A DNA stretch of 64,000 nucleotides, taken from assembly GCA_027068435.1 (NCBI GenBank), contig JAMOTA010000038.1, forward strand, positions 1 to 64,000, given 5' to 3'. Origin of the DNA: Sulfurovum sp. GTDB lineage: Bacteria; Campylobacterota; Campylobacteria; Campylobacterales; Sulfurovaceae. Both the position numbers and the translations under genes were made by a program. Below the pieces are notes generated by a model. That model did not search any database, had not been told where the DNA came from, and saw nothing but the letters and a program-made list of their open reading frames with translations. Below, piece by piece: positions 1-64,000 of the stretch (position 1 is the stretch's first letter; every line of letters begins with the position of its first letter).

Positions 1-1193
1 TCTTCGTATCTGTAGGCTAATTTGTAGCCTAGTTTTTCTAAAATACTGTGAACGATGTAGAGTCCTAAGCCAAAGCCACTGCTTCTTTTTTCGCCTTGGG
101 AAAAGGGTTCGGTGTAGTAACTTAGAGGGTGTTCTAAGACTTCTCCTTCAGATAGTATCTCTATAGCGTAGCTATTTGTACGAATAATAACACATTTCTT
201 TTTCCCATACTTTAGACCATTGTCTAGCAGGTTTTTTATGGCTAGAGACATTAGTTTTACATCGGTGATAATGATTTTATCTTTTATCTCTGCGGTGATA
301 CAGCTACTCTCTACCATAAGAAGCTCTTGGCTTTTTTCTATAATGGTATTGAGGTTTATTTGCTCAAAACTTGGTTCAAAACTTTGGGTTGTGACCCTCT
401 CTATCTCGGCTAGTTCTGAGATGAGTTCATTCATACGTTCAAAAGCACGTATTAGTATCTTTTTTACCGTTTCATCTTCTAACATCTCTACTACGATTCG
501 ACCTTTCGTAATAGGGGTCTTAAGCTCATGCATTAAGTTACGCATAAAAAGGTTTTTTGATGCACCCAATTCGTTGATATGTAAAATAGCTTCATCGAAG
601 TTTTTTGCTATTCTTCCTATCTCGTCATCATGCCTATAGGTAATACGAGTATTCATGTCACCTTGTGCAAAACGTTCTATCTCTGTGTGGAGTTTCTTTA
701 GAGGGTAGAGCTTTTTTAAGACAGCTAAGTAGAGTAGAAGTAGAAGGGCTAACAGAAATATACCTAGGGTTAACGCTATCTCAAAGTAGTAGTTTTTAGG
801 TCTGTTATCTTCAAGCATGAGGTTATGTCCTAGACGTTGTCCATAGATGTACTGAGTGTCATTAGTTTTAAACACACGTACACGTCCCATGGCTGAACCA
901 CCAGAAAAGATGGTCTCTCCTTTTTCTTGAATCTCCTTTTTTATCTGCTCTATACGGTTTTTAGAAATAGGTTTTACCATTAAATCACGATATAGTTTTT
1001 CAAGATCTTCATCAGTTGAATTAAATTGTAAATTTGAAAGAAAAGTGATTGAGATGAGTTGATAGTGCTTAAACTCTTCTATCTTGTGGCGATCTTCATT
1101 CCAAGAGAGAAAGAGTAAAAATGTAGCAACCAAAATAATGATTGCTACAGAAAAAAGAATGTGTATAAAGGTATTTACAGATAGGTTTCTCAT
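1..1193 (-). CDS. Sensor histidine kinase, ArsS-like (3' end outside window)
   Basis: Inner-membrane sensor kinase that would phosphorylate the response regulator encoded just upstream. Read on the minus strand from the ATG at 1193, it has a first membrane segment at about residues 10-29, a periplasmic stretch to about 136, a second membrane segment at about 137-158, a HAMP-like linker, an H-box with HELKTPITKG (phospho-accepting His near 221) and the start of the ATPase domain with the FGLGLYIVHS glycine box. The start ATG overlaps the TGA stop of the response regulator, so the two are translationally coupled. The last residues lie beyond base 1. The arrangement resembles the acid-responsive ArsRS pair of Helicobacter; the signal sensed here is not known. 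Confidence 0.85.
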   Translation of the reverse strand, partial: MRNLSVNTFIHILFSVAIIILVATFLLFLSWNEDRHKIEEFKHYQLISITFLSNLQFNSTDEDLEKLYRDLMVKPISKNRIEQIKKEIQEKGETIFSGGSAMGRVRVFKTNDTQYIYGQRLGHNLMLEDNRPKNYYFEIALTLGIFLLALLLLLYLAVLKKLYPLKKLHTEIERFAQGDMNTRITYRHDDEIGRIAKNFDEAILHINELGASKNLFMRNLMHELKTPITKGRIVVEMLEDETVKKILIRAFERMNELISELAEIERVTTQSFEPSFEQINLNTIIEKSQELLMVESSCITAEIKDKIIITDVKLMSLAIKNLLDNGLKYGKKKCVIIRTNSYAIEILSEGEVLEHPLSYYTEPFSQGEKRSSGFGLGLYIVHSILEKLGYKLAYRYE

Positions 1194-1870
1194 ACGCGGT
1201 CTGTTAGAAGGTACCCTACACCACGAATAGGCTTGATATATACATGGTCTGGATCAATTTTTGCTATTTTTTGTCTGACTCTTGAGATGATTACATCAAT
1301 ATTTTTAATAGAGCTATCATCATCTATATGTTCACTCTCGTAAAGCAGTTGCTCTCTTGAGACAGAACCATTTTTATGTTGGATGAGCATTCCTAAGATG
1401 TCGTACTCTGCCGCAGTTAAATCTAAAAACTCACCTTTAAAACTGATGGAGTGTGCTTTAGTATCTCTGATAAAAAGCTCTACTTTTTTCTCTACTTTTT
1501 CTTCTATGCTATGCGTACGTCTTAAAATGGTTTTAATACGTGTTACAAGCTCACGAGGGTCATAAGGTTTAGGCATATAGTCATCTGCACCACGCTCCAT
1601 ACCTATGACTTTATCGGTAATGTCATCACGTGCCGAGGAGATAATAATAGGAATATTACTTACCTCTCTAATTTTAGGAATGACTTCAAGACCATCCATC
1701 CCTGGAAGTGTTAAATCTAAAATAATTAAATCAAATTTATGTTGGGTAAGTAATGAGAGACCTATGTATGGGTCTTCGGCACCTATGACTTCCATATCAA
1801 ACTTTGTAAGATAGTTTGTTAAAATCAGTGCTAACTCTGGGTCATCTTCTATAATTAATATTTTAATAAT
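1190..1870 (-). CDS. OmpR-family response regulator, ArsR-like, probable ATT start
   Basis: DNA-binding response regulator partner of the adjacent kinase. The receiver domain carries IIEDD (acidic pocket) near its N terminus and the phosphorylation site in LIILDLTLPGMDG; the C terminus is a winged helix ending GVGYLLTDRV. The first in-frame ATG (1795) is too late: the conserved beta1 strand and acidic pair lie upstream, in an open frame bounded by two TAA codons near 1895-1900. That frame has no ATG, GTG or TTG. An AAGGA ribosome site stands about 6 bases before an ATT at 1868-1870 (with a second ATT at 1865-1867), so ATT initiation giving about 226 residues is the simplest reading. The family call is secure; the exact start is inferred. 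Confidence 0.85.
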   Translation of the reverse strand: MIKILIIEDDPELALILTNYLTKFDMEVIGAEDPYIGLSLLTQHKFDLIILDLTLPGMDGLEVIPKIREVSNIPIIISSARDDITDKVIGMERGADDYMPKPYDPRELVTRIKTILRRTHSIEEKVEKKVELFIRDTKAHSISFKGEFLDLTAAEYDILGMLIQHKNGSVSREQLLYESEHIDDDSSIKNIDVIISRVRQKIAKIDPDHVYIKPIRGVGYLLTDRV

Positions 1871-1941
1871 AACTTTTTCCTTTTGAATATTTTATTAAAC
1901 ATCATAACATCTACTCTATGAAAAGAGGCTAAGAGAAGAGG

Positions 1942-2985
1942 TTAAGTTTTACCTATGGCTTGTTCTTTATAGTTGTAGTCAATATAGATTTTTGTAATAG
2001 CAATCAAAAATGAGGTAATTGCAGGTCCTAAAATCATACCCCAAAACCCATAAGTACTCATCCCTGCTAAGATAGAGAAAAATATGACTATCTCGTTAAT
2101 CTCAATAGTGCTTTTAAGTAAATCTTCTTTAATCACTTTAATAATCACAGGCTTTACAAAAGTATCTGCAATAATAGAGATAATAATAACAGAATACCCT
2201 GCAATAACCATAGCCGTATTTGCATCTATTTTTGTCCAGCTATATAGTGATACAGGTATCCAGACAACTGCACCACCGATGATAGGTACTAGTGAAGCAA
2301 AGCCATAGATAACTCCAAAGAGAAGACCATCAAAGCCAAATTGACCTACCATAATACCAAAAAGAAAGCCTTCAAAAATAGCAGTTACGATAATAGAGTA
2401 AAAAACCACTTCCATAGTAGAAGAGATTTCATGAATCATCTTCGCACTTTTCATTTTACTCACAGGCATTAACGCACGTATGAGTTCAAAGAAACGCTCA
2501 CCATAATAGTTGATAAGAAAGTAAAATATGAGAACCAATAGCATATTCTTAATAAAACCAACACCCATACTCCCTGCTGTTGTTACATAAGAGGTAGAGT
2601 CTTGGATATACTCTCTAATTTGTATATCACTAAAACTTGCATCTATCCACTCTTGTATGTAAGGTATATCTTTTGCAAAATTCTTTACTATAGTGGTTAC
2701 TTCTTGAACGGTACTAATATCCATGTTGGCAGCATGAGAGACACCAATAGTTGCAATATAGACAATAGGAGCAAAAATGACTAAGGTTAAAAGAAGTGTA
2801 GCTACTGCTGCAGAGATTTTTCTTGATTTGAAAAATTTTATCATCTTTTTTGTTAAGTTGTAGGTTGCCATTGTTAAGAGCATAGCTACAATTACAGAGA
2901 GTAAAAAAGGTTTATAGATACTATATGCCCCCAAAATAGAGAGCATAAAAAGTATCGTAATCATAAGGCTTTTGTTACTAATCAT
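1942..2985 (-). CDS. AI-2E family (PerM/TqsA-like) membrane permease
   Basis: Polytopic inner-membrane protein of 347 residues from the UPF0118/AI-2E transporter family, whose members include the E. coli autoinducer-2 exporter TqsA and the uncharacterised PerM. Hydrophobic segments occur at about residues 5-40 and 60-85; then comes a polar region with the usual helical stretch, then a block of five or six further membrane segments including the family-typical [12 protein letters not shown]. The gene overlaps the end of ruvB by 8 bases, so it is the last gene of a panB-ruvB-permease operon. The transported substrate cannot be told from sequence. Confidence 0.8.
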
Positions 2986-3991
2986 TTAAAAGTCCTTCAT
3001 CACTCATGCTAGCTAACTTAAAGTGTGCATAGCTCTTTTGTGTTGCAATACGACCACGAGCGGTTCTTTCAATATATCCATTGGCTATAAGGTAGGGTTC
3101 AAGTACATCTTCTATGGTTCCCTCATCCTCACTCAATGCTGCACCTATGGTACTTAATCCCATGGGCTTATTTTTAGCAGAGACTAAAAGTTCTAAGAGT
3201 TGTATATCTTGTTCATCAAAACCAAGGTTGTTTACCCCTAGTTCATCTAAAGCATATTTTGCACGTTCTAAGGTTACTTCGTTTTCATTGGCAACTTCTG
3301 AAAAATCTCTGACTCTTTTGAGTAAACGTAAGGCTATACGTGGTGTTCCTCTACTTCTTCTAGCTATCTCGTGAGAGGCTTTCTCATGAGAAGGTTTTTC
3401 TAACTTATGAGATGCTTGTGCTACGATTTTGGCTAACTCATTGGCAGTATAAAACTGCATTCTAAAGTGCATACCAAAACGCTCTCTAAGAGGGTTGGAG
3501 AGCATACCTGCTCTAGTTGTTGCACCTATGAGTGTAAAGCGTGGTAAGTCTATCTTGACTGTTTGTGCAGCAGGACCAGAACCGATAATAATGTCTAAAC
3601 GAAAGTCCTCCATAGCAGGGTAGAGTATCTCCTCTATGGCAGGACTCATACGGTGTATCTCATCTATAAATAAAATATCACCTTCTTCAATGTTGGTTAA
3701 AAGTGCTGCTAAATCGCCAGCTTTTTCTATCATCGGTGCAGCAGTAGTTTTAATGTTTGCATTCATCTCAAAAGCGATGATATTGGCAATGGTAGTCTTT
3801 CCCAAACCAGGAGGTCCAAAAAAGAGTATATGGTCTAGGGCTTCACCTCTTCTTTTACTCGCTTCTATAAAGACTTTTAGATTTTTTTTCATCTTCTCTT
3901 GCCCAATGTACTCATCCCAAGAGCTAGGGCGAAGGGTCATCTCATAGCTAACCTCTTCCTCAAAACGTTCTATCTCAACCATACGTTCCAT
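2978..3991 (-). CDS. ruvB: Holliday junction branch-migration helicase RuvB
   Basis: AAA+ motor that drives Holliday junction branch migration with RuvA, in the cytoplasm on DNA. Visible motifs are the Walker A GPPGLGKT at residues 59-66, Walker B ILFIDEIH at about 106-113, sensor 1 GATT at about 156-159, the arginine finger region NPLRERFG, and a C-terminal winged helix. At 337 residues it has the usual length. The start codon is the ATG at 3991, which overlaps the last base of panB; a second ATG three codons later is also possible. RuvA and RuvC are not in the window. Confidence 0.97.
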
Positions 3992-4803
3992 TAGTAGATA
4001 TACTCTTGACTAGGAAATTCTCTTGATTTTACTTCATCTCTGTAGCTCTCTAAACCTTCACGTATCTGTTTTGCTCCATCAACGTACTGTTTTACAAATT
4101 TTGGTTTAAATGCTTCAAAGAACCCAAACATATCTGACCATACTAACACTTGTCCATCTGTACTGTTTCCTGCACCGATGCCTATGGTTGGTACGGAGAC
4201 AGCATGGGTAATAGCTTCTGCTGCTTCACTCTTTACACCTTCTATGACTATGGCAAATACACCAGCTTTTTCTAGTGCTATAGCATCTTCTACGAGTCTA
4301 TCTATGTCTGCTTGGTCTTTACCTCGTATTTTATAGCCACCATCACTACGTAAAAATTGTGGCATAAGCCCTATGTGTCCAAGTACAGCTATAGAGTTTT
4401 GTGTTAAGGCTTCTACGATGTATGCTCTCTCTTTGCCACCCTCTATCTTTACCGCTTGTGCGTTGGTCTCTTGGTACGCTCTTGTTGCATTTTTTACAGC
4501 CACTTTAGCAGAAGTGTAACTTCCAAAAGGCATATCGAGTACGATAAGTGGTAACTTTGCACCATTACATACTGCTTGTGTATGATATATCATTTGATCC
4601 ATCGTTGCAGAGAGGGTGTCCTCTTTACCTAAAAAACTCATGTTCAAGCTATCACCCACAAGAATCATCTCTACTTCACCATCAAAAAGTTTGGCAAAAA
4701 GTGCATCATAAGCGGTTACCATTGTAATAGGTTCAACACCTTTCATCTTAGCAAGAGTCGTTATCGTTACTTTTTTCTCTATTTTGGGGGTATGAATACT
4801 CAT
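3991..4803 (-). CDS. panB: 3-methyl-2-oxobutanoate hydroxymethyltransferase
   Basis: First committed step of pantothenate and coenzyme A synthesis: transfers a hydroxymethyl group from methylenetetrahydrofolate to 2-oxoisovalerate. The family metal-binding positions are visible as VGDS (Asp near 51), LDMPFGSY (Asp near 90) and KIEGG (Glu near 121), and the catalytic Glu lies in AIVIEGV near 188. The length of 270 residues is normal. It heads the minus-strand operon with ruvB and the AI-2E permease. Its 5' leader contains a short palindrome, TAGGGTGACCCTA at 4822-4834, whose role is unknown. Confidence 0.96.
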
Positions 4804-4853
4804 TATTTTTCCATCTATTTCTAGGGTGACCCTATTTTTTACTCATTTTATCA

Positions 4854-4859
4854 TATAAT
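4854..4859 (+). promoter_or_regulatory. -10 element ahead of trpA
   Basis: A TATAAT hexamer about 40 bases before the trpA start, in the gap between the divergent panB and trpA genes. In Campylobacterota the vegetative promoter often has only a good -10 box and no clear -35, which fits what is seen. Confidence 0.5.
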
Positions 4860-4899
4860 GTTGAAACTATAATACTATATCAGATAAAAAGAGTCCCAA

Positions 4900-5640
4900 T
4901 TGAAAAAATTAGTCGCATATATTACCACAGGTTTTCCATCATTAGAGTTTACAGTTGACGCCGCTTTGGCTTTAAGTGAAGCAGGCGTAGATACCTTAGA
5001 GCTTGGAATGCCATTTTCTGACCCCGTTGCAGATGGACCAGTGATAGAAAAAGCAAACCTTAAAGCCCTACAAAATGGCTTTAAATTACAACACCTTTTT
5101 GAAGCTTCAGCACAGATAGCACCACACATAGATACTTTATGGATGGGATACTTTAACCCTTTTTACCACAAAGGGATGGAGAGCTTCATAGCAGAAGCAC
5201 AAAAAGTAGGGGTTAATGGGTTTATCATTCCTGATTTACCTTTTGAAGAGGCAAAACCTTACCAAAAAAGCATTAAAGAAGCGGGGCTTAGTCTCATAGA
5301 CTTTATCGCTCCTACCGACACAGAAGAACGTATCAAACAGATAGTCACTGATGCACAAAAGTTCATCTACCTAGTAGCATACGCAGGGATTACAGGAAGT
5401 GGAAAGAGTGAAGATTTGCAACCTATTATTACAAATATTAAAAAATACTCTCAAACCCCTGTCTATGTAGGTTTTGGAGTAGATACCCACACAGCAAAAG
5501 AGAAAGCTGTTGGGGTAGATGGTGTCATCGTAGGTTCAGCTTTTGTAAAAGTACTGTTAGATGAGAGTTTAAATAGCACACAAAAGATTAATAAAATTTC
5601 AGCGATTGTAAAAGAGATAAAAGAGAAGATAAACGAGTAA
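4900..5640 (+). CDS. trpA: Tryptophan synthase alpha subunit
   Basis: Cleaves indole-3-glycerol phosphate to indole and glyceraldehyde 3-phosphate, passing indole to TrpB. The catalytic pair is seen in LELGMPFSDPVADGP (Glu near 34, Asp near 45), and the phosphate-binding loop in GFGVDT and VGSAFV. The protein begins MKKLVAYITTGFPS from a TTG codon, so it lacks the N-terminal helix found in E. coli TrpA. No ATG lies in frame upstream at a plausible place, and no strong ribosome site is visible. The gene stands alone, away from any other trp gene in the window. Confidence 0.94.
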   Translation: MKKLVAYITTGFPSLEFTVDAALALSEAGVDTLELGMPFSDPVADGPVIEKANLKALQNGFKLQHLFEASAQIAPHIDTLWMGYFNPFYHKGMESFIAEAQKVGVNGFIIPDLPFEEAKPYQKSIKEAGLSLIDFIAPTDTEERIKQIVTDAQKFIYLVAYAGITGSGKSEDLQPIITNIKKYSQTPVYVGFGVDTHTAKEKAVGVDGVIVGSAFVKVLLDESLNSTQKINKISAIVKEIKEKINE

Positions 5641-5653
5641 TCAATGTAAATTT

Positions 5654-5681
5654 GGGTTTAGTCCTAAGATGGACTAAACCC
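5654..5681. terminator. Hairpin between convergent trpA and small Cys-rich gene
   Basis: Perfect 11-bp stem GGGTTTAGTCC / GGACTAAACCC with a 6-base loop, lying just after the stops of two converging genes. It lacks a clear T run on either side, so it could act in both directions only weakly. Confidence 0.6.
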
Positions 5682-5688
5682 GATCTGT

Positions 5689-5934
5689 TTATGAACAGTC
5701 TCCACCACCACAGCATCCTGTATGTGCTTTCACTGTATCACTCATGGCTATTTGAAAATTTTGTCCATCTTCACTAAATAAAAATTCATGTTTTTGACAA
5801 AACTCATTATTCATATGGTTAACCATATGTAGTGCTTCTACAAGTGCATCATCTTTAGTTTCAAAACTTTGATTATTTTCGAAATCACTTTTCTTGAAAC
5901 ATCCACACTCTTTATCTATATTAATTGTAAACAT
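5689..5934 (-). CDS. Small Cys-rich hypothetical protein, possible metal binder
   Basis: An 81-residue protein that I do not recognise as a named family. It has Cys residues near the start (KECGCFKK), a Cys-His pair in the middle (NEFCQKHEF) and ends in HTGCCGGGDCS, a glycine-cysteine tail of the kind that can bind metals. The start ATG has a good AAGGAT ribosome site. It is divergent from the formate dehydrogenase-like gene, and the intergenic inverted repeat at 6002-6030 could serve both promoters. Function unknown; a role in metal handling is only a guess. Confidence 0.7.
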   Translation of the reverse strand: MFTINIDKECGCFKKSDFENNQSFETKDDALVEALHMVNHMNNEFCQKHEFLFSEDGQNFQIAMSDTVKAHTGCCGGGDCS

Positions 5935-6001
5935 TGTAAATCCTTTTGATATAATTTCTCTAAATATAACAAGAGTTACTTAAATAATCTTGATTTTAAG
6001 T

Positions 6002-6030
6002 CTAATTAGGATAAATTTACTCCTAATTAG
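6002..6030. promoter_or_regulatory. Inverted repeat, candidate operator before formate dehydrogenase-like gene
   Basis: Perfect 10-bp arms CTAATTAGGA / TCCTAATTAG separated by 9 bases, ending 16 bases before the start codon of the downstream gene and overlapping neither gene. The symmetry is typical of a dimeric repressor or activator site; it could also form an mRNA leader hairpin. No regulator that binds such a sequence is recognised. Confidence 0.55.
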
Positions 6031-6046
6031 TATGTAAGGGTACAAA

Positions 6047-8164
6047 ATGACAAAAGAGATAGAGAGTGAGACTAAGGAAATTGAGAGTGTATGTACGTAT
6101 TGTGGTGTTGGATGTGATATTACCGCAGTAGTAAAAGAGAACAAAATATTGAAAATATATGCACAAAAAGATGGGGTAGTATCTGAGGGTAAACTCTGTA
6201 TTAAGGGTAAGTATGGGTATGATTTTGTAGATGCAAAAGACCGTATAAGAGAACCTCGCATTAGAAAATCATTTTTAGATAAAAACGCGCATATTAAAGA
6301 GCAGTTTGAAGCTAAACTCACACACTTTGATAGTGACTTTATGACTTGTGATGTAGATACAGCTACAAGTATAGCAAGTATGAAGCTAGATGAGATTAAG
6401 AAGCAGTATGGTGGAGATAGTTTTTGTGCCATAGGAGGAGCTAGAACTTCTTGTGAGAGTGCATATGCGTTTCAAAAGTTTTGTAGAGAGACGATGGATT
6501 CTCCTCATGTTGATAACTGTGCTAGAGTCTGTCACTCTCCTTCACTTAAAGGGATGAAAACAACCATTGGTGAGGGTGCGGCTACTAACCCTTATAATGA
6601 CATTTATGAAACTGAATTTATGGTTGTCATAGGCTCTAACACTATGGAGGCTCACCCTATTATCGCCAATCGTATGGTAGATATGGCAAAGAAACATAAT
6701 AACCTTGCCGTCATAGATGTACGTGAAACAAAGATGGCTAAACTTGCTAAATACAATTGTGTTATCCCTTATGAAGCAAACTTATTGACGCTCAATATGA
6801 TGGCGTATGTGATTATAAATGAAGAGCTATATGATGAGAGCTTTATTGAGAACAGAACCAAAGGTTTTGATGCATTTAAAGAGTGTATTTTAAATGACCC
6901 TTATGCAAATCCAGCTTTTATGAAAGAGCTAGAAGGGTATGAATACTTAGCTAAAATGATACCTAATATTGCTAGAGAGTATGCACTTAAAAAGTCTATG
7001 ATATTTTGGGGCTTGGGGATTACCGAGCATCTTGATGGTTCTTATGCCGTAATGGCGATAACTCACTTAGCATTAATGACAGGAAACATTGGTAAATCAG
7101 GAGCAGGGCTTATGCCTCTTCGTGGGCAGAACAACGTCCAAGGTGCTTGTGACATGGGTTGTCTTCCTTATTATCTCCCTGACTATCAAGATGCACCTAT
7201 CGTAGGTCTTATGACCCCACAACTTATGGATGCTATGTTTGAGGGACGTATTAAAGCACTACTTAATATGGGAGAAGATATTATGCATATTCATCCCAAC
7301 ATAAACAAGCTAGATAAAGCTATGGATAACTTAGAGTTTGTGATGGTGCAAGAGCTGTTTATGACAGATGTGACTAAAAAAGCAGATATTATCATAGGTG
7401 TAAAATCTGCTTATGAAAAGACAGGGGTTTATGTTAATGCCATGAGAAGACTACACCTCTCTCAACCTTTGGTAAAAACAGATTTACCAGATGACTGGGA
7501 AGTGTTAACTCAAGTTGCACAAAAGTTAGGCGATGGTGAAAACTTCAACTTTAAAACTTCTGAAGATGTATGGAATGAAGTACGTAGAGTAGCTCCAAGA
7601 AGATTTTCAGGTGCAGACTATTACAGACTAGAGCGTCACCGTAAACGTGGTATGCAGTGGCCTATCTATCATGAAGATACCCCTATTTTGCATCTACTAG
7701 ATTTTCGTACAGATGATGGACTTGGAAAATATGTCTATAAGCAGTACGAGCCTAGAGGGATGATACAAGAGATACTAGAGAAGAAGTTCTATAATGACTC
7801 TTTGCAAGGGTACTACCTTACAACAGGACGTACCCTAGCACACTACAACAACGCAGCACAAACCAAAAGAAGTGCAAAGCTAGATAGCAAATATGATGAA
7901 GATATCCTCTTAGCACCACTTAAAGATGAAGCAAAATTAGGAGATAGAGTTATCTTACGTAGCCCTTATGGTGAAAGTGAAGCATTAAGTGTTAAATACA
8001 CAGACAAAGTAAAAGCAAAAACCCTCTTCTGTACCTTCCACCACGCTAAAAGCCGTATCAATGCACTTTTTGGAGATGAGAGCGATGAGCTTATCATGAC
8101 TGCAAGATTTAAGTCAGTGAAGGTTGAAGTGATTCCTGTAGGTGATGAGATAGGGTGTGGATAG
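6047..8164 (+). CDS. Formate dehydrogenase H-like molybdoprotein (Cys form)
   Basis: A 705-residue molybdopterin oxidoreductase closest in pattern to the catalytic subunit of formate dehydrogenases such as FdhF. The [4Fe-4S] site is C16, C19, C23 and C51 (CTYCGVGC, then CIKG). The active-site region reads NCARVCHSPS, with Cys near 162 where E. coli FdhF has selenocysteine, followed by the conserved His. PLRGQNNVQGACDMG keeps the active-site Arg. There is no signal peptide, so the protein is cytoplasmic. No electron-transfer subunit, fdhD or hydrogenase gene is adjacent, so the partner is unknown; a nitrate or other oxidoreductase function is less likely but not excluded. TAAGGG precedes the ATG. 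Confidence 0.85.
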   Translation: MTKEIESETKEIESVCTYCGVGCDITAVVKENKILKIYAQKDGVVSEGKLCIKGKYGYDFVDAKDRIREPRIRKSFLDKNAHIKEQFEAKLTHFDSDFMTCDVDTATSIASMKLDEIKKQYGGDSFCAIGGARTSCESAYAFQKFCRETMDSPHVDNCARVCHSPSLKGMKTTIGEGAATNPYNDIYETEFMVVIGSNTMEAHPIIANRMVDMAKKHNNLAVIDVRETKMAKLAKYNCVIPYEANLLTLNMMAYVIINEELYDESFIENRTKGFDAFKECILNDPYANPAFMKELEGYEYLAKMIPNIAREYALKKSMIFWGLGITEHLDGSYAVMAITHLALMTGNIGKSGAGLMPLRGQNNVQGACDMGCLPYYLPDYQDAPIVGLMTPQLMDAMFEGRIKALLNMGEDIMHIHPNINKLDKAMDNLEFVMVQELFMTDVTKKADIIIGVKSAYEKTGVYVNAMRRLHLSQPLVKTDLPDDWEVLTQVAQKLGDGENFNFKTSEDVWNEVRRVAPRRFSGADYYRLERHRKRGMQWPIYHEDTPILHLLDFRTDDGLGKYVYKQYEPRGMIQEILEKKFYNDSLQGYYLTTGRTLAHYNNAAQTKRSAKLDSKYDEDILLAPLKDEAKLGDRVILRSPYGESEALSVKYTDKVKAKTLFCTFHHAKSRINALFGDESDELIMTARFKSVKVEVIPVGDEIGCG

Positions 8165-8175
8165 TTTGGACTAAG

Positions 8176-8201
8176 ATAGTCATTATAGCTATAATGACTA
8201 T
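8176..8201. promoter_or_regulatory. Perfect 26-base palindrome, candidate antitoxin operator or terminator
   Basis: The two arms ATAGTCATTATAG / CTATAATGACTAT abut without a loop. The site lies 12 bases after the stop of the formate dehydrogenase-like gene and 15 bases before the antitoxin start. Toxin-antitoxin operons of the Phd type are autoregulated through palindromes at this position, and the right half includes TATAAT; a terminator for the upstream gene is the alternative. Confidence 0.5.
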
Positions 8202-8216
8202 TAAAAAGGATTAGAT

Positions 8217-8483
8217 ATGCAATCAATTACAGCTTCAGAAATAAAACTTAATAGTACACTCTTACAAAATGCATTGAAAGAGGATATGCTTGTAACCAAA
8301 AGAGATAAACCTTTTGTGGTTGTAGTAGATTATGACAGATATATTGAACTCACTGCTAAACAGGTACGTTCAAATAACTGGATAGAAAAATCATTTGGAA
8401 TTATGTCTAATAATGATGCTGATAATCTTATGGAAGATATTGTTGAAAGTAGAGTTAACAAAGAGATAGATTTATGGTCTTAG
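8217..8483 (+). CDS. Phd/YefM-type antitoxin
   Basis: An 88-residue protein with the Phd/YefM fold signature: an N-terminal ASEIKLNSTLLQNAL DNA-binding segment, then LVTKRDKPFVVVVDYDRYIEL. In intact systems it would neutralise a toxin and repress its own operon by binding upstream palindromes. A good AAAAAGGA ribosome site precedes the ATG. The expected toxin gene starts at 8474, overlapping the antitoxin end, but stops after 8 codons. The antitoxin is therefore an orphan remnant or acts in trans. Confidence 0.75.
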   Translation: MQSITASEIKLNSTLLQNALKEDMLVTKRDKPFVVVVDYDRYIELTAKQVRSNNWIEKSFGIMSNNDADNLMEDIVESRVNKEIDLWS

Positions 8484-8500
8484 ATACAGATACTATTTAA
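8474..8500 (+). pseudogene. Truncated PIN-domain toxin (VapC-like) remnant
   Basis: An ATG overlapping the end of the antitoxin gene reads MVLDTDTI and then stops at TAA. This is just how PIN-domain ribonuclease toxins of the VapC group begin (a hydrophobic residue, then LDTD/N with the first catalytic Asp). The rest of the gene is missing, and I see no continuation in another frame. The overlap and position match an antitoxin-toxin operon. Only eight codons support the call. Confidence 0.5.
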
Positions 8501-8530
8501 AAAATTGTATTAATAAACGGTATTTTACGA

Positions 8531-8536
8531 TATAAT
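8531..8536 (+). promoter_or_regulatory. -10 element of the candidate type I toxin mRNA
   Basis: A TATAAT hexamer that would start transcription near 8543, giving an approximately 85-base leader before the 19-codon hydrophobic ORF. The leader also holds a 21-codon ORF (8550-8615, starting MMIFVRGD) with no clear ribosome site. Confidence 0.45.
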
Positions 8537-8628
8537 TTTAATGCATGTTATGATGATATTCGTAAGAGGAGATATTTTCTATCTTTGGATGGGTGGGGCT
8601 TGGGCTAGCCCTTGAGAAAGGATAACGC

Positions 8629-8688
8629 ATGCGTATTCTTATTATCATCATACTGTTGCTGATTATCTTCACCATTAGGTGTTGGTAG
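8629..8688 (+). CDS. 19-residue hydrophobic peptide, type I toxin-like
   Basis: The ORF encodes MRILIIIILLLIIFTIRCW, an almost wholly hydrophobic helix with a charged end, and has a strong AGAAAGGAT ribosome site 6-7 bases upstream. Such peptides are typical membrane-acting toxins of type I systems (Ibs, TisB, AapA). The mRNA around it shows features of those systems: TTGGGCTA in the leader (8600-8607) is exactly complementary to TAGCCCAA across the stop codon (8686-8693), a 13-bp hairpin follows, and a convergent antisense promoter lies at 8738-8765. It is not a family I can name, and it could instead be a leader peptide. Confidence 0.5.
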   Translation: MRILIIIILLLIIFTIRCW

Positions 8689-8696
8689 CCCAATAG

Positions 8697-8729
8697 GGAG
8701 TATAGAGAGATTACGACTCTCTATGCTCC
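8697..8729. other. Strong 13-bp stem-loop after the hydrophobic ORF
   Basis: GGAGTATAGAGAG pairs with CTCTCTATGCTCC (one G-T pair) around a 7-base loop. It has no T run, so it is more likely a stabilising 3' structure of the sense mRNA and a 5' loop of an antisense RNA than a simple terminator. Confidence 0.6.
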
Positions 8730-8737
8730 ATGCAAAT

Positions 8738-8765
8738 ATTATAACATAAAACTTTTTATATCCAA
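8738..8765 (-). promoter_or_regulatory. Candidate antisense promoter facing the hydrophobic ORF
   Basis: On the minus strand TTGGAT and TATAAT are separated by 16 bases, a good sigma-70-like promoter. Transcription would begin near 8731 and run through the hairpin and the 19-codon ORF, giving an antisense RNA like the antitoxins of type I systems. Where that RNA ends is not visible. Confidence 0.45.
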
Positions 8766-8888
8766 AATTAATCATTGAAATATGGAGTGTAGGTTGGGGT
8801 GTCTCTGTCCCGATATTTGTTAAACTCTTCTTTATATAAGTTCCTAATTACTTCCCCGTATTTACTACTACATATTTAAATATTATTT

Positions 8889-9005
8889 GTCATAATATAT
8901 ATACCATTTAAGCAAGAAAATTTTTTAGAATATGCTCAAGCATTGGGATATACTAAATATTGGGTAAACCATCCAAATAATAAAGTTGAAGAGGTTATCT
9001 CTTAA
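8889..9005 (+). pseudogene. C-terminal gene fragment without a start
   Basis: An open stretch of about 38 codons with no start codon that ends at TAA; it reads as ordinary protein (for example NFLEYAQALGYTKYWVNHP). The frame is closed by a stop at its left end. It looks like the last part of a deleted gene. I cannot name the family. Confidence 0.35.
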
Positions 9006-9039
9006 TTTTTAGGATGAAACTTGCATAAGGAGACTATAT

Positions 9040-9120
9040 ATGAAAAAAAACCAACTAATCACCATAAACTCCACAGCTCTCACTTTAAGAAAGTCTCTTA
9101 TTAAAAATATAACAATTTGA
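9040..9120 (+). CDS. Small ORF of 26 residues
   Basis: The ATG follows a perfect AAGGAG ribosome site and encodes a basic peptide starting MKKNQLITINSTALTLRKSL. The length and the lack of recognisable similarity leave it uncertain; the ribosome site is the main support. It lies in the accessory patch among gene remnants, so it may be the start of a lost gene. Confidence 0.25.
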   Translation: MKKNQLITINSTALTLRKSLIKNITI

Positions 9121-9172
9121 CATATTTTTACCTCTTTCTCTTTTTTTATTCTATACTTCTTATTATATGAAC

Positions 9173-9195
9173 TAAGGTCGCAAATTGCGACCTTA
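9173..9195. promoter_or_regulatory. 23-base palindrome, candidate operator
   Basis: TAAGGTCGCAA and TTGCGACCTTA are perfect 11-base arms around a single A, 18 bases before the small ORF at 9214. The short G+C-rich core in an A+T-rich gap suggests a protein-binding site. As RNA it would form a hairpin, but no T run follows. Confidence 0.45.
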
Positions 9196-9213
9196 AAGAA
9201 AATAGGAGTACTA

Positions 9214-9309
9214 ATGAAAGCATTAACCATATCCACCTATTTAGCAACACTTGTAAATGAAACAAAAAAGACCGATGTAAAAGTGATGGGGTTTTTGTGT
9301 AATGCGTGA
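9214..9309 (+). CDS. Small ORF of 31 residues coupled to yraN
   Basis: The ATG has an AGGAG ribosome site 6 bases upstream, and the ORF (starting MKALTISTYLATLVNETKKT) overlaps the yraN start by 8 bases. It may be a translated leader that couples to yraN, or the remaining start of a gene whose rest was lost. No family is recognised. Confidence 0.35.
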   Translation: MKALTISTYLATLVNETKKTDVKVMGFLCNA

Positions 9310-9643
9310 GAATCCTAAACTTTTTGGTGATGAGAGTGAGTCTTTGGCTATACTTTTTTTAGAGCAAGAGGGTTTTTTGATTTTGGAACGTAACTACTTT
9401 GCACGTAAGTTAGGTGAGATAGATATTATTGCTAAAAGAGATGATGTATGGCATTTTATAGAGGTTAAAAGTGGGCGTGCAGATTTTGATCCTATCTATA
9501 ACCTTACTCCTTCTAAACTACGTAAAGTGGTTAACTCAGCACACTATTATATGAAAACAAAAGGGTTAAATGTGATTTTTAGTATAGATGCTCTTATTAT
9601 CCGTTATGATGAGGTAGAGTTTATAGAAAATGTTACGCTATAA
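9302..9643 (+). CDS. yraN: UPF0102 family protein YraN
   Basis: A 113-residue protein of the YraN/UPF0102 family, which has a restriction-endonuclease-like fold and no settled function (a role in DNA processing or recombination is suspected). The fold's catalytic-type motif is visible as LGEIDIIAKRDDVWHFIEVKSG, shown here in two parts: GEIDII and FIEVKS (residues about 38-60). The start ATG lies inside the small upstream ORF. Confidence 0.88.
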   Translation: MRENPKLFGDESESLAILFLEQEGFLILERNYFARKLGEIDIIAKRDDVWHFIEVKSGRADFDPIYNLTPSKLRKVVNSAHYYMKTKGLNVIFSIDALIIRYDEVEFIENVTL

Positions 9644-9672
9644 TCTTTTAACAATATGTCAAAGGTAAACGC

Positions 9673-10461
9673 ATGAGACTCTCAACTGTACAACTTCAAC
9701 AATTTCATCAAGATGGTTTTTTAATATTAAGAGATTTTGCAGATAAAATAGCATGTGAAGCTATTTTAGAAGTAGCTAAGGTACATTTAAAGTATCAGAT
9801 AGAACCTATAGAGACAGAAGTAGGGTATGATGAGAAATCAAAAGAGTATCGTACAGAGGAGACAAACTACTGGGCAAAAGAGCGTGGCAGTGTAGTACGA
9901 AGGTTACGACAAGTTTACCATCGTGATATTCTTTTTAAGGGGTGGATGGAAGATGAAAAAATCCGTCCTATTTTAGAGCAAATATTAGAAGACCAAGTTG
10001 TGATAACTACTTCTCATCATAACTCTATCATGACAAAGATGCCATATAAGAGTACACAGACAAGGTGGCACCAAGATAGACGTTACTGGTCTTACTCCAA
10101 TGATAACCTTGTAAGTGTTTGGTTAGCCCTAGATGATGAAGATAGTCAAAATGGTGTATTAGAGTTTATAGCAGGTAGTCACAAAATGAAGTTTGAGAGT
10201 GAACAGTTTGATGAAAAAGAGTACTTTAAAGAAGATATTGAACCCAATAGAATCTTGATTGAGAAAAAAGTATATACAACCCTTCAGAGAGGAGATGTTG
10301 TACTTTTTCACTCTTTGCTTCTTCATCGTGCTAATAAAAATAGTACTCAATCACCTAAAATTTCTTTTGTTTATACGGTAAAAGGTCTTGCGACGGTAGT
10401 AGAAGAGGGAACACGCTCTGCAAAATATCCAGAGATAATTTTAGAAAGGTTATCTAAATAG
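9673..10461 (+). CDS. Phytanoyl-CoA dioxygenase (PhyH) family protein
   Basis: A 262-residue non-heme Fe(II) oxygenase-fold protein. The iron-binding triad is visible: H133 and D135 in WHQDRRYW, and H218 in LLLHRANKN. The family normally has an Arg some 10 residues after the last His to hold 2-oxoglutarate; here the sequence runs NSTQSPKISF, with Lys at that place. The substrate is unknown; bacterial relatives act on many small molecules. It sits between yraN and trxA in the same direction, without a close operon link. Confidence 0.82.
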   Translation: MRLSTVQLQQFHQDGFLILRDFADKIACEAILEVAKVHLKYQIEPIETEVGYDEKSKEYRTEETNYWAKERGSVVRRLRQVYHRDILFKGWMEDEKIRPILEQILEDQVVITTSHHNSIMTKMPYKSTQTRWHQDRRYWSYSNDNLVSVWLALDDEDSQNGVLEFIAGSHKMKFESEQFDEKEYFKEDIEPNRILIEKKVYTTLQRGDVVLFHSLLLHRANKNSTQSPKISFVYTVKGLATVVEEGTRSAKYPEIILERLSK

Positions 10462-10543
10462 GAGATTTTTACTCTTATTTACTTATTTTTTATGAATTAT
10501 GAAAAATAAAAGTTACATAAATGTTTAATTAACGAAATTATTG

Positions 10544-10549
10544 TATAAT
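10544..10549 (+). promoter_or_regulatory. -10 element of trxA
   Basis: TATAAT 28 bases before the trxA start, in a very A+T-rich stretch; an AAAGGAATT ribosome site follows. Confidence 0.55.
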
Positions 10550-10577
10550 TTTTAAATAAAAATCTAAAGGAATTAAC

Positions 10578-10895
10578 ATGGCAAAATATGTAGAATTAAC
10601 AAATGACAACTTTGAAGCAACAGTAAAAGAAGGCGTAACAATGGTAGATTTCTGGGCTCCATGGTGTGGACCTTGTAGAATGATTGCTCCAGTAGTTGAA
10701 GAGTTAGCTGAAGACTTTGATGGAAAAGCAACTATAGCTAAAGTAAACACAGATGAGCAACAAGAGCTAGCTACTAAATATGGTATTAGATCAATCCCAG
10801 CAATTCTTTTCTTCAAAGATGGTGAAGTAGTAGATCAAATGGTAGGTGCAGCTTCTAAAGATGCATTTGCAGAAAAAATCAACGCACACCTATAA
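10578..10895 (+). CDS. trxA: Thioredoxin
   Basis: Cytoplasmic disulfide reductase of 105 residues. The active site WAPWCGPC has the redox Cys at 30 and 33, and the cis-proline loop reads GIRSIPA. It is followed by its own terminator and then by trxB, which recycles it; the pair is separately promoted but adjacent, as in many Campylobacterota. Confidence 0.97.
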   Translation: MAKYVELTNDNFEATVKEGVTMVDFWAPWCGPCRMIAPVVEELAEDFDGKATIAKVNTDEQQELATKYGIRSIPAILFFKDGEVVDQMVGAASKDAFAEKINAHL

Positions 10896-10903
10896 GTTGT
10901 AAA

Positions 10904-10927
10904 TGGTGAGAACTTTTCTTCTCACCA
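10904..10927 (+). terminator. Hairpin after trxA
   Basis: A 9-bp stem TGGTGAGAA / TTCTCACCA with a 6-base loop, 9 bases after the trxA stop. It is followed by a mixed pyrimidine run rather than pure T. Confidence 0.6.
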
Positions 10928-10975
10928 ACTCTCTATTAAAACCCTCATAAAATTATTAACCAAGTATTTAAACTG

Positions 10976-10981
10976 TATAAT
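10976..10981 (+). promoter_or_regulatory. -10 element of trxB
   Basis: TATAAT about 49 bases before the trxB start, after the trxA hairpin, so trxB can be transcribed on its own. Confidence 0.5.
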
Positions 10982-11029
10982 TCAAAATAATTATTTAGTT
11001 AAAAATTTTAACACTTTTAAGGATTCAAA

Positions 11030-11968
11030 ATGCTAGATTGTGCAATCATAGGTGGAGGACCAGCAGGACTTACTGCAGGACTATATACTACTCGCGGGGG
11101 ACTTAAGAATGTAACAATGTTCGAGATGGGTATGCCAGGTGGGCAGATTACTCAGAGTTCTGAGATAGAAAATTATCCAGGATTTTTTGAACACGGTAAA
11201 ACAGGTATGGATTTCATGGATACATGGCAAAAACAGTGTTTTAATTTTGGACTCAAACATGAGATGAAAAAAGTAGAACGTGTGGCTAAGATAGGAAAAT
11301 ATTTTACTATTACATTTGAGGGTGGAGAGAGTGTAGAGGCTATGACTGTCATTGTCTGTACAGGTTCTACACCTAAAAGAGCAGGCTTCCCTGGAGAAGA
11401 TGAGTATTTTGGTAAAGGTGTAAGTACTTGTGCTACTTGTGATGGTTTCTTTTATAAAAATAAACCAGTTACCGTTTTAGGTGGTGGTGATACAGCACTT
11501 GAAGAGGCATTTTATCTCTCCAATATCGCTTCTGAAGTCTATGTAGTACATAGAAGAGATACATTTAGAGCAGCTCCTCCTACTTTAGATAGAGTGAAAA
11601 GAAAAGAGAATATTCATCTTATAACGGACTCAGTTATAGAAGAGGTTCTTGGTGATGCCATGGGTGTTTCAGGAGTAAAATTGAAAAATAAGCAGGGGGA
11701 AGTTACACAGTTAGATAACCCTGGTCTTTTTGTTTTTGTAGGTCATGATGTAAATAATATGGTACTTAAAGATGAAAATGGAACATTTATCTGTGAGGTA
11801 AATGATAGAGGGCAAGTAATAGTTGATTTAAATATGAAGACATCAGTCTCTGGGCTATTTTCAGCGGGTGATATGCGTATTGAAGCACCTAAACAAGTAA
11901 TCTCAGCAGCAGGTGATGGCTCTATAGCAGGGTTACAAGTAATTTCATATATTCAAGAACAAGCATAA
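11030..11968 (+). CDS. trxB: Thioredoxin reductase
   Basis: Flavoprotein that uses NADPH to reduce thioredoxin. It has the FAD-binding GGGPAG near residue 8, the redox pair CATCDG with Cys at 134 and 137, the NAD(P)-binding [10 protein letters not shown], and the C-terminal FAD motif FSAGDMR. At 312 residues it is the usual low-molecular-weight form. dapB begins 9 bases after its stop. Confidence 0.96.
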
Positions 11969-11977
11969 GGAAGCAAA

Positions 11978-12745
11978 ATGACAAAAGTTGGTATTGTAGG
12001 TAGTACGGGTAGAATGGGTGAACATCTTATCAAGAATGTATTAGAAAATGAAGCATTGGTGTTAAGTGCTTTACATGTATTTGATGAGTTAAAAGTAGAT
12101 GTTCCTTCAGATGTTCTAGTAACAAATAGTATGAAGGCACTGCTTGAAGTTTGTGATGTGGTTATAGATTTTTCTGCACCTATTGCAACACAAGAACTTT
12201 GTGAAGAGGCGTTAAAAAATCCTACACCGTTGGTTATTGCAACTACAGGATTTACTGAACATCAGCAAAACTTGTTGACTGAAGCTTCTGTTGACATGCC
12301 TGTTTTATATGCTTCAAATATGTCAGCAGGTATTGCACTTTTAAAACAGTTAGTAGAAAAAGTAGCTGCGACATTGACTGATTTTGATATTGAAATTGTA
12401 GAACAGCACCATCGTCATAAAGTAGATGCTCCAAGTGGAACAGCACTTACGTTAGGTGAATTTGCAGCTAAGGGTCGAGGTTTAGACTTAGATGCAGTAC
12501 GTGTAAGTGGAAGAGATGGGCAAGTAGGAGCAAGAAGTAAAGATGAGATAGCTGTTATGGCACTGCGTGGTGGTGATATTGTAGGTCGTCACACGGTTGG
12601 TTTTTACAATGATGGTGAGTTTATAGAACTTAACCATACAGCAACAAGTAGAGAGACATTTTCCAAAGGTGCAATACGTGCAGCTGCATGGATAGTAAAA
12701 CAAGAGAGTGGTCTTTACTCAATCAATGACTGTTTAGGAATATAA
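11978..12745 (+). CDS. dapB: 4-hydroxy-tetrahydrodipicolinate reductase
   Basis: Reductase in the lysine and meso-diaminopimelate pathway, needed for peptidoglycan. It shows the N-terminal nucleotide-binding GSTGRMG, the catalytic HHRHKVDAPSGTA (with the family's general-acid His and Lys), and GRHTVGF near the C terminus. The protein is 255 residues long. It follows trxB by 9 bases with AAGGAAGC as ribosome site and precedes purF by one base, so the three are probably cotranscribed. Confidence 0.96.
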   Translation: MTKVGIVGSTGRMGEHLIKNVLENEALVLSALHVFDELKVDVPSDVLVTNSMKALLEVCDVVIDFSAPIATQELCEEALKNPTPLVIATTGFTEHQQNLLTEASVDMPVLYASNMSAGIALLKQLVEKVAATLTDFDIEIVEQHHRHKVDAPSGTALTLGEFAAKGRGLDLDAVRVSGRDGQVGARSKDEIAVMALRGGDIVGRHTVGFYNDGEFIELNHTATSRETFSKGAIRAAAWIVKQESGLYSINDCLGI

Positions 12746-12746
12746 T

Positions 12747-14117
12747 ATGTGTGCAATCGTAGGTGTATTTGGTGCAAAAAAAGCTTCAACTATAGCGTAT
12801 TATTCGCTTTTTGCTATGCAACATCGTGGGCAAGAAGCAACAGGTATATCTGTTTCCAATGGTGAGTGTATCTCTATCTATAAAAAACGTGGTATGGTAG
12901 CAGATGTATTTTCTCAAACTACCCTTGATACTCTTGAGGGTGGATGTGCAGTAGGTCATAACCGTTACTCTACAGCAGGTTCAGAGTCTGCTGGAGATGC
13001 ACAACCCGTATTCGCAAAGTATAAACTAGGTGAAATTTCGGTTGTTCATAATGGTAATCTTATCAATAAACATGAAGTAAGAAATGAGCTTATTAATAAT
13101 GGAGCTATTTTTCAAACAGATATGGATACAGAGAATATTATTCATCTTATTGCTAAGTCTCAACAAGACTCTTTAGTAGATCGTATTAAAGATATGCTAA
13201 CTAAGATTGAAGGTGCTTATTGTTTAGCCATTCAAAGTCGTAAAAAGATGTTTGTGATACGTGACCGTTTTGGCATACGTCCATTAAGCCTTGGAAAACT
13301 TAAAGATGGTGGCTACATTGTATCCTCAGAGACATGTTCTTTTGACCTTGTTGGTGCAGAGTTTATTCGTGATGTAAAAGCGGGTGAGATGCTTACTTTT
13401 GAAGATGGTAAAGAGCCAACCTCAGAGATGGTTTTTGAAAATATAGACTTTAGACCTTGTGCTTTTGAATATATCTATTTTGCAAGACCAGACTCTATTA
13501 TAGATGGTAAAAATGTCTATCAAACACGTCTTCAGATGGGTAGAAAGCTAGCAGAAGAGACACCTTGTGAAGTTGATTTAGTTCTACCTGTACCTGACTC
13601 TGGTGTAGCTGCTGCACGTGGTTATGCAGAGGGACTAGGTGTACCATTTGAGATGGGTATTGTACGTAATCACTACGTAGGGCGTACCTTTATTGAACCA
13701 ACTCAAGAGATACGTGATTTAAAAGTAAAACTTAAACTTTCTCCTGTGAAACATTTAATAGCAGGTAAAAGAGTTGCTATTATAGATGACTCTTTAGTCC
13801 GTGGTACAACATCTAAACAGATAGTACGTATGTTACTTGAGGCAGGTGCTAAAGAGGTTCATATGCGTATTGCTTCACCTGAAATAAAATACCCTTGTCG
13901 TTATGGTATAGATACACCTACAACTCAAGAGCTTATCTCTGCAAATTTTAGTGTAGATGAGATAGCGAAGAAGATAGGGGCAACTAGTTTAGGTTTTCTC
14001 TCTGTAGAGGGGCTTAAAGCGTCACTTGGAGCAGATAAAAATTACTCTCTTGTGAGTTTTGATGGTAAATATTTTGCAGGTGGTGATATAAACAGTACAG
14101 GATGTTCAGATATGTAA
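12747..14117 (+). CDS. purF: Amidophosphoribosyltransferase
   Basis: First step of purine synthesis: glutamine-dependent formation of phosphoribosylamine from PRPP. The N-terminal nucleophile is Cys2, directly after Met (MCAIVGVFG), with no propeptide, followed by QHRGQEATGI. The phosphoribosyltransferase domain has VAIIDDSLVRGTT as PRPP loop. Its 456 residues fit the shorter class of the family. It ends at a strong bidirectional hairpin facing hisIE. Confidence 0.97.
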   Translation: MCAIVGVFGAKKASTIAYYSLFAMQHRGQEATGISVSNGECISIYKKRGMVADVFSQTTLDTLEGGCAVGHNRYSTAGSESAGDAQPVFAKYKLGEISVVHNGNLINKHEVRNELINNGAIFQTDMDTENIIHLIAKSQQDSLVDRIKDMLTKIEGAYCLAIQSRKKMFVIRDRFGIRPLSLGKLKDGGYIVSSETCSFDLVGAEFIRDVKAGEMLTFEDGKEPTSEMVFENIDFRPCAFEYIYFARPDSIIDGKNVYQTRLQMGRKLAEETPCEVDLVLPVPDSGVAAARGYAEGLGVPFEMGIVRNHYVGRTFIEPTQEIRDLKVKLKLSPVKHLIAGKRVAIIDDSLVRGTTSKQIVRMLLEAGAKEVHMRIASPEIKYPCRYGIDTPTTQELISANFSVDEIAKKIGATSLGFLSVEGLKASLGADKNYSLVSFDGKYFAGGDINSTGCSDM

Positions 14118-14120
14118 TCT

Positions 14121-14148
14121 ATAAAGGATAGGGTATCCTATCCTTTAT
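14121..14148. terminator. Bidirectional terminator between purF and hisIE
   Basis: A perfect 12-bp stem ATAAAGGATAGG / CCTATCCTTTAT with a 4-base loop fills the gap between the two converging genes, ending one base before the hisIE stop. Confidence 0.8.
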
Positions 14149-14149
14149 A

Positions 14150-14824
14150 TTACTTTGAACGACTCTCTTTCTCTTCTATTCCACTCATGCCAAATCTTCT
14201 TCCTAACTCTTGTTTAACTCTATCTGGTGAGATATCGCGGTATCCTAAACCAACTAAAGTATGGTAGAGTAAGTCAGCTGATTCATAGATGACTTGTTCA
14301 TCACTCTCTTCATCAATAGCAACGCAAACTTCATCTGCCTCTTCACGTATTTTACTGAGCATAAGAGTTTTATTATCTAAAAGTTTTTTAGTCCATGATT
14401 TACTCTCTTTTGAAGCATTTTTACGTTCTAAAATAGTATGGTAAAGCGTATCAACTACACCATAAATAGCATCAGTATTTACCTCTTGTTCTAAGATAAC
14501 TTTATCTTGCATTACAGAAGTAAAGAAACAACTTTTTGTTCCTGTATGACAAGCTACACCATTTTGCTTTATCTTCAATATAACAGTATCTGCGTCACAA
14601 TCAAGTAGTATATCTTTTACCTCTTGAGTATGATTTGAACTCTCCCCTTTCTTCCAAATACGTTGTTTACTTCGGCTAAAGTAGTGAGCATAGCCAGTAT
14701 TTAGTGTAAGATTATAAGCTTCTTCATTCATATAAGCTAACATAAGTACTTCAGAAGTTTCATAATCTTGAGCTATGGCAGGGATAAGGGGATTTTTGTT
14801 CCAATCTATATTCATTATAATCAT
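14150..14824 (-). CDS. hisIE: Bifunctional histidine enzyme HisIE
   Basis: Fusion of phosphoribosyl-AMP cyclohydrolase (N-terminal half, with AYMNEEAY, the zinc-site DCDADTV and the CHTGTKSCF motif) and phosphoribosyl-ATP pyrophosphatase (C-terminal half, with KIREEADEV and ESADLLYH). These are the second and third steps of histidine synthesis. The usual 224-residue length is seen. Two in-frame ATGs compete, at 14824 and 14815; the GGAG ribosome site is 2 bases from the first and 11 from the second, so the later one may be the true start. Confidence 0.95.
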   Translation of the reverse strand: MIIMNIDWNKNPLIPAIAQDYETSEVLMLAYMNEEAYNLTLNTGYAHYFSRSKQRIWKKGESSNHTQEVKDILLDCDADTVILKIKQNGVACHTGTKSCFFTSVMQDKVILEQEVNTDAIYGVVDTLYHTILERKNASKESKSWTKKLLDNKTLMLSKIREEADEVCVAIDEESDEQVIYESADLLYHTLVGLGYRDISPDRVKQELGRRFGMSGIEEKESRSK

Positions 14825-14836
14825 TTCTCCATTCGT

Positions 14837-14860
14837 AAAGTGCGTGTTCTAACGCACTTT
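14837..14860. terminator. Hairpin between SPFH gene and hisIE
   Basis: A 9-bp stem AAAGTGCGT / ACGCACTTT with a 6-base loop in the 60-base gap. On the minus strand it would follow the SPFH gene; the T run is weak, so partial read-through into hisIE is likely. Confidence 0.5.
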
Positions 14861-14884
14861 TGGTTTAGCCTTTAAGGGGCTTAT

Positions 14885-15994
14885 TTATTGTTGTCCCATC
14901 ATGCGTTGTTGTTTACCTTTTGCATCAACCCAGATATTTGGTACCGCTCCACCAGGAGTAAGAAAGATTTGAGCATCTTTATTTACCTTGAGTGCTTCAT
15001 TAAATTTACCTTGTGTTTTTATCTGTTCTAGTTGTAGAAGTTCGGGTGTAAGTGATTGAGAGATAAGTATATTCGCTTTAGCTTGCTCCTCTGCTTCAAT
15101 ACGAATTTTGTCAGCCTCACCTTGTGCTTCAATACGATTTTTTTCTGCAACACCACGTGCAACTTCTGCTGCTTTTTGTGCTTGTTGTTTAGCTTTCTCT
15201 TTCTCTTGCTCAGCAATAGTTACATCTTGTTTTGCTGCTTGAACTTCTTCTATTTTCTCTTTAATCTTTGGAGGTAAAACTATATTTCTAAGCTCTACAG
15301 ATGAAAGTATTACTGGGTTGTTTGTTAAAGATTCTACTTTTTGTCTTACTTTTGTTTGGATAGCGGCAGCAATCTCATTTCTCATCTCTGGAAGTTGTTC
15401 TGCTGTATATTGACCTACAACATCACGTACAACCTCTCTTACTTTAGAATTAATAATTTTCTCTTCCCAACTTGCTCCCCATTTTGCAATAGTCGCTGGT
15501 GCAGATGATGCTTTAAGACTATATTGTACAGCAAGGTCAATGTTAACCGTAAGACCTCTTTTATCAAGAACAGGAATAGCTCTGTTTCTCTTCAGCCCAC
15601 CCTCAAGACCACGGTAACGGTCACCTAACTCTGCTGCCATGTCATTAGAGTATGTGATAAGTCTTATACGTGTATTTACAGGAATAATTTTCTGAAATAC
15701 AGGAATGAAAAAGTGAAATCCTGGATGAAGTGGTTCATCTTGAAATTTACCTGTAGTAACTTTGATACCTACTTCTCCAGAGTTGATAATAGTATAAGGT
15801 TTAAAAGTGAAAATAAGAAAAATAATTCCTGCTACTATAATGAGCCATGTAGGCATACCTTTTCCCATATTATTGAAAGGGTTTTCAAAGTTGTTTCCTC
15901 CTCCGCCATTATTTCCATTACCACCATTTCCAGAACTGTTTTTCTGCATTGTTGGTTTCTTCTTTTTAAAATAATCGTTCATATCTGCTGGCAT
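14885..15994 (-). CDS. SPFH/prohibitin-type membrane protein
   Basis: A 369-residue protein with a charged and then Gly/Asn-rich cytoplasmic N terminus (about 1-45), one membrane segment (about 49-66), an SPFH/Band 7 domain (about 70-260), and an Ala/Glu/Lys-rich coiled coil (about 260-320). The pattern matches prohibitin- and HflK-like proteins that form ring scaffolds and often control the FtsH protease. No hflC partner or ftsH is nearby. AAGGAATAAAT precedes the chosen ATG. It starts 9 bases after the ilvE stop, so the two are probably cotranscribed. Confidence 0.88.
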   Translation of the reverse strand: MPADMNDYFKKKKPTMQKNSSGNGGNGNNGGGGNNFENPFNNMGKGMPTWLIIVAGIIFLIFTFKPYTIINSGEVGIKVTTGKFQDEPLHPGFHFFIPVFQKIIPVNTRIRLITYSNDMAAELGDRYRGLEGGLKRNRAIPVLDKRGLTVNIDLAVQYSLKASSAPATIAKWGASWEEKIINSKVREVVRDVVGQYTAEQLPEMRNEIAAAIQTKVRQKVESLTNNPVILSSVELRNIVLPPKIKEKIEEVQAAKQDVTIAEQEKEKAKQQAQKAAEVARGVAEKNRIEAQGEADKIRIEAEEQAKANILISQSLTPELLQLEQIKTQGKFNEALKVNKDAQIFLTPGGAVPNIWVDAKGKQQRMMGQQ

Positions 15995-16003
15995 ATTTAT
16001 TCC

Positions 16004-16924
16004 TTAGTTAATGTATGTTAAATGTTGAATATAATCAGGATTTTTGCCCGCAACTACATCAAAATATGCTGTTTGAAGTTTTTCTGTTATATCACCACGT
16101 GAACCATTACCAATAATACGTGCATCTACTTCACGGATAGGTGTTACTTCTGCAGCAGTACCTGTTAAAAATGCTTCATCTGCGATGTAAATCTCTTCAC
16201 GTGTAATTCGTCTTCTTATCACTTCAATACCCATATCAGTAGCTAAATCTATAATAGTTTGTTGAGTAATAGACTCTAAAGTATTGTCGCTAGGAGGAGA
16301 GATAAGTTTTCCATCTCTTACCATAAAGAAACAAGCACCTGATGCTTCTGCAATATAGCCTTGGTCATCTCTTAAAAGAGCTTCATCATAACCAGCTTCC
16401 ACTGCTTCATATTTTGCCATTTGAGAGTTAAGATAATTAGCTACAGCTTTTGCTTTACCCATGCCAGAAGTATTAGGTGTTCTTGTCATAGAAGAGACTT
16501 TTAAACGAATCCCTTTTCTAAGTCCCTCTTCACCAAGATATGCTCCCCACTCCCATGCAGAGATAGAGACATGTACAGGACACTCTTTATGGTAAAGACC
16601 CATTACTCCATAACCTAAGTAAACGAGAGGTCTAATGTATGCACCATCAAAAAGTTCATTCTCTTGTAGGAGTTTTACTTGTGCAGCGTTAAGTTCTTCT
16701 ACTGTATATGAAACATTCATTAAAGTCATTTTTGACGAATTAAGAAGTCTTTGCGTATGCTCTTTTAACTTAAAAATTGCACATCTTCCATCAACTGTTT
16801 TGTAAGCTTTTGTACCCTCTATCGCACCATTACCATAATGTAAAGTATGTGTTAAAACGTGTACCTTAGCTTCATCCCAAGGTGTAAGTTCACCATCCAT
16901 CCAAATATATTTTGCTTTGTTCAT
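16004..16924 (-). CDS. ilvE: Branched-chain amino acid aminotransferase
   Basis: PLP enzyme for the last step of isoleucine, valine and leucine synthesis. The PLP lysine lies in KAKAVANYLNSQ (near 159), and the family stretch GYIAEASGACFFMV is present. I start it at the ATG at 16924 (MNKAKYIWMDGEL), which has a GGAG ribosome site 9 bases upstream. The frame remains open to a TTG 12 codons earlier, but that has no ribosome site. The length is then 306 residues, the usual size. Confidence 0.95.
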   Translation of the reverse strand: MNKAKYIWMDGELTPWDEAKVHVLTHTLHYGNGAIEGTKAYKTVDGRCAIFKLKEHTQRLLNSSKMTLMNVSYTVEELNAAQVKLLQENELFDGAYIRPLVYLGYGVMGLYHKECPVHVSISAWEWGAYLGEEGLRKGIRLKVSSMTRTPNTSGMGKAKAVANYLNSQMAKYEAVEAGYDEALLRDDQGYIAEASGACFFMVRDGKLISPPSDNTLESITQQTIIDLATDMGIEVIRRRITREEIYIADEAFLTGTAAEVTPIREVDARIIGNGSRGDITEKLQTAYFDVVAGKNPDYIQHLTYIN

Positions 16925-17044
16925 TTTTATTTGCTCCAAGACATACCCATAGGTAGCCAAAATTAATAGATTATTCTAGCTAAATTGTTGTTAATAGTTG
17001 GTTATGCAAAGCGAAGGAAAATTCCTATAAATAATGATAGAAAT

Positions 17045-17066
17045 ATGATATGGTTTCCCGTATCAT
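17045..17066. promoter_or_regulatory. Short inverted repeat before the 51-residue gene
   Basis: ATGATA and TATCAT are separated by 10 bases about 25 bases ahead of the small gene at 17090. It could be an operator or an mRNA hairpin near the ribosome site; the arms are short, so the support is modest. Confidence 0.3.
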
Positions 17067-17089
17067 ACATATTGTAAAGGAGAATAGAA

Positions 17090-17245
17090 ATGTTAATTTC
17101 ACCAATGACAGATGCAGTACCAAGTATTTTTGCTACATTAAATCAGGGGCCATTGACTCTAACCATCTTTTTACATACGGTAATTATTTTACCTATCTTT
17201 TGGATTTATAAGCAAGAAAAAAAGAGATTAGAGGCAGAACTATAA
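17090..17245 (+). CDS. Small single-pass membrane protein upstream of nirS
   Basis: A 51-residue ORF with a strong AAAGGAG ribosome site. It begins MLISPMTDAVPSIFATLNQG, carries one membrane segment (about residues 21-40), then a charged tail YKQEKKRLEAEL. I do not recognise a family. It lies 200 bases before the nitrite reductase and ends at a perfect palindrome, so it is a separate unit; whether it serves denitrification is unknown. Confidence 0.65.
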   Translation: MLISPMTDAVPSIFATLNQGPLTLTIFLHTVIILPIFWIYKQEKKRLEAEL

Positions 17246-17257
17246 TAATTATAAGTT

Positions 17258-17303
17258 AAGATTGATTTTAATCAATCTTGCTTTTATTGATTAATGATAT
17301 ACT
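17258..17303 (+). promoter_or_regulatory. FNR/CRP-family site and -10 box of nirS
   Basis: TTGAT-TTTA-ATCAA at 17262-17275 is a perfect match to the FNR consensus. After 22 bases comes TATACT at 17298-17303, which puts the site at about -41.5 from a start near 17310, the class II position. The same bases sit inside a longer perfect palindrome (10-bp arms, 17258-17279) followed by TTTTATT, so the site may also terminate the small upstream gene. Confidence 0.7.
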
Positions 17304-17446
17304 TATCTGGTATTTTGAGAAAATTACAAGCTTAAGTTGTCTTTCTATAGTGAAGAGAGACTCATGATTTTATCGAAAATATTTAGGAAATAGCATTTGC
17401 TTTTTTATATACTAAATATTTATTACGATAACAAAAAGGAGAATAA

Positions 17447-19159
17447 ATGAAATTAAATAAACTTTTAGGTTTAGCAGTAGCATCAAGTTTTGCAGCTACT
17501 ATGGCTATTGCTGGTACGTCAAACATGGATTTTGCTAAGAAATTTGAGAAAGAGTGTCAAGGGTGTCATGGACCTATCCACCAGGGTGGTGTTGGATCAG
17601 ATCTTAGACCTAAAGCACTTAAAAAACAAGAGGCTCATGTACTTGTAGAAAAAATCTTAAATGGTGTAGATAATACTGCAATGCCAGCATGGAATACAAC
17701 TTTTTCTAAAGATGATGCTGCAGGAATGATTGATTGGTTGATGGATTGGAAAAATACTGTTGAACTTACACTTAATCTTGATGAAGTTAAAAAATCTTGG
17801 ACTAAATTAGCTGATAGAGAAGCTTTAGCTAAAAAATATCCAAAACCAACAGAAGTAAAATCTGTATTAGATATTACTTTTGCAACAGAGAGAGATGCAT
17901 CTTTAGTTGACTTTATTGATTCAACTACAGGTAAAGTACTTTCACGTCACAAAGCTGGATTTGCAGTTCACGTAACAGTAACAAACAAAAAGAACCCAAG
18001 ATATGCTTACTCTATCTCTCGTTCAGGTAAGTTAACTATGTTTGATATTGCTGCTCCAGGACAACCTGCATTGGCAACAGTACAAGTTGGTCAAGAGTCA
18101 AGAGGACTTGCAGTTTCTCCAGATGGTAAATATGTAATCGCTGGTAACTATAACCCAGGTGGTGCAGTACTATGTGATGCAATGACACTTGAGCCACTAA
18201 AAGCATATGACACAAGTCGTGTTATCGATCCTGATGGACAAATTGGTCCTTCACGTGTTGCATCTTTAGCTGATACTCCTTATGGACCATACTTTGCAAT
18301 GGCTCTTAAAGATGCTGGTCATACTTATATTATTGATTACTCTAAGCCTAATTTTCCAATTGTTGGAGATATTCCAAATATTGGTAAAATCCTCCATGAT
18401 GCATTCTTAAATGAAGATGAAGGTGAAGATTTTGGTAGATACTTTATGATTGCTTCTCAAGGTTCTGATGTAGTTGGTATTGTTGACTTTAAAGAGAAAA
18501 ATCTTGCTGCAAAAGTACATACAGGTAAGAAATCTAAGCCACATCCAGGTCAAGGTTCTTCATGGTACTCAAAAGGACAAGGAAAACAACTTCACGCTAC
18601 AGTTAGTATGAATATTGGTTCTGTTGTAATTTGGGATTCATCTTGGAAAGTAGTTAAAAAAGTTAAAACTGCTGGTGGTGGACTATTTATCGGTACGGCA
18701 CATGATACTCCATACCTATGGGCTGACTGTGTACTTGGTAAACCAGCTAAATATAATGAAGTTCACTTAATTAATAAAGATACTTTAGAGACTGACAGAA
18801 TTATTAAAGTTGGTAAGAAAAAAGGTCAATTAATTGATGCTAAGACTAAAAAAGTACTTCAAGAGTGGGATACTACACAACATGCAAAAATTGCTGTTAA
18901 TGAAAAAGTATTTGGTAAAGAGAAAATTATGCCTATGCCAACTAAGCTTGGTGCTGTAGTGAAAAACCCTGTTCAACCAAGACTTCTTCACGCAGAGCCT
19001 GCTAATCATGGTGAGTGGACAATGATTTCTGAGTGGACAACTGGTAGAATTGGTATCTACGAGTCTAAAACAGGTAAGTTTGTTAAATATATCAATAACT
19101 TAACAACTCCTACATTTACATACTCAGTTGAGCACAGACAACATATCCCTGGAGCTTAA
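17447..19159 (+). CDS. nirS: Cytochrome cd1 nitrite reductase
   Basis: Periplasmic enzyme that reduces nitrite to nitric oxide. It has a Sec signal peptide (about 1-22), a class I heme c domain with CQGCH (C37, C40, H41) and Met near 79, then the heme d1 beta-propeller. The d1 ligand His is in FAVHVTV (H175), and the two distal pocket His residues are in ILHDAF (H317) and KPHPGQG (H366). The 570-residue length and domain order fit NirS better than NirF (no heme c), though NirN-like relatives are similar. None of the genes for d1 heme synthesis are adjacent. The promoter has an FNR-type site. Confidence 0.85.
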   Translation: MKLNKLLGLAVASSFAATMAIAGTSNMDFAKKFEKECQGCHGPIHQGGVGSDLRPKALKKQEAHVLVEKILNGVDNTAMPAWNTTFSKDDAAGMIDWLMDWKNTVELTLNLDEVKKSWTKLADREALAKKYPKPTEVKSVLDITFATERDASLVDFIDSTTGKVLSRHKAGFAVHVTVTNKKNPRYAYSISRSGKLTMFDIAAPGQPALATVQVGQESRGLAVSPDGKYVIAGNYNPGGAVLCDAMTLEPLKAYDTSRVIDPDGQIGPSRVASLADTPYGPYFAMALKDAGHTYIIDYSKPNFPIVGDIPNIGKILHDAFLNEDEGEDFGRYFMIASQGSDVVGIVDFKEKNLAAKVHTGKKSKPHPGQGSSWYSKGQGKQLHATVSMNIGSVVIWDSSWKVVKKVKTAGGGLFIGTAHDTPYLWADCVLGKPAKYNEVHLINKDTLETDRIIKVGKKKGQLIDAKTKKVLQEWDTTQHAKIAVNEKVFGKEKIMPMPTKLGAVVKNPVQPRLLHAEPANHGEWTMISEWTTGRIGIYESKTGKFVKYINNLTTPTFTYSVEHRQHIPGA

Positions 19160-19196
19160 TTACCACTTTACTCTCTCCTCTTTGGAGGGGGTAATT
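19158..19196 (+). terminator. Imperfect hairpin after nirS
   Basis: AATTACC near the nirS stop pairs with GGTAATT about 25 bases later, with an inner CTCC / GGAG pair. It is a plausible but imperfect terminator or 3' stabiliser. Confidence 0.4.
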
Positions 19197-19307
19197 AAAA
19201 TCAATAACTTTCCCTTTTTTCAATCTAAACATATTAAAATAATTTAAGTAAAAAGACTAAGAAGATAAATCTGACATTTTTGGACTTTTTTTAGGTATAA
19301 TTTTTTG

Positions 19308-19370
19308 TCTTAGTGACAAACACCTAGTGTTAAAGGGGAGACCTATCATTATAGAGCATAATGATAGTTT
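19308..19370 (+). ncRNA. Candidate small RNA between nirS and 19388
   Basis: A TATAAT box at 19296-19301 preceded by a T-rich stretch, no ORF, and about 35 bases on a perfect 10-bp hairpin CTATCATTAT / ATAATGATAG (19343-19367) ending in TTT. The region between holds AACAC-CTA-GTGTT and AAAGGGGAGA, an exposed purine stretch that could pair with a ribosome region. This is a structural guess; it could also be unused promoter sequence. Confidence 0.35.
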
Positions 19371-19375
19371 AATTA

Positions 19376-19397
19376 AAAAGCTTATCTTTAAGCTTTT
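19376..19397 (-). terminator. Terminator of the 19388-19729 gene
   Basis: On the minus strand AAAAGCTT and AAGCTTTT form an 8-bp stem overlapping the stop codon, followed by TTAATT. Its stem is A+T-rich. Confidence 0.5.
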
Positions 19398-19729
19398 GGT
19401 TCAGATAAAAAAGATAATGTAAGTGTATCTATATTATCAATCAATTTTTGACTCACATAAAGTTTTACACTATGGAAAAGACATAACTCACCACAATAGT
19501 TAATACCTAAAATAAAAGTATAATCTCCAAATGAGTATCTTTTTAACCCTACTGGTGTAGGTTTATTTGAAGATGACTCAATTTTAAAACAGATTTCATT
19601 AGGAAAGTTTTGTTCATGCTTCTCTGTATCTTTAATATGTACTTTACCTAAGTTTGACGTGATTTGAACAGATAATTTGTTATCTAGTTCATGAATTCGG
19701 ATATTATAAGGTCCGTAATTAACTTGCAT
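19388..19729 (-). CDS. Hypothetical protein, 113 residues
   Basis: No signal peptide or membrane segment; the sequence reads as alternating beta strands (for example LSVQITSNLGKVHI) and contains two Cys in GINYCGELCLFH. I do not recognise a family. The start ATG has an AAGGAATT ribosome site. It is 54 bases downstream of the next minus-strand gene, and both could form a small operon. Confidence 0.65.
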   Translation of the reverse strand: MQVNYGPYNIRIHELDNKLSVQITSNLGKVHIKDTEKHEQNFPNEICFKIESSSNKPTPVGLKRYSFGDYTFILGINYCGELCLFHSVKLYVSQKLIDNIDTLTLSFLSEPKA

Positions 19730-19783
19730 TGTAATTCCTTGTATAGTTTTATTTTTGCGTTAGTATAGCAAAATTATTGTTAT

Positions 19784-19999
19784 CTAGTCGTATTTTTTAA
19801 ATTGTTCTAACCACTCTTTGTCCTCTTGACTTAACTTACCCACTCTTTCTAAAAGTTTTGTTTTAGTGTTTATAAGGTCATCTATAGACAAGTAAGTTAG
19901 TAGGGTAGGGTTAATGGTTGGTTCATCTCTCCCATACGCAATAAGCTTTTCTATATCAATAAGTAATTCTTCTTTGGTTTGTTTAGTTTGTATATTCAT
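19784..19999 (-). CDS. Small hypothetical protein, 71 residues
   Basis: A soluble, highly charged helical protein with no recognised domain; the second half (LLERVGKLSQEDKEWLEQFKK, split here as LLERVGKLSQ and EDKEWLEQF) would form an amphipathic helix. It is divergent from bcp with a 36-base gap, so the two starts share a promoter region. No function can be assigned. Confidence 0.6.
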   Translation of the reverse strand: MNIQTKQTKEELLIDIEKLIAYGRDEPTINPTLLTYLSIDDLINTKTKLLERVGKLSQEDKEWLEQFKKYD

Positions 20000-20035
20000 T
20001 CTGTTATACTATCAAAAAAATTATAAGGACTTACT

Positions 20036-20518
20036 ATGTTAGAAGATGGATTAGAAATTGGTGTAACTGCACCAGAGTTTTGCGTGCCAAATCAAGATGA
20101 AGAGGAGATATGCTTAAGAGATATAAAAGGTTCATGGATTATTCTATACTTTTATCCTAAAGACAATACTCCAGGGTGTACAACTCAAGCATGTGGTTTT
20201 ACAGAAGCACTTCCAAATTTTGAAGCACTTGATGCTATGATTTTGGGTGTAAGTCCAGATAGTCCAAAAAAACATAGAAATTTTATAGAAAAAAAATCAC
20301 TTAAAATCACTTTACTTTCAGATGAAGAGAAAGAGTTATGTGGTGCGTATGGTGTATGGCAATTGAAAAAGTTCATGGGGAAAGAGTATATGGGAGTGGT
20401 ACGTAGTACATTTATTATTAATCCTGAAGGTGTAATCGCTGCTCAATGGTCTAAAGTAAAAGTAAAAGGACATGTAGAAGAGGTGGAATCAACGCTTAAA
20501 AGTTTACAAGAAGCATAA
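20036..20518 (+). CDS. bcp: Thiol peroxidase of the Bcp/PrxQ type
   Basis: Peroxiredoxin that reduces hydroperoxides using thioredoxin. The peroxidatic Cys is C48 in NTPGCTTQAC and the resolving Cys is C53, five residues on, as in PrxQ proteins. It is 160 residues long and has no signal peptide, so it is cytoplasmic. It is likely to be recycled by the TrxA/TrxB pair encoded at 10578-11968. Confidence 0.93.
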   Translation: MLEDGLEIGVTAPEFCVPNQDEEEICLRDIKGSWIILYFYPKDNTPGCTTQACGFTEALPNFEALDAMILGVSPDSPKKHRNFIEKKSLKITLLSDEEKELCGAYGVWQLKKFMGKEYMGVVRSTFIINPEGVIAAQWSKVKVKGHVEEVESTLKSLQEA

Positions 20519-20560
20519 GTATGTTAATATTCTGTTAACTAAACTGTAAAAAGGTAGAAA

Positions 20561-21337
20561 ATGAATAAAATAGTATTATCAGTAGCAACTATGGCTATGA
20601 TGGCAACAGCAGCAAATGCTGGAAAAAATACAGCACCAGCAGATACAGTAATTATAGAGATTCCTGAGCAAATTATAATAGAGGAATCATCACTCTATAC
20701 AGCAGGATTTAAAGTAGGTACACTAGGTCTAGGAGCAGAGTTCTCTGTTCCTCTAAATGATTCTTTTAGCGTACGTGCTAGTGTAAGTGGATTTAGTTAC
20801 AGTAAAGATGATACCTATGAAGAAGATGATACAGAATTAGCTTATGATGCAACTATTGATTTGTTAACGGCAGGTTTATTATTAGACTATTATCCTATGC
20901 AGAGCAGTCAATTCCGTATCACAGCAGGTGCATACTACAATGGAAATGGTTTTGACGGAATCGTAGAGCCTACAGGTAGTACATATACAATCAATAATAT
21001 TGAATATCAAGCAGATTTAGTAGAAACAATTTCTGCCGAGACAGTTTTTGATGATGTCGCACCATACATCGGTATTGGTTGGGGAAATAAAGGAACAGAA
21101 TCAGGGTGGAGTTTCTCTATAGATGTGGGTGCAATGTATCATGGAGAAGCTGAACTTAATGTAGTTCCAGAAAAAGGTGTTAATACTCCTTCTAGTGGTA
21201 TGACTGACGATCAGTTTGATATAGAGTATGCAAATTTTGAAACAGCACTTGAAGATGAAACAAAAGATGCTCAAGATGATATAAATGATTTTCAGTGGTA
21301 CCCTGTTATTATGGTTGGTGTAACTTATACATTTTAA
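20561..21337 (+). CDS. Predicted outer-membrane or periplasmic beta-barrel protein
   Basis: A 258-residue protein with a Sec signal peptide (MKKIV-like start, cleavage after about residue 20 at NAG) and repeated amphipathic strands ending in an aromatic residue (VGVTYTF), as in small outer-membrane barrels. Loops are rich in Asp and Glu. No specific family is recognised. It ends at a good hairpin, so it is a single-gene unit. Confidence 0.7.
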   Translation: MNKIVLSVATMAMMATAANAGKNTAPADTVIIEIPEQIIIEESSLYTAGFKVGTLGLGAEFSVPLNDSFSVRASVSGFSYSKDDTYEEDDTELAYDATIDLLTAGLLLDYYPMQSSQFRITAGAYYNGNGFDGIVEPTGSTYTINNIEYQADLVETISAETVFDDVAPYIGIGWGNKGTESGWSFSIDVGAMYHGEAELNVVPEKGVNTPSSGMTDDQFDIEYANFETALEDETKDAQDDINDFQWYPVIMVGVTYTF

Positions 21338-21344
21338 CCTCTCT

Positions 21345-21368
21345 TACCTACAGTTTATACTGTAGGTA
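21345..21368 (+). terminator. Terminator after the beta-barrel gene
   Basis: A perfect 10-bp stem TACCTACAGT / ACTGTAGGTA with a 4-base loop, 7 bases after the stop; the following sequence is pyrimidine-rich. Confidence 0.75.
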
Positions 21369-21420
21369 GATTCAATCTTCCTCCTTCCCTTTTTTCATCT
21401 TTTTTTAAACATAATTTCGA

Positions 21421-21622
21421 TATAATTTTGCTCCTTATTCTCTCGTGGGTAATGGAAATACACATGTAGTTATTCCTTGCACGGTTGTGTCATTCTTTTT
21501 TAGGGTGAACATTGAGGACTACAGCGGATTAAACCTAGTGATGAAGCAAAATGTGCTTTTAACGAAATTTTTATACAAAATGTATTGAAAATTTTATTAT
21601 GATTATATGTCAAGGAGACAAA
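21421..21622 (+). promoter_or_regulatory. rpsB promoter and long 5' leader
   Basis: TATAAT at 21421-21426 would start transcription near 21433, leaving an untranslated leader of about 190 bases before rpsB. Leaders of ribosomal-protein genes often bind the protein for feedback; the S2 leader element known in Gammaproteobacteria is not recognisable here. Local pairing such as AAGCA / TGCTT near 21545-21560 is visible, but no confident fold was derived. Confidence 0.5.
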
Positions 21623-22498
21623 ATGGTAACAATGAAAGACTTACTCGAATGTGGTGTACACTTCGGACACCAAACTAGAAGATGGAATCCAAAAATGAAA
21701 AAATTTATTTTCGGTGCTAGAAAAAACATCTATATTATCGATCTTCAAAAAACACTTAGATACTTTAAATATACTTACAATGTGGTAAGAGATGCAGCAG
21801 CTGAAGGACAAACAGTTCTTTTCGTAGGTACTAAAAAACAAGCACGTTCAGCAGTAAAAGAGCATGCAGAGAGATGTGGTATGCCTTACGTTGCTACAAG
21901 ATGGTTAGGTGGAATGTTAACAAACTACCCAACAATGAAAAAATCTATCAGAAAACTTGAAATTATCGAGCAGATGCAAGAGAATGGTCAACTTGATATG
22001 TTGACAAAAAAAGAAGCATTAATGCTTTTAAGAAAAAAAGAAAAATTAACTTCATACCTAGAAGGTTTCAGACACATGAAAAAACTTCCAGATATGATGT
22101 TTGTTGTAGATGCTGTTAAAGAGCATATTGCGGTTAAAGAAGCAAAAAGAATGGGAATGAAAGTAATTGCACCACTAGATACTAACTGTGATCCAGATGT
22201 AATTGATTACCCAATTCCAGGAAATGATGATGCTATTCGTTCAATCAACCTTTTCTGTAGAGAGATGGCTGAAGCTATCATCGAAGGTAAAGCAGCATAC
22301 GCTGAAGCTAATGGTGTAGATGCTGAAGAGGTATCTGCAAATGATGAAATGGTAGCAGAGATGACTGCTGAAGTTAAAGAAGAAGCAGCTGCTGCAACAG
22401 ATGCAGACGTAGCTAAACTTGTAGAAGAGAAAGCAACAACAGTAGTAGAAGAAACAACTGAAACTGAAGCACCAGCTAAAGAAGAGGCGGGAGCGTAG
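21623..22498 (+). CDS. rpsB: 30S ribosomal protein S2
   Basis: Ribosomal protein of the small subunit. The N-terminal [19 protein letters not shown] and the FVGTKKQAR stretch are highly conserved. I place the start at ATG 21623 (MVTMKDLL), 8 codons after the first in-frame ATG, because CAAGGAGACAAA directly precedes it and it matches S2 alignments. The C terminus has an Ala/Glu-rich tail (about 235-291) beyond the core, as seen in other Campylobacterota. tsf starts 2 bases later. Confidence 0.96.
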
Positions 22499-22500
22499 TT

Positions 22501-23565
22501 ATGGCAAATTTCGGACCAAAAGATATTAAAAAACTTAGAGAGATGACTGATGCAGGAATGATGGACTGTAAAAAAGCACTTTCTGCGTCTGATGGAGATA
22601 TGGACAAAGCTGTTGCATGGCTTAGAGATCAAGGTATGGGTGCTGCAGCTAAAAAAGCTGGTAAAGTAGCTGCTGAAGGTTCTATTGCCGTTAAAGTTGA
22701 TGGTAAAAAAGCAGCAATTGTTGAAGTTAACTCTCAAACAGACTTTGTCGCACAAAATGATAAGTTTTTAGCAGTAATGTCAGATGTTATTAACCATGCA
22801 TTTGATAACAGTATTGCTGATGCTGATGCTATTAATGCTTCTACTATCAATGGTGAGTCATTTGCAGAGTATCTTTCTCAGCAAATTGCAACTATTGGTG
22901 AAAAGCTTGTAGTAAGAAGATCAGCACTTATCGATGCAGATGAGAATACAGCTGTAAATGGATATGTTCACTCTAACAAGCAAAATGGTGTTATTATCGA
23001 AGCTAAATGTGATTCTGCTGCAACAGCAGAAGCGATGACTCCAGTACTTAAAGAGATTGCTATGCATGCGGCTGCTATGAGTCCATCTACACTATCTTAT
23101 AAAGACTTTGATGCTACATTTGTAGCAGAAGAGACTAAAGGTAGAATTGTTGCTATTGAAAAAGAGAATGAAGAACTTTTACGTTTAGGTAAAACACTTA
23201 AAAATGTTCCTACTTACATCTCTATGAGCCAATTGACTGAAGATGTTATGGCAGAGGCCGAAGCTACACTTAAAGCAGAACTTGCCGCAGAGGGTAAACC
23301 AGAAAAAATCTGGGACAGAATTCTTCCAGGTAAAATAGCAAGATTTATCGCAGACAATACAACACTTGACCAAGAGCAATGTCTTCTTGATCAAAACTTT
23401 GTAATGGATGACAGTAAAACTGTTGCTCAATACATTGAAGAAAAAGCAAAAGCTGCTGGTGGTACAGCAGAAATCACAAGCTTCACAAGACTTGAAGTAG
23501 GTGAAGGCATTGAAGTAGTAGAAGAAGATTTTGCTGCAGAAGTTGCTGCACAAATGGGTAAATAA
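22501..23565 (+). CDS. tsf: Elongation factor Ts
   Basis: Guanine nucleotide exchange factor for EF-Tu. The N-terminal LREMTDAGMMDCKKAL and the TDFVAQND motif that contacts EF-Tu are clear. At 354 residues it is longer than the E. coli protein, in line with the long form of Campylobacterota. The pair rpsB-tsf is the common order, ending at a strong terminator. Confidence 0.97.
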   Translation: MANFGPKDIKKLREMTDAGMMDCKKALSASDGDMDKAVAWLRDQGMGAAAKKAGKVAAEGSIAVKVDGKKAAIVEVNSQTDFVAQNDKFLAVMSDVINHAFDNSIADADAINASTINGESFAEYLSQQIATIGEKLVVRRSALIDADENTAVNGYVHSNKQNGVIIEAKCDSAATAEAMTPVLKEIAMHAAAMSPSTLSYKDFDATFVAEETKGRIVAIEKENEELLRLGKTLKNVPTYISMSQLTEDVMAEAEATLKAELAAEGKPEKIWDRILPGKIARFIADNTTLDQEQCLLDQNFVMDDSKTVAQYIEEKAKAAGGTAEITSFTRLEVGEGIEVVEEDFAAEVAAQMGK

Positions 23566-23584
23566 TCTACTGATTATACCTTTC

Positions 23585-23605
23585 GACCTAGGGTTTTCCT
23601 AGGTC
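23585..23605 (+). terminator. Rho-independent terminator after tsf
   Basis: A perfect 8-bp stem GACCTAGG / CCTAGGTC with a 5-base loop followed by TCTCTTTTCTC. Confidence 0.8.
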
Positions 23606-23696
23606 TCTCTTTTCTCTCTCATTAATTTTTCTACAATCTACACTAATCATACTTTTTATGTTAAAATAACAACAATTAATTTAAAGGTATCTATTT

Positions 23697-24347
23697 ATGT
23701 CACAACCTCTTTTAGAAGCTAATAATATCTCTCATAGTTTTGATACACTTCTGTTTTCAGAGGTTAATTTTTCTCTAAACCCTTCGCAAAGTATTGCTAT
23801 TATAGGACGTAGTGGTTCTGGTAAGTCAACACTTATGCATATTTTTTCAACATTTATAAAACCTAAATGTGGAGTAGTTAAACTTTTTAATAAAGAGTTA
23901 TATACACAAGATGATGAATCTATAGAGTTACTTCGTCGTTATGATATAGGGATTATTTTTCAGTTTCATTACCTTTTTAAAGGGATGACAGCTATGCAAA
24001 ATGTTGAAGTAGCAACCATGCTTTCTGGAGGAGATATAAAAGAGAGTCTTTTAGAAAAACTAGAGATAAAAGAGTTGATGCATCAAAAGATTAGTGAACT
24101 CTCAGGTGGAGAGCAACAGCGTATCTCTATAGCAAGGGTATTAAGTAAATCCCCGCGTATTATATTTGCTGATGAACCTACAGGTAACTTAGATAACGAT
24201 ACAGCAAAACTTGTGATGGATGTTCTCCTTGATTATATAGAAGAGACAGGTGCAGGACTTTTACTTGTAACTCATGATGAAACCATGGCAAAGCTATGCT
24301 CACAAATTTATAAACTTGAAGGGAATACTTTAATAAATCAAAGTTAA
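23697..24347 (+). CDS. LolD/MacB-type ABC transporter ATPase
   Basis: Cytoplasmic ATPase subunit, 216 residues. Walker A GRSGSGKST is at 37-45, the signature LSGGEQQ at 135-141 and Walker B IIFADE at 155-160. The sequence class is that of LolD, which drives lipoprotein release to the outer membrane, but MacB- and FtsE-like relatives look much the same. No permease gene is adjacent, so its membrane partner (such as LolC/E) must be elsewhere. Confidence 0.82.
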   Translation: MSQPLLEANNISHSFDTLLFSEVNFSLNPSQSIAIIGRSGSGKSTLMHIFSTFIKPKCGVVKLFNKELYTQDDESIELLRRYDIGIIFQFHYLFKGMTAMQNVEVATMLSGGDIKESLLEKLEIKELMHQKISELSGGEQQRISIARVLSKSPRIIFADEPTGNLDNDTAKLVMDVLLDYIEETGAGLLLVTHDETMAKLCSQIYKLEGNTLINQS

Positions 24348-24462
24348 TGACTACTTCAAAATAAACTTCTTTAGTTATTAGCACTTTTTTGACACATTTT
24401 ATATGTATAATAATAATATATAACTTTATCTAAAGTATAAAAAATTATTTATTAAGGGGTTA

Positions 24463-25485
24463 ATGATGAATAGACAATGGTATTTAGAGTATGATAATGG
24501 GAAAAAGTATGGTCCTATATCTACAAGTGATGCAGTAGAATTTGTAAGTCAAGATAGACATGGGTATGCATGGAGAGATGGTTTTGCAGATTGGAAAGCC
24601 ATATCAGAAGTAGCAGAACTTAACAGTGAAGCAGGTGTTATGGCACCACCATCACGTATGACACTTGGTAAACTCAATCAGACAGATGAGATTGATTATG
24701 AAATCTTTGGTGAAGATATACAGTATGTAGAGATAGAGCTTGACCCTCAAGAGAGTGTAGTCTCAGAAGCTGGGGCTATGATGTTTAAAGATAGTCATAT
24801 TGTTATGGATACAGTATTTGGTGATGGCTCCTCTTCCAAAGAGAATACAGGTTCTTTAATGGATAAGCTTATGGGAGCAGGTAAACGACTTATTACGGGT
24901 GAGAGTCTTTTTACTACAGTATTTACTCATCAAGGACAAGGTAAAGCAGTAGTTGCATTTGGAGCTCCTTATCCAGGTAGGATTATCCCAGTAGATTTAA
25001 AAGAGCTTGGTGGTACTCTTATTTGTCAAAAAGATTGTTTTTTATGTGCAGCAAAGGGTGTCTCTATAGGGATACATTTTCAAAAGAAAATTTTAACAGG
25101 ACTCTTTGGTGGAGAGGGTTTCATTATGCAGAAGCTTGAGGGTGATGGTATGGCATTTATTCATGCAGGAGGGATGCTTAAAGAGATTAACTTAAAAGAG
25201 GGTGAGATTTTACATCTTGATACAGGATGTCTGGTTGCTATGGAACCACATGTTCAGTTTGACATAGAACAAGCTGGAGGTATTAAAACAGGTTTGTTTG
25301 GTGGGGAAGGGTTCTTCTTTGCAAAGCTTAGAGGACCAGGAAAGATATGGATACAGTCATTACCATTCTCAAGACTTGCAGGACGTATGTTAGCAGCAGC
25401 TCCTCAAGGTGGTGGTTCAGACAAAGGTGAAGGTTCTGCTTTAGGTATGTTAGGTGACTTAGCAATGGGTGATAGATTTAATTAA
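24463..25485 (+). CDS. GYF_2-AIM24 domain fusion protein
   Basis: A 340-residue protein with two parts. Residues about 3-52 (WYLEYDNGKKYGPIS ... DWKAISE) match the GYF_2 domain, a small peptide- or membrane-interaction module. Residues about 70-320 match the AIM24/TIGR00266 family of beta-sandwich proteins, with repeated glycine-rich TGLFGGEGF motifs (two copies, near 205 and 275). AIM24 helps organise mitochondrial inner membrane complexes in yeast; the bacterial role is not settled. It precedes a TMEM43-like gene by 10 bases and they are clearly one operon. Confidence 0.82.
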   Translation: MMNRQWYLEYDNGKKYGPISTSDAVEFVSQDRHGYAWRDGFADWKAISEVAELNSEAGVMAPPSRMTLGKLNQTDEIDYEIFGEDIQYVEIELDPQESVVSEAGAMMFKDSHIVMDTVFGDGSSSKENTGSLMDKLMGAGKRLITGESLFTTVFTHQGQGKAVVAFGAPYPGRIIPVDLKELGGTLICQKDCFLCAAKGVSIGIHFQKKILTGLFGGEGFIMQKLEGDGMAFIHAGGMLKEINLKEGEILHLDTGCLVAMEPHVQFDIEQAGGIKTGLFGGEGFFFAKLRGPGKIWIQSLPFSRLAGRMLAAAPQGGGSDKGEGSALGMLGDLAMGDRFN

Positions 25486-25495
25486 GGAGTAAGAG

Positions 25496-26719
25496 ATGGA
25501 TCAGTTTACCGAGACAACACGAACAAGTTATGGGCAAAATATAGGTAACTCTTTTAAGGGTATATTAGTTGGCATAGTATTTATCATCGGTTCTATCGTT
25601 TTATTATGGTGGAATGAAGGAAGAAGTGTAGAACAAGCAACAGCACTAGCAGAGATGCAAGAGAATATTATTACTCTTCCTGATACAAAGTATGATATTA
25701 AAAATGAAAATAAAGCAGTTTTACTACAAGGAATGGTAAAGCCTCTAAGTGAAGTGATTGACCCAGAATTTGGAGTAATATCAGAGGGGTTAGTTTTACG
25801 AAAACATGTAGAGATGTATCAATGGAAAGAGAACAGTAGTAGTAAAACTGAAGAGAAGTTAGGTGGTTCTACAGAGACAGTGACTACTTATAGTTATGTA
25901 AAAGAGTGGTCATCATGGCAGATAGATTCTTCTTCTTTTAAGCACCCTTCAGATCATCAAAATCCAATGATGACACATAAAAGTGAAACATTTGTAACTG
26001 ATGCACAGTTAGGTGATTACCATTTAGATACAAATATAGTAAGCCGTATAGGTGCATCTGAGATATATCATGGTTTAGCAACAATGCCAGATAAAATAGG
26101 TATAGCTACAAATTATAAAAGTTATCTATATATAGGGTTTAGTCCACAAAATCCAACTATTGGTGATATTAAGATTAGTTATACGTATTCTCCTGCAGCA
26201 GAATATACTTTTGCAGCAAAATCTTTTAATAAAACCCTTGTACCGTATGTAACACAAAATGGTAAATCTTTTGTATTTGTACGTAGTGGAAGAGTTACAG
26301 CAGTAACTATTTTTCAAGAGGAGTTAGATGCAAATAGTGTTTTAACATGGATACTTAGAGGTGTTGGACTGCTTATTATGTTTATAGGTTTTACAATGAT
26401 AATGGGACCATTAGCGACTATTGCAAAAGTTGTACCAATGTTTGGTTCTTTAGTAGGAGGAGTAACGGGTATTATCGCTGGGGTACTTACGCTTATTTTA
26501 GGTTCAGTTGTTATAGCATTGGCTTGGTTTGGTTCAAGACCACTACTCTCTTTGGGCATTTTAGCAGTAGGTGTAGGTATAGCTGTAGTCATGGCAAAAC
26601 TTGGGAAGAGAAAAGGTGAAGAACCTGTACATGCGAGTACAGCTTCAACACCACCGCCAAGAGAAAATGATGCAACACCACCTCCACGTAGTGATGCAAC
26701 TCCTCCACCAAGAACTTAG
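25496..26719 (+). CDS. TMEM43/LUMA-family membrane protein
   Basis: A 407-residue protein with an N-terminal membrane segment (about 21-39, ending WWNEGRS, a hallmark of the family), a long extracytoplasmic region (about 45-275), then three or four C-terminal membrane segments (about 285-370), and a proline-rich tail with three TPPPR repeats. TMEM43 proteins are found from bacteria to humans; the bacterial function is not known. The nearby AIM24-domain gene suggests a membrane-organising role. Confidence 0.8.
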   Translation: MDQFTETTRTSYGQNIGNSFKGILVGIVFIIGSIVLLWWNEGRSVEQATALAEMQENIITLPDTKYDIKNENKAVLLQGMVKPLSEVIDPEFGVISEGLVLRKHVEMYQWKENSSSKTEEKLGGSTETVTTYSYVKEWSSWQIDSSSFKHPSDHQNPMMTHKSETFVTDAQLGDYHLDTNIVSRIGASEIYHGLATMPDKIGIATNYKSYLYIGFSPQNPTIGDIKISYTYSPAAEYTFAAKSFNKTLVPYVTQNGKSFVFVRSGRVTAVTIFQEELDANSVLTWILRGVGLLIMFIGFTMIMGPLATIAKVVPMFGSLVGGVTGIIAGVLTLILGSVVIALAWFGSRPLLSLGILAVGVGIAVVMAKLGKRKGEEPVHASTASTPPPRENDATPPPRSDATPPPRT

Positions 26720-26723
26720 AGTA

Positions 26724-26969
26724 ATGAAAAAATTTATAAGCGTAGGATGTATATTCATGTTGTCATGGAGTCTTTTAACGGCTCGTGACTTTAGTACCAA
26801 AGTTTTATTGGGTAAAAATGCTACACATGGTGATGGCTCAGGAGACTTAGTCTATGCACTTGAAATAGACTATATAAAAGAGGGAAAAAGAAAAACATAA
26901 GTGTTAACTATCATACAACAAGCAGATGCAAAAGGGTATGATGCCGGGGCTATTAAACTTGCAAATTAA
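26724..26969 (+). pseudogene. Small secreted protein gene with an in-frame stop
   Basis: An ATG 2 bases after the TMEM43-like stop opens a 58-codon frame with a signal peptide (MKKFISVGCIFMLSWSLLTA) ending at TAA 26898-26900. The same frame then reads on without a break for 22 codons (starting GTG, VLTIIQQADAKGYDAGAIKL) to TAA at 26967-26969. Either the gene is a 58-residue protein or a longer one was broken by a nonsense change. No family is recognised. Confidence 0.4.
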
Positions 26970-26981
26970 GGAATGTAAATA

Positions 26982-27446
26982 ATGAAAAAACTACTATTAG
27001 TATTTATACTACTCACTTTGTCAATTGTAGGAGATGAGGCTAAATGTTGGGGCTATAACTCGAGTAAATTTATGGTAACTGACAGTAAGGCTAAAGAGTT
27101 AAAGCCAGTGGAGTGGGTTTATCTTATGAGTTTAGGAGAGATAGCAGAAAGAAAAGATATTGTATTAGTTACTAAAGTATCAGGGCGTATTTTTCGTCAT
27201 AACTATATTGATTGTCATAAAAAAGTAGATGGTTTTACATGTGGTGGGGAGTGTGATTCAGGACACTTTATGTTAAACAATCAAATGCATTTAAAGTTAG
27301 ATAGCATTAGTTTTACAGATGATAGTAGTAGTGAAGGGGTAGTGTTAACTGCTATGATACTCCCTAAAGATAAAAAATCATGGCTCAAAGCTAATGCAAT
27401 GAGTTGTCCTAAAGATGTCATTGAAGATTTAGAGATTGAAAAGTAG
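26982..27446 (+). CDS. Secreted hypothetical protein, 154 residues
   Basis: The N terminus is a Sec signal peptide (about 1-18), and the mature part has Cys residues in AKCWGY, YIDCHKK, FTCGGECDSG and AMSCPKD that could form disulfides in the periplasm. I do not recognise a domain. It follows the AIM24-TMEM43 genes with an AAGGAATG ribosome site and its stop lies inside a terminator hairpin. Confidence 0.65.
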   Translation: MKKLLLVFILLTLSIVGDEAKCWGYNSSKFMVTDSKAKELKPVEWVYLMSLGEIAERKDIVLVTKVSGRIFRHNYIDCHKKVDGFTCGGECDSGHFMLNNQMHLKLDSISFTDDSSSEGVVLTAMILPKDKKSWLKANAMSCPKDVIEDLEIEK

Positions 27447-27465
27447 GAGTTATTATCTCCTACTT
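27441..27465 (+). terminator. Terminator overlapping the stop of the secreted protein
   Basis: A perfect 9-bp stem AAGTAGGAG / CTCCTACTT with a 7-base loop, spanning the TAG stop at 27444-27446. Confidence 0.7.
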
Positions 27466-27580
27466 ACATCAATATAATTTAATGATATATTAATTTAAGT
27501 ATTAATGATTTATCTAAGATAATTTTACTCTGATTTTAATTATTCTCATCTCTTCTAAATTTAACAATTTTCTCTCTTTA

Positions 27581-27623
27581 TTGATACAAATCATCTTTAT
27601 TTTATTGTTATTTATGATAAAAT
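27581..27623 (+). promoter_or_regulatory. FNR/CRP-family site and -10 box of the nap operon
   Basis: TTGAT-ACAA-ATCAT (27581-27594) differs from the FNR consensus at one base. A -10-like TAAAAT at 27618-27623 (with TATGAT overlapping just upstream) puts the site near -41.5. The leader after it carries two related inverted segments near 27643-27657 and 27664-27677 (GTTC...GAAC), of unknown role. Confidence 0.65.
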
Positions 27624-27717
27624 TGATTTGATTGTCTTATAGAGTTCCCTGAAGAACAGCTAGAGTTCTTCTGAGAACTTTTATGCAATCAAAAAACAAT
27701 TTTCAAAAGGAAGTAAT

Positions 27718-30579
27718 ATGGCTTTAAATAGAAGAGAATTTCTTAAAAGTGCAGCAGCAGCAACAGCAGCTAGTGCAGTAGGAATTGCTGTTCCCTCTAA
27801 CTTAAGTGCAGCAGCAACTGATGCACAAAAAGAGTGGAGATGGGATAAAGCAGCATGTAGATTCTGTGGTACTGGTTGTGGGATTATGCTTGCAACAAAA
27901 GGTGGTAAAATTGTAGCGGTTAAGGGTGATCCTGCCGCTCCTGTAAATAGAGGTCTTAACTGTATCAAGGGTTACTTTAATGCAAAAATCATGTATGGTG
28001 CAGATAGACTTAAAACTCCATTACTTCGTATGAATGACAAAGGTGAGTTTGATAAGCATGGTAAATTTAAACCTGTTTCTTGGAAGCGTGCCTTTGATGA
28101 AATGGAAACACATGCAAAAAAAGCACTTAAAGCAAGTGGACCAGAAGGTGTAGCAGTATTTGCATCAGGTCAATACACTGTTATGGAAGGGTATGCAGCT
28201 CAAAAAGTAATGAAAGCTGGATTCCGTTCAAATGCTATTGATCCAAATGCACGTCACTGTATGGCATCAGCTGTTGTTGGTTTCTACCAAACATTTGGTG
28301 TAGATGAGCCATCAGGTTGTTATGATGATATCGAGATTACAGATACTATCGTTACTTGGGGTTCAAACATGGCAGAGATGCACCCAATTCTTTGGTCAAG
28401 AGTATCAGATAGAAAACTCTCTAATCCAGATAAAGTAAAAATTGTTAACATCCAAACATATACACATAGAACATGTGATATTGGTGATATCAATATTATC
28501 TTCTCTCCAAATACTGACCTTGCATTATGGAACTATATTGCACGTGAAATCGTAATGAGAGATGAAGCAGAAAAAATTATTGATTGGGATTTCGTTAAGA
28601 AAAACATCGTCTTTACAGCAGGACCAGTAAATATTGGTTATGGTTTAAGAAGATCAGGCGAAAAATCAATTACTCCTGTGAATAAAGATGGATCAGCTGG
28701 TAAATATACTGCTCTTGAAATGGAAATCATTGATAAAGAGATGAAAACAACTGTTTCTGAAAAAGAGGGACCTTCACTTGAGCCATTTGGTTACAAAGCA
28801 GGTGATGAAATGAACCACACTTCAGGTACATTGAAGCACTGGCATATCTCTTTTGATGAGTACAAAAAATCGTTAGAGCCATATACATTAGAATATACAG
28901 CTAAAATCACTAAAGGTGATCCAAATGAAGATATTGAAGAGTTTAAGAAAAAACTTCAAGGTCTTGCTGACTTATACATTGAAAAAGGAAGAAAAGTAGT
29001 TTCATTCTGGACAATGGGTATGAACCAACATACACGTGGGACATGGGTAAATACGCTTTCTTACAATGTTCACTTCTTACTTAACAAACAAGCATTACCA
29101 GGAAATGGCGCGTTCTCACTTACAGGACAACCTTCAGCATGTGGTACAGCTAGAGAAGTTGGTACATTCTGTCACAGACTTCCAGCAGATATGATGGTTA
29201 AAAACCCTAAACACAGAGCAAAAGCTGAAAAAATTTGGGGAATCCCAGCGGGTACATTGAACCCAGTAGGTAACCAACACATTATGAAAATCCATAGAGA
29301 TATTGAAGATGGTGTTGTGAAATTTGCATGGGTAAATGTTTGTAACCCTTACCAAGATTCAGCATCAGCATCTCACTGGATTAAAGCAGCTCGTGAAATG
29401 GATAACTTTATCGTTACTTCAGATGGATACCCTGGTATTTCAGCAAAAGTTTCTGACCTTGTTTTACCATCAGCGATGATTTATGAAAAATGGGGAGCAT
29501 ATGGAAATGCTGAAAGACGTACACAACACTGGAGACAACAAGTTCTTCCTGTAGGTGATGCGATGTCAGATACATGGCAGTGGATGGAATTTGCTAAAAG
29601 ATTTACAGTTAAAGATCTTTGGGGTGAGCAACCTCTTCGTGGTAAAAACAAAGATGGTTCTCCTAAGAAACTTCCAAATGTTATTGCAGATGCTATTAAA
29701 ATGGGATATAAAGAAGATACAACTATGTATGATATTCTTTTTGCCAACGAAAAAGGTAAATCATATAAAATTGATATGACTAAATTCCCTCAAAAAGGTT
29801 ATGATAACTCTGATTGTAATGGAGATAGCCGTAAAGTTATAGGTGGAGATGATAAAGAGGCTAAAGGTTGTGGATTTATGGTTCATGAGTACCTCTTTGA
29901 AGAGTATGCATCATTTGGTAGAGGGCATGGACACGATCTTGCTCCATTTGAAGTGTATCACAAAGTACGTGGACTTAAATGGCCAGTTGTTGATGGTAAA
30001 GAGACACAGTGGAGATTTAATGCTAAATATGACCCATATGCTGCAAAAGCTGTTAAAGAGTCTGGAAACGGTTCAACACATGCATTCTATGGTACATTGG
30101 CGAAAAACCTTTTACAAGGTAGCTTAAAAGGTCCAGATGCAAAACTTGGTAAGAAGAAATTGAAAGATAAAGCAAAAATCTTTGCTAGACCTTACATGGA
30201 TCCTCCAGAAATGCCAGATAAAAATTACGATACTTGGTTATGTACAGGTAGAGTTCTTGAACACTGGCATTCAGGTACAATGACAATGAGAGTTCCTGAG
30301 CTTTTCAGAGCGGTACCAGAAGCACTTTGTTATATTCACCCAGCTGATGCAAAAGAGAAAGGTCTTAAACGTGGCGAGCTTGCATGGGTTGAGTCAAGAA
30401 GAGGTAAAGTAAAAGCTAGAGTTGAGACAAGAGGACGTAATAGACCTGCTCAAGGATTAGTATTTGTACCTTGGTTTGATGAAAAAGTATTTATCAATAA
30501 AGTATGTCTTGATGCTACTTGTCCGATGTCTAAACAGACTGACTACAAGAAGTGTGCAGTTAAAATCTACAAGGCGTAA
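27718..30579 (+). CDS. napA: Periplasmic nitrate reductase catalytic subunit NapA
   Basis: Reduces nitrate to nitrite in the periplasm using a Mo-bis-MGD cofactor and one [4Fe-4S] cluster. A Tat signal is at the start (NRREFLK). The cluster Cys are C47, C50, C54 and C82 (CRFCGTGC, then CIKG), and the Mo ligand Cys is C181 in ARHCMASAV. The length of 953 residues matches the long NapA of Campylobacterota. It heads the operon napA-G-H-B-F-x-L-D with an AAGGAAG ribosome site. Confidence 0.97.
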
Positions 30580-30583
30580 TTAA

Positions 30584-31408
30584 ATGGCAAACTCTAACAA
30601 CAACAGACGAAAGTTTTTTGCGACGACTCTTCAAAGCGTAGGTTTAACGGCTCTTGGTGGATTGTTGTGGAGTGGTTATAGTGATGAAGTAAAAGCTTCA
30701 CCACTAGTGCTTAGACCCCCTGGAGCATTGCCTGAAGAGGATTTTCTTAAGGCGTGTATTAAGTGTGGACTTTGTGCTGAAGCGTGTGTAAACCGTGATA
30801 GCAATAAAAATAGAGATGGTAGTAACAGACCAGGGACACTTCAAATGGCAAAAGGTGGAGACCATCGTATGATTGGTACACCATTTTTTGTACCAACTGA
30901 AGTTCCATGTTATATGTGTGATGACATTCCTTGTGTGCCAGTTTGTCCATCAGGTGCTTTAGATATGCCAAGCCTTTTAAATAAAGAGGAAGAACTTGAT
31001 ATTAATAAAGCCAAAATGGGTCTAGCTGTGGTACATAAAGAGTCTTGTATCGCCTTTTGGGGCATACAATGTGATGCATGTTACAGAGCTTGTCCTCTTT
31101 TAGATGAAGCTATCACTTTAGAGTATCATAAAAATGAGCGGACAGGAAAACATGCATTTTTGCTTCCTATTGTTCATTCTGATGTCTGTACGGGTTGTGG
31201 ACTCTGTGAGAAAGCATGTGTAACAGAGAAACCAGCTATTTTTGTACTGCCTATAGAACACTCTACAGGAAGAGCAGGTTCTCACTATGTTAAAGGTTGG
31301 GATAAAAAAGATCAAGAACGTGTAAAAGATGCAAAAGAGATACATACCAAAAATGAGCGAAGTGAAAAAGAGGCTTCTGATTATCTTAATATGGAGGTAG
31401 AGTACTAA
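30584..31408 (+). CDS. napG: Ferredoxin-type quinol dehydrogenase subunit NapG
   Basis: Periplasmic iron-sulfur protein that, with NapH, passes electrons from menaquinol towards NapB/NapA. It carries a Tat-like start (NRRKFF) and four [4Fe-4S] motifs, visible as CIKCGLCAEAC, CYMCDDIPCVPVCP, CDACYRACP and CTGCGLCEKAC. The 274-residue protein begins 4 bases after napA and its stop overlaps the napH start. There is no napC in the cluster, as in other Campylobacterota, so NapGH is the likely electron entry. Confidence 0.95.
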   Translation: MANSNNNRRKFFATTLQSVGLTALGGLLWSGYSDEVKASPLVLRPPGALPEEDFLKACIKCGLCAEACVNRDSNKNRDGSNRPGTLQMAKGGDHRMIGTPFFVPTEVPCYMCDDIPCVPVCPSGALDMPSLLNKEEELDINKAKMGLAVVHKESCIAFWGIQCDACYRACPLLDEAITLEYHKNERTGKHAFLLPIVHSDVCTGCGLCEKACVTEKPAIFVLPIEHSTGRAGSHYVKGWDKKDQERVKDAKEIHTKNERSEKEASDYLNMEVEY

Positions 31409-32211
31409 TGAGTAATATAAAGTATTTACTTTTAAGACGGATAACGCAGATAGGACTTTTAGTGCTTTATTTTGCTGCAAATGCTTACGGATGGCATATT
31501 TTAGAGGGTACTTTTGGTGCTTCTATTATTTTTGGAATTATTCCATTAGCTGATCCATATACAACATTGCAGGTTCTTGCTACAGGGTTTGTTTTAGGCG
31601 CAGATGTACTTTTGGGTGCATTGCTTATTGTACTATTTTACATGATAGTAGGTGGTAGAGCTTTTTGTTCTTGGGTATGTCCTATTAACATGGTGACAGA
31701 CTTAGCTAACTGGTTAAGACGTAAACTTAAGTTAGATAAAGAAGAGGTAAATTACCGTTTTCTTAAAAGAAACACACGTTACTGGATAATGATTTTAGGT
31801 GTTATTGTCTCTGCAGTAGTAGGTGTTGCAGCATTTGAAATTTTAAGTCCAATCACGATTATGCAAAGAGGTATTATTTTTGGATTTGGTGCAGGGGTTT
31901 CTGTAATCTTTGCTATTTTCCTTTTTGACCTCTTTGGTGTTAAAAATGGTTGGTGTGGGCATTTATGTCCTCTAGGTGCTGCATACTCAATTATTGGTCA
32001 AAGTAGTATTATCAGAGTGAAGCATGACCATGAAGCGTGTACAGCATGTATGAAATGTAAAGTAGTATGTCCTGAAAATCAGGTTTTACACATGATAGAT
32101 AAAGAGAGTATTTCCGTTACAGATGGAGAGTGTACCAATTGTGGTCGCTGTATAGATGTCTGTGATGATGATGCTTTAGAGTTTAGTATTCGTTCTTTTG
32201 CTAAGAGATAA
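31408..32211 (+). CDS. napH: Membrane quinol dehydrogenase subunit NapH
   Basis: Inner-membrane iron-sulfur protein of 267 residues with four membrane segments (about 10-35, 60-85, 125-150, 160-185), the CP motifs SWVCPINM and HLCPLGA typical of the NapH/NosR family, and two cytoplasmic [4Fe-4S] sites CTACMKCKVVCP and CTNCGRCIDVC. It takes electrons from menaquinol with NapG. Confidence 0.95.
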   Translation: MSNIKYLLLRRITQIGLLVLYFAANAYGWHILEGTFGASIIFGIIPLADPYTTLQVLATGFVLGADVLLGALLIVLFYMIVGGRAFCSWVCPINMVTDLANWLRRKLKLDKEEVNYRFLKRNTRYWIMILGVIVSAVVGVAAFEILSPITIMQRGIIFGFGAGVSVIFAIFLFDLFGVKNGWCGHLCPLGAAYSIIGQSSIIRVKHDHEACTACMKCKVVCPENQVLHMIDKESISVTDGECTNCGRCIDVCDDDALEFSIRSFAKR

Positions 32212-32272
32212 ATTTTAAGCAAAAAATGAAACTTTAATTAAATAGAAGATAGACAAGATTAAAGGAGAAGAA

Positions 32273-33217
32273 ATGACAAAAGTTATAAAAGTAATTGCGT
32301 TAGGTTCACTACTTGCTTCATCAGCAGTATATGCTGCAAGTACAGCAGGATGTGTAGGGTGCCATGGTGCAAGCTTTGAAAAAGCAGCAATGGGTAAGTC
32401 AAAAATTGTTAAAGATATGAATAAAGCAGATATTGTAACAGCACTTAAAGGGTATAAAGATGGCTCTTACGGTGGAGCAATGAAAGGCTTAATGAAAGGT
32501 CAAGTTGCAAAATTATCTGATGCAGATATCGCAGCAATTGCAGCATCTATTAAAGGTGGTGGAACAGCAGTAACAGCAGCACCAGTTGCAAAAAAAGAAA
32601 TTATTGATATCAATGCTAAAATGAGAGATGCAAAAAGATTAGATAAAGAAGATTTAGGAAACAAAAAAGTAGTTTCTGAATTGACTTTAGGTCTTAGACA
32701 AACAGATCTTTACAGTGAAGAATCAGAAACTGAAGGTACAAAAGCAGATTATAGTAGACCAGCACCAGGGCAGTCAACAAAGTTTGAAAGAGCATTTGTT
32801 AATGCACCACCTATGATTCCTCACTCAGTAGAAGGACTACTTCCTATTAAACAGAACAATAACCAGTGTATTGGTTGTCATATGCCAGAAGCTGCAAAAG
32901 CAATGGGTGCAACACCAATCCCAACTTCACACTTTACAAACTATAGACCAACAACGGTTCTTAAAGATGGGGAGTTAGTAAAAGAGGGGAAAACTGTAGG
33001 TATGAACGGGCAATTAGGTAATGTAGGTGATATTAAAATTGCAAAAGCAAAAAAGACAGATCATCTTTACCAAGGTAGATTTAACTGTTCACAATGTCAT
33101 GCACCACAAGCTAAGATAGATACTCTAGTAGGAAATACTTTCCAATCAGATGGTCTTACAGATGAACTAAAATCTAGTTCAAATCTTATTGATGTAATTA
33201 ATGAGGGTGTAAAATAG
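32273..33217 (+). CDS. napB: Triheme NapB: cytochrome c domain fused to diheme NapB
   Basis: Electron-transfer subunit that reduces NapA. It has a signal peptide (about 1-21) and three heme c motifs: CVGCH (27-31), CIGCH (199-203) and CSQCH (272-276). The last two form the normal NapB core, including MIPHSVEGL (about 181) and the HFTNYRPT histidine region. The first belongs to an extra N-terminal class I cytochrome domain (about 22-95, with Met near 74 before LSDADIAAIA), joined by an Ala/Val linker. Usual NapB is about 150-200 residues; this one has 314. The 62-base gap before it has no clear promoter. Confidence 0.9.
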   Translation: MTKVIKVIALGSLLASSAVYAASTAGCVGCHGASFEKAAMGKSKIVKDMNKADIVTALKGYKDGSYGGAMKGLMKGQVAKLSDADIAAIAASIKGGGTAVTAAPVAKKEIIDINAKMRDAKRLDKEDLGNKKVVSELTLGLRQTDLYSEESETEGTKADYSRPAPGQSTKFERAFVNAPPMIPHSVEGLLPIKQNNNQCIGCHMPEAAKAMGATPIPTSHFTNYRPTTVLKDGELVKEGKTVGMNGQLGNVGDIKIAKAKKTDHLYQGRFNCSQCHAPQAKIDTLVGNTFQSDGLTDELKSSSNLIDVINEGVK

Positions 33218-33750
33218 TGGCAAGTAGAAGAGATTTTTTTAAATCTTTTACTCAACCATTAAGTCGTACTAAAGAGGAGTCTCTCCTCTTAGTAAGACCA
33301 CCTTATGGTGAGTCAGAATCTCTTTTTCAGAGTAAGTGTCCCTCTTGTGAAAGTAAGAGTTGTGTCACTTCTTGTGATGAAAAGATTATATTTATCTCAG
33401 ATGATGGTACCCCCACACTCTCTTTTAAGGTAAATGGGTGTACTTTCTGTGATGAGTGTGCAAACGCTTGTAATGAAGGGGTTCTTTCACTTGAAAATAG
33501 CGAAACAAGTGAGACATTAAATACTATATTTCGTATCTCTTTAGAGAGTTGTGTGGCACACCATGGTGTGATATGCTCTTCATGTAAAGAACCATGTATA
33601 GATAATGCTATACTTTTTAATGGTATGTTTGCTCCAGTGATAGACGATGATAAATGCACAGGGTGTGGTTTTTGTATGGCACGTTGTCCAACACAAGCCA
33701 TAAGTTACCACGCCTTTAAAATAGAAAATGATGAAAAAGAGGAGAGTTAA
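33217..33750 (+). CDS. napF: Ferredoxin-type protein NapF
   Basis: Iron-sulfur protein thought to act in the cytoplasm on NapA maturation. Four Cys clusters are visible, ending in CTGCGFCMARCP. The GTG start overlaps the stop of napB, with a GAGGG ribosome site 9 bases upstream. It has 177 residues and a twin-Arg-like start ASRRDFFKSF. Confidence 0.92.
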   Translation: MASRRDFFKSFTQPLSRTKEESLLLVRPPYGESESLFQSKCPSCESKSCVTSCDEKIIFISDDGTPTLSFKVNGCTFCDECANACNEGVLSLENSETSETLNTIFRISLESCVAHHGVICSSCKEPCIDNAILFNGMFAPVIDDDKCTGCGFCMARCPTQAISYHAFKIENDEKEES

Positions 33751-34088
33751 TGACCTTAGCACAAGAATACCCAAAACTTTTTGCTAACTTTGAAGATAAA
33801 GAGTTAGAGTTAAGACATCTGTTAAGTATAGATGAAAATTATGAAGATTTTGATTCTGAAGAGTATGAGTTTGATTTTGAAGAGTACAACTACGTAATCT
33901 ACATTGCAGAGAGTATTCAAAATGTTATAGGAAGAGATAATATGGAAGAGTTGATGGTCAAGCTTCATGATAATGATGCTTTTGAAAATTTTTTAGCAAC
34001 AGATATAGATATTTATGGAGTTAAATCTAACTTAACTAAAGAAGAGATTTCTACACTTATCATTAGTCAAGTTGAGGATATAGTATGA
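33750..34088 (+). CDS. Acidic hypothetical protein inside the nap operon
   Basis: A 112-residue, strongly acidic protein (for example DFDSEEYEFDFEEYNY) with no signal peptide and no Cys. Its start overlaps the stop of napF and its end overlaps the start of napL, so it is surely co-translated. It is not NapD, which is found further on. An assembly or chaperone role would fit the acidic, cytoplasmic character but is only inferred. Confidence 0.7.
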   Translation: MTLAQEYPKLFANFEDKELELRHLLSIDENYEDFDSEEYEFDFEEYNYVIYIAESIQNVIGRDNMEELMVKLHDNDAFENFLATDIDIYGVKSNLTKEEISTLIISQVEDIV

Positions 34089-35044
34089 GAAAATATTTAA
34101 TGTGGTTACTTTTAAGTTCTCTAAGTTTTGCACTTACTACCTTAACGCCTATTGAGACTATAGAGGTTAACGGAACAGCAAAAGATATGGTATTAGATAG
34201 TAACAGATTAGTAGTTGCTACAGACATGGGACATATAGAGATACATGATATTGTGACAAAAAAGAAGATAAAAGAGATATATCTTCCAGATATTACAGAT
34301 TTTATGGGTGATGTTATACCTGCTAGAATTATGAGTACAGATGTTATAGGAGATATGTTTTTACTTCTTAGTGACAGTGGAAAAGGGGGGTATATAAACC
34401 TTTTTCTTTACGAGAATAATAGTACAAAACTGTTAATAAGTTATAAAGATAAAAAAACACTTGTTAAGGCACGTTTTATTGACAGTAAACATATCTTACT
34501 AGGATACTTGAGTAATGAAGTTTCACTTTTTAATATAGAGACAAAAAAAGAACGTTATAGAGTTCAGTTAAATGAGTCTAAGTTTTCAGATTTTGCATTA
34601 AATGAGAGTAAAAGTCAAGTAGTCTTCTCTTGTGAAAGTGGCATACTAAATATAGTTGATGTGCAGAGTGGGAAACTAGTAAAAGAACTTGCTGGAAAAA
34701 ATGTAGATAATGTATATAGAGTAGATTTTAAAAATGGTACAGTATCAGCAGCAGGACAAGACAGACGAGGTGTCTTGTATGATGCAAAAAGTGGAAAAGG
34801 TAGTTATGTAGAAGGAGATTTTCTCATTTACTCAACAGCACTTAGCCCCTCTGCATCTAAAGTAGCTTTTTCAATGGATGAGAAAAATGATATCTCTATC
34901 TACGCTACTAACAGTCATAGTAAAAAGTTTTTACTAAAAGGACAAAAAAGTACTCTAAATGTTATCATCTTTAAAGATGAAAATATACTTTTTTCAGCTA
35001 GTGATGATAATAGCATTTTAGTATGGGATTTAGCAAAAAAATAA
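34085..35044 (+). CDS. napL: NapL, periplasmic beta-propeller accessory protein
   Basis: A 319-residue protein with a signal peptide (about 1-17) and WD40-like repeats, seen in the periodic DxxSxxxxx blades and the terminal SASDDNSILVWDL. NapL is an accessory protein found in Campylobacterota nap clusters; its loss lowers NapA activity in Wolinella. Its start overlaps the acidic gene by 4 bases. Confidence 0.85.
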   Translation: MRKYLMWLLLSSLSFALTTLTPIETIEVNGTAKDMVLDSNRLVVATDMGHIEIHDIVTKKKIKEIYLPDITDFMGDVIPARIMSTDVIGDMFLLLSDSGKGGYINLFLYENNSTKLLISYKDKKTLVKARFIDSKHILLGYLSNEVSLFNIETKKERYRVQLNESKFSDFALNESKSQVVFSCESGILNIVDVQSGKLVKELAGKNVDNVYRVDFKNGTVSAAGQDRRGVLYDAKSGKGSYVEGDFLIYSTALSPSASKVAFSMDEKNDISIYATNSHSKKFLLKGQKSTLNVIIFKDENILFSASDDNSILVWDLAKK

Positions 35045-35055
35045 AGGAATAATAG

Positions 35056-35415
35056 ATGAATATATCTAGTATAGTTGTACAAGTTTTACCAAAGTTTATG
35101 GATGAGTTGGTTGAAGAGTTTAAGAGTTCAGAGCTTTGTGATTATCATTTACATGATAAAGAGACAGGAAAAGTTATTGTGACTATTGAAGGTGAAAATG
35201 TAGGTATCGAGATAGAAAAATTGGTTAAGATACAAGAGATGCCTCATGTTATTGCTGCAGATATGATGATGACTTATCAAGAAGATCAGTTAGATGAAGA
35301 GATTAAGATATTGAATGAACAAGATTTAGTACCCAAAATTCTAAATGATGATGATGTCAATGTAAGAGATATAGTGTATAATGGAGATCTTAAAAATAAA
35401 GATTTAGGATTTTAA
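35056..35415 (+). CDS. napD: NapD chaperone of NapA
   Basis: Small cytoplasmic chaperone that binds the Tat signal of NapA and aids cofactor insertion. The first 80 residues follow the NapD pattern (SSIVVQV near the start, then GKVIVTIEG and ADMMMTYQ); the C-terminal 35 residues (to 119) are an acidic extension. It has an AAAGGAAT ribosome site. Confidence 0.88.
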   Translation: MNISSIVVQVLPKFMDELVEEFKSSELCDYHLHDKETGKVIVTIEGENVGIEIEKLVKIQEMPHVIAADMMMTYQEDQLDEEIKILNEQDLVPKILNDDDVNVRDIVYNGDLKNKDLGF

Positions 35416-35416
35416 A

Positions 35417-35725
35417 ATGGCAGGTGTAATCGAATCAACAATAAAAACAAGTCCTCTAGGTAGATGGTATATAGAACTTAGTGATACTATGAAAGATGAG
35501 GAACCTCAAATCTGTATGGATGTTTATGAGTATGCAGACAAACTAGAGGAGATGGGAAAAGAGTATGATGGTATGGTAGAAGCTATATGGTCAAGTGATG
35601 ACAATGTAACGCCTGAGCAGATCAATGAAGTGCGTATGCAGATGAATGCATATGAAGCGGAGCAAGAGGCGAAAAAAGATGCTTCAAATAATATGCCCGA
35701 TGGAACGCCAAACTTTTCAGCATAA
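35417..35725 (+). CDS. Hypothetical protein in the nap operon, 102 residues
   Basis: Starts one base after the napD stop, so it is part of the operon. No signal peptide, no membrane segment, mostly helical and acidic (for example EEMGKEYDGMVEAIW), with a Pro/Asn-rich end. No known family is recognised. The tight coupling implies a link to nitrate reductase assembly or regulation, but nothing in the sequence proves it. Confidence 0.65.
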   Translation: MAGVIESTIKTSPLGRWYIELSDTMKDEEPQICMDVYEYADKLEEMGKEYDGMVEAIWSSDDNVTPEQINEVRMQMNAYEAEQEAKKDASNNMPDGTPNFSA

Positions 35726-35961
35726 TGAAAGTACTTAAAGAAATCTACGGAGTAGGAATACTTTTTTTCTACTACATGAAGTATATCGTCCTCATAGGAT
35801 GGCCTATACTTCTTTTCGGACTAGAATACAAGCCTAACTTTATTATGGATATATTATGGGTCTATTGTTTTGCATTAGCAACAAAAGACTTTATTATGAG
35901 AGTAGTATTGAAAAAGAAATATTGCAATATTGACTCATGTTCTCCCTCTTCAAAGAAATAG
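35725..35961 (+). CDS. Small membrane protein at the end of the nap operon
   Basis: A 78-residue protein with two hydrophobic segments (about 10-32 and 38-56) and a basic, Cys-containing tail (KKKYCNIDSCSPSSKK). Its start overlaps the stop of the previous gene. Not a recognised family; it may anchor or stabilise the Nap complex. Confidence 0.6.
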   Translation: MKVLKEIYGVGILFFYYMKYIVLIGWPILLFGLEYKPNFIMDILWVYCFALATKDFIMRVVLKKKYCNIDSCSPSSKK

Positions 35962-36021
35962 TTAAATCTCTTTATCTTTAATTGGCTATAATCAAGTAAT
36001 TTTATAAGATTAGGATAATTA

Positions 36022-37470
36022 ATGTTTGGAATATTTGATAGTAAAGATGAAGTGGCAGAGGCAAAGATTTTTTTCGGTTCAACTGAAGAGAGTAAAGCAC
36101 AAAAGCAAGAGAGAAAGAGTCCATTTGATGGTACAGTTGTAAGTACTGCACCTCTTTGTAGTGTTGATGACACGAATAAAGCACTTTATATAGCAAAAGA
36201 TGCTGTTAAACTTGCAAAAAAAGTCACACTATCCCAACGTATATTATGGCTAGAAGATGTAGCAAAAAGGTTGACACAAGAGAGAGAAGCTTTTGCTATG
36301 ATACTTGCAAAAGAGGTGGCAAAACCTATAGCATTTTCTCGTATTGAAGTTGACAGATGTGTGGAGACTATTAAACTTACTATTCTTGAACTCTCTAACC
36401 TCTCAGGAGAGACTATCCCTACAGATATTATGCCAAGTGGAAAGAGAACTTTGGCGTATTATAGACGTGAACCTGTAGGTGTGGTTGTCTGTATTACCCC
36501 ATTTAACTTTCCTCTTAACCTTGTAGCACACAAAATAGCACCTGCTTTAGGTGCGGGGAATACCGTGGTACTTAAACCTACACCAGAAGCACCCATGACT
36601 GCGTATATGCTAGCAAAGCTTTTTATCACTTCTGAGTTTGCAACTAAAGATGCACTCTCTGTTGTCTATGGTGATGCAGAGGTAGGTTCTACTTTAGTAA
36701 AAAGTTTTATCCCTAGAGTAATCAGCTTTACAGGTTCTGTACCTGTAGGAAATATTATCATGTCCCAAGCAGGGATAAAAAAAGTAAGTTTAGAACTTGG
36801 AGGAAATGCAGCAACATTTATAGATAAAAGTGCAGACTTGGCTACGACTGCTACACGTTGTGCCTTTGGAGCTTTCTATAACTCTGGACAAGTCTGTATC
36901 TCTTTACAGCGTATTTATGTGCATGAAGAGGTGTATGAAGCATTTGCAGAACTTATGGCTATAGAGACTAAAAAACTAAAAGTAGGTTCGCCTTATGATG
37001 AAGAAACTTTTATGGGACCACTTATAGATGATGACGCAAAGCATCGTACAAAAAGCTGGATAGCTTCAGCTAAAAATGAAGGGGCAAGAGTTGTTGCAGG
37101 TGGAGAAGAGGTAGAGGGTATCTTCCCTCCTACTGTCATGGCAGATGTAACAGATGATATGAAACTCATATGTGAAGAGGTATTTGCTCCTATAGTCTCT
37201 TTGGTCTCTGTACCTGACTATGAAACAGCCATAGAGAAGATGAATGATTCTCCTTTTGGTTTGCAGTTTTCTATCTTTAGTAATGACCTTAAAATGGCAC
37301 AGAACTTTATAGAAGATGCAGAGTGTGGAGGTGTGGTGATTAACGATATTCCTACACTGCGTTTTGATGTTCAGCCTTATGGTGGTTCTAAGCTTTCAGG
37401 AGTTGGACGAGAAGGACCAAAGTGGGCATTGGAAGAGTTTACTGAGATTAAATCTATCATCATGTGTTAA
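36022..37470 (+). CDS. NAD(P)-dependent aldehyde dehydrogenase
   Basis: A 482-residue member of the aldehyde dehydrogenase superfamily. The catalytic Cys is C292 in SGQVCISLQR and the general-base Glu is E258 in SLELGGNAA; the nucleotide-binding Asn lies in TPFNFPLN. The substrate is not deducible; lactaldehyde- and glyceraldehyde 3-phosphate-like family members are the nearest pattern. It has its own short gap from the nap operon and overlaps or abuts a DUF420 gene. Confidence 0.88.
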   Translation: MFGIFDSKDEVAEAKIFFGSTEESKAQKQERKSPFDGTVVSTAPLCSVDDTNKALYIAKDAVKLAKKVTLSQRILWLEDVAKRLTQEREAFAMILAKEVAKPIAFSRIEVDRCVETIKLTILELSNLSGETIPTDIMPSGKRTLAYYRREPVGVVVCITPFNFPLNLVAHKIAPALGAGNTVVLKPTPEAPMTAYMLAKLFITSEFATKDALSVVYGDAEVGSTLVKSFIPRVISFTGSVPVGNIIMSQAGIKKVSLELGGNAATFIDKSADLATTATRCAFGAFYNSGQVCISLQRIYVHEEVYEAFAELMAIETKKLKVGSPYDEETFMGPLIDDDAKHRTKSWIASAKNEGARVVAGGEEVEGIFPPTVMADVTDDMKLICEEVFAPIVSLVSVPDYETAIEKMNDSPFGLQFSIFSNDLKMAQNFIEDAECGGVVINDIPTLRFDVQPYGGSKLSGVGREGPKWALEEFTEIKSIIMC

Positions 37471-37472
37471 GT

Positions 37473-37955
37473 ATGAGTAGTATGTTTGTTACAGGATTTT
37501 TAGGAACAAAAGCACCACTGTTTATGGATATTGTGACGCTTATTGTGGCTTTTTTACCACTACTTATTGGTTTGGCTATCTCTTTTGCACGACAAAAGAA
37601 CTATAGATTACATCATGTAACACATACGGTGCTTTTTATTGTTTCATTACTTGTTATAGGGTATTTTGAGTATGGTGTACGTTTAGGTGGAGGGTATGAA
37701 GCTTTTGTTCAACATACACAAGTTTCACATGACTATCTATTTATTGTCCTTATGATACATATATTTATCTCTGTAGTGACTATGGGCGTGTGGGCAAGTA
37801 CACTACTTAATGCGTATAAGAGCTACCAAAGAGGGGGCATACTTCCTGGTGTTGACTCCTCCATACACAAAAAAGCAGGGTTACGTGCCTTTATAGGTAT
37901 AACGCTTACCTCATTGACAGGTATTTGGGTATATCTGCTTCTCTTTGTGTTTTAA
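37473..37955 (+). CDS. DUF420 membrane protein
   Basis: A small inner-membrane protein of about 160 residues with four hydrophobic segments and conserved His residues (RLHHVTHTVLF, ISVVTM, SSIHKKAG) like the DUF420 group, which is found near respiratory genes. I start at the ATG 37473; a GTG three codons earlier, overlapping the dehydrogenase stop, is also possible. Heme or copper binding by the His residues has been suggested for the fold but is not shown. Confidence 0.72.
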   Translation: MSSMFVTGFLGTKAPLFMDIVTLIVAFLPLLIGLAISFARQKNYRLHHVTHTVLFIVSLLVIGYFEYGVRLGGGYEAFVQHTQVSHDYLFIVLMIHIFISVVTMGVWASTLLNAYKSYQRGGILPGVDSSIHKKAGLRAFIGITLTSLTGIWVYLLLFVF

Positions 37956-37981
37956 TAGTATTTCAATAGTTAGGATATTTT

Positions 37982-38419
37982 ATGAAAAAAGTTGCTATCT
38001 CTGCTTGTCTTACAGGTAAAGAGTGTCGTTATGATGCTACCGATAACTTTAATGCAAAACTAATGGCACGTTTAGATGGGTATGAACTTATACCTTTTTG
38101 TCCAGAAGATTATGCTTTTGGTTCACCTCGTCCTACTATGGATTTGGTAGAAGTAGAGGATGAAGTTAAAGCCATATCTAACAAAACTGGAGCAGATTTA
38201 TCTGTAGCAGTAGAGGGGTATGCAAAACAGTTTTTCAATACCCATACAGATATAGAACTCTTTATAGGTAAAGATAGAAGTCCTAGTTGTGGTGTTTGTA
38301 GTGCAAAAGTGTACGATACAGAGAAAAAGCTTCTAACAGAACAAGCTGTAGGACTTATGGCTAAAGAGGCGATAGCTAGAGGGATTACCTCTGTGGATGC
38401 AGAAGAGTTTAGAGGTTAA
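37982..38419 (+). CDS. DUF523 family protein
   Basis: A 145-residue protein matching DUF523: it begins KVAISACLTGKECRYD, then has FCPEDYAFGSPRPTM and a Cys pair in SPSCGVCSAKVYD. The conserved Cys and Asp residues suggest a metal or thiol site. No function is established for the family. Its stop overlaps the ATG of the protease that follows. Confidence 0.85.
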   Translation: MKKVAISACLTGKECRYDATDNFNAKLMARLDGYELIPFCPEDYAFGSPRPTMDLVEVEDEVKAISNKTGADLSVAVEGYAKQFFNTHTDIELFIGKDRSPSCGVCSAKVYDTEKKLLTEQAVGLMAKEAIARGITSVDAEEFRG

Positions 38420-39867
38420 TGATGAAAATTTTATGGAGTGTAATACTAAGCACTATGTTTCTCTTTGGAAGCCTACAACAAGATGATGTCACTAAGCAAG
38501 CCATAGTCAAGATTTACACAACAGCAAAAATACCTAGCTATATTGTGCCATGGAGTAGTGCTATAAGAAGTAGTACAGGTTCAGGTGCCATTATAGAGGG
38601 TGGGTATATCTTAACTAATGCCCATGTGGTTGCTAACCAAGCGTTTATAGAAGTAGAGCGTTATGGAGAGCGTAAACGCTACATAGCCAAAGTCTATGCA
38701 GTTTCACATCAAGTAGATTTGGCACTGCTTAAAGTAGAAGATGAAGTATTTTTTGAGGGTATAACACCACTCACTTTTGGGTCACTACCTTATGTGGAAC
38801 AAAAAATAGTAGTCTATGGTTATCCTATGGGAGGAAATACTTTAAGTGCAACCATAGGTGTAGTTTCTCGTGTAGAACATCATACCTATGCACATAGTGG
38901 TGAGTCATTTTTAGCAGTACAAGTAGATGCTGCTGTGAACCCTGGAAACTCAGGAGGGCCAGCCCTCTCAGATGGCAAAATTGTTGGGGTAGTGATGCAA
39001 GTGATTACCAAGTCTCAAAATATTGGCTATTTAGTACCTATAAGTATTGTAAAACACTTTATATCAGATATGAAAGATGGTACGCATGATGGTTTTGCAG
39101 ACTTAGGGATAGGTACACAAAAGTTAGAAAATCCTGCAATTAGACGTTACTATGGTCTTGATGAAAATGTGAGTGGAAAACTCATTAATAAAGTTTTAGA
39201 AAAAAGTATTTTTCATACGCCTTTAAAAGAGGGAGATATCTTAACCACTGTTGATGGACATACCATAGAAAATGACGGTACAGTAGAGTTTAGAAAACAT
39301 GAATTTACTTACTACCATCACTTTATAGACAAGTATCAAATGGGTGAACATGTAGGTTTAGATATTATAAGAGATACAAAGCCTATGCATTTAGATGTAA
39401 TATTAGAACATACAGCAGATGATATTTATTTAGTTAAAACAACACGCTATGATGTAATGCCTAGTTACTTTATTTATGGTGGGTATGTATTTTCACCTCT
39501 TACTCGTAACCTTATACGTTCTACAAATAGTAACCGACTAAAGTTAAGTTCTCTCGCTTCACAGTGGCAAACCGATACTAAAAGTGAAGCGGTGGTACTT
39601 TTAAAAGTATTAGCCTCAGATATAAGTAGAGGAGATAATAACTTTGGTATGTGGGCTATAGATAAAGTTAATGGAGATAGCTTTAAAGACTTTAAATCGT
39701 TTTATAAAAAGGTAAATGCAGTTAAAGAGCCATATATCATCTTAGAAGATAACGATGGTATTAAAGTAGTTATAGAGAGAAAAGAGGCACTCCTAAGACA
39801 AGAGGAGATACTTAAAAAATACAATATACAGTTCGATAAATCTATAGATTTAAGAGATAAAAAGTAA
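38419..39867 (+). CDS. Deg-type serine protease with PDZ domains
   Basis: A 482-residue exported protease of the trypsin/HtrA fold. The signal peptide covers about 1-18. The catalytic triad is H69 (LTNAHVV), D100 (VDLALLK) and S178 (NPGNSGGPAL). A PDZ domain follows (about 225-325), and a second PDZ-like region ends the protein, an organisation closer to the plant Deg9-type group than to classic DegP. It would degrade or process misfolded periplasmic proteins. Confidence 0.87.
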   Translation: MMKILWSVILSTMFLFGSLQQDDVTKQAIVKIYTTAKIPSYIVPWSSAIRSSTGSGAIIEGGYILTNAHVVANQAFIEVERYGERKRYIAKVYAVSHQVDLALLKVEDEVFFEGITPLTFGSLPYVEQKIVVYGYPMGGNTLSATIGVVSRVEHHTYAHSGESFLAVQVDAAVNPGNSGGPALSDGKIVGVVMQVITKSQNIGYLVPISIVKHFISDMKDGTHDGFADLGIGTQKLENPAIRRYYGLDENVSGKLINKVLEKSIFHTPLKEGDILTTVDGHTIENDGTVEFRKHEFTYYHHFIDKYQMGEHVGLDIIRDTKPMHLDVILEHTADDIYLVKTTRYDVMPSYFIYGGYVFSPLTRNLIRSTNSNRLKLSSLASQWQTDTKSEAVVLLKVLASDISRGDNNFGMWAIDKVNGDSFKDFKSFYKKVNAVKEPYIILEDNDGIKVVIERKEALLRQEEILKKYNIQFDKSIDLRDKK

Positions 39868-39917
39868 AAACTAGTGATTTTGTTGATGTTAATTAATTTT
39901 TATGGACTTTTTTTTGC

Positions 39918-39923
39918 TATACT
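39918..39923 (+). promoter_or_regulatory. -10 element of the lipoprotein gene
   Basis: TATACT 41 bases before the lipoprotein start, in a T-rich run, followed by an AAAGGAAAG ribosome site. Confidence 0.45.
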
Positions 39924-39964
39924 AAGGTATGTCTTTGACAAACTAATTTTAATAAAGGAAAGAA

Positions 39965-42370
39965 ATGAAGAATAAAATTATTTTAAGTAGTATAGCAGCA
40001 GTAGCGCTTTTATCATTATCAGGATGTGGAGGTGGTGGTTCAACACCAGATTAACCTGCAAAAAAATCAACTATCTCAGGTGTAGCAGTAGATGACCTGA
40101 TTTTGAATGGTATTGTAACAGCAAAAAAAGTCAATGGTGATGTTTTAGTTACAGGAAGAACTAGCACAACAGATGGAAGTTATGCGTTAAATGTTGACTA
40201 TGCAGGTGTGGTTTTATTAAATGTAACTTGTGATGCAGACTCTACAATGTTGAATCCAGAGACACATGAGACAATAACATGTGGAAGTGACGTAGCGTTA
40301 AATTCACTAGCAGAAGTAGCAGCAGGTGTAGATATGACAGTAAATATTTCTCCTCTAACAGAGATAGTCTATCAGCGTGCAACAGAGCAAGCTGGAGGAG
40401 AAATAGCAGATATTACTGCTGATGACTTAGCAGTCTCAAGAGGGGAAATAGGAGAGATGTTTGGGGTTGACCCACTAGTAGCTGACCCTACAGAAGGTAA
40501 TAGTGCAATTATTATTGGAGCTATTCATACTCTTGCTGAGGCAGATGATAGTACCTCTGTTATAGATGTAACCAATGCTTTGGCAGAAGAACTCTCTGAT
40601 GGAGAGGCTAATGGAGCAACAGATGTAACAGTTGTAGCGTTAACAGGTACTATGGAGGAAGAAGATCTTACTAATCCACTTACTGAAGCTGATGGTGACT
40701 ATACTCCAACGGGTGATTATGGTAGTGTTGATGACAGCGATGATGACAGCGATGATGACAGCGATGATGGAGCTGGAACTGGTGACGACAGTGATGATGG
40801 AGCTGGAACTGGTGATGACAGTGATGATGGAGCTGGAACTGGTGATGATACAGATGCAGGTGGTACGAGTGATATAGATGGAGCAAAAGCACTTTTTGCT
40901 GAGTTACGTACACAAGCTATGAGTGTAACAGACTACCAAGAAGCTGGTACTCCAGGATTCTTAGATACAGAAGCACTATCTATGGAAGAGGCTGTAAACA
41001 ATGTAGTGATAAATACAGAGTTCATAGGTGAAATACTTGGTCGTTTTGCAGATGCTATAGAGTATGCTGAAGAGAATGAGCAAACTTCTCTTTCAGGTCT
41101 TGAGCTTAGTGAAACAAGAAGTGCAACTATTAGTAAAAATGACGAAGGTTCATGGAGTTATACTATATCTCAATCAGATAGTGCAGATACATGGACAGGT
41201 ACAGTAACGTACCCAGAGATAGATGATAGCTTTAATCCTTATGATTTTACTTCACTTAATGCAACACTCGTTGGAACTTTACCTCTTGATTATGACCCTG
41301 TAGATGGTGTAGAAGATAGACAAAGTTTCAATGGTACATTTGGTATTGATAAAACTTCAACGGGTGCAAACCTAACACTCAATGCAGAAGTGTCAAGTAA
41401 TGGAACAACGATTACTCTTTCAGATACAACAGCTACATTAGGGTATGAAGCAGGTGAAGAGGTAGCTGGTGAAACAGAACCACAATTTAACTTTATTAAA
41501 CTAAACACAGTAACTATACAAGGTGTAGTGGGTGCATATACTGTAGATGGTAAAATAGACGTAAACTCTTATGTACAAAATGCTGGTATGTCAGCACAAG
41601 GTGGATTTACGGAAGTATATACAACTGATTTTGGTGGACAAGTGTATTGTGGAGATGGTAGCAATTATGAAAATGGATATGTAGAAATTACACTTGATGA
41701 TGTAACACATAGAGCCTATACAAATGAAAATGGATATTTCAATACTGAAATTAATGGTCAATACGATTGGGATGACTTTGATACCGCAGCATCTACTTTA
41801 TCATTTGAAAATACATGTCCTATGGGAGTAACACCACAAGTTAACTTAGATTATGTAGATTCTAATAATGATGGTGACCTTGCAAACAGTGGTTGGGTTC
41901 CAAATGATCTTACTTATGTAGGGGCTATCTCAAAAACAGGTGCATCTATAGAGGGTACATTAAATGTACTATGGACAAATGCAGAAACTATGAACTTAGA
42001 GAGTGAAACTGAAGATGAAAAGTTAAATGTTCGTATTAATGGTAAACTTCAAATGCCAGAGCGTCCAGAGATATTGTTAACATTAACTTATGAAAATACA
42101 GATACAAATGTGACTGTTGGTGCTTCATATAGTTATGATGCAATAGTTATCAATGTAACTGGTGATTTTGATGCAGAGATGGAAAATGGTGATGTTGTTG
42201 TAACAACACATACAGGTCTTCGTGCAGAACTTACAGTAGCAAATGGTGACTTAGTTGTAGATGGTACAGGTACTGTAACTAAAGATGGTGTAATAGTTGG
42301 AACAGTTGAAGAGCGTTCTGATGTACCTGTGATAGCATATGTAGATGGTTCTTTTGAATCTCTTCCATAG
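39965..42370 (+). pseudogene. Large surface lipoprotein gene interrupted by one in-frame stop
   Basis: The ATG at 39965 gives a clear lipoprotein signal (lipobox LSGC, then GGGGS) and then a TAA at 40052-40054, after which the same frame is open for over 750 codons to 42370. The stop may be a single C-to-T change of a CAA codon. Downstream of it the codon use is normal and the protein has a Ser/Asp/Gly repeat block (40727-40858) and beta-rich domains. Restart at TTG 40103 would lose the signal, so the mature lipoprotein would not be made. Sequencing error is the alternative. No specific family is recognised. Confidence 0.7.
40727..40858 (+). repeat. In-frame tandem repeats in the lipoprotein gene
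   Basis: A 12-base unit (GATGATGACAGC, encoding DDDS) is repeated about three times, followed by nearly three copies of a 30-base unit beginning GGAGCTGGAACT (encoding a GAGTGDDSDD-type block). The copies differ by only a few bases. The unit lengths are multiples of three, so copy-number change would keep the frame. Confidence 0.85.
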
Positions 42371-43499
42371 TAAACAAAGAAAAATACAAAAAGGCATCCT
42401 AAGTATAGGTGTGCTTTTTTTTGGTGAGTTGGCTATTGCTGACTCACTCTCATTTTTAAACCCTTTTCAACTTCCAAATACTCCACAAACCTTTTATGTC
42501 AATACCCAAACACTTTTAATGAATGATGCCTTCTCTATAGATGGACTTTTTCATGATTTCAAAGGGCGTTTTTATAGTCAAAAATTTGACTACCTTGCAG
42601 TAGAAGATAGAAGATATGACATAGGTACTTACATAAGTGGTTTAGGTTATCTTGGTTTAACATACCGTCAAGAAGCAGTGATGAAAACATCAGCAGATAC
42701 CATGCTTCTTGTAAATCAATCATCAAATGACCTAGATATGACGTTAGATAAAAATTATAATATCGCTTTAACGATAGAGGGTTTTGAAGTTTATGGTATT
42801 ACACTTGCAAATACATTAAATCTTTATAAAGATAAAGAGTATAGTGTTAAACTTGGATTTGCAGTAGAATTACTACATGGAACACAAACACAACATGGAA
42901 ATGTTTATGGAAATGCTACTGCATTAAGTGAAAAAGATTATGACTTTATGTTTAGCTCTACTTATAGATATACAGAAAATCATCTCTATGACTTAGAGGT
43001 AAACTCTGCTACGTCTTATGGGTTTAGTACACACCTTTCACTTTTAGCACAGTACCGTAAGTTTTCACTTTTAGTAGTAGGAAATGATATTTTTGCTAAG
43101 CTTTATTGGAAAAATTTACCTTATAGTTATGTCACTATGTCATCAGACAATAAAAGTTATGATGAAAATGGCTATGTAGAGTACTCACCTGTTATTTCAG
43201 GACTTGAAAAAGAGGTGACATTTACACAAACACTTATAGATAAATGGAAAGTAGAAGGATCATACGCATTAGATGAAAATACTATGCATCTTGGAGTAGA
43301 GTATATCTACGATACGTATCTACCCTATGTAAAATATACTTATGCATATAATGAAAATCTAGTAGGAAGTTTAAGTTATGAAACATATTTTGGTATGTTT
43401 GGGGTAGATATTCACTATAAGGAGTATCGTTTTGCTCTATATGCCAATGGTTTTAGTGACACCTCTGCCCTAAAATTCGACATCGGATGGAATTATTAA
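42345..43499 (+). CDS. Predicted outer-membrane beta-barrel protein
   Basis: A 384-residue protein that starts inside the end of the lipoprotein gene (26-base overlap) in another frame. It has a signal-like segment (about 17-32) and then many alternating amphipathic strands, ending with the aromatic residues of an outer-membrane signal (FDIGWNY). I do not recognise a family. The overlap implies co-translation with the lipoprotein, with which it may form a surface unit. Confidence 0.65.
   Translation: MVLLNLFHSKQRKIQKGILSIGVLFFGELAIADSLSFLNPFQLPNTPQTFYVNTQTLLMNDAFSIDGLFHDFKGRFYSQKFDYLAVEDRRYDIGTYISGLGYLGLTYRQEAVMKTSADTMLLVNQSSNDLDMTLDKNYNIALTIEGFEVYGITLANTLNLYKDKEYSVKLGFAVELLHGTQTQHGNVYGNATALSEKDYDFMFSSTYRYTENHLYDLEVNSATSYGFSTHLSLLAQYRKFSLLVVGNDIFAKLYWKNLPYSYVTMSSDNKSYDENGYVEYSPVISGLEKEVTFTQTLIDKWKVEGSYALDENTMHLGVEYIYDTYLPYVKYTYAYNENLVGSLSYETYFGMFGVDIHYKEYRFALYANGFSDTSALKFDIGWNY
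42388..42421 (+). terminator. Terminator-like hairpin inside the start of the barrel gene
   Basis: AAAAAGGCATCC can pair with GGTGTGCTTTTTT (with G-T pairs and a bulge), and a T run follows. It would sit 18 bases after the lipoprotein stop, but inside the signal-peptide codons of the next gene, so it could tune expression of the barrel protein. Confidence 0.3.
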
Positions 43500-43526
43500 C
43501 TATTTGTTAACTTTTCATTCATTTAC

Positions 43527-43556
43527 TTGACATTTATAAATGAACTGTGTTATAAT
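43527..43556 (+). promoter_or_regulatory. Sigma-70 promoter of the porin gene
   Basis: TTGACA at 43527-43532 and TATAAT at 43551-43556 separated by 18 bases, a near-consensus promoter, which suits an abundant outer-membrane protein. An AAGGAATT ribosome site follows. Confidence 0.75.
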
Positions 43557-43589
43557 GCTATTTATATAACAAAACACAAGGAATTTACA

Positions 43590-44876
43590 ATGAAAAAAAC
43601 TTTATTACTTTCAGTAGTAGCGTCAACAATGATTATGGCAGGTGGAGACATCGCACCAGTAGAGCCAGTAATAGAAACTCCAGTAGTAGAAGCATCTGGT
43701 TGGGATTTTTCAGGTCAAGCAGTACTTTACTACCAAACAAGAGATTTAACTGCAGCAAGAGATCTTTTTGATCCAGAAAGTTCAGCAGCAAACTCAGGTA
43801 TTCAATTAAGAGCAGTAAACAGTGACCTTGCTTATGGTATTGGTGCTGGTGTTGAAGTATCTGGTCTTGGTACTCTTGGTCTTCAAGATGAGTCAATTGA
43901 TTTAGTAGATAACACTATGCAAGGTACTGGTGGTTGGATTTCTCAAGCTTACTTAACTTACGGGTTTGGTAATACTGCAGTTAAACTTGGTCGTCAAGAA
44001 CTTCCAAAATCACTTTCTCCATTTGCTTTCTCTGAAAACTGGAACGTATTCAAAAATACATTTGATGCAGCTTTAGTTGTAAATACAGATATCTCTGATA
44101 CTACTTTAGTTGGTGCATGGGTTGCTAAAGCTAACAGCTCTGTAAATGTAAAGAAATTTAATGGTGTGAATAATGCTGGAATTCCAAGTAATTCTAATGC
44201 TAAAAATGGTACAGATCAAGGTATCTTTATGGCAACAGTTCAAAACAAATCAATTGAAGGATTAACTTTAACTGGTACATGGTATTATGCTTCTGAGTGG
44301 CCAGACGTTTATTCAAGTTCAGGAAAAAATATTTCTACAGAAGATGCAAATATCTTATGGGTAGATGCTAAATTTAATGTTTCTAACTTCAATGTAGCAC
44401 TTCAGGGTGGTACTATCATGAGTGATGCATTAGCTGACGATTCTGTTGCATTTGGTGGAAAAGTTGGTGCTGATTATGGTATGTTTAGTGCATCAGTTGC
44501 TTACTCTAGCACAGATGAAAATGCTAATGCAATAGATGGATTTAAAAATGTTGGTGGTGTAAAAACTCCACTTTATACACAAATGATTCTTAACCAAGGT
44601 GTAATTAGATCTGATGCTGATTACGTAAAAGTTGCAGCTTCTGCTAACCTATATGGTGGTACTTTTGGTGTAGCTTATGGTTATGCTATTGCTAATGAAG
44701 ATGATCTTACTGGTGGAAAAGATAATAATCCTTACGAATTAGATGTAACATACAAAACTAAAGTATTTAATGATTCTACAACAGTATTTGCTGGTTACGT
44801 ACTTGAAAACAGAGATGTTCAACCTAACGAAGATAGCAACAACATGCTTCGTTTCTGGGCAAGATACAACTTCTAA
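43590..44876 (+). CDS. Outer-membrane porin, Opr-like
   Basis: A 428-residue beta-barrel porin of the type found in Campylobacterota. The signal peptide is MKKTLLLSVVASTMIMAG (cleaved near 18-19). The mature protein has repeated strands and ends in FWARYNF, the aromatic end used by the outer-membrane assembly machine. I start at the ATG at 43590, not at the in-frame one 21 codons earlier, because it has the ribosome site and the signal peptide. A strong promoter and terminator flank it. Confidence 0.85.
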   Translation: MKKTLLLSVVASTMIMAGGDIAPVEPVIETPVVEASGWDFSGQAVLYYQTRDLTAARDLFDPESSAANSGIQLRAVNSDLAYGIGAGVEVSGLGTLGLQDESIDLVDNTMQGTGGWISQAYLTYGFGNTAVKLGRQELPKSLSPFAFSENWNVFKNTFDAALVVNTDISDTTLVGAWVAKANSSVNVKKFNGVNNAGIPSNSNAKNGTDQGIFMATVQNKSIEGLTLTGTWYYASEWPDVYSSSGKNISTEDANILWVDAKFNVSNFNVALQGGTIMSDALADDSVAFGGKVGADYGMFSASVAYSSTDENANAIDGFKNVGGVKTPLYTQMILNQGVIRSDADYVKVAASANLYGGTFGVAYGYAIANEDDLTGGKDNNPYELDVTYKTKVFNDSTTVFAGYVLENRDVQPNEDSNNMLRFWARYNF

Positions 44877-44902
44877 GAATTACTCTTAAAGTTTTATCTC
44901 TT

Positions 44903-44940
44903 AGAGTTCAGGCTTCTGCCTGACTCTAACTTCTTTTTTT
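44903..44940 (+). terminator. Rho-independent terminator after the porin
   Basis: AGAGTTCAGGC and GCCTGACTCT form a 10-bp stem with one bulged T and a 4-base loop, followed by a run of seven or more T. Confidence 0.85.
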
Positions 44941-45043
44941 ATTTTTACCCTCTTTATTTCCCATCATTTATATTAATACTATCTCAAAATTTTACTACAG
45001 TAACTTATGTTATAATGCTACAAAAGTAGATAAAGGATAATTT

Positions 45044-45280
45044 ATGCAACTTACCATAGATGTAGATAAACATTTTATAGAAAATCTTAAAGAAGAGTTT
45101 CAAACAACCAATATTAAAGATGCTTTAGTGCAACTGTTTGATTTTTATAAACAATCAAATAAAATAGAAGAAATTTCTATAGAAGATAGAGATTATGCTT
45201 TTATAAAAGATGCTAAAATTAGACGTGAAAATGGTGAGCAAACATATAGTATAGATAGTATTATACGTGAGTATGAATGA
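45044..45280 (+). CDS. Antitoxin of a type II toxin-antitoxin pair
   Basis: A 78-residue, charged protein with an N-terminal strand-and-helix part (LTIDVDKHFIENLKEEF) and a flexible acidic tail, placed just before a RelE/ParE-like toxin; the start of that toxin overlaps its stop. The pattern is that of a RelB- or ParD-like antitoxin. It would neutralise the toxin and help repress the operon. Confidence 0.75.
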   Translation: MQLTIDVDKHFIENLKEEFQTTNIKDALVQLFDFYKQSNKIEEISIEDRDYAFIKDAKIRRENGEQTYSIDSIIREYE

Positions 45281-45522
45281 TTATTAGAATTCAAGAATCT
45301 GCAAAAAAAGATTTAAAAAATATAGATAAAAAACAAGCTCTAAAGATTTTAATACAAATTAAAAAGCTAGAAGAGTACCCAAATATTACAAATATAAAAA
45401 AATTAAAAAATCATTACCCACCTATCAGATACAGAATAGGTAACTATAGAGTACTTTTTGACATAGAAAATGGATTTATAGTTGTAGTAAATATAAAACA
45501 TCGTAAAGAAGCATATAAATGA
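45277..45522 (+). CDS. RelE/ParE-family toxin
   Basis: An 81-residue, basic protein with the RelE/ParE fold pattern: AKKDLKNIDKKQALKILIQI, then YRIGNYRVLFDIEN and a VVNIKHRKEAYK end. It could cut ribosome-bound mRNA (RelE) or poison gyrase (ParE); the sequence is closer to RelE-type, with the conserved RxGxYRVLF motif. The stop overlaps the ATG of rimO, so this cassette is inserted tightly before a housekeeping gene. Confidence 0.82.
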   Translation: MIIRIQESAKKDLKNIDKKQALKILIQIKKLEEYPNITNIKKLKNHYPPIRYRIGNYRVLFDIENGFIVVVNIKHRKEAYK

Positions 45523-46832
45523 ATAAAAAACTACACCTAGTAAGCCTAGGATGCACGAAAAACCTTGTAGACAGTGAAGTGATGCTTGGTCGTCTTAAAG
45601 AGTATGAGATTACCGATGACAGTACTGAAGCAGATGTGATTATTGTCAATACTTGTGGCTTTATTGAGGCGGCAAAAGAGGAGAGTATTAACACGGTTCT
45701 TAGCTTACATGATGAACGTAAAAAAGAGTCTATACTTGTAATGAGTGGCTGTCTCTCTGAGCGTTATAAAGAGGAGTTACAAGCCAATATGCCTGAGATA
45801 GACATCTTTACGGGAGTTGGGGATTATGAGAAGATAGATGAGCTTATCGCCTCTAAACAGAGTACATTTACTCCAGAGGTTTATCTCGCTACAGAGACGT
45901 CAGGTAGGGTGATAACAGGTTCATCTTCTCACGCATACATTAAGATAGCAGAGGGGTGTAACCAAGCGTGTTCTTTTTGTGCTATCCCTAGTTTTAAAGG
46001 AAAGTTACACTCCCGTTCACTCTCTTCCATCGTAAAAGAGGTAGAGATGCTTGTAGAAAAAGGGTACTATGACTTCTCTTTTATCTCTCAAGATAGTTCA
46101 AGCTATGGACGTGATATGGAGTTAAAAGATGGGCTTATAGATCTTATTGAAGCTGTTGAAAAAGTAGAAAATATAGTTTCTGCACGTATTTTGTATCTTT
46201 ACCCTAGTACGACTACGTTTGCACTTATCGATGCTATCTCAGATTCTGTGATTTTTCAAACCTATTATGATATGCCTATACAGCATATAGATGATGGGGT
46301 ACTTAAAGTGATGAAACGTGGTTTTGGGGAAGAGAAAACTGTGGAACTACTAAAACATATGAAGAGTAAACCCAACGCTTTTATCCGTACTTCGGTTATA
46401 GCAGGACACCCTGGTGAGAGTGAAGAGAGTTTTAAAAGTTTGTGTCAGTTTATGGAGAGTTTTGCTTTTGATAGATTTAATACCTTTCACTACTCCAATG
46501 AAGAGACAACAAGTGCGTATGAGATGGAGCAAATCTCACAAGACACTATAGATGAAAGAGCCAATACTCTAGGAGAAATAGCAGAGTTATCTACTCAAGC
46601 TTCTTTAGAAAGTATGGTAGGTCAAACACTTAGTGTTATAGTAGAGGGTGAGAGTGATGAACATGAGTATTTACTTAGTGCTAGACCTCTTGCTTGGGCA
46701 GTAGATATAGATGGCGAGATACTCATAAATGATACTTCTGATTTGGCAATACACTACGGAAAAAGATATAAAGCAAAAATAACACAACGAGCAGGAGAAC
46801 AACTGTTAGCTACCTTGATAGAAATAGTTTAA
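45519..46832 (+). CDS. rimO: Ribosomal protein S12 methylthiotransferase
   Basis: Radical SAM enzyme that methylthiolates an Asp of ribosomal protein S12. The N-terminal cluster domain begins LVSLGCTKNLVDSEVMLG; the radical SAM motif CNQACSFC has Cys at 147, 151 and 154; a TRAM domain ends the protein (from about 370). At 437 residues it has the usual length. Its start overlaps the toxin stop. Confidence 0.95.
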   Translation: MNKKLHLVSLGCTKNLVDSEVMLGRLKEYEITDDSTEADVIIVNTCGFIEAAKEESINTVLSLHDERKKESILVMSGCLSERYKEELQANMPEIDIFTGVGDYEKIDELIASKQSTFTPEVYLATETSGRVITGSSSHAYIKIAEGCNQACSFCAIPSFKGKLHSRSLSSIVKEVEMLVEKGYYDFSFISQDSSSYGRDMELKDGLIDLIEAVEKVENIVSARILYLYPSTTTFALIDAISDSVIFQTYYDMPIQHIDDGVLKVMKRGFGEEKTVELLKHMKSKPNAFIRTSVIAGHPGESEESFKSLCQFMESFAFDRFNTFHYSNEETTSAYEMEQISQDTIDERANTLGEIAELSTQASLESMVGQTLSVIVEGESDEHEYLLSARPLAWAVDIDGEILINDTSDLAIHYGKRYKAKITQRAGEQLLATLIEIV

Positions 46833-46838
46833 CTCTTC

Positions 46839-47825
46839 ATGCCTACCTTTGATGTTTCAGCTTTAAAAGAGAAAAAGAACTTATTGGCTTTTTCTGCGGG
46901 GGTTGACTCCTCTGCACTGTTTTTTCTTCTTCTTGAGAACCATGTTGTTTTTGACATTGCGTTAGTCAATTATGGAACAAGAGAAGAGAGCCACGAAGAA
47001 GAGACGTACGCCTATGCTTTAGCAGACAAATACCATCTCAAATGCTACACGATAAAAGCCCCTACCTTTACCACACACTTTGAGAAAAATGCAAGAGAAT
47101 TTCGCTATAACTTCTTTGAAAGACTCATAGAAGAGCATCAGTATGATAATCTACTAACTGCACATCAACTCAATGACCAACTAGAATGGTTACTTATGCG
47201 TTTGGTTAGAGGTGCAGGAACTTCTGAACTCATAGGGCTTGAACCTAAAAGTCAACGTAAAAACTACATCTTAGTACGTCCACTACTTGAGTGGAGTAAA
47301 GCAGAGTTACTTGAGTACTTAACTAAGCATAGTCATCACTATTTTATAGATAAGAGTAACACTGATGAGAAGTATGAACGTAATAGATTTCGTAAAGAGT
47401 TTTCAGACAAACTAATAGAGCACCACAAAGAGGGGATAAAACGTAGTTTTGACTATTTGCGTAAAGATAAAGAGAGCTTAGAAGAGGGCTTTATTCAAAT
47501 CTATGAAGAGGATGAGTTAAGGATTATAAAACTAAAGAACCCCTCTATAAAAGTAAAAGCTACAGACTTAACACTTAAGAGATTAGGTTATTTACTCTCT
47601 GCATCTCAACGTAAAGAGATAGAAAAAGAAATTTCTTTGGTTATAGGTGGAGAGTGGGCAGTAGAATTTGTCTTAGACACACTATACATCGCTCCTTTTC
47701 TTACTACAAATATGCCTAAAAAGTTTAAAGAGAAGTGTCGCGTTTTAAAAATACCCCATAAAATAAGAGTATATTGTTTTGAAAAGCGAATAAATATAGA
47801 GAAGTTAGCATCAATTTTAGGTTAA
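46839..47825 (+). CDS. tilS: tRNA(Ile)-lysidine synthase
   Basis: Modifies the wobble cytidine of the tRNA-Ile that reads AUA. The PP-loop motif is FSAGVDSSAL (residues about 18-27), with the family pattern SGGxDS relaxed to SAGVDS, and the second signature is ANQLNDQLEWLLMRL-like (AHQLNDQLEWLLMRL). Length is 328 residues. It follows rimO by 6 bases. Confidence 0.9.
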   Translation: MPTFDVSALKEKKNLLAFSAGVDSSALFFLLLENHVVFDIALVNYGTREESHEEETYAYALADKYHLKCYTIKAPTFTTHFEKNAREFRYNFFERLIEEHQYDNLLTAHQLNDQLEWLLMRLVRGAGTSELIGLEPKSQRKNYILVRPLLEWSKAELLEYLTKHSHHYFIDKSNTDEKYERNRFRKEFSDKLIEHHKEGIKRSFDYLRKDKESLEEGFIQIYEEDELRIIKLKNPSIKVKATDLTLKRLGYLLSASQRKEIEKEISLVIGGEWAVEFVLDTLYIAPFLTTNMPKKFKEKCRVLKIPHKIRVYCFEKRINIEKLASILG

Positions 47826-47886
47826 TTTATATCTCTTTAACCTATCTTTGCTACACTTCACACCAATAATACTTTAAGGGGTAGTA

Positions 47887-48654
47887 GTGTTTAAGTATCG
47901 ACATATCATTTCTTTTTTTACTACTACACTCTTTTATCTGCTTTTAGTGGGTACATATATCTATCTACAAACTAAGTACCTAGTAGCAGATGAGGAACCT
48001 AAAGAGCAAGTGATAAACCTTAACCTTGCAACATTTGTTCCTGAAATCTTACCCTTAATAGAAGAGCCAAAAGAAGAAGAGGTTGTAGAAGAAGTTATAG
48101 AAAAGCCTGTTATTGAAGAAGAACCAGAGCCTGAACCTGTAGTTGAAGAGAAGGTAAAAGAAGAAGAGCCAGAATTAGAAGAGGTAGTTCCTGAACCCAT
48201 AATAGAAAAAGTGACTCCTATACCTGTAGTAAAAAAAGTAGTTAAGAAGATAATCAAAAAAAAGCCAAAGAAAAAAGTCAAGAAAAAAATTAAAAAAAGA
48301 GTTAAGAAAAGAAGTAAAGTTAGAAGAGCAAAAAAACCAACTAAAGCAAGAGCAGGAAGTAGAAGAAGTAGTAAAGCTCAAAAGAATAAATTTCTCTCTA
48401 AAGTAAGAGCTAAGATTAATAAAAATAAAAGTTATCCTAAAATAGCGAAAAGAAGAGGGATGCAAGGCTCAGTAAAAGTACGTTTTACTATTCTACGTAG
48501 TGGAAATGTAGGAAATATCTCTGTAAGTGGACCTAAAGTTTTTCATACTTCTGCTAAAAGTGCTGTTAAAAGAGCTTTCCCCATAAGCACTAAAAATGTT
48601 CCTATTTCACTTCCTCAAAGTGTAAATCTTACACTTCGTTATCAACTCCGATAA
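47887..48654 (+). CDS. tonB: TonB energy-transducing protein
   Basis: A 255-residue protein with an N-terminal membrane anchor (about 8-28), a Pro/Glu- and then Lys/Arg-rich spacer (about 55-165) and a C-terminal TonB domain (about 168-255, with KRRGMQGSVKVRFTI and SGPKVFHTSAKSAV). It starts at a GTG (47887). TonB transfers the proton motive force from ExbB/ExbD to receptors; those partners are not in the window. It is immediately followed by the copper receptor, which it probably serves. Confidence 0.88.
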   Translation: MFKYRHIISFFTTTLFYLLLVGTYIYLQTKYLVADEEPKEQVINLNLATFVPEILPLIEEPKEEEVVEEVIEKPVIEEEPEPEPVVEEKVKEEEPELEEVVPEPIIEKVTPIPVVKKVVKKIIKKKPKKKVKKKIKKRVKKRSKVRRAKKPTKARAGSRRSSKAQKNKFLSKVRAKINKNKSYPKIAKRRGMQGSVKVRFTILRSGNVGNISVSGPKVFHTSAKSAVKRAFPISTKNVPISLPQSVNLTLRYQLR

Positions 48655-48714
48655 GTTTAACAGATAATTAACATAATCATGCCATACTCCTCTAAAGAAT
48701 TTGGAGGAGTCATC

Positions 48715-50748
48715 GTGAGGAAAATACAAAAAGGCATCTATCTCTCTTTTGTTTGTGCCTTATCATTACAAGCAGCACAAATAGAGCTAGGAACAATAGA
48801 CGTAGAAGCACAAATAGATACAGAAGTGATAAAAGATGTACATGGTGATGATATCAAATCAGCAGACTTAGCAGAAGCACTTTTTAAACAGTCACCTAGT
48901 GTGGCTCTTAGTAGAAGATCAGGTATAGCCAATGATATTCTTGTTAGAGGACAAAAAAAAGATAACATCAATGTAACTATAGATGGTGCAAAAGTATGTG
49001 GAGCGTGTCCAAATAGAATGGATCCTCCTATTTCTCATATATTGACAAATAATGTAGATTATATAGAGATTAATGAAGGTCCTTACAATGTAGAGGACTT
49101 TGGTGTATTAAGTTCAGATATAAAAATACATACCATTAAACCTACTCAAGAGTTAGCAGGAGAACTAAACCTTGGTTTAGGGAGTTGGGGTTCTAAAAAA
49201 GCATCTTTTAACATTAGTGGGGGAACCGATACGGTAAGGTTCTTACTCTCTGCTTCAACGGAGAGTAGTGAACAGTATGAAGATGGTAACGGTAATGACT
49301 TTGTAGGTCAGATAGCTGAAAATGTTCAAAATGGACAAGCACCAGCAGCCACACAGTATCAACCTAAATATCAAAATATGGATGCTTATAGTAAAAAAAC
49401 AATGATGGCAAAACTTTTTTGGAATATCACAGATAACCAAGAGTTAAAAGTAAGTTATACAGCAAATAGAAGTGATAATGTACTTTATCCCTCTTCTAAA
49501 ATGGATGCACTCTATGATGATTCTGATATTTTTAATGCAGAGTATAGTGTAAAAAATTTAGGAAAATACTCTAAAGAGCTTACTGTACAGCTCTATCAAT
49601 CGACAGTTGAACACCCTATGTCAACACTGTATCGTAAAGCTGCAGTTGTAAATGGTTTTGAAATGACACATAAATTAGAGACTAAGATGCAAGGGGCAAA
49701 GATTAAAAATAGTTTTGATGTAGCCAACCATACGATTACAACAGGTGTTGATTATTCACTACGTAATTGGGATGGGGGATACTATAAAGATGGTACAGCC
49801 TTAGCAGCAGATAGAGCCTATAGTATAGATGATGTAGATACTAAGAATATAGCATTTTTTATAAAAGATGAAATAAAGATGGGTAAATTTGTTTTAGATA
49901 TGGGGGTAAGATATGATGATACAACGGTTACTCCTGCCAATAACAGAGTAAATTTAGTACAACCTGACAATAAATATAGTGCATTAAGTGCCTACTTATT
50001 TGGAACATACAATGTAGATATGTATACCAAATATTTTGTAGGTTTTGGAAAGTCGTCAAGAGTACCAGACGCAAAAGAACTTTACTGGATAGGAAGCATG
50101 GGCAATGCTATAGGAACACCTGACTTAGCCAATACAGTTAACTATGAGTTTGATATGGGTATAGAAAAAAGCTATGAAAATGCTACCTTTAAAGCAAAAG
50201 TATTTTACTCAATGTTAGAAGACTATATTGCCTATAATGCAAGTAATGGCAATACAAATAACTATGAAAATGTTGATGCAACCATTTATGGATTTGAACT
50301 TAGTGGAACATATATAGCTACTGCTGAACTCTATTTTGATTATGGAATGGCATATCAAAGGGGTGAAAAAGATAATCCACTTACAGGACAAAATAAGACA
50401 AACATGCCTGAAATTCCACCATTTAAAGTGAATCTTGCAGCAAATTATGACTGGGATGAGAGTTTAACATTTAGAGCGCAAGTAATAGCAGCTGATTCTT
50501 GGGATGATGTAGATGCTGAAAATGGGGAACAAGAGTTAGAAGCATATACTATACTCAATTTAAGAGCTACAAAAAACTTTGGAAAGAACTTTGAACTCGT
50601 TGTAGGTGTAGATAATGTCTTTGATGAGACTTATGCGGTATCAAATACTTATAAAGATTTAATTCTTCTTGGTGTACCAGGAGAAGAAGTTATGCTTATG
50701 AATGAACCTGGGCGTTACCTTTACGCAAATTTAAAATATAAATTTTAA
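48715..50748 (+). CDS. nosA: TonB-dependent copper receptor, NosA/OprC-like
   Basis: Outer-membrane receptor of about 677 residues. The N-terminal plug domain has the TonB box region and the motif CGACPNRMDPP, in which C98 and M102 form CxxxM, the copper motif of OprC. A second piece of that site, HPM (H300, M302, an HxM), lies further on in the barrel. The protein ends in an aromatic residue (NLKYKF). I use the GTG at 48715 (MRKIQKGIYLSF), because GGAGGAG precedes it by 7 bases. It sits between TonB and nosZ, a copper enzyme, which supports copper import for N2O reductase. Confidence 0.82.
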   Translation: MRKIQKGIYLSFVCALSLQAAQIELGTIDVEAQIDTEVIKDVHGDDIKSADLAEALFKQSPSVALSRRSGIANDILVRGQKKDNINVTIDGAKVCGACPNRMDPPISHILTNNVDYIEINEGPYNVEDFGVLSSDIKIHTIKPTQELAGELNLGLGSWGSKKASFNISGGTDTVRFLLSASTESSEQYEDGNGNDFVGQIAENVQNGQAPAATQYQPKYQNMDAYSKKTMMAKLFWNITDNQELKVSYTANRSDNVLYPSSKMDALYDDSDIFNAEYSVKNLGKYSKELTVQLYQSTVEHPMSTLYRKAAVVNGFEMTHKLETKMQGAKIKNSFDVANHTITTGVDYSLRNWDGGYYKDGTALAADRAYSIDDVDTKNIAFFIKDEIKMGKFVLDMGVRYDDTTVTPANNRVNLVQPDNKYSALSAYLFGTYNVDMYTKYFVGFGKSSRVPDAKELYWIGSMGNAIGTPDLANTVNYEFDMGIEKSYENATFKAKVFYSMLEDYIAYNASNGNTNNYENVDATIYGFELSGTYIATAELYFDYGMAYQRGEKDNPLTGQNKTNMPEIPPFKVNLAANYDWDESLTFRAQVIAADSWDDVDAENGEQELEAYTILNLRATKNFGKNFELVVGVDNVFDETYAVSNTYKDLILLGVPGEEVMLMNEPGRYLYANLKYKF

Positions 50749-50754
50749 TCTATC

Positions 50755-50786
50755 TTTACAAGGATGTATTTCTACATCTTTGTAAA
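50755..50786 (+). terminator. Terminator after the copper receptor
   Basis: A 14-bp stem TTTACAAGGATGTA / TACATCTTTGTAAA (one G-T pair) with a 4-base loop, 6 bases after the stop. Confidence 0.7.
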
Positions 50787-50847
50787 TTACTTCATTTCTA
50801 AAAACACAATTCAAAACTAAAATCATTGTTAATTTAGTGTTAAAATC

Positions 50848-50890
50848 TTGACACAAATCAAGTAAGCTACCCATTTTATTTAGTTATAAT
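50848..50890 (+). promoter_or_regulatory. FNR/CRP-family site and -10 box of nosZ
   Basis: TTGAC-ACAA-ATCAA (50848-50861) has nine of ten consensus positions, followed after 23 bases by TATAAT at 50885-50890. The site centre is then near -42 from the predicted start, the class II activator position. Confidence 0.75.
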
Positions 50891-51003
50891 AGTAAGTGTC
50901 TGATTATTATAATAAGCTTTAATTATTATTGTGACATTAGATAAATCTTAATTTGGGGAGTCATTTCCTTAAATTTAGTTTTTAAAAATTTGGAGGAGAG
51001 AAA

Positions 51004-53598
51004 ATGAGTAATAAGTTAAATAAACTTTCAACACTTTTTCTAGGTTCTGCTTTAGCTGCTACAACAGCTTTTAGTTCAGGGGCTTTAGAAAAAGTTATGA
51101 AAGAGAGAGGCTTAACGGAAAACGATGTTATCCGTGCAGCAAAAACTTACCTACCTACTGGTGGGAGAGATGAGTTTGTAGTATTTAGTTCTGGTGGACA
51201 GAGTGGACAGATGTTGGTATATGGTGTACCATCTATGAAAATTCTTAAATACATCGCAGTATTTACCCCTGAGCCTTGGCAAGGGTATGGTTTTGATGAA
51301 GATTCAAAAAAAGTACTTAGACAAGGTAACGTTAGAGGTAGAGAAATTAATTGGGGAGATACTCATCACCCTGGACTTTCTGAAAAAGATGGTAAATATG
51401 ATGGTAAATGGTTGGTTATTAATGATAAAGCTAACCCAAGAATTGCTGTTATTGATTTAGAAGATTTTGAAACAAAACAAATTGTTGTGAATCCTGTCTT
51501 CAAATCAGATCATGGTGGAGCTTTCTTTACACAAAACTCTGAGTATATCATTGAAGCATGTCAATATGCTGCACCATTTGATAATAATTACCACCCAATA
51601 GAAGAGTATAAAGAGACATATCGTGGTGGAGCAACACTTTGGAAATTTAATCCAGAAATTGGTAGAATTGATCAAAATGCTTCATTTGTTATTGAAATGC
51701 CTCCATACATGCAGGATTTATCTGATGCAGGTAAAGGTGCTTCTCATGGTTGGGGTTTCACAAACTCATTTAACACAGAGATGTACACAGGTGGTATAGA
51801 AGTAGGTATGCCTCCATTTGAAGCTGGTTGTAGTAGATATGATACTGACTTCTTACATGTATATAACTGGGAAAAATTGGCTAAACTTGCAGAAGATCCT
51901 AAAAATGTAAAAGTTGTAAATGGAATGAGAATTATTCCTATGGAAGTATCTATTGCTAATGATGCATTATTTTTAATTCCTGAGCCAAAATCACCTCATG
52001 GTGTTGATGTCTCTCCAGATGGTGAATACATTACAGTTTGTGGTAAGCTTGATACACATGCTTCTGTTTATAAATGGAGTAAAATTAAAAAACTTATTGC
52101 TGACAAGAAATTTGTAGGAAAAGATCCTTATGGTATCCCTATCTTAGATATGAAGTCATCTTTACACGGTCAAGTTGAGTTGGGTCTTGGGCCATTGCAT
52201 AACCAGTACTCTAATGTAGATGGTGAAATTTATACTTCACTATATGTTGATAGTCAAATTGTAAAATGGAACTATAAAACACTAAAAGTACTTGATAAAG
52301 AGAATGTTCATTATAATGTTGGACACCTTTGTGGTATGGAAGGTAAATCTGCTGATCCTCAAGGGAAATATATTATTTCACTTAACAAATTAGCAATTGA
52401 TAGATTTCAAAATGTTGGACCACTACACCCACAAAATCACCAGTTGATTGATATTAGTGGTAAAACAATGGATCTTCTTTATGATATGCCAATTCCTTTA
52501 GGTGAACCTCACCAAGCTGTTGCAATTAGAGCGAGTAAGCTTCATCCTAAAGTTAGATACCAAATGGGTACAAATACCAAAACTGGTAAGCCTCATAAAG
52601 GTAAAACACTTGCTGGTCAAGAGAGAATAGTAAGAGAAGGAAAAAATGTTACTGTTTATGCAACAATGGTTCGTTCACACATAAACCCTGAAAGAATCAC
52701 TGTTAATAAAGGTGATATAGTAACTATGCATATAACTAACCTTGAGAGAGCTGAAGATGAAACTCATGGGTTTACAGTTGATAACTTTGATGTACATATG
52801 TCATTAGAACCAGGTGAAACTTCTACTATTAAATTTGAAGCTGATATTGAGGGTGTTTTCCCTTACTACTGTACAGAGTTCTGTTCGGCACTTCACTTAG
52901 AAATGATGGGTTACCTTATGGTTAAAGATCCAAATAAAAAGTATGAGTCAGCACAAAAGCTTAAAATGAAAACTATGTCTCCTGAAGAGTTAAAAGCAGA
53001 GTATGACAAAACAGTTGCTGTAAATGCTGCAACTCAAGAAGTTATTAACTCAGTTGTTAAATTCTTAAAAGATAATAACTTTGCTGACCATAAAGTAGTT
53101 GCTGACCTTGTAACAGATGCCTTTGATCAAGCTGGACAAATTCCTGCTCAGAAAAAACTTGCAGACGAAGCAGTAGCTGCTGGTGACATGGAAAAAGCGA
53201 TTCTTTTTGAAAACATGATTTGGCAACTTATGGTTAAAACTGCCGATGTTGGTATTAGAGCTAAAGATGCACTAGTTAGACTTGTAGCTACTAAGCAATC
53301 TGCAGAAGCAGAGCGTGGAGCAAGAGCCTTTGATGAAGGTGGATGTTCAGGTTGTCACGTTGTTGGTAAAGTATCATCTGGTCCAGACCTTACAGGTGTA
53401 CTTCAACGTCATGAAGATGCTGAGAAATGGGTAAGTGCATTTATCTTATCTCCAGAATCTAAATTTAAAGAACCATACATTAAAGGTATGATTGATTACT
53501 TCAACCTTAAAATGCCTAACCAGCATATGAGTAAAGAAGAGATTAAAGATATTATTGAGTACTTTAAATGGATTGACGAAAACGCCAACCTATTTTAG
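51004..53598 (+). CDS. nosZ: Nitrous oxide reductase, clade II (Sec-type)
   Basis: Periplasmic multicopper enzyme that reduces N2O to N2. It has a Sec-type signal peptide (about 1-25) without a twin-Arg motif, the hallmark of clade II. The propeller carries the CuZ His-rich blocks, such as DTHHPGLS. The CuA domain has CTEFCSALHLEM (C623, C627, H631, M634). A C-terminal heme c domain follows with CSGCH (C781, C784, H785), typical of the Wolinella-type enzyme. It has 864 residues. GGAGGAG gives a strong ribosome site. Confidence 0.97.
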   Translation: MSNKLNKLSTLFLGSALAATTAFSSGALEKVMKERGLTENDVIRAAKTYLPTGGRDEFVVFSSGGQSGQMLVYGVPSMKILKYIAVFTPEPWQGYGFDEDSKKVLRQGNVRGREINWGDTHHPGLSEKDGKYDGKWLVINDKANPRIAVIDLEDFETKQIVVNPVFKSDHGGAFFTQNSEYIIEACQYAAPFDNNYHPIEEYKETYRGGATLWKFNPEIGRIDQNASFVIEMPPYMQDLSDAGKGASHGWGFTNSFNTEMYTGGIEVGMPPFEAGCSRYDTDFLHVYNWEKLAKLAEDPKNVKVVNGMRIIPMEVSIANDALFLIPEPKSPHGVDVSPDGEYITVCGKLDTHASVYKWSKIKKLIADKKFVGKDPYGIPILDMKSSLHGQVELGLGPLHNQYSNVDGEIYTSLYVDSQIVKWNYKTLKVLDKENVHYNVGHLCGMEGKSADPQGKYIISLNKLAIDRFQNVGPLHPQNHQLIDISGKTMDLLYDMPIPLGEPHQAVAIRASKLHPKVRYQMGTNTKTGKPHKGKTLAGQERIVREGKNVTVYATMVRSHINPERITVNKGDIVTMHITNLERAEDETHGFTVDNFDVHMSLEPGETSTIKFEADIEGVFPYYCTEFCSALHLEMMGYLMVKDPNKKYESAQKLKMKTMSPEELKAEYDKTVAVNAATQEVINSVVKFLKDNNFADHKVVADLVTDAFDQAGQIPAQKKLADEAVAAGDMEKAILFENMIWQLMVKTADVGIRAKDALVRLVATKQSAEAERGARAFDEGGCSGCHVVGKVSSGPDLTGVLQRHEDAEKWVSAFILSPESKFKEPYIKGMIDYFNLKMPNQHMSKEEIKDIIEYFKWIDENANLF

Positions 53599-53616
53599 AC
53601 ACATAATATGTTCAAA

Positions 53617-53644
53617 TATACTAAGGGATACTTCCCTTAGTATA
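53617..53644 (+). terminator. Hairpin between nosZ and nosB
   Basis: A perfect 12-bp stem TATACTAAGGGA / TCCCTTAGTATA with a 4-base loop, 18 bases after the nosZ stop. It may end or slow nosZ transcription, so nosZ can be made in excess over the accessory genes, which have their own promoter. Confidence 0.75.
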
Positions 53645-53720
53645 GCCACTACTATAACTTTTAATAATCTATCTATGCTATAATCATTAACTATCATTTT
53701 TCATAACTTTAACTACTTTA

Positions 53721-53762
53721 TTGATGCACCTCAATTCTTTTTATACACTCTTTTGATATAAT
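53721..53762 (+). promoter_or_regulatory. FNR/CRP-family site and -10 box of the nosB operon
   Basis: TTGAT-GCAC-CTCAA (53721-53734) matches nine of ten consensus positions; TATAAT at 53757-53762 follows after 22 bases, again the class II geometry. The ribosome site AAAGGAG is 6 bases before the nosB ATG. Confidence 0.7.
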
Positions 53763-53792
53763 CATTTTAATTTATTCCACAAAGGAGAATAT

Positions 53793-54581
53793 ATGCATCC
53801 GAGTTTTATAAAAGCAAGGGTTTTTGCTGCTTTAGCACTGATAATACTTACGTTAGGTTTTACTTTACCTATGATTACATTTCATGGAACCATGAATAAA
53901 ATATCTGAGGGTAAAGCAGATGAGATTTCACCACTATCTATTAAGATTTGGAACCTTTATAACCAAGGTAGATATAAAAGTGTCGCAACAGATGTAGAGG
54001 CTCACAATGATTTAGAAAAAATGATTGCTTCCACTGCTGAAATTGGAGTAGCTTCTTTACCTATTTGGGCTGTTTCACTTGAAGCACCTAACTATCCAAA
54101 AGAGGCATTTCCTCAAGGGATTCCTGTCTTTTTTCATTTTGATGGCTTCTCTGGTGAAGTACATGAGATGAATACAATTAATCACTATGTAGGGATGGAT
54201 CCTATGTATGTAGGGGGCTATTTTGAACGTGAGATAGGTATTTATGCACTGTTGTTGCTGTCATTAATTATTATCTATTTTATAGCATACGATACAGCAA
54301 TATTTACGTTAGGTATGTTAATTCCAGTCTCTCTACCTCTACTGTTTTTAGCAGATTACTCCTACTGGCTCTATTGGTTTGGACATAATCTTCATGATTG
54401 GGGAGCATTCAAGATTAAACCATTTATGCCAACAGTATTTGGCGATGGTAAGATAGCACAATTTACAACACACTCTTACCCAACAATAGGTTTTTATCTA
54501 TTGTTAGCTATTAGTATCTTAAGTCTTTTGGCTTATTTTGCAAAAAGAAAAGCAATAAAAGAGACATCTATAAATTCATAG
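53793..54581 (+). CDS. nosB: NosB, membrane protein of the clade II nos cluster
   Basis: A 262-residue inner-membrane protein with hydrophobic segments at about 10-32, 150-170, 172-195 and 230-250 and a periplasmic loop between the first two. NosB occurs only with Sec-type nosZ clusters and is needed for N2O respiration in Wolinella; its exact reaction is not known. It starts the accessory operon. Confidence 0.85.
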   Translation: MHPSFIKARVFAALALIILTLGFTLPMITFHGTMNKISEGKADEISPLSIKIWNLYNQGRYKSVATDVEAHNDLEKMIASTAEIGVASLPIWAVSLEAPNYPKEAFPQGIPVFFHFDGFSGEVHEMNTINHYVGMDPMYVGGYFEREIGIYALLLLSLIIIYFIAYDTAIFTLGMLIPVSLPLLFLADYSYWLYWFGHNLHDWGAFKIKPFMPTVFGDGKIAQFTTHSYPTIGFYLLLAISILSLLAYFAKRKAIKETSINS

Positions 54582-54605
54582 ATATATATCATAAAGGTTT
54601 GAAGT

Positions 54606-55823
54606 TTGATTAAAGTTCTAGTTATATTTCTCTTATCATTGTTTACTTTTTTAGAAGCGAATATACTTCAAAATGCTATTGATACTGCACCTGAAGGATC
54701 TATTTTAAAGTTACCAGCAGGGGTATATAAAGGTAGTATTACTATCAATAAACCTCTCTCTATCATAGGAATTGAAGAGGGTGTTGTGATAGATGGTGAA
54801 GGTAATGGAACAGTCATTACTATAAATAGTTCTTATGTGACTATTAAAAATGTAAGAATTACCAATAGTGGAGACAAACATCATACTTTAGATGCGGCTA
54901 TCAAGATATCTGATGCAAAACAGTGTGAGATTAGTCATTGTAAAATAGATGATTGTCTCTTTGGTATAGATATGCAGATGGTAAAAAAATCTATTGTCTC
55001 TTATAACTATATTACCTCTAAAGCGTTAGATTTAGGGCTTCGTGGTGATGGTTTAAGACTTTGGTATAGTAATGATAATCTTATTAAAAAGAATTCTCTT
55101 ATAAAGTCACGTGATATGGTTGTATGGTATTCTCATGGAAATGAGATAGTAGAGAACTACGGAGAGTATGGTAGATACTCTCTACATTTTATGTATGCTG
55201 GAAAAAATATAGTAAAAGACAATCACTATAAGTTTAACTCTGTGGGTATCTTTTTTATGTACTCTAAAGATACTATTGCAACAGGAAATGTTATTAAGAG
55301 TTCACTAGGTGCTACAGGTATGGGGATAGGTTTAAAAGATGTTTCTAACTTTACACTTAAAGACAATACCATACTCTACAATGCACAAGGACTCTATATA
55401 GACAGATCACCTTTTGAACCAGACACCCATAACTGGATTATTGGAAATAAAATTCTCTACAATGCTGTTGCACTACATTTTCACTCTCTCTCTGAAAATA
55501 ATATTATTAAAGATAATGTAATTTTGGGAAATATTGAAGATATTGTTAATAATAGTAGAGGTTCAAAGACCAATGAAAATGAGATAGTAGGTAACTACTG
55601 GGATAACTATGAAGGGTTTGATAAAAATGGAGATAACATCGGTGATACACCACACAAAGTGTATCAGTACGCAGATCAACTTTGGGTATATAACCCTGAT
55701 GTAAAGTTTTTTTACGGTTCACCTGTAATTTCACTATTGAATTTTTTAGCAAAACTAGCACCATTTTCAAAGCCACTATTTCTGCTTGAAGATGAAGAAC
55801 CAAAAGTAAAGATGGAAGGATAA
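54606..55823 (+). CDS. nosD: NosD, copper-site assembly protein
   Basis: Periplasmic right-handed beta-helix protein that helps build the CuZ centre of NosZ with the NosFY transporter. It begins with a Sec signal (about 1-17, TTG start) and shows the parallel-helix repeat pattern and the NosD core (GLYIDRSPFEPDTHNW). It has 405 residues. It is tightly coupled to nosG by 2 bases. Confidence 0.92.
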   Translation: MIKVLVIFLLSLFTFLEANILQNAIDTAPEGSILKLPAGVYKGSITINKPLSIIGIEEGVVIDGEGNGTVITINSSYVTIKNVRITNSGDKHHTLDAAIKISDAKQCEISHCKIDDCLFGIDMQMVKKSIVSYNYITSKALDLGLRGDGLRLWYSNDNLIKKNSLIKSRDMVVWYSHGNEIVENYGEYGRYSLHFMYAGKNIVKDNHYKFNSVGIFFMYSKDTIATGNVIKSSLGATGMGIGLKDVSNFTLKDNTILYNAQGLYIDRSPFEPDTHNWIIGNKILYNAVALHFHSLSENNIIKDNVILGNIEDIVNNSRGSKTNENEIVGNYWDNYEGFDKNGDNIGDTPHKVYQYADQLWVYNPDVKFFYGSPVISLLNFLAKLAPFSKPLFLLEDEEPKVKMEG

Positions 55824-55825
55824 AT

Positions 55826-56566
55826 ATGGCAAAGGTAAAAACAGATAGAAGAGAATTTGTCAAATACTCAACACTAGGTATATTAGGTACTGTTTTAGCA
55901 GGTGGTTATCTGTTTGCTCCAAAAGCAGTAAAAGCAGAAAATAGACTAAGACCTCCTGGTGCAATAGATGAAGATAACTTTTTAGCACTCTGTATTAAGT
56001 GTGGTCAGTGTCTGCAAGTGTGTCCATATCACTCTATTAAATTATCAGATATAGCTATGGGACATGGCTTAGGCACTCCATATATAGATGCAACAGAGCG
56101 TGGTTGTTATGCTTGTACAGCTGTACCATGTGTACTTGCATGTCCATCAGGTGCATTAGATCATCACTGTGAAAAAGCTGAAGATATACATATGGGTATA
56201 GCAGTATTGGAGTTTCCAGATAGATGTTTAGCGATGAACAATACGCCTGTACCACAAGGCTATAACAGATTTATGCATGCGTTTACAGATGCACAAAGAA
56301 ACGTAACAGAATTGGAGAGAAATCTTTTAGATAAGTTAGAGGGCTATGAGGGGAAACCGTGTACTCTATGTGCCGATGTCTGTCCTATACCAAACCCTCT
56401 CTCTGCTATTGCGATGGTTCCAGATAGCAAAGGTGGAAAACGACCAGAAATTTATGATGGTTGTATAGGATGTGGTGCATGTGAAGAAGTTTGTCCTACT
56501 AAAACGGCTTCTATTATTGTAAAACCAAGAGTTACATATAAAGAACAATATCAAAATGAAAGTTAG
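55826..56566 (+). CDS. nosG: NosG, ferredoxin-type protein
   Basis: Membrane-associated or periplasmic iron-sulfur protein, 246 residues, with a hydrophobic N-terminal signal (DRREFVKYSTLG, twin-Arg-like) and four cluster motifs (CIKCGQCLQVCP, CYACTAVPCVLACP, CTLCADVCP, CIGCGACEEVCP). It is the nos counterpart of NapG and would pass electrons from menaquinol together with NosH. Confidence 0.9.
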   Translation: MAKVKTDRREFVKYSTLGILGTVLAGGYLFAPKAVKAENRLRPPGAIDEDNFLALCIKCGQCLQVCPYHSIKLSDIAMGHGLGTPYIDATERGCYACTAVPCVLACPSGALDHHCEKAEDIHMGIAVLEFPDRCLAMNNTPVPQGYNRFMHAFTDAQRNVTELERNLLDKLEGYEGKPCTLCADVCPIPNPLSAIAMVPDSKGGKRPEIYDGCIGCGACEEVCPTKTASIIVKPRVTYKEQYQNES

Positions 56567-56575
56567 AGGTATAAG

Positions 56576-57184
56576 ATGAAAAAAATAACATCACTAGCAA
56601 CTTTAGTTTCTAGTCTATTAGTAGCCTCTTTATTGACGGCATGTGGAGAAGACACTACGGCAAAAGAGCATAAAACTGTAGTAAGTAATACTGCACCAAA
56701 GATAGAAATCGTAGCGAATAATCATAGTAGAGAGATTAAAGTTAAAGATAAGAGTGTAGATAAAAAACAGAGTAAATCTTACTATTATGATTACAATATT
56801 AAAAGTGAGTATGACCAAAATGCACAACCTGCAAATAAAGATGCATCTGTACGTGTAAAACCACGTACAAGTTTAGATGCAAACATACATGTTAGAAGTC
56901 CATACGAAGAGATAAAAATTTCACTTTTAGTAAAAAAGTTGAGTAAAAAATTTATCGTGAAGTGTTCGGCTTGTCATAACGATTATGCAAATGGAATTAT
57001 AGGACCATCATTATTGGGTAAAACTTCAGATGAGATTTTTAATGCTATTGCCGCTTTTAAAAGTGGTAAGAAGAAAAATGATTTCATGATAGAACTGATT
57101 AACATGATGGATGAGAATGAGATCAGATCATTAGCAGATGAGATATATCAATTTAATCAAAAAATAAAAGAGGCAAGGAGATAA
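56576..57184 (+). CDS. nosC1: NosC1, lipoprotein cytochrome c
   Basis: A 202-residue c-type cytochrome with a lipobox LLTAC (Cys 23) and one heme site CSACH (C130, C133, H134), followed by NGIIGPSLLG. It lies between nosG and nosC2, as in Wolinella, and would carry electrons from NosGH towards NosZ. The part between the lipobox and the heme domain is charged and likely flexible. Confidence 0.85.
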   Translation: MKKITSLATLVSSLLVASLLTACGEDTTAKEHKTVVSNTAPKIEIVANNHSREIKVKDKSVDKKQSKSYYYDYNIKSEYDQNAQPANKDASVRVKPRTSLDANIHVRSPYEEIKISLLVKKLSKKFIVKCSACHNDYANGIIGPSLLGKTSDEIFNAIAAFKSGKKKNDFMIELINMMDENEIRSLADEIYQFNQKIKEARR

Positions 57185-57186
57185 GC

Positions 57187-57684
57187 ATGAAAAATATTAT
57201 TGTAGGGTTACTCACCGTAGTTATTATAGGTTTAATGGGACTTACCTTTATGGGTGGTGGTGCGTATCATGGTGGCGAATATGGTAAAGTCATAAAAGAT
57301 TTTGGTGATACAATGCAATCAGCAAATAGTGTTAAAGTAGATGAAAAATCAGACAGACAAAAAGAGGATGATAAACTCAATGCACTAAGAGACAAAGCAG
57401 GAAGTGCAGGAGCATTCCCAGTAAGTAGAGAGTATAAAAGTAAATGTGCCTCTTGTCATGGTGTAAATGGTTCAGGTATGCAAAATGGTAAAGCGATGAT
57501 GGGACCTAAGCTTTTTGGTCAAACAGCTGAAAAAATCTACGAAAATTTAACAGCATTTAAATCAGGTAGAAAAGAAAACGTTGTTATGAAAGGGCTTTTA
57601 ATACCATTAAATAATGATGATTTAAAGAGATTTGCAGATGAGATAGGTGCGTTTCCAGCTAAAGCAGAAGCTGCTAAACAGTAG
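57187..57684 (+). CDS. nosC2: NosC2, membrane-anchored cytochrome c
   Basis: A 165-residue c-type cytochrome with an uncleaved or signal-anchor segment (about 4-24) and one heme site CASCH (C87, C90, H91), then GSGMQNGKAMMGPKLFG. It is related in its heme domain to NosC1 and starts 2 bases after it. It probably delivers electrons to the C-terminal heme of NosZ. Confidence 0.85.
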   Translation: MKNIIVGLLTVVIIGLMGLTFMGGGAYHGGEYGKVIKDFGDTMQSANSVKVDEKSDRQKEDDKLNALRDKAGSAGAFPVSREYKSKCASCHGVNGSGMQNGKAMMGPKLFGQTAEKIYENLTAFKSGRKENVVMKGLLIPLNNDDLKRFADEIGAFPAKAEAAKQ

Positions 57685-57717
57685 CTACAATATAGCCAAC
57701 CATAGAGGAAGTTCAAG

Positions 57718-58623
57718 ATGGATAAGTATAATAATAGAGAGACCATAAGAAAAACAACCTTTTGGTCTACATTTTTCGATGTAAGCAAAGAGGGTAAAAA
57801 AAAGTTTAGTTATAGAATGAAAAGATGGATACTTGTTATTTCTATCCATCTACTTTTTTTCTTATCATTTTTTATTGATATTCAAACACTAGAAGGAACA
57901 CTAAATGGTTCAAGATTTTTAGGATTCCATCTTATAGATCCTTTTACCACGATGCAAGTCTATTTAGCTACCTTTAAAATGCCTATTAACATAGTGATAG
58001 GTACAGTTACAATTACACTTTTTTATCTCTTAGTTGGTGGGAGAAGTTACTGTGCATGGGTTTGTCCTTATGGTTTGCTTTCAGAGATTGCTGAAAAGTG
58101 GCATGATACCTTAGTGGCAAAGAAAATAATAAAGAGTAGAAAGTTTGACCATAGAGTACGTTACATCTTTTGGGCTATTTTTCTTACCCTTGCATTTAGT
58201 AGTGGGTATCTAGTTTTTGAGACATTTAATGTTGTAGGGATACTTAGTAGAATGGTAGCCTATGGGTGGAGTTTAGCACTTATCTGGGTTTTGGTTGTTC
58301 TAGCACTTGAAGTCTTTTTTTCTCGTCGTGCATGGTGTACTTATATTTGTCCTATAGGTACAACATATGGAATGATAGGAAAAGCTTCTGCACTAAGAGT
58401 AGAGTGGAATGACAACTGTGACCACTGTATGGTATGTCATGATGTATGTTTTGAAAATCAAGTATTAGAGATAGTAAAAGCAAAATATGACAAACAAAGA
58501 GAAGAGAAGGGTATTACTCATGAGTATATTACAGGAGCTGACTGTACACTCTGTGGAAGATGTATAGATGTATGTCATACAGATGCACTCAAGTTTGACT
58601 TTAGACTTAAAGGACTTGTATGA
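57718..58623 (+). CDS. nosH: NosH, membrane quinol dehydrogenase
   Basis: A 301-residue NapH/NosR-like membrane protein with about four membrane segments (about 35-55, 90-115, 140-160, 175-200), two CP motifs (AWVCPYG and TYICPIG) and two cytoplasmic [4Fe-4S] sites (CDHCMVCHDVC, CTLCGRCIDVC). With NosG it is the likely menaquinol oxidase of the pathway. nosF overlaps its end. Confidence 0.9.
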   Translation: MDKYNNRETIRKTTFWSTFFDVSKEGKKKFSYRMKRWILVISIHLLFFLSFFIDIQTLEGTLNGSRFLGFHLIDPFTTMQVYLATFKMPINIVIGTVTITLFYLLVGGRSYCAWVCPYGLLSEIAEKWHDTLVAKKIIKSRKFDHRVRYIFWAIFLTLAFSSGYLVFETFNVVGILSRMVAYGWSLALIWVLVVLALEVFFSRRAWCTYICPIGTTYGMIGKASALRVEWNDNCDHCMVCHDVCFENQVLEIVKAKYDKQREEKGITHEYITGADCTLCGRCIDVCHTDALKFDFRLKGLV

Positions 58624-59276
58624 TAGAAGTGAACAATTTAAGTAAAAAATTTGGTACGCATCTCTCTTTAGATTCTGTAAATATAGCATTTAAACTCAAT
58701 GACTCTGTGGCTCTAATGGGAGCCAATGGAGCAGGTAAAACTACCTTAATACGTTCTATACTAGGCTATTATCATCCGAGTAGTGGTCATGTAAAAGTAA
58801 ATGGTTTAGACCCTATTAAAGAGCGTACTGAAGTACTAAAACATGTCTCTTTTGTACCACAACTTCCTCCTCCTATTAAACTAAGTGTTAAGGAACTTAT
58901 ATCTTATGTATGTAAAAGTTCAGGGGTAGATGAAAAAAGTATTTATCATTATGCTAATGCTATGAAGTTTGATATTAAAATAAATCTCGGAAAATCTTTT
59001 TTTAAACTCTCAGGAGGGATGAAGCAGAAGCTTCTTATAGCTATCTCTTTTGCTAAGGAGAGTGAAATTGTTATTTATGATGAGCCTACAGCTAACCTTG
59101 ACCCAAAAGCTAGAGAAGATTTCTATGCACTGATTCAAGAGAGTAAAAAAGAGAAGTTGTCACTCTTTGTTACACACCGTATAGAAGAGGTACAAGAGAT
59201 TGTAAATCGGCAAGTTTATATGGATTTAGGTAAAGTAGTCTCAGATGAAAAAGTTGATCCTTATGCAACACATTAA
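58620..59276 (+). CDS. nosF: NosF, ABC transporter ATPase
   Basis: ATPase of the NosFY transporter that works with NosD. Walker A GANGAGKT is at 34-41, the signature LSGGMKQK near 130 and Walker B IVIYDEP near 145. It has 218 residues and overlaps nosH by 4 bases and the next gene by 32 bases. Confidence 0.92.
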   Translation: MIEVNNLSKKFGTHLSLDSVNIAFKLNDSVALMGANGAGKTTLIRSILGYYHPSSGHVKVNGLDPIKERTEVLKHVSFVPQLPPPIKLSVKELISYVCKSSGVDEKSIYHYANAMKFDIKINLGKSFFKLSGGMKQKLLIAISFAKESEIVIYDEPTANLDPKAREDFYALIQESKKEKLSLFVTHRIEEVQEIVNRQVYMDLGKVVSDEKVDPYATH

Positions 59277-59730
59277 ATTACTTTTTTTAGCTATAGTATT
59301 ACTGTTAAGTTTCACTGCTTGTGAAAAGAGAAGTTCTACAGAGTTACGAGATGTGCATTGGGACAGAGATATGTGTGAACGCTGTAAAATGGTTGTAAGT
59401 GACAGACATAACACGGTACAAGTGATAAACCCACAAACAAATAGAAGTTATATGTTTGATGATATAGGTTGTATGGTATTATGGTTTGATGATGAAAAGA
59501 TAGCATGGGCTGATAACGCAAAAATTTGGATTACAGATGCTCAAACAGGAAAGTGGATTGATGCACGTATGGCATATTATGATACAGAAAATATCACACC
59601 TATGGCGTATGGATTTGCAGCACATGATAGTAATGGTACAGCAAAAGAGCATAGCAAAATGATAAATTTTGAAGAGGTGTCAAAACGTATTTTTAAAATT
59701 GAAGCAAAGAAAAATAGGAAAGCATATTGA
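59245..59730 (+). CDS. nosL: NosL copper chaperone lipoprotein
   Basis: A 161-residue lipoprotein (lipobox FTAC, Cys near 26) with the NosL copper site CERCKM (C44, C47, M49) and a following FDDIGCMVLWF. NosL delivers Cu(I) to NosZ. The ATG at 59245 overlaps the nosF end by 32 bases; the ATG at 59263 is an alternative. Here nosL lies between nosF and nosY, whereas in Wolinella it follows nosY. Confidence 0.88.
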   Translation: MKKLILMQHIKLLFLAIVLLLSFTACEKRSSTELRDVHWDRDMCERCKMVVSDRHNTVQVINPQTNRSYMFDDIGCMVLWFDDEKIAWADNAKIWITDAQTGKWIDARMAYYDTENITPMAYGFAAHDSNGTAKEHSKMINFEEVSKRIFKIEAKKNRKAY

Positions 59731-59757
59731 AAAGCATATTAAAAAGAAGGATTACAT

Positions 59758-60591
59758 TTGAGTTTTAGAAATTTACTATTAATCGCTTATTTAGATTTAA
59801 GAGAGTCTATTCGTGCCAATTGGTTTATTGTCTATTCATTAGTTTTTGGTGGATTGATTGCACTTTTTTTTATTGCAGGTATTACAGAGTCTCAGGTAAT
59901 GGGTTTTTCTGGTTTAAGTAGACTTCTACTTATGTATATTCAAGTAACTATTGTTATCTTACCTATATTTATACTTATTACTACTGTGCGTTCTATTTCT
60001 GGTGACAGAGATAGTCATATTCTGGAGTATATGCTCTCTTTCCCAATCTCACTTAAAGAGTATTATTGGGGTAAAGTCTTTGGGCGTTTTATTACGGTAT
60101 TTTTACCTGTATTTATGGCAATGTTTTTTGCTATACTCTATGGTATGTATAAAGGTGCAGAAGTACCATTAAATCTTTTCTTTCTATATACAGGACTGCT
60201 TTTTTCTATGAGTTCAGCATTTTTAGGTATAGCATTTTTTATCTCTTCTATTGTTAAATCATCAGAGATGGCACTAGGTATCTCATTCTTTGTATGGATA
60301 TTCCTTTTAGCATTTATAGATATTGCCCTTATCTCTTTAATGATGCAACAGAGATTTAATGCAGAGTTAATTATAACTATTGCAATGTTGAACCCAATGG
60401 AGATTTTTAGGGTAGCAGCTATTTCTCTTTTTGACCCAGAACTAACAGTGATGGGACCTGTTGCATTTTATATCTTAGATATAATAAGTCAAGAATTTTT
60501 TGTCTTTATCTCTATGGTGTATCCTCTTACTTTAGGGATACTTTTTGCCTTTTTAGGCTTTAAAATTTTTGAAAAAAAGGATTTAGTATAA
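59758..60591 (+). CDS. nosY: NosY, ABC transporter permease
   Basis: Six-span inner-membrane partner of NosF, 277 residues, starting at a TTG. The segments (about 20-45, 55-80, 105-130, 140-165, 170-200, 245-265) and the motif SGDRDSHILEYMLSFPIS match the NosY/ABC-2 pattern. It completes the NosDFY copper-site maturation unit. The stop overlaps the next start. Confidence 0.9.
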   Translation: MSFRNLLLIAYLDLRESIRANWFIVYSLVFGGLIALFFIAGITESQVMGFSGLSRLLLMYIQVTIVILPIFILITTVRSISGDRDSHILEYMLSFPISLKEYYWGKVFGRFITVFLPVFMAMFFAILYGMYKGAEVPLNLFFLYTGLLFSMSSAFLGIAFFISSIVKSSEMALGISFFVWIFLLAFIDIALISLMMQQRFNAELIITIAMLNPMEIFRVAAISLFDPELTVMGPVAFYILDIISQEFFVFISMVYPLTLGILFAFLGFKIFEKKDLV

Positions 60592-61097
60592 TGAAGTTTT
60601 TTACACTTATAGTGTTTATTAGTCTCTCTTTGTTTGCAGAAACAACTACAGAAAAACCATTTAATGCAGGTAGATTTTATAGTATGGATTTTGACAAAAA
60701 TACTACATGCTTAGTAAGGCACTTTAAAGTCCATAAAGAGCCTAGATGGGTAGGAAAAATAAAAGTAAGAAATGGAAAAACTGTCTATTTCTCTAGTCCT
60801 AAGTCACTATTTGAATTTTACCATGTACCTGGAAAATGGTTTGATGTAGGGGTAAAAAGTGAGAGAGACTTTTCAGAAATAGTCGTAACAGACTATGAAA
60901 CACTCAAACATATTAATGCAGAGACGGCATATTTTATCTATGGTAGTAATGTCACTTCACCAGCAGGTGATGACCTTATAGCCATAGAGACAGAAGAGGC
61001 AGCTAAAATATTTTCTAAAGCACACAATGGAAAGAGAATTTTAAAATTTGATGAAGTATCAGATGCACTAATTAGACTACTTAATGGAAGGATTTAA
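60591..61097 (+). CDS. NosL-like protein without the Cys pair
   Basis: A 168-residue secreted protein (signal peptide about 1-16) whose second half (DYETLKHINAETAYFIYGSN, and later LKFDEVSDALI) has the NosL fold and is clearly alike to the gene at 62426 (DYYTLEEISAKEAYYVLDSD and VKFDEITAKMV). The N-terminal CxxCxM site is missing: only one Cys, at 40, is left (TTCLVRHFKV). It may therefore bind metal with other residues or act as a partner. It overlaps nosY by one base. Confidence 0.6.
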   Translation: MKFFTLIVFISLSLFAETTTEKPFNAGRFYSMDFDKNTTCLVRHFKVHKEPRWVGKIKVRNGKTVYFSSPKSLFEFYHVPGKWFDVGVKSERDFSEIVVTDYETLKHINAETAYFIYGSNVTSPAGDDLIAIETEEAAKIFSKAHNGKRILKFDEVSDALIRLLNGRI

Positions 61098-61098
61098 G

Positions 61099-61623
61099 AT
61101 GCAAAAACCTACACCACTTGATGAAGAGATACCTTTAGACCCTAAAAGATATATTGTTAGTGAAACCAATGAAAAAGGTAAAATCACTTTTTGTAATGAC
61201 TATTTTATGGAAGTAAGTGGATATACAAAAGAGGAACTTATAGGTAAACCTCATAGTATTGTACGTCATCCAGATATGCCAAAAGTTGTTTTTAAACTTC
61301 TTTGGGAAACTATCTCACAAGGAAAAAATATTAATGCAGTAGTAAAAAATCTAGCAAAAGATGGTAGATATTACTGGATTTTTACTGAGTTTGAATCAAG
61401 AAGAGATAACGATACAGGTGAAATTATAGGGTATCATGCAGCAAGAAAAAGTATCTCAAAGCATGTGATTGAGATTATTGATGAACTTTATAAAGAACTT
61501 TTAATGCTAGAAAGAAATTATACTACAGAAGCTTCAGAGAGATATCTGATGAAGTTTCTAAAAGAGAAGGGTGATGATATAGAATTTTCTAATATTATGG
61601 AAGAGATACATAGATTTTATTAA
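61099..61623 (+). CDS. Aer/CetB-like PAS-domain protein
   Basis: A soluble 174-residue protein that is mostly one PAS domain (about 5-125), with ITFCNDYFMEVSGYTKEELIGKP, IVRHPDMP and DGRYYWIFTEF. This is the pattern of the energy-taxis sensor Aer and of the Campylobacter PAS protein CetB, which bind FAD and signal to a separate transducer; a helical tail follows. The AAGGATTT ribosome site favours the ATG at 61099. It lies within the nos extension, so it may link N2O respiration to taxis or gene control; that is an inference. Confidence 0.7.
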   Translation: MQKPTPLDEEIPLDPKRYIVSETNEKGKITFCNDYFMEVSGYTKEELIGKPHSIVRHPDMPKVVFKLLWETISQGKNINAVVKNLAKDGRYYWIFTEFESRRDNDTGEIIGYHAARKSISKHVIEIIDELYKELLMLERNYTTEASERYLMKFLKEKGDDIEFSNIMEEIHRFY

Positions 61624-61685
61624 ATCTTAACACTTATTTAACATTAATGTATTAGTATGTGTTATTAAAATAATAAGGAAATAGT

Positions 61686-62381
61686 ATGAAAAAGATTTTA
61701 CTAGCACTACTAGCAGTTGTGACTATGGTTACACTTGTACAAGCACAAGAGAGTAGCCCAAAGAGAATGATGAAAAAGTTTCAGATGGTATCTTTAGATA
61801 AAGCAACTATTCTCCAAAATGGAAAAGCAAAGCTTTTTTGTCCTGAGTGTGGTATGTCACTACCGATGTTTTACAAAACAAACCATGCTGCTACTGTAGA
61901 TGGAGAGGTGAAACAGTACTGCTCTCTTCACTGTCTTGTTGATGACATGAAAAAAGGTGCTAAACTTTCAGATATAAAAGTAGTTGATGTTATTAGTTTA
62001 AAGTTTATTCCTGTAGAAAAAGCAACATATGTTGTAGGCTCTAGAAAAAAAGGAACCATGAGCATGGTGAGCAAATATGCTTTTGCTCATAAATCAGATG
62101 CAGAAAAATTTGCTCAAGCCAATGGGGGAGAGGTAGTTGATTATACTTCAGCATACAAAAAAGCTGAGAGCGACTTTGCTAAAGAGAGTAAAATGATTGC
62201 TAAAAAACAAGCAATGATGTCAGCAAAGGGCGAAATGATGTATGCTAAGATATGTCAAAAGACAGAAGTTAAGTTTACTACTACGGCAGAAGCTAAAGCT
62301 TTTATGCTTGAGCATAAACTCTGTAAAACATCAAACCCTAAACAGATGCAAGCTATAGGTCTTTACTTAAAAAATAGATAA
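61686..62381 (+). CDS. NosL-domain protein, CPECGM type
   Basis: A 231-residue secreted protein (signal peptide about 1-20). The NosL-like part carries CPECGM (C52, C55, M57) and a second Cys pair CSLHC (C79, C83); the C-terminal part (about 140-231) is Lys-rich and includes two Cys in AKICQKTEV and EHKLCKTSN. It is a likely copper-binding protein. It has no match to the first NosL outside the motif, so it is a separate member of the superfamily. Confidence 0.65.
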   Translation: MKKILLALLAVVTMVTLVQAQESSPKRMMKKFQMVSLDKATILQNGKAKLFCPECGMSLPMFYKTNHAATVDGEVKQYCSLHCLVDDMKKGAKLSDIKVVDVISLKFIPVEKATYVVGSRKKGTMSMVSKYAFAHKSDAEKFAQANGGEVVDYTSAYKKAESDFAKESKMIAKKQAMMSAKGEMMYAKICQKTEVKFTTTAEAKAFMLEHKLCKTSNPKQMQAIGLYLKNR

Positions 62382-62425
62382 TTTTTCCACATCAACTGTG
62401 GGAACTAGTATAAATAGGTTAAAAC

Positions 62426-63103
62426 ATGATAAAAATATCGCTACTATTACTTTTTATAACAGCTGTACTTTTTGCTAATGAGTTAAGTTTAGCAAAAATT
62501 GTTAAACTATCTAACAAAGGTGAGAAGATAGTTAAAACCCTCTGTAAAGAGAAAGCTCTTCCCTCTTCAGAAGGTACGATAGAAGAGCTGATACAGAGAG
62601 TAAAAGAGTCTCATGCTTGTCCTAGACTCTCTAGTTCAAAACTCAAAGCCGTTGCATACTATGTTAGTAATGGTAGTATGCGTGTAGGAGTGAAACATAT
62701 AAAGGTACATGCTAAAGATAAGTGTCCTGTTTGTGGAATGTTTGTCTCTAAGTATCCAAAATGGGTTTCTCATATCAAGCATGATGGGATAAATTACTAT
62801 TTTGATGGTGTGAAAGATATGATGAAGTATTATATCTTTGATGGAGATTTCCCTTATAATCGTCATCAAATTAGTGAAATTACAGTGAGTGATTACTATA
62901 CACTTGAAGAGATATCGGCTAAAGAGGCATATTATGTACTAGATTCAGATATTTTTGGACCTATGGGACATGAACTTATACCTTTTAAAACGCAAGAGAG
63001 TGCTAAGGCATTCATGCTAGACCATAAAGGTAAAGCACTAGTTAAATTTGATGAGATTACGGCTAAAATGGTTATGGCTTTAGATGGCATAGACCAGCCC
63101 TAA
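62426..63103 (+). CDS. NosL-domain protein, CPVCGM type
   Basis: A 225-residue secreted protein with a signal peptide (about 1-17), a helical N-terminal part (about 18-90) with Cys 40 and 65, and a NosL domain with CPVCGM (C100, C103, M105), the YYFDGVKDMMKYY segment and the C-terminal VKFDEITAK. Its second half is paralogous to the gene at 60591. A copper-delivery role is inferred from the motif and the location. Confidence 0.68.
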   Translation: MIKISLLLLFITAVLFANELSLAKIVKLSNKGEKIVKTLCKEKALPSSEGTIEELIQRVKESHACPRLSSSKLKAVAYYVSNGSMRVGVKHIKVHAKDKCPVCGMFVSKYPKWVSHIKHDGINYYFDGVKDMMKYYIFDGDFPYNRHQISEITVSDYYTLEEISAKEAYYVLDSDIFGPMGHELIPFKTQESAKAFMLDHKGKALVKFDEITAKMVMALDGIDQP

Positions 63104-63114
63104 TAGAACTAAAT

Positions 63115-63369
63115 ATGATTAAAGAATTCTCTTTTGTAGTTTTAGGAATAGTGTTACTTATAGCTTTAACCTCTCTACATTACATGACTCATCATATACA
63201 TGTTTCTCATACCATAGCAGGTGCTGTAGTTAAAGTAACAAACATCTCATCTGCTTCTTTTAGTGTGGCGTATTATGAACCAAGAATATCGGTACTTGAT
63301 ACTACATCTCACCCTGCGTATCCTCAAATGCAGACTATCAATAAAATGGATTTAATTTATGCAAAATAG
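63115..63369 (+). CDS. Small membrane-anchored hypothetical protein
   Basis: An 84-residue protein with one N-terminal membrane segment (about 5-22), a His-rich part (HYMTHHIHVSHT) and a periplasmic tail. The His cluster could bind metal. Its end overlaps the start of the permease gene by 11 bases, so the two are co-translated. No family is recognised. Confidence 0.55.
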   Translation: MIKEFSFVVLGIVLLIALTSLHYMTHHIHVSHTIAGAVVKVTNISSASFSVAYYEPRISVLDTTSHPAYPQMQTINKMDLIYAK

Positions 63370-64000
63370 TACATTTTTATATTTTTTAACCCTGCTACTT
63401 TTTAAACAAAAAACAAAACATATCGGTGTAGTGGTTATCTCTGTTATTATTATATTTCTTTTAAGCTCGGTACTTTTTATCTCCTCTTCTTTACAAAAAA
63501 GCCTTTTAGATACAGTAAAAATGCAGAGTGATTTTACTGTAAGTAGAGTTCAAGCTGGTAAAACAGTTAACACCCCTACAGAGTGGATAGATACTATTTT
63601 AGAGATTCATGGTATTTCAAAAGTTGCACCACGTGTGTATGGTAGGTATTTTTTTGCACCTAGAGAGAAATCATTTCTCATAGTAGGTGTCGATTTCTTT
63701 GATGAACAGAGCAGTAAGTCACTACAGACATTAGTTAAAGAGTTAGATCTTAAAGAATTTTTATCTACAGATAGCATGATAGTTGGTAGTGGGGTAAAGC
63801 ATTATTTGTCTCAACATTACTATAAAGATAGTTTTACCTTTAAAACCCCAAAAGGTGCATTTAAAAAAGTAAATATTGCTCATACACTCTCTAAAGAAGC
63901 CAATATCATAGCCAATGATATGATAATCATGCCTATAGATTTAGCAAGAGAGATATTTGGACTCCATGAAGATGAAATAACAGATATTACATTTAATGTA
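63359..64000 (+). CDS. ABC transporter permease, FtsX/MacB-type (3' end outside window)
   Basis: The ATG at 63359 opens a frame that runs to the end of the window. The N terminus has one membrane segment (about 20-45, ending SSVLFISSSL) and then a periplasmic MacB-type domain beginning QSDFTVSRVQAG, the pattern of MacB/LolC permeases. It follows the NosL-domain genes in one operon and probably pairs with an ATPase further on. Whether it moves copper carriers or lipoproteins is unknown. Confidence 0.72.
   Translation, partial: MQNSTFLYFLTLLLFKQKTKHIGVVVISVIIIFLLSSVLFISSSLQKSLLDTVKMQSDFTVSRVQAGKTVNTPTEWIDTILEIHGISKVAPRVYGRYFFAPREKSFLIVGVDFFDEQSSKSLQTLVKELDLKEFLSTDSMIVGSGVKHYLSQHYYKDSFTFKTPKGAFKKVNIAHTLSKEANIIANDMIIMPIDLAREIFGLHEDEITDITFNV

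Follow-up and report, generated by a model that had tools for sequence, protein, structure and literature searches.

Does the short locus between a formate dehydrogenase gene and yraN in this contig of a sulfur-oxidizing Sulfurovum encode a toxin held in check by an antisense RNA and, if so, to which known system does it come closest? The locus lies at 8531-8748 of the window, i.e., of the whole 64,000-nucleotide stretch of DNA that was analyzed. The five elements that a first-pass annotation had described there (a promoter box, a short ORF with its ribosome site, a 5'-3' complementarity, a 3' hairpin and an antisense promoter) were all found in place by direct reading. Based on the comparison with related copies, we interpret the locus, with a probability of roughly 0.84, as a chromosomal type I toxin-antitoxin module resembling Ibs/Sib. 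This core reading holds because the ORF shows coding constraint, compensatory changes preserve the pairing of the mRNA ends and the antisense -10 box recurs in nearly all copies examined. The candidate locus of the first-pass annotation stands in as far as its peptide, its antisense -10 box and its self-paired mRNA are conserved, but its choice of lock, its -35 box and its nearest known system had to be corrected.

A short gene and its reading frame

The mRNA promoter is marked by TATAAT at 8531-8536 on the plus strand, which direct reading confirmed and from which a start is expected at about 8542. The ORF at 8629-8688 (plus strand, ATG at 8629) encodes the 19-residue hydrophobic peptide MRILIIIILLLIIFTIRCW, the candidate toxin, behind a ribosome site AAAGGA at 8617-8622. 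The small hydrophobic peptide gene with a ribosome site that characterizes type I systems is present, and both parts, as first annotated, recur beyond the window: peptide, ribosome site and a minus-strand ATTATA are kept in all eight distinct copies of group A, the close copies from Sulfurovum and kin. Besides the window peptide, this group comprises MRILAIIILLLIIFTVKCW, MRILIVIILLLIIFTVRCW, MRILCMVILLLVILTTRCW, MRILGIVILLLVILTIRCW, MRVLIIVILLVIIFTSKCW, MHILVIIILLIILTTKCC and MRVLYIIILLLVILTTQCR, with an RCW/KCW-like C-terminus. A larger, diverged family, group B, was found with covariance models; its peptides have 18-20 residues in 55 of 60 rows and often end in TKAY. Near their C-terminus, the peptides described here usually carry a positive residue.

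Ile and Leu together make up the majority of the 19 residues of the window peptide, a composition that would also suit the leader peptide of an ilv-like attenuator. This explanation is scarcely credible, given that the downstream sequence differs among the compared genomes, that the next gene, yraN, is more than 500 nt away and that the conserved promoter points in the opposite direction.

The reading frame itself bears the marks of selection on a protein. In group A (20 pairs), pN/pS is 0.43, and the other two frames reach 0.63 and 1.84; in group B it is 0.39-0.47, and over both groups the alternative frames span 0.63-0.74 and 1.6-1.8. The hydrophobic class is retained in 40 of 42 single-base core replacements in group A (25.9 expected) and in 484 of 540 in group B (301 expected). 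These statistics come from sequence pairs that are non-independent and from an aligner that is not codon-aware. All 11 gap runs within ORFs (alignments A3 and A5) are 3 nt long, and only 15 of 140 outside the ORF are multiples of three. Judged by these comparisons, the ORF is a gene under coding constraint. They also weigh on the alternative that the locus specifies a structured regulatory RNA without a toxin gene, its ORF being incidental or a decoy. Such an RNA would suit the strong folding and the covariation in leader, ORF and 3' end described below, and pairing does constrain parts of the ORF; the in-frame pN/pS, the gaps of 3 nt only, the retained hydrophobic class and the conserved ribosome site and start all argue against it, and we hold it to be decidedly unlikely.

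Folding of the mRNA and the antisense promoter

The window copy has a G-rich leader, and the fold of this stretch has a z-score of -4.1 against 200 shuffles. Across the eight group-A copies, several pairings can be followed on the plus strand. The 5' end of the mRNA, TGCATG (8542-8547), pairs with CATGCA (8729-8734, whose first base, 8729, also ends the 3' hairpin), with 95.8% of cells paired and a change on both sides in one of six pairs. The leader segment TATGATGATA (8549-8558) pairs with ORF codons 5-8, TATCATCATA (8643-8652), enclosing the ribosome site (89.9% of cells paired, both-side change in four of ten pairs). The ribosome site and start codon form a hairpin with codons 2-4 at 8617-8639, in which AGGATA (8619-8624) faces TATTCT (8634-8639), again with 95.8% of cells paired and a both-side change in one of six pairs. 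The 13-bp hairpin at the 3' end (8697-8729), which had been noted from the window alone, is present and 88.1% paired, with both-side changes in seven of 13 pairs. On this comparison, these four are the best-supported pairings of group A. A leader hairpin GGGCT-TGGGCT-AGCCC (8596-8611) is paired in 97.5% of cells, with both-side changes in none of its pairs, and it includes TTGGGCTA (8600-8607).

This last segment is the one that had been taken to lock the mRNA, through its exact complement TAGCCCAA, which spans the stop codon at 8686-8693 (plus strand). The complementarity itself is kept in all eight copies, but it is not the best-supported pairing and beats shuffles only modestly: the leader-3' duplex of this region reaches -15.1 to -20.6 kcal/mol in 8/8 copies, and 12-66 of 500 shuffles are equally low. 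At fixed columns of the group-A copies there is no both-side change, and the pairing is missing from the minimum-energy fold of the window transcript, where both segments use other partners. In the G040 copy, TTGGGAC stands with GTCCCAA, a compensatory change by eye. TTGGGCTA/TAGCCCAA is likely an alternative pairing rather than the main lock.

In group B, the mRNA ends are joined by a 12-bp pairing of CTAGTTGGG with CCCAACTAG and variants of these. Among 18 copies (alignment A5, which omits the decayed copies G113_C147, G040_C38 and G040_C77), 93.8% of cells are paired and 24 cells are changed on both sides; these changes are non-independent because 12 of the 18 rows come from one genome. None of 500 shuffles equals these copies in percentage, cell count or score, and the number of both-side-changed pairs is within chance, being reached by 276 of 500 shuffles. 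Over 60 rows (alignment A6, fitted to its own model), 89.5% is paired, and one pair is C-G in 35 rows and U-A in 17. The group-B start codon lies within AUAACAAU, whose partner AUUGUUAU in the ORF is paired in 92.0% with no both-side change; single-sequence folds often choose a different partner. Since the predicted openness of the group-B ribosome site ranges from 0.04 to 0.98 across folds, the fold alone fails to show a closed site in every copy. A further leader-3' pairing in group B, GGGACAG with CTGTCCC, was rejected: it is 93.7% paired, yet its covariation is no better than that of shuffles. With dozens of natural variants, in which ends co-vary and codons double as structure, the closure of a toxin mRNA becomes testable by comparison.

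On the minus strand, the extended -10 box TATGTTATAAT (8738-8748) includes TATAAT at 8743-8738, and the predicted RNA would start at about 8731 and run leftward. The -10 box appears as ATTATA in 8/8 group-A copies and in both group-C copies, and as exact TATAAT near the same minus-strand place in 55 of 60 group-B rows; the other rows comprise two with TACAAT, two poorer ones and one with none, which is apparently cut short. All 55 exact boxes are preceded by T at -5 and G at -2 (counted from the hexamer), i.e., an extended -10 TATGnTATAAT. The promoter had first been described as TTGGAT-N16-TATAAT. TTGGAT is indeed found at 8765-8760, 16 nt upstream, but it is the extended -10 box that is conserved and not this -35 box, in place of which group B has T-rich runs (e.g., TTTAGA) and no fixed -35. 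For the sense promoter of group B, 59 rows have 20 nt upstream; 25 of them contain an exact TATAAT and 22 a five-of-six match (2.5 and 21.1 in shuffles), at the same two positions in 51 of the 59. A generic promoter scan of the window performed at background (6 found, 7.0 expected) and listed neither of the two promoters, and no clear terminator was identified for either predicted RNA.

From the conserved promoter we infer an antisense RNA against the toxin mRNA, and the parts can be assembled into a working model. An mRNA of about 200 nt from about 8542 would encode the peptide, which would form a single membrane helix. The ends of this mRNA would pair together, while leader and ribosome site would pair with the peptide's own codons; because ends, leader and ribosome site are all paired, the full-length transcript should be folded shut. 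The second RNA, from about 8731 on the opposite strand, would be driven by the extended -10 and cross the hairpin, the ORF, the ribosome site and the leader, so that translation would be blocked and the duplex targeted for degradation. If the antisense supply fell, or if the mRNA were trimmed open, translation would yield the peptide, which would then disturb the inner membrane.

Copies, relatives and genomic setting

The first-pass annotation had staked its proposal on finding the peptide and its pairing in other Campylobacterota, and both are kept among relatives. By blastn against 100 relatives, five other genomes of the same genus were matched at E 2e-78 to 3e-14; 56 of the 100 gave something at E <= 0.1, the remainder being short scraps that were not counted. 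The similarity of the window copy to the other group-A copies ends at the two -10 boxes. The group-A copies of three genomes (G022, G012 and G053) have a common upstream stretch. Downstream of the copies, the sequence varies between genomes. Nine stretches emerged from a pattern scan of named bacterial genomes, every one from Sulfurovum, Sulfurovaceae or Epsilonproteobacteria, and two of these were new loci.

Covariance models reached further. Model R1, built on group A, matched 8 of 78 Sulfurovum genomes and revealed the diverged copies. Model R2 was built from 13 Sulfurovum loci; at E <= 0.05 it picked up 17 of the 78 genomes, of which 10 were accepted on a best E below 1e-8. Of the weak matches, G110 and G036 lack the design and were set aside as non-members, while G057, G108, G054, G055 and G018 were left uninspected outside the accepted set. 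Model R3, from 18 group-B loci, matched 10 of 150 genomes of the family, 8 of 248 of the order, 23 of 120 of genus g16 in another family (f16), 2 of 81 of family f8 (E <= 0.005) and 15 of 397 of the phylum, counts that include remnants and weak matches, e.g., G292, G467, G488 and G732, as well as the uninspected G583 and G559. On inspection, G488, G467 and G292 proved to be remnants or ORF-dead copies, and G732 has no matching ORF. Weak but well-formed relatives occur in family f8 (MQQLLLIVILLMFVITKLH) and family f13 (MSKTMLIVALILVILVTKLY, MLKTAIIVMVIVLVLAERLY). Plasmid records gave no match, and viral contigs none to either the group-A or the group-B pattern. Absences are soft because the wide searches score no more than 6 to 39 preliminary candidates in each genome; one genome (G112) was matched in one search and missed in another. 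The E-values of these custom models are approximate.

Several genomes carry more than one copy. One Sulfurovum genome has 13 places, some of them arranged in tandem and three about 310 nt apart, and the window's own genome has three: the window copy of group A, a group-B copy MFRIMIIVILLLLIIVTKAY at C44:76758-76961 and a weak copy MELLILILTIIVAILRYYNS at C17:7392-7556 (E 8e-4). Other copies are ORF-dead, having lost the start codon, gained an insert or had the ORF deleted, which is the pattern expected if the toxin dies before its RNA frame. This distribution bears on the alternative that the peptide is a small non-toxic membrane protein, e.g., a subunit or a regulator, under antisense control. 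From general knowledge, a single hydrophobic helix that ends in polar or charged residues would fit small regulators equally; the patchy presence (strong matches in the 10 accepted Sulfurovum genomes), the multiple places per genome, the ORF-dead copies and the ibs-like design make it unlikely all the same. If the type I reading is true, a multi-copy type I family is added to Sulfurovum and to other, mostly free-living, Campylobacterota.

Some relatives display features of their own. In two loci from family f8 (L197 and L198, MQQLLLIVILLM..ITKLH), the long leader upstream of the ORF contains what looks by eye like a terminator hairpin with its T run, suggestive of a different control layout. 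A locus of family f15 (L063, 1501-1602, genome G178), a weak R1 match at E 0.004, contains a hydrophobic ORF start in its leader, where the ribosome site and the start codon are spanned by a pairing, seen by eye, of CCATCGGCTA with TAGCCGATGG. In one genome (G019; L090 and L092), repeats of the GTAGGTCGGAGTC / CCGACCTAC type were seen by eye near several group-B copies.

The window copy sits in a gap of 1137 nt between formate dehydrogenase and yraN (8165-9301). At 14 yraN loci of the same genus, the formate dehydrogenase gene is 2-8 nt away (aligned ends) in three (L173, L177 and L178), 73-1309 nt away in six and not within the stretch in five. The junction is, from these alignments, insertion-prone and holds other inserts elsewhere. 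The gap of the window contains the type I locus, an orphan ORF resembling Phd/YefM antitoxins and, by eye, a remnant. A mobile repeat of the short MITE type, with inverted ends that happen to carry promoters, would also be a dispersed, multi-copy unit bounded by inverted repeats in a gap with different inserts among relatives. Such a repeat is highly improbable here, for the ends co-vary between copies, unlike fixed transposase sites, and the reading frame is constrained as a coding sequence.

The neighbors in the gap can be described briefly. Directly upstream of the type I locus, the ORF at 8217-8483 resembles type II antitoxins of the Phd/YefM kind at scores below the cut-offs (Pfam PF02604, 20.9 bits against 29.8; NCBIfam phd_fam, 15.2 against 20.8), and no ORF of at least 60 residues follows it on the plus strand before yraN. 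At 9099-9308 there is a promoter block like that of locus L183 and a short ORF whose last residues, by eye KVMGFL, recall the end (DADAKVMGFL) of the ORF inserted at this junction in locus L184; the L184 ORF may be ORF6N-like, and the window segment is probably a decayed gene. A palindrome-like sequence, AAATATGNCAATTTGACATATTT, precedes three group-A copies (L035, L036 and L037) by some tens of nucleotides and is also found in L199 and at 9099-9130 of the window. When at most two mismatches are allowed, 36 of 37 Sulfurovum genomes contain it (with as many as 32 matches counted by strand), as do 3 of 23 genomes from other families, and the reversed control occurs once in total; the sequence is perhaps a genus-wide operator of a regulator.

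Comparison with known systems

The first-pass annotation had suggested a possible new family, which agrees with the libraries tried. At gathering score, Rfam gave no match in the window and eight related loci; one 20-residue member had no match in Pfam, and two members had none in NCBIfam. In a literature search Sulfurovum was not linked to type I toxin-antitoxin systems, nor Sulfurimonas to a type I toxin, and a published mention is possible.

It had also compared the locus with AapA-IsoA. In the account given in excerpts of PMC6733600, aapA/IsoA is a multi-copy family of Campylobacterota (there Epsilonproteobacteria) with 5'-3' pairing and start-site hairpins. Several traits of the Helicobacter pylori system are shared: it belongs to Campylobacterota, has several chromosomal copies, and combines a small membrane peptide with a cis-antisense RNA, as is predicted here. 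Its mRNA is likewise closed by long-distance 5'-3' pairing and start-site hairpins, as far as that source describes, the evidence here being comparative. AapA1, in contrast, has 30 residues and an essential C-terminal Lys-Arg according to the relevant part of PMC8309996 and is set apart by description, and the -10 box of IsoA3 is placed inside the toxin ORF in the consulted part of PMC6733600, whereas here it lies 3' of the hairpin. Assignment to AapA/IsoA was rejected on this position of the antisense promoter. The likeness to AapA-IsoA in mRNA control holds but is limited to that, and Ibs/Sib, which had not been considered, is nearer. With hok/Sok, the inert folded mRNA is shared as a principle (PMC6733600, in excerpt), but the toxin there is longer, with a hokC coding sequence of 153 nt, and the K-12 hokC locus has no R2 match.

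The nearness to Ibs/Sib was seen when model R2, which contains no E. coli sequence, was run on 222,012 bases of E. coli including the membrane genes of nuo, cyo and atp as well as ldrA-C, shoB, tisB, dinQ and hokC. The five K-12 ibs genes took ranks 1-5, on the ibs strand and over the full model, with 34.0, 22.4, 19.8, 18.8 and 16.3 bits against 11.8 for the best other match; the ldrA-C, shoB, tisB, dinQ and hokC loci of K-12 had no match at E <= 10. The match to ibsA stops 15 nt short of the annotated sibA start, with the antisense -10 of the model on CATAAT. R1 and R3 fail to separate ibs (R1 ranks ibsA first by 0.8 bits over background, R3 second). An nhmmer profile from the alignment of R2 ranked four of the five ibs genes first; the ORF alone put two ibs genes first at E 0.9, and leader or 3' part alone placed none in the best nine. 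The ibs signal needs the parts combined, because separate pieces recover little.

Rfam's own SIB_RNA model (RF00113) finds none at gathering score in the window or the eight related loci, with sibA, sibB and sibC found as control. Below its cut-off (56), the two group-B copies tried are both matched at full length on their antisense strand, with 16.0 bits (E 1.5) and 18.5 bits (E 0.36), where unrelated families score equally; the model is listed in neither of two group-A copies (searched up to E 5 and E 10) nor in the one group-C copy. As the Rfam cut-off is not reached, we do not assign membership in Ibs/Sib.

The peptides agree in length and composition, with 18-19 hydrophobic residues in the K-12 Ibs peptides (NC_000913.3) and 19 in the window. 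Against the group-B peptide profile, all five Ibs peptides beat shuffles (a fraction of 0.0001 to 0.0034 scores as well), and with the ends fixed they do so weakly (0.011 to 0.091), so that the likeness rests largely on the two ends; against the group-A profile there is no position-by-position likeness (0.20 to 0.43 of shuffles are as good). The layout is the same, i.e., leader, ribosome site, ORF, hairpin and antisense promoter, and in both systems neighboring copies occur in pairs. The sibA start lies 38 nt past the ibsA stop; the antisense start predicted here lies about 43 nt past the ORF stop. As summarized in part of PMC4147584, Sib antisense RNA covers the entire ibs coding region and its ribosome site, and K-12 has five repeats of 140 nt. 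Ibs/Sib differs in belonging to another phylum, with the loci tried here falling under the Rfam cut-off, and in IbsC, which in the excerpted part of PMC8309996 lacks the positive residue near the C-terminus that is usual here.

E. coli Ibs/Sib, and not AapA/IsoA, is the closest known system that we found, and the Sulfurovum locus likely works in the same way. More tentatively, and at somewhat short of even odds, Ibs/Sib may extend beyond the enterobacteria and form part of a superfamily of minimal toxins (18-20 residues) to which Campylobacterota also contribute, and which is either ancient or spread by horizontal transfer. In such a superfamily, the sense and antisense promoters would mirror each other, as would the initial dozen bases of the two RNAs, and each copy would have its own co-varying end lock, hence the many copies per genome. 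The likeness across phyla raises the question of whether some of the shortest toxins on record have one origin or were invented repeatedly.
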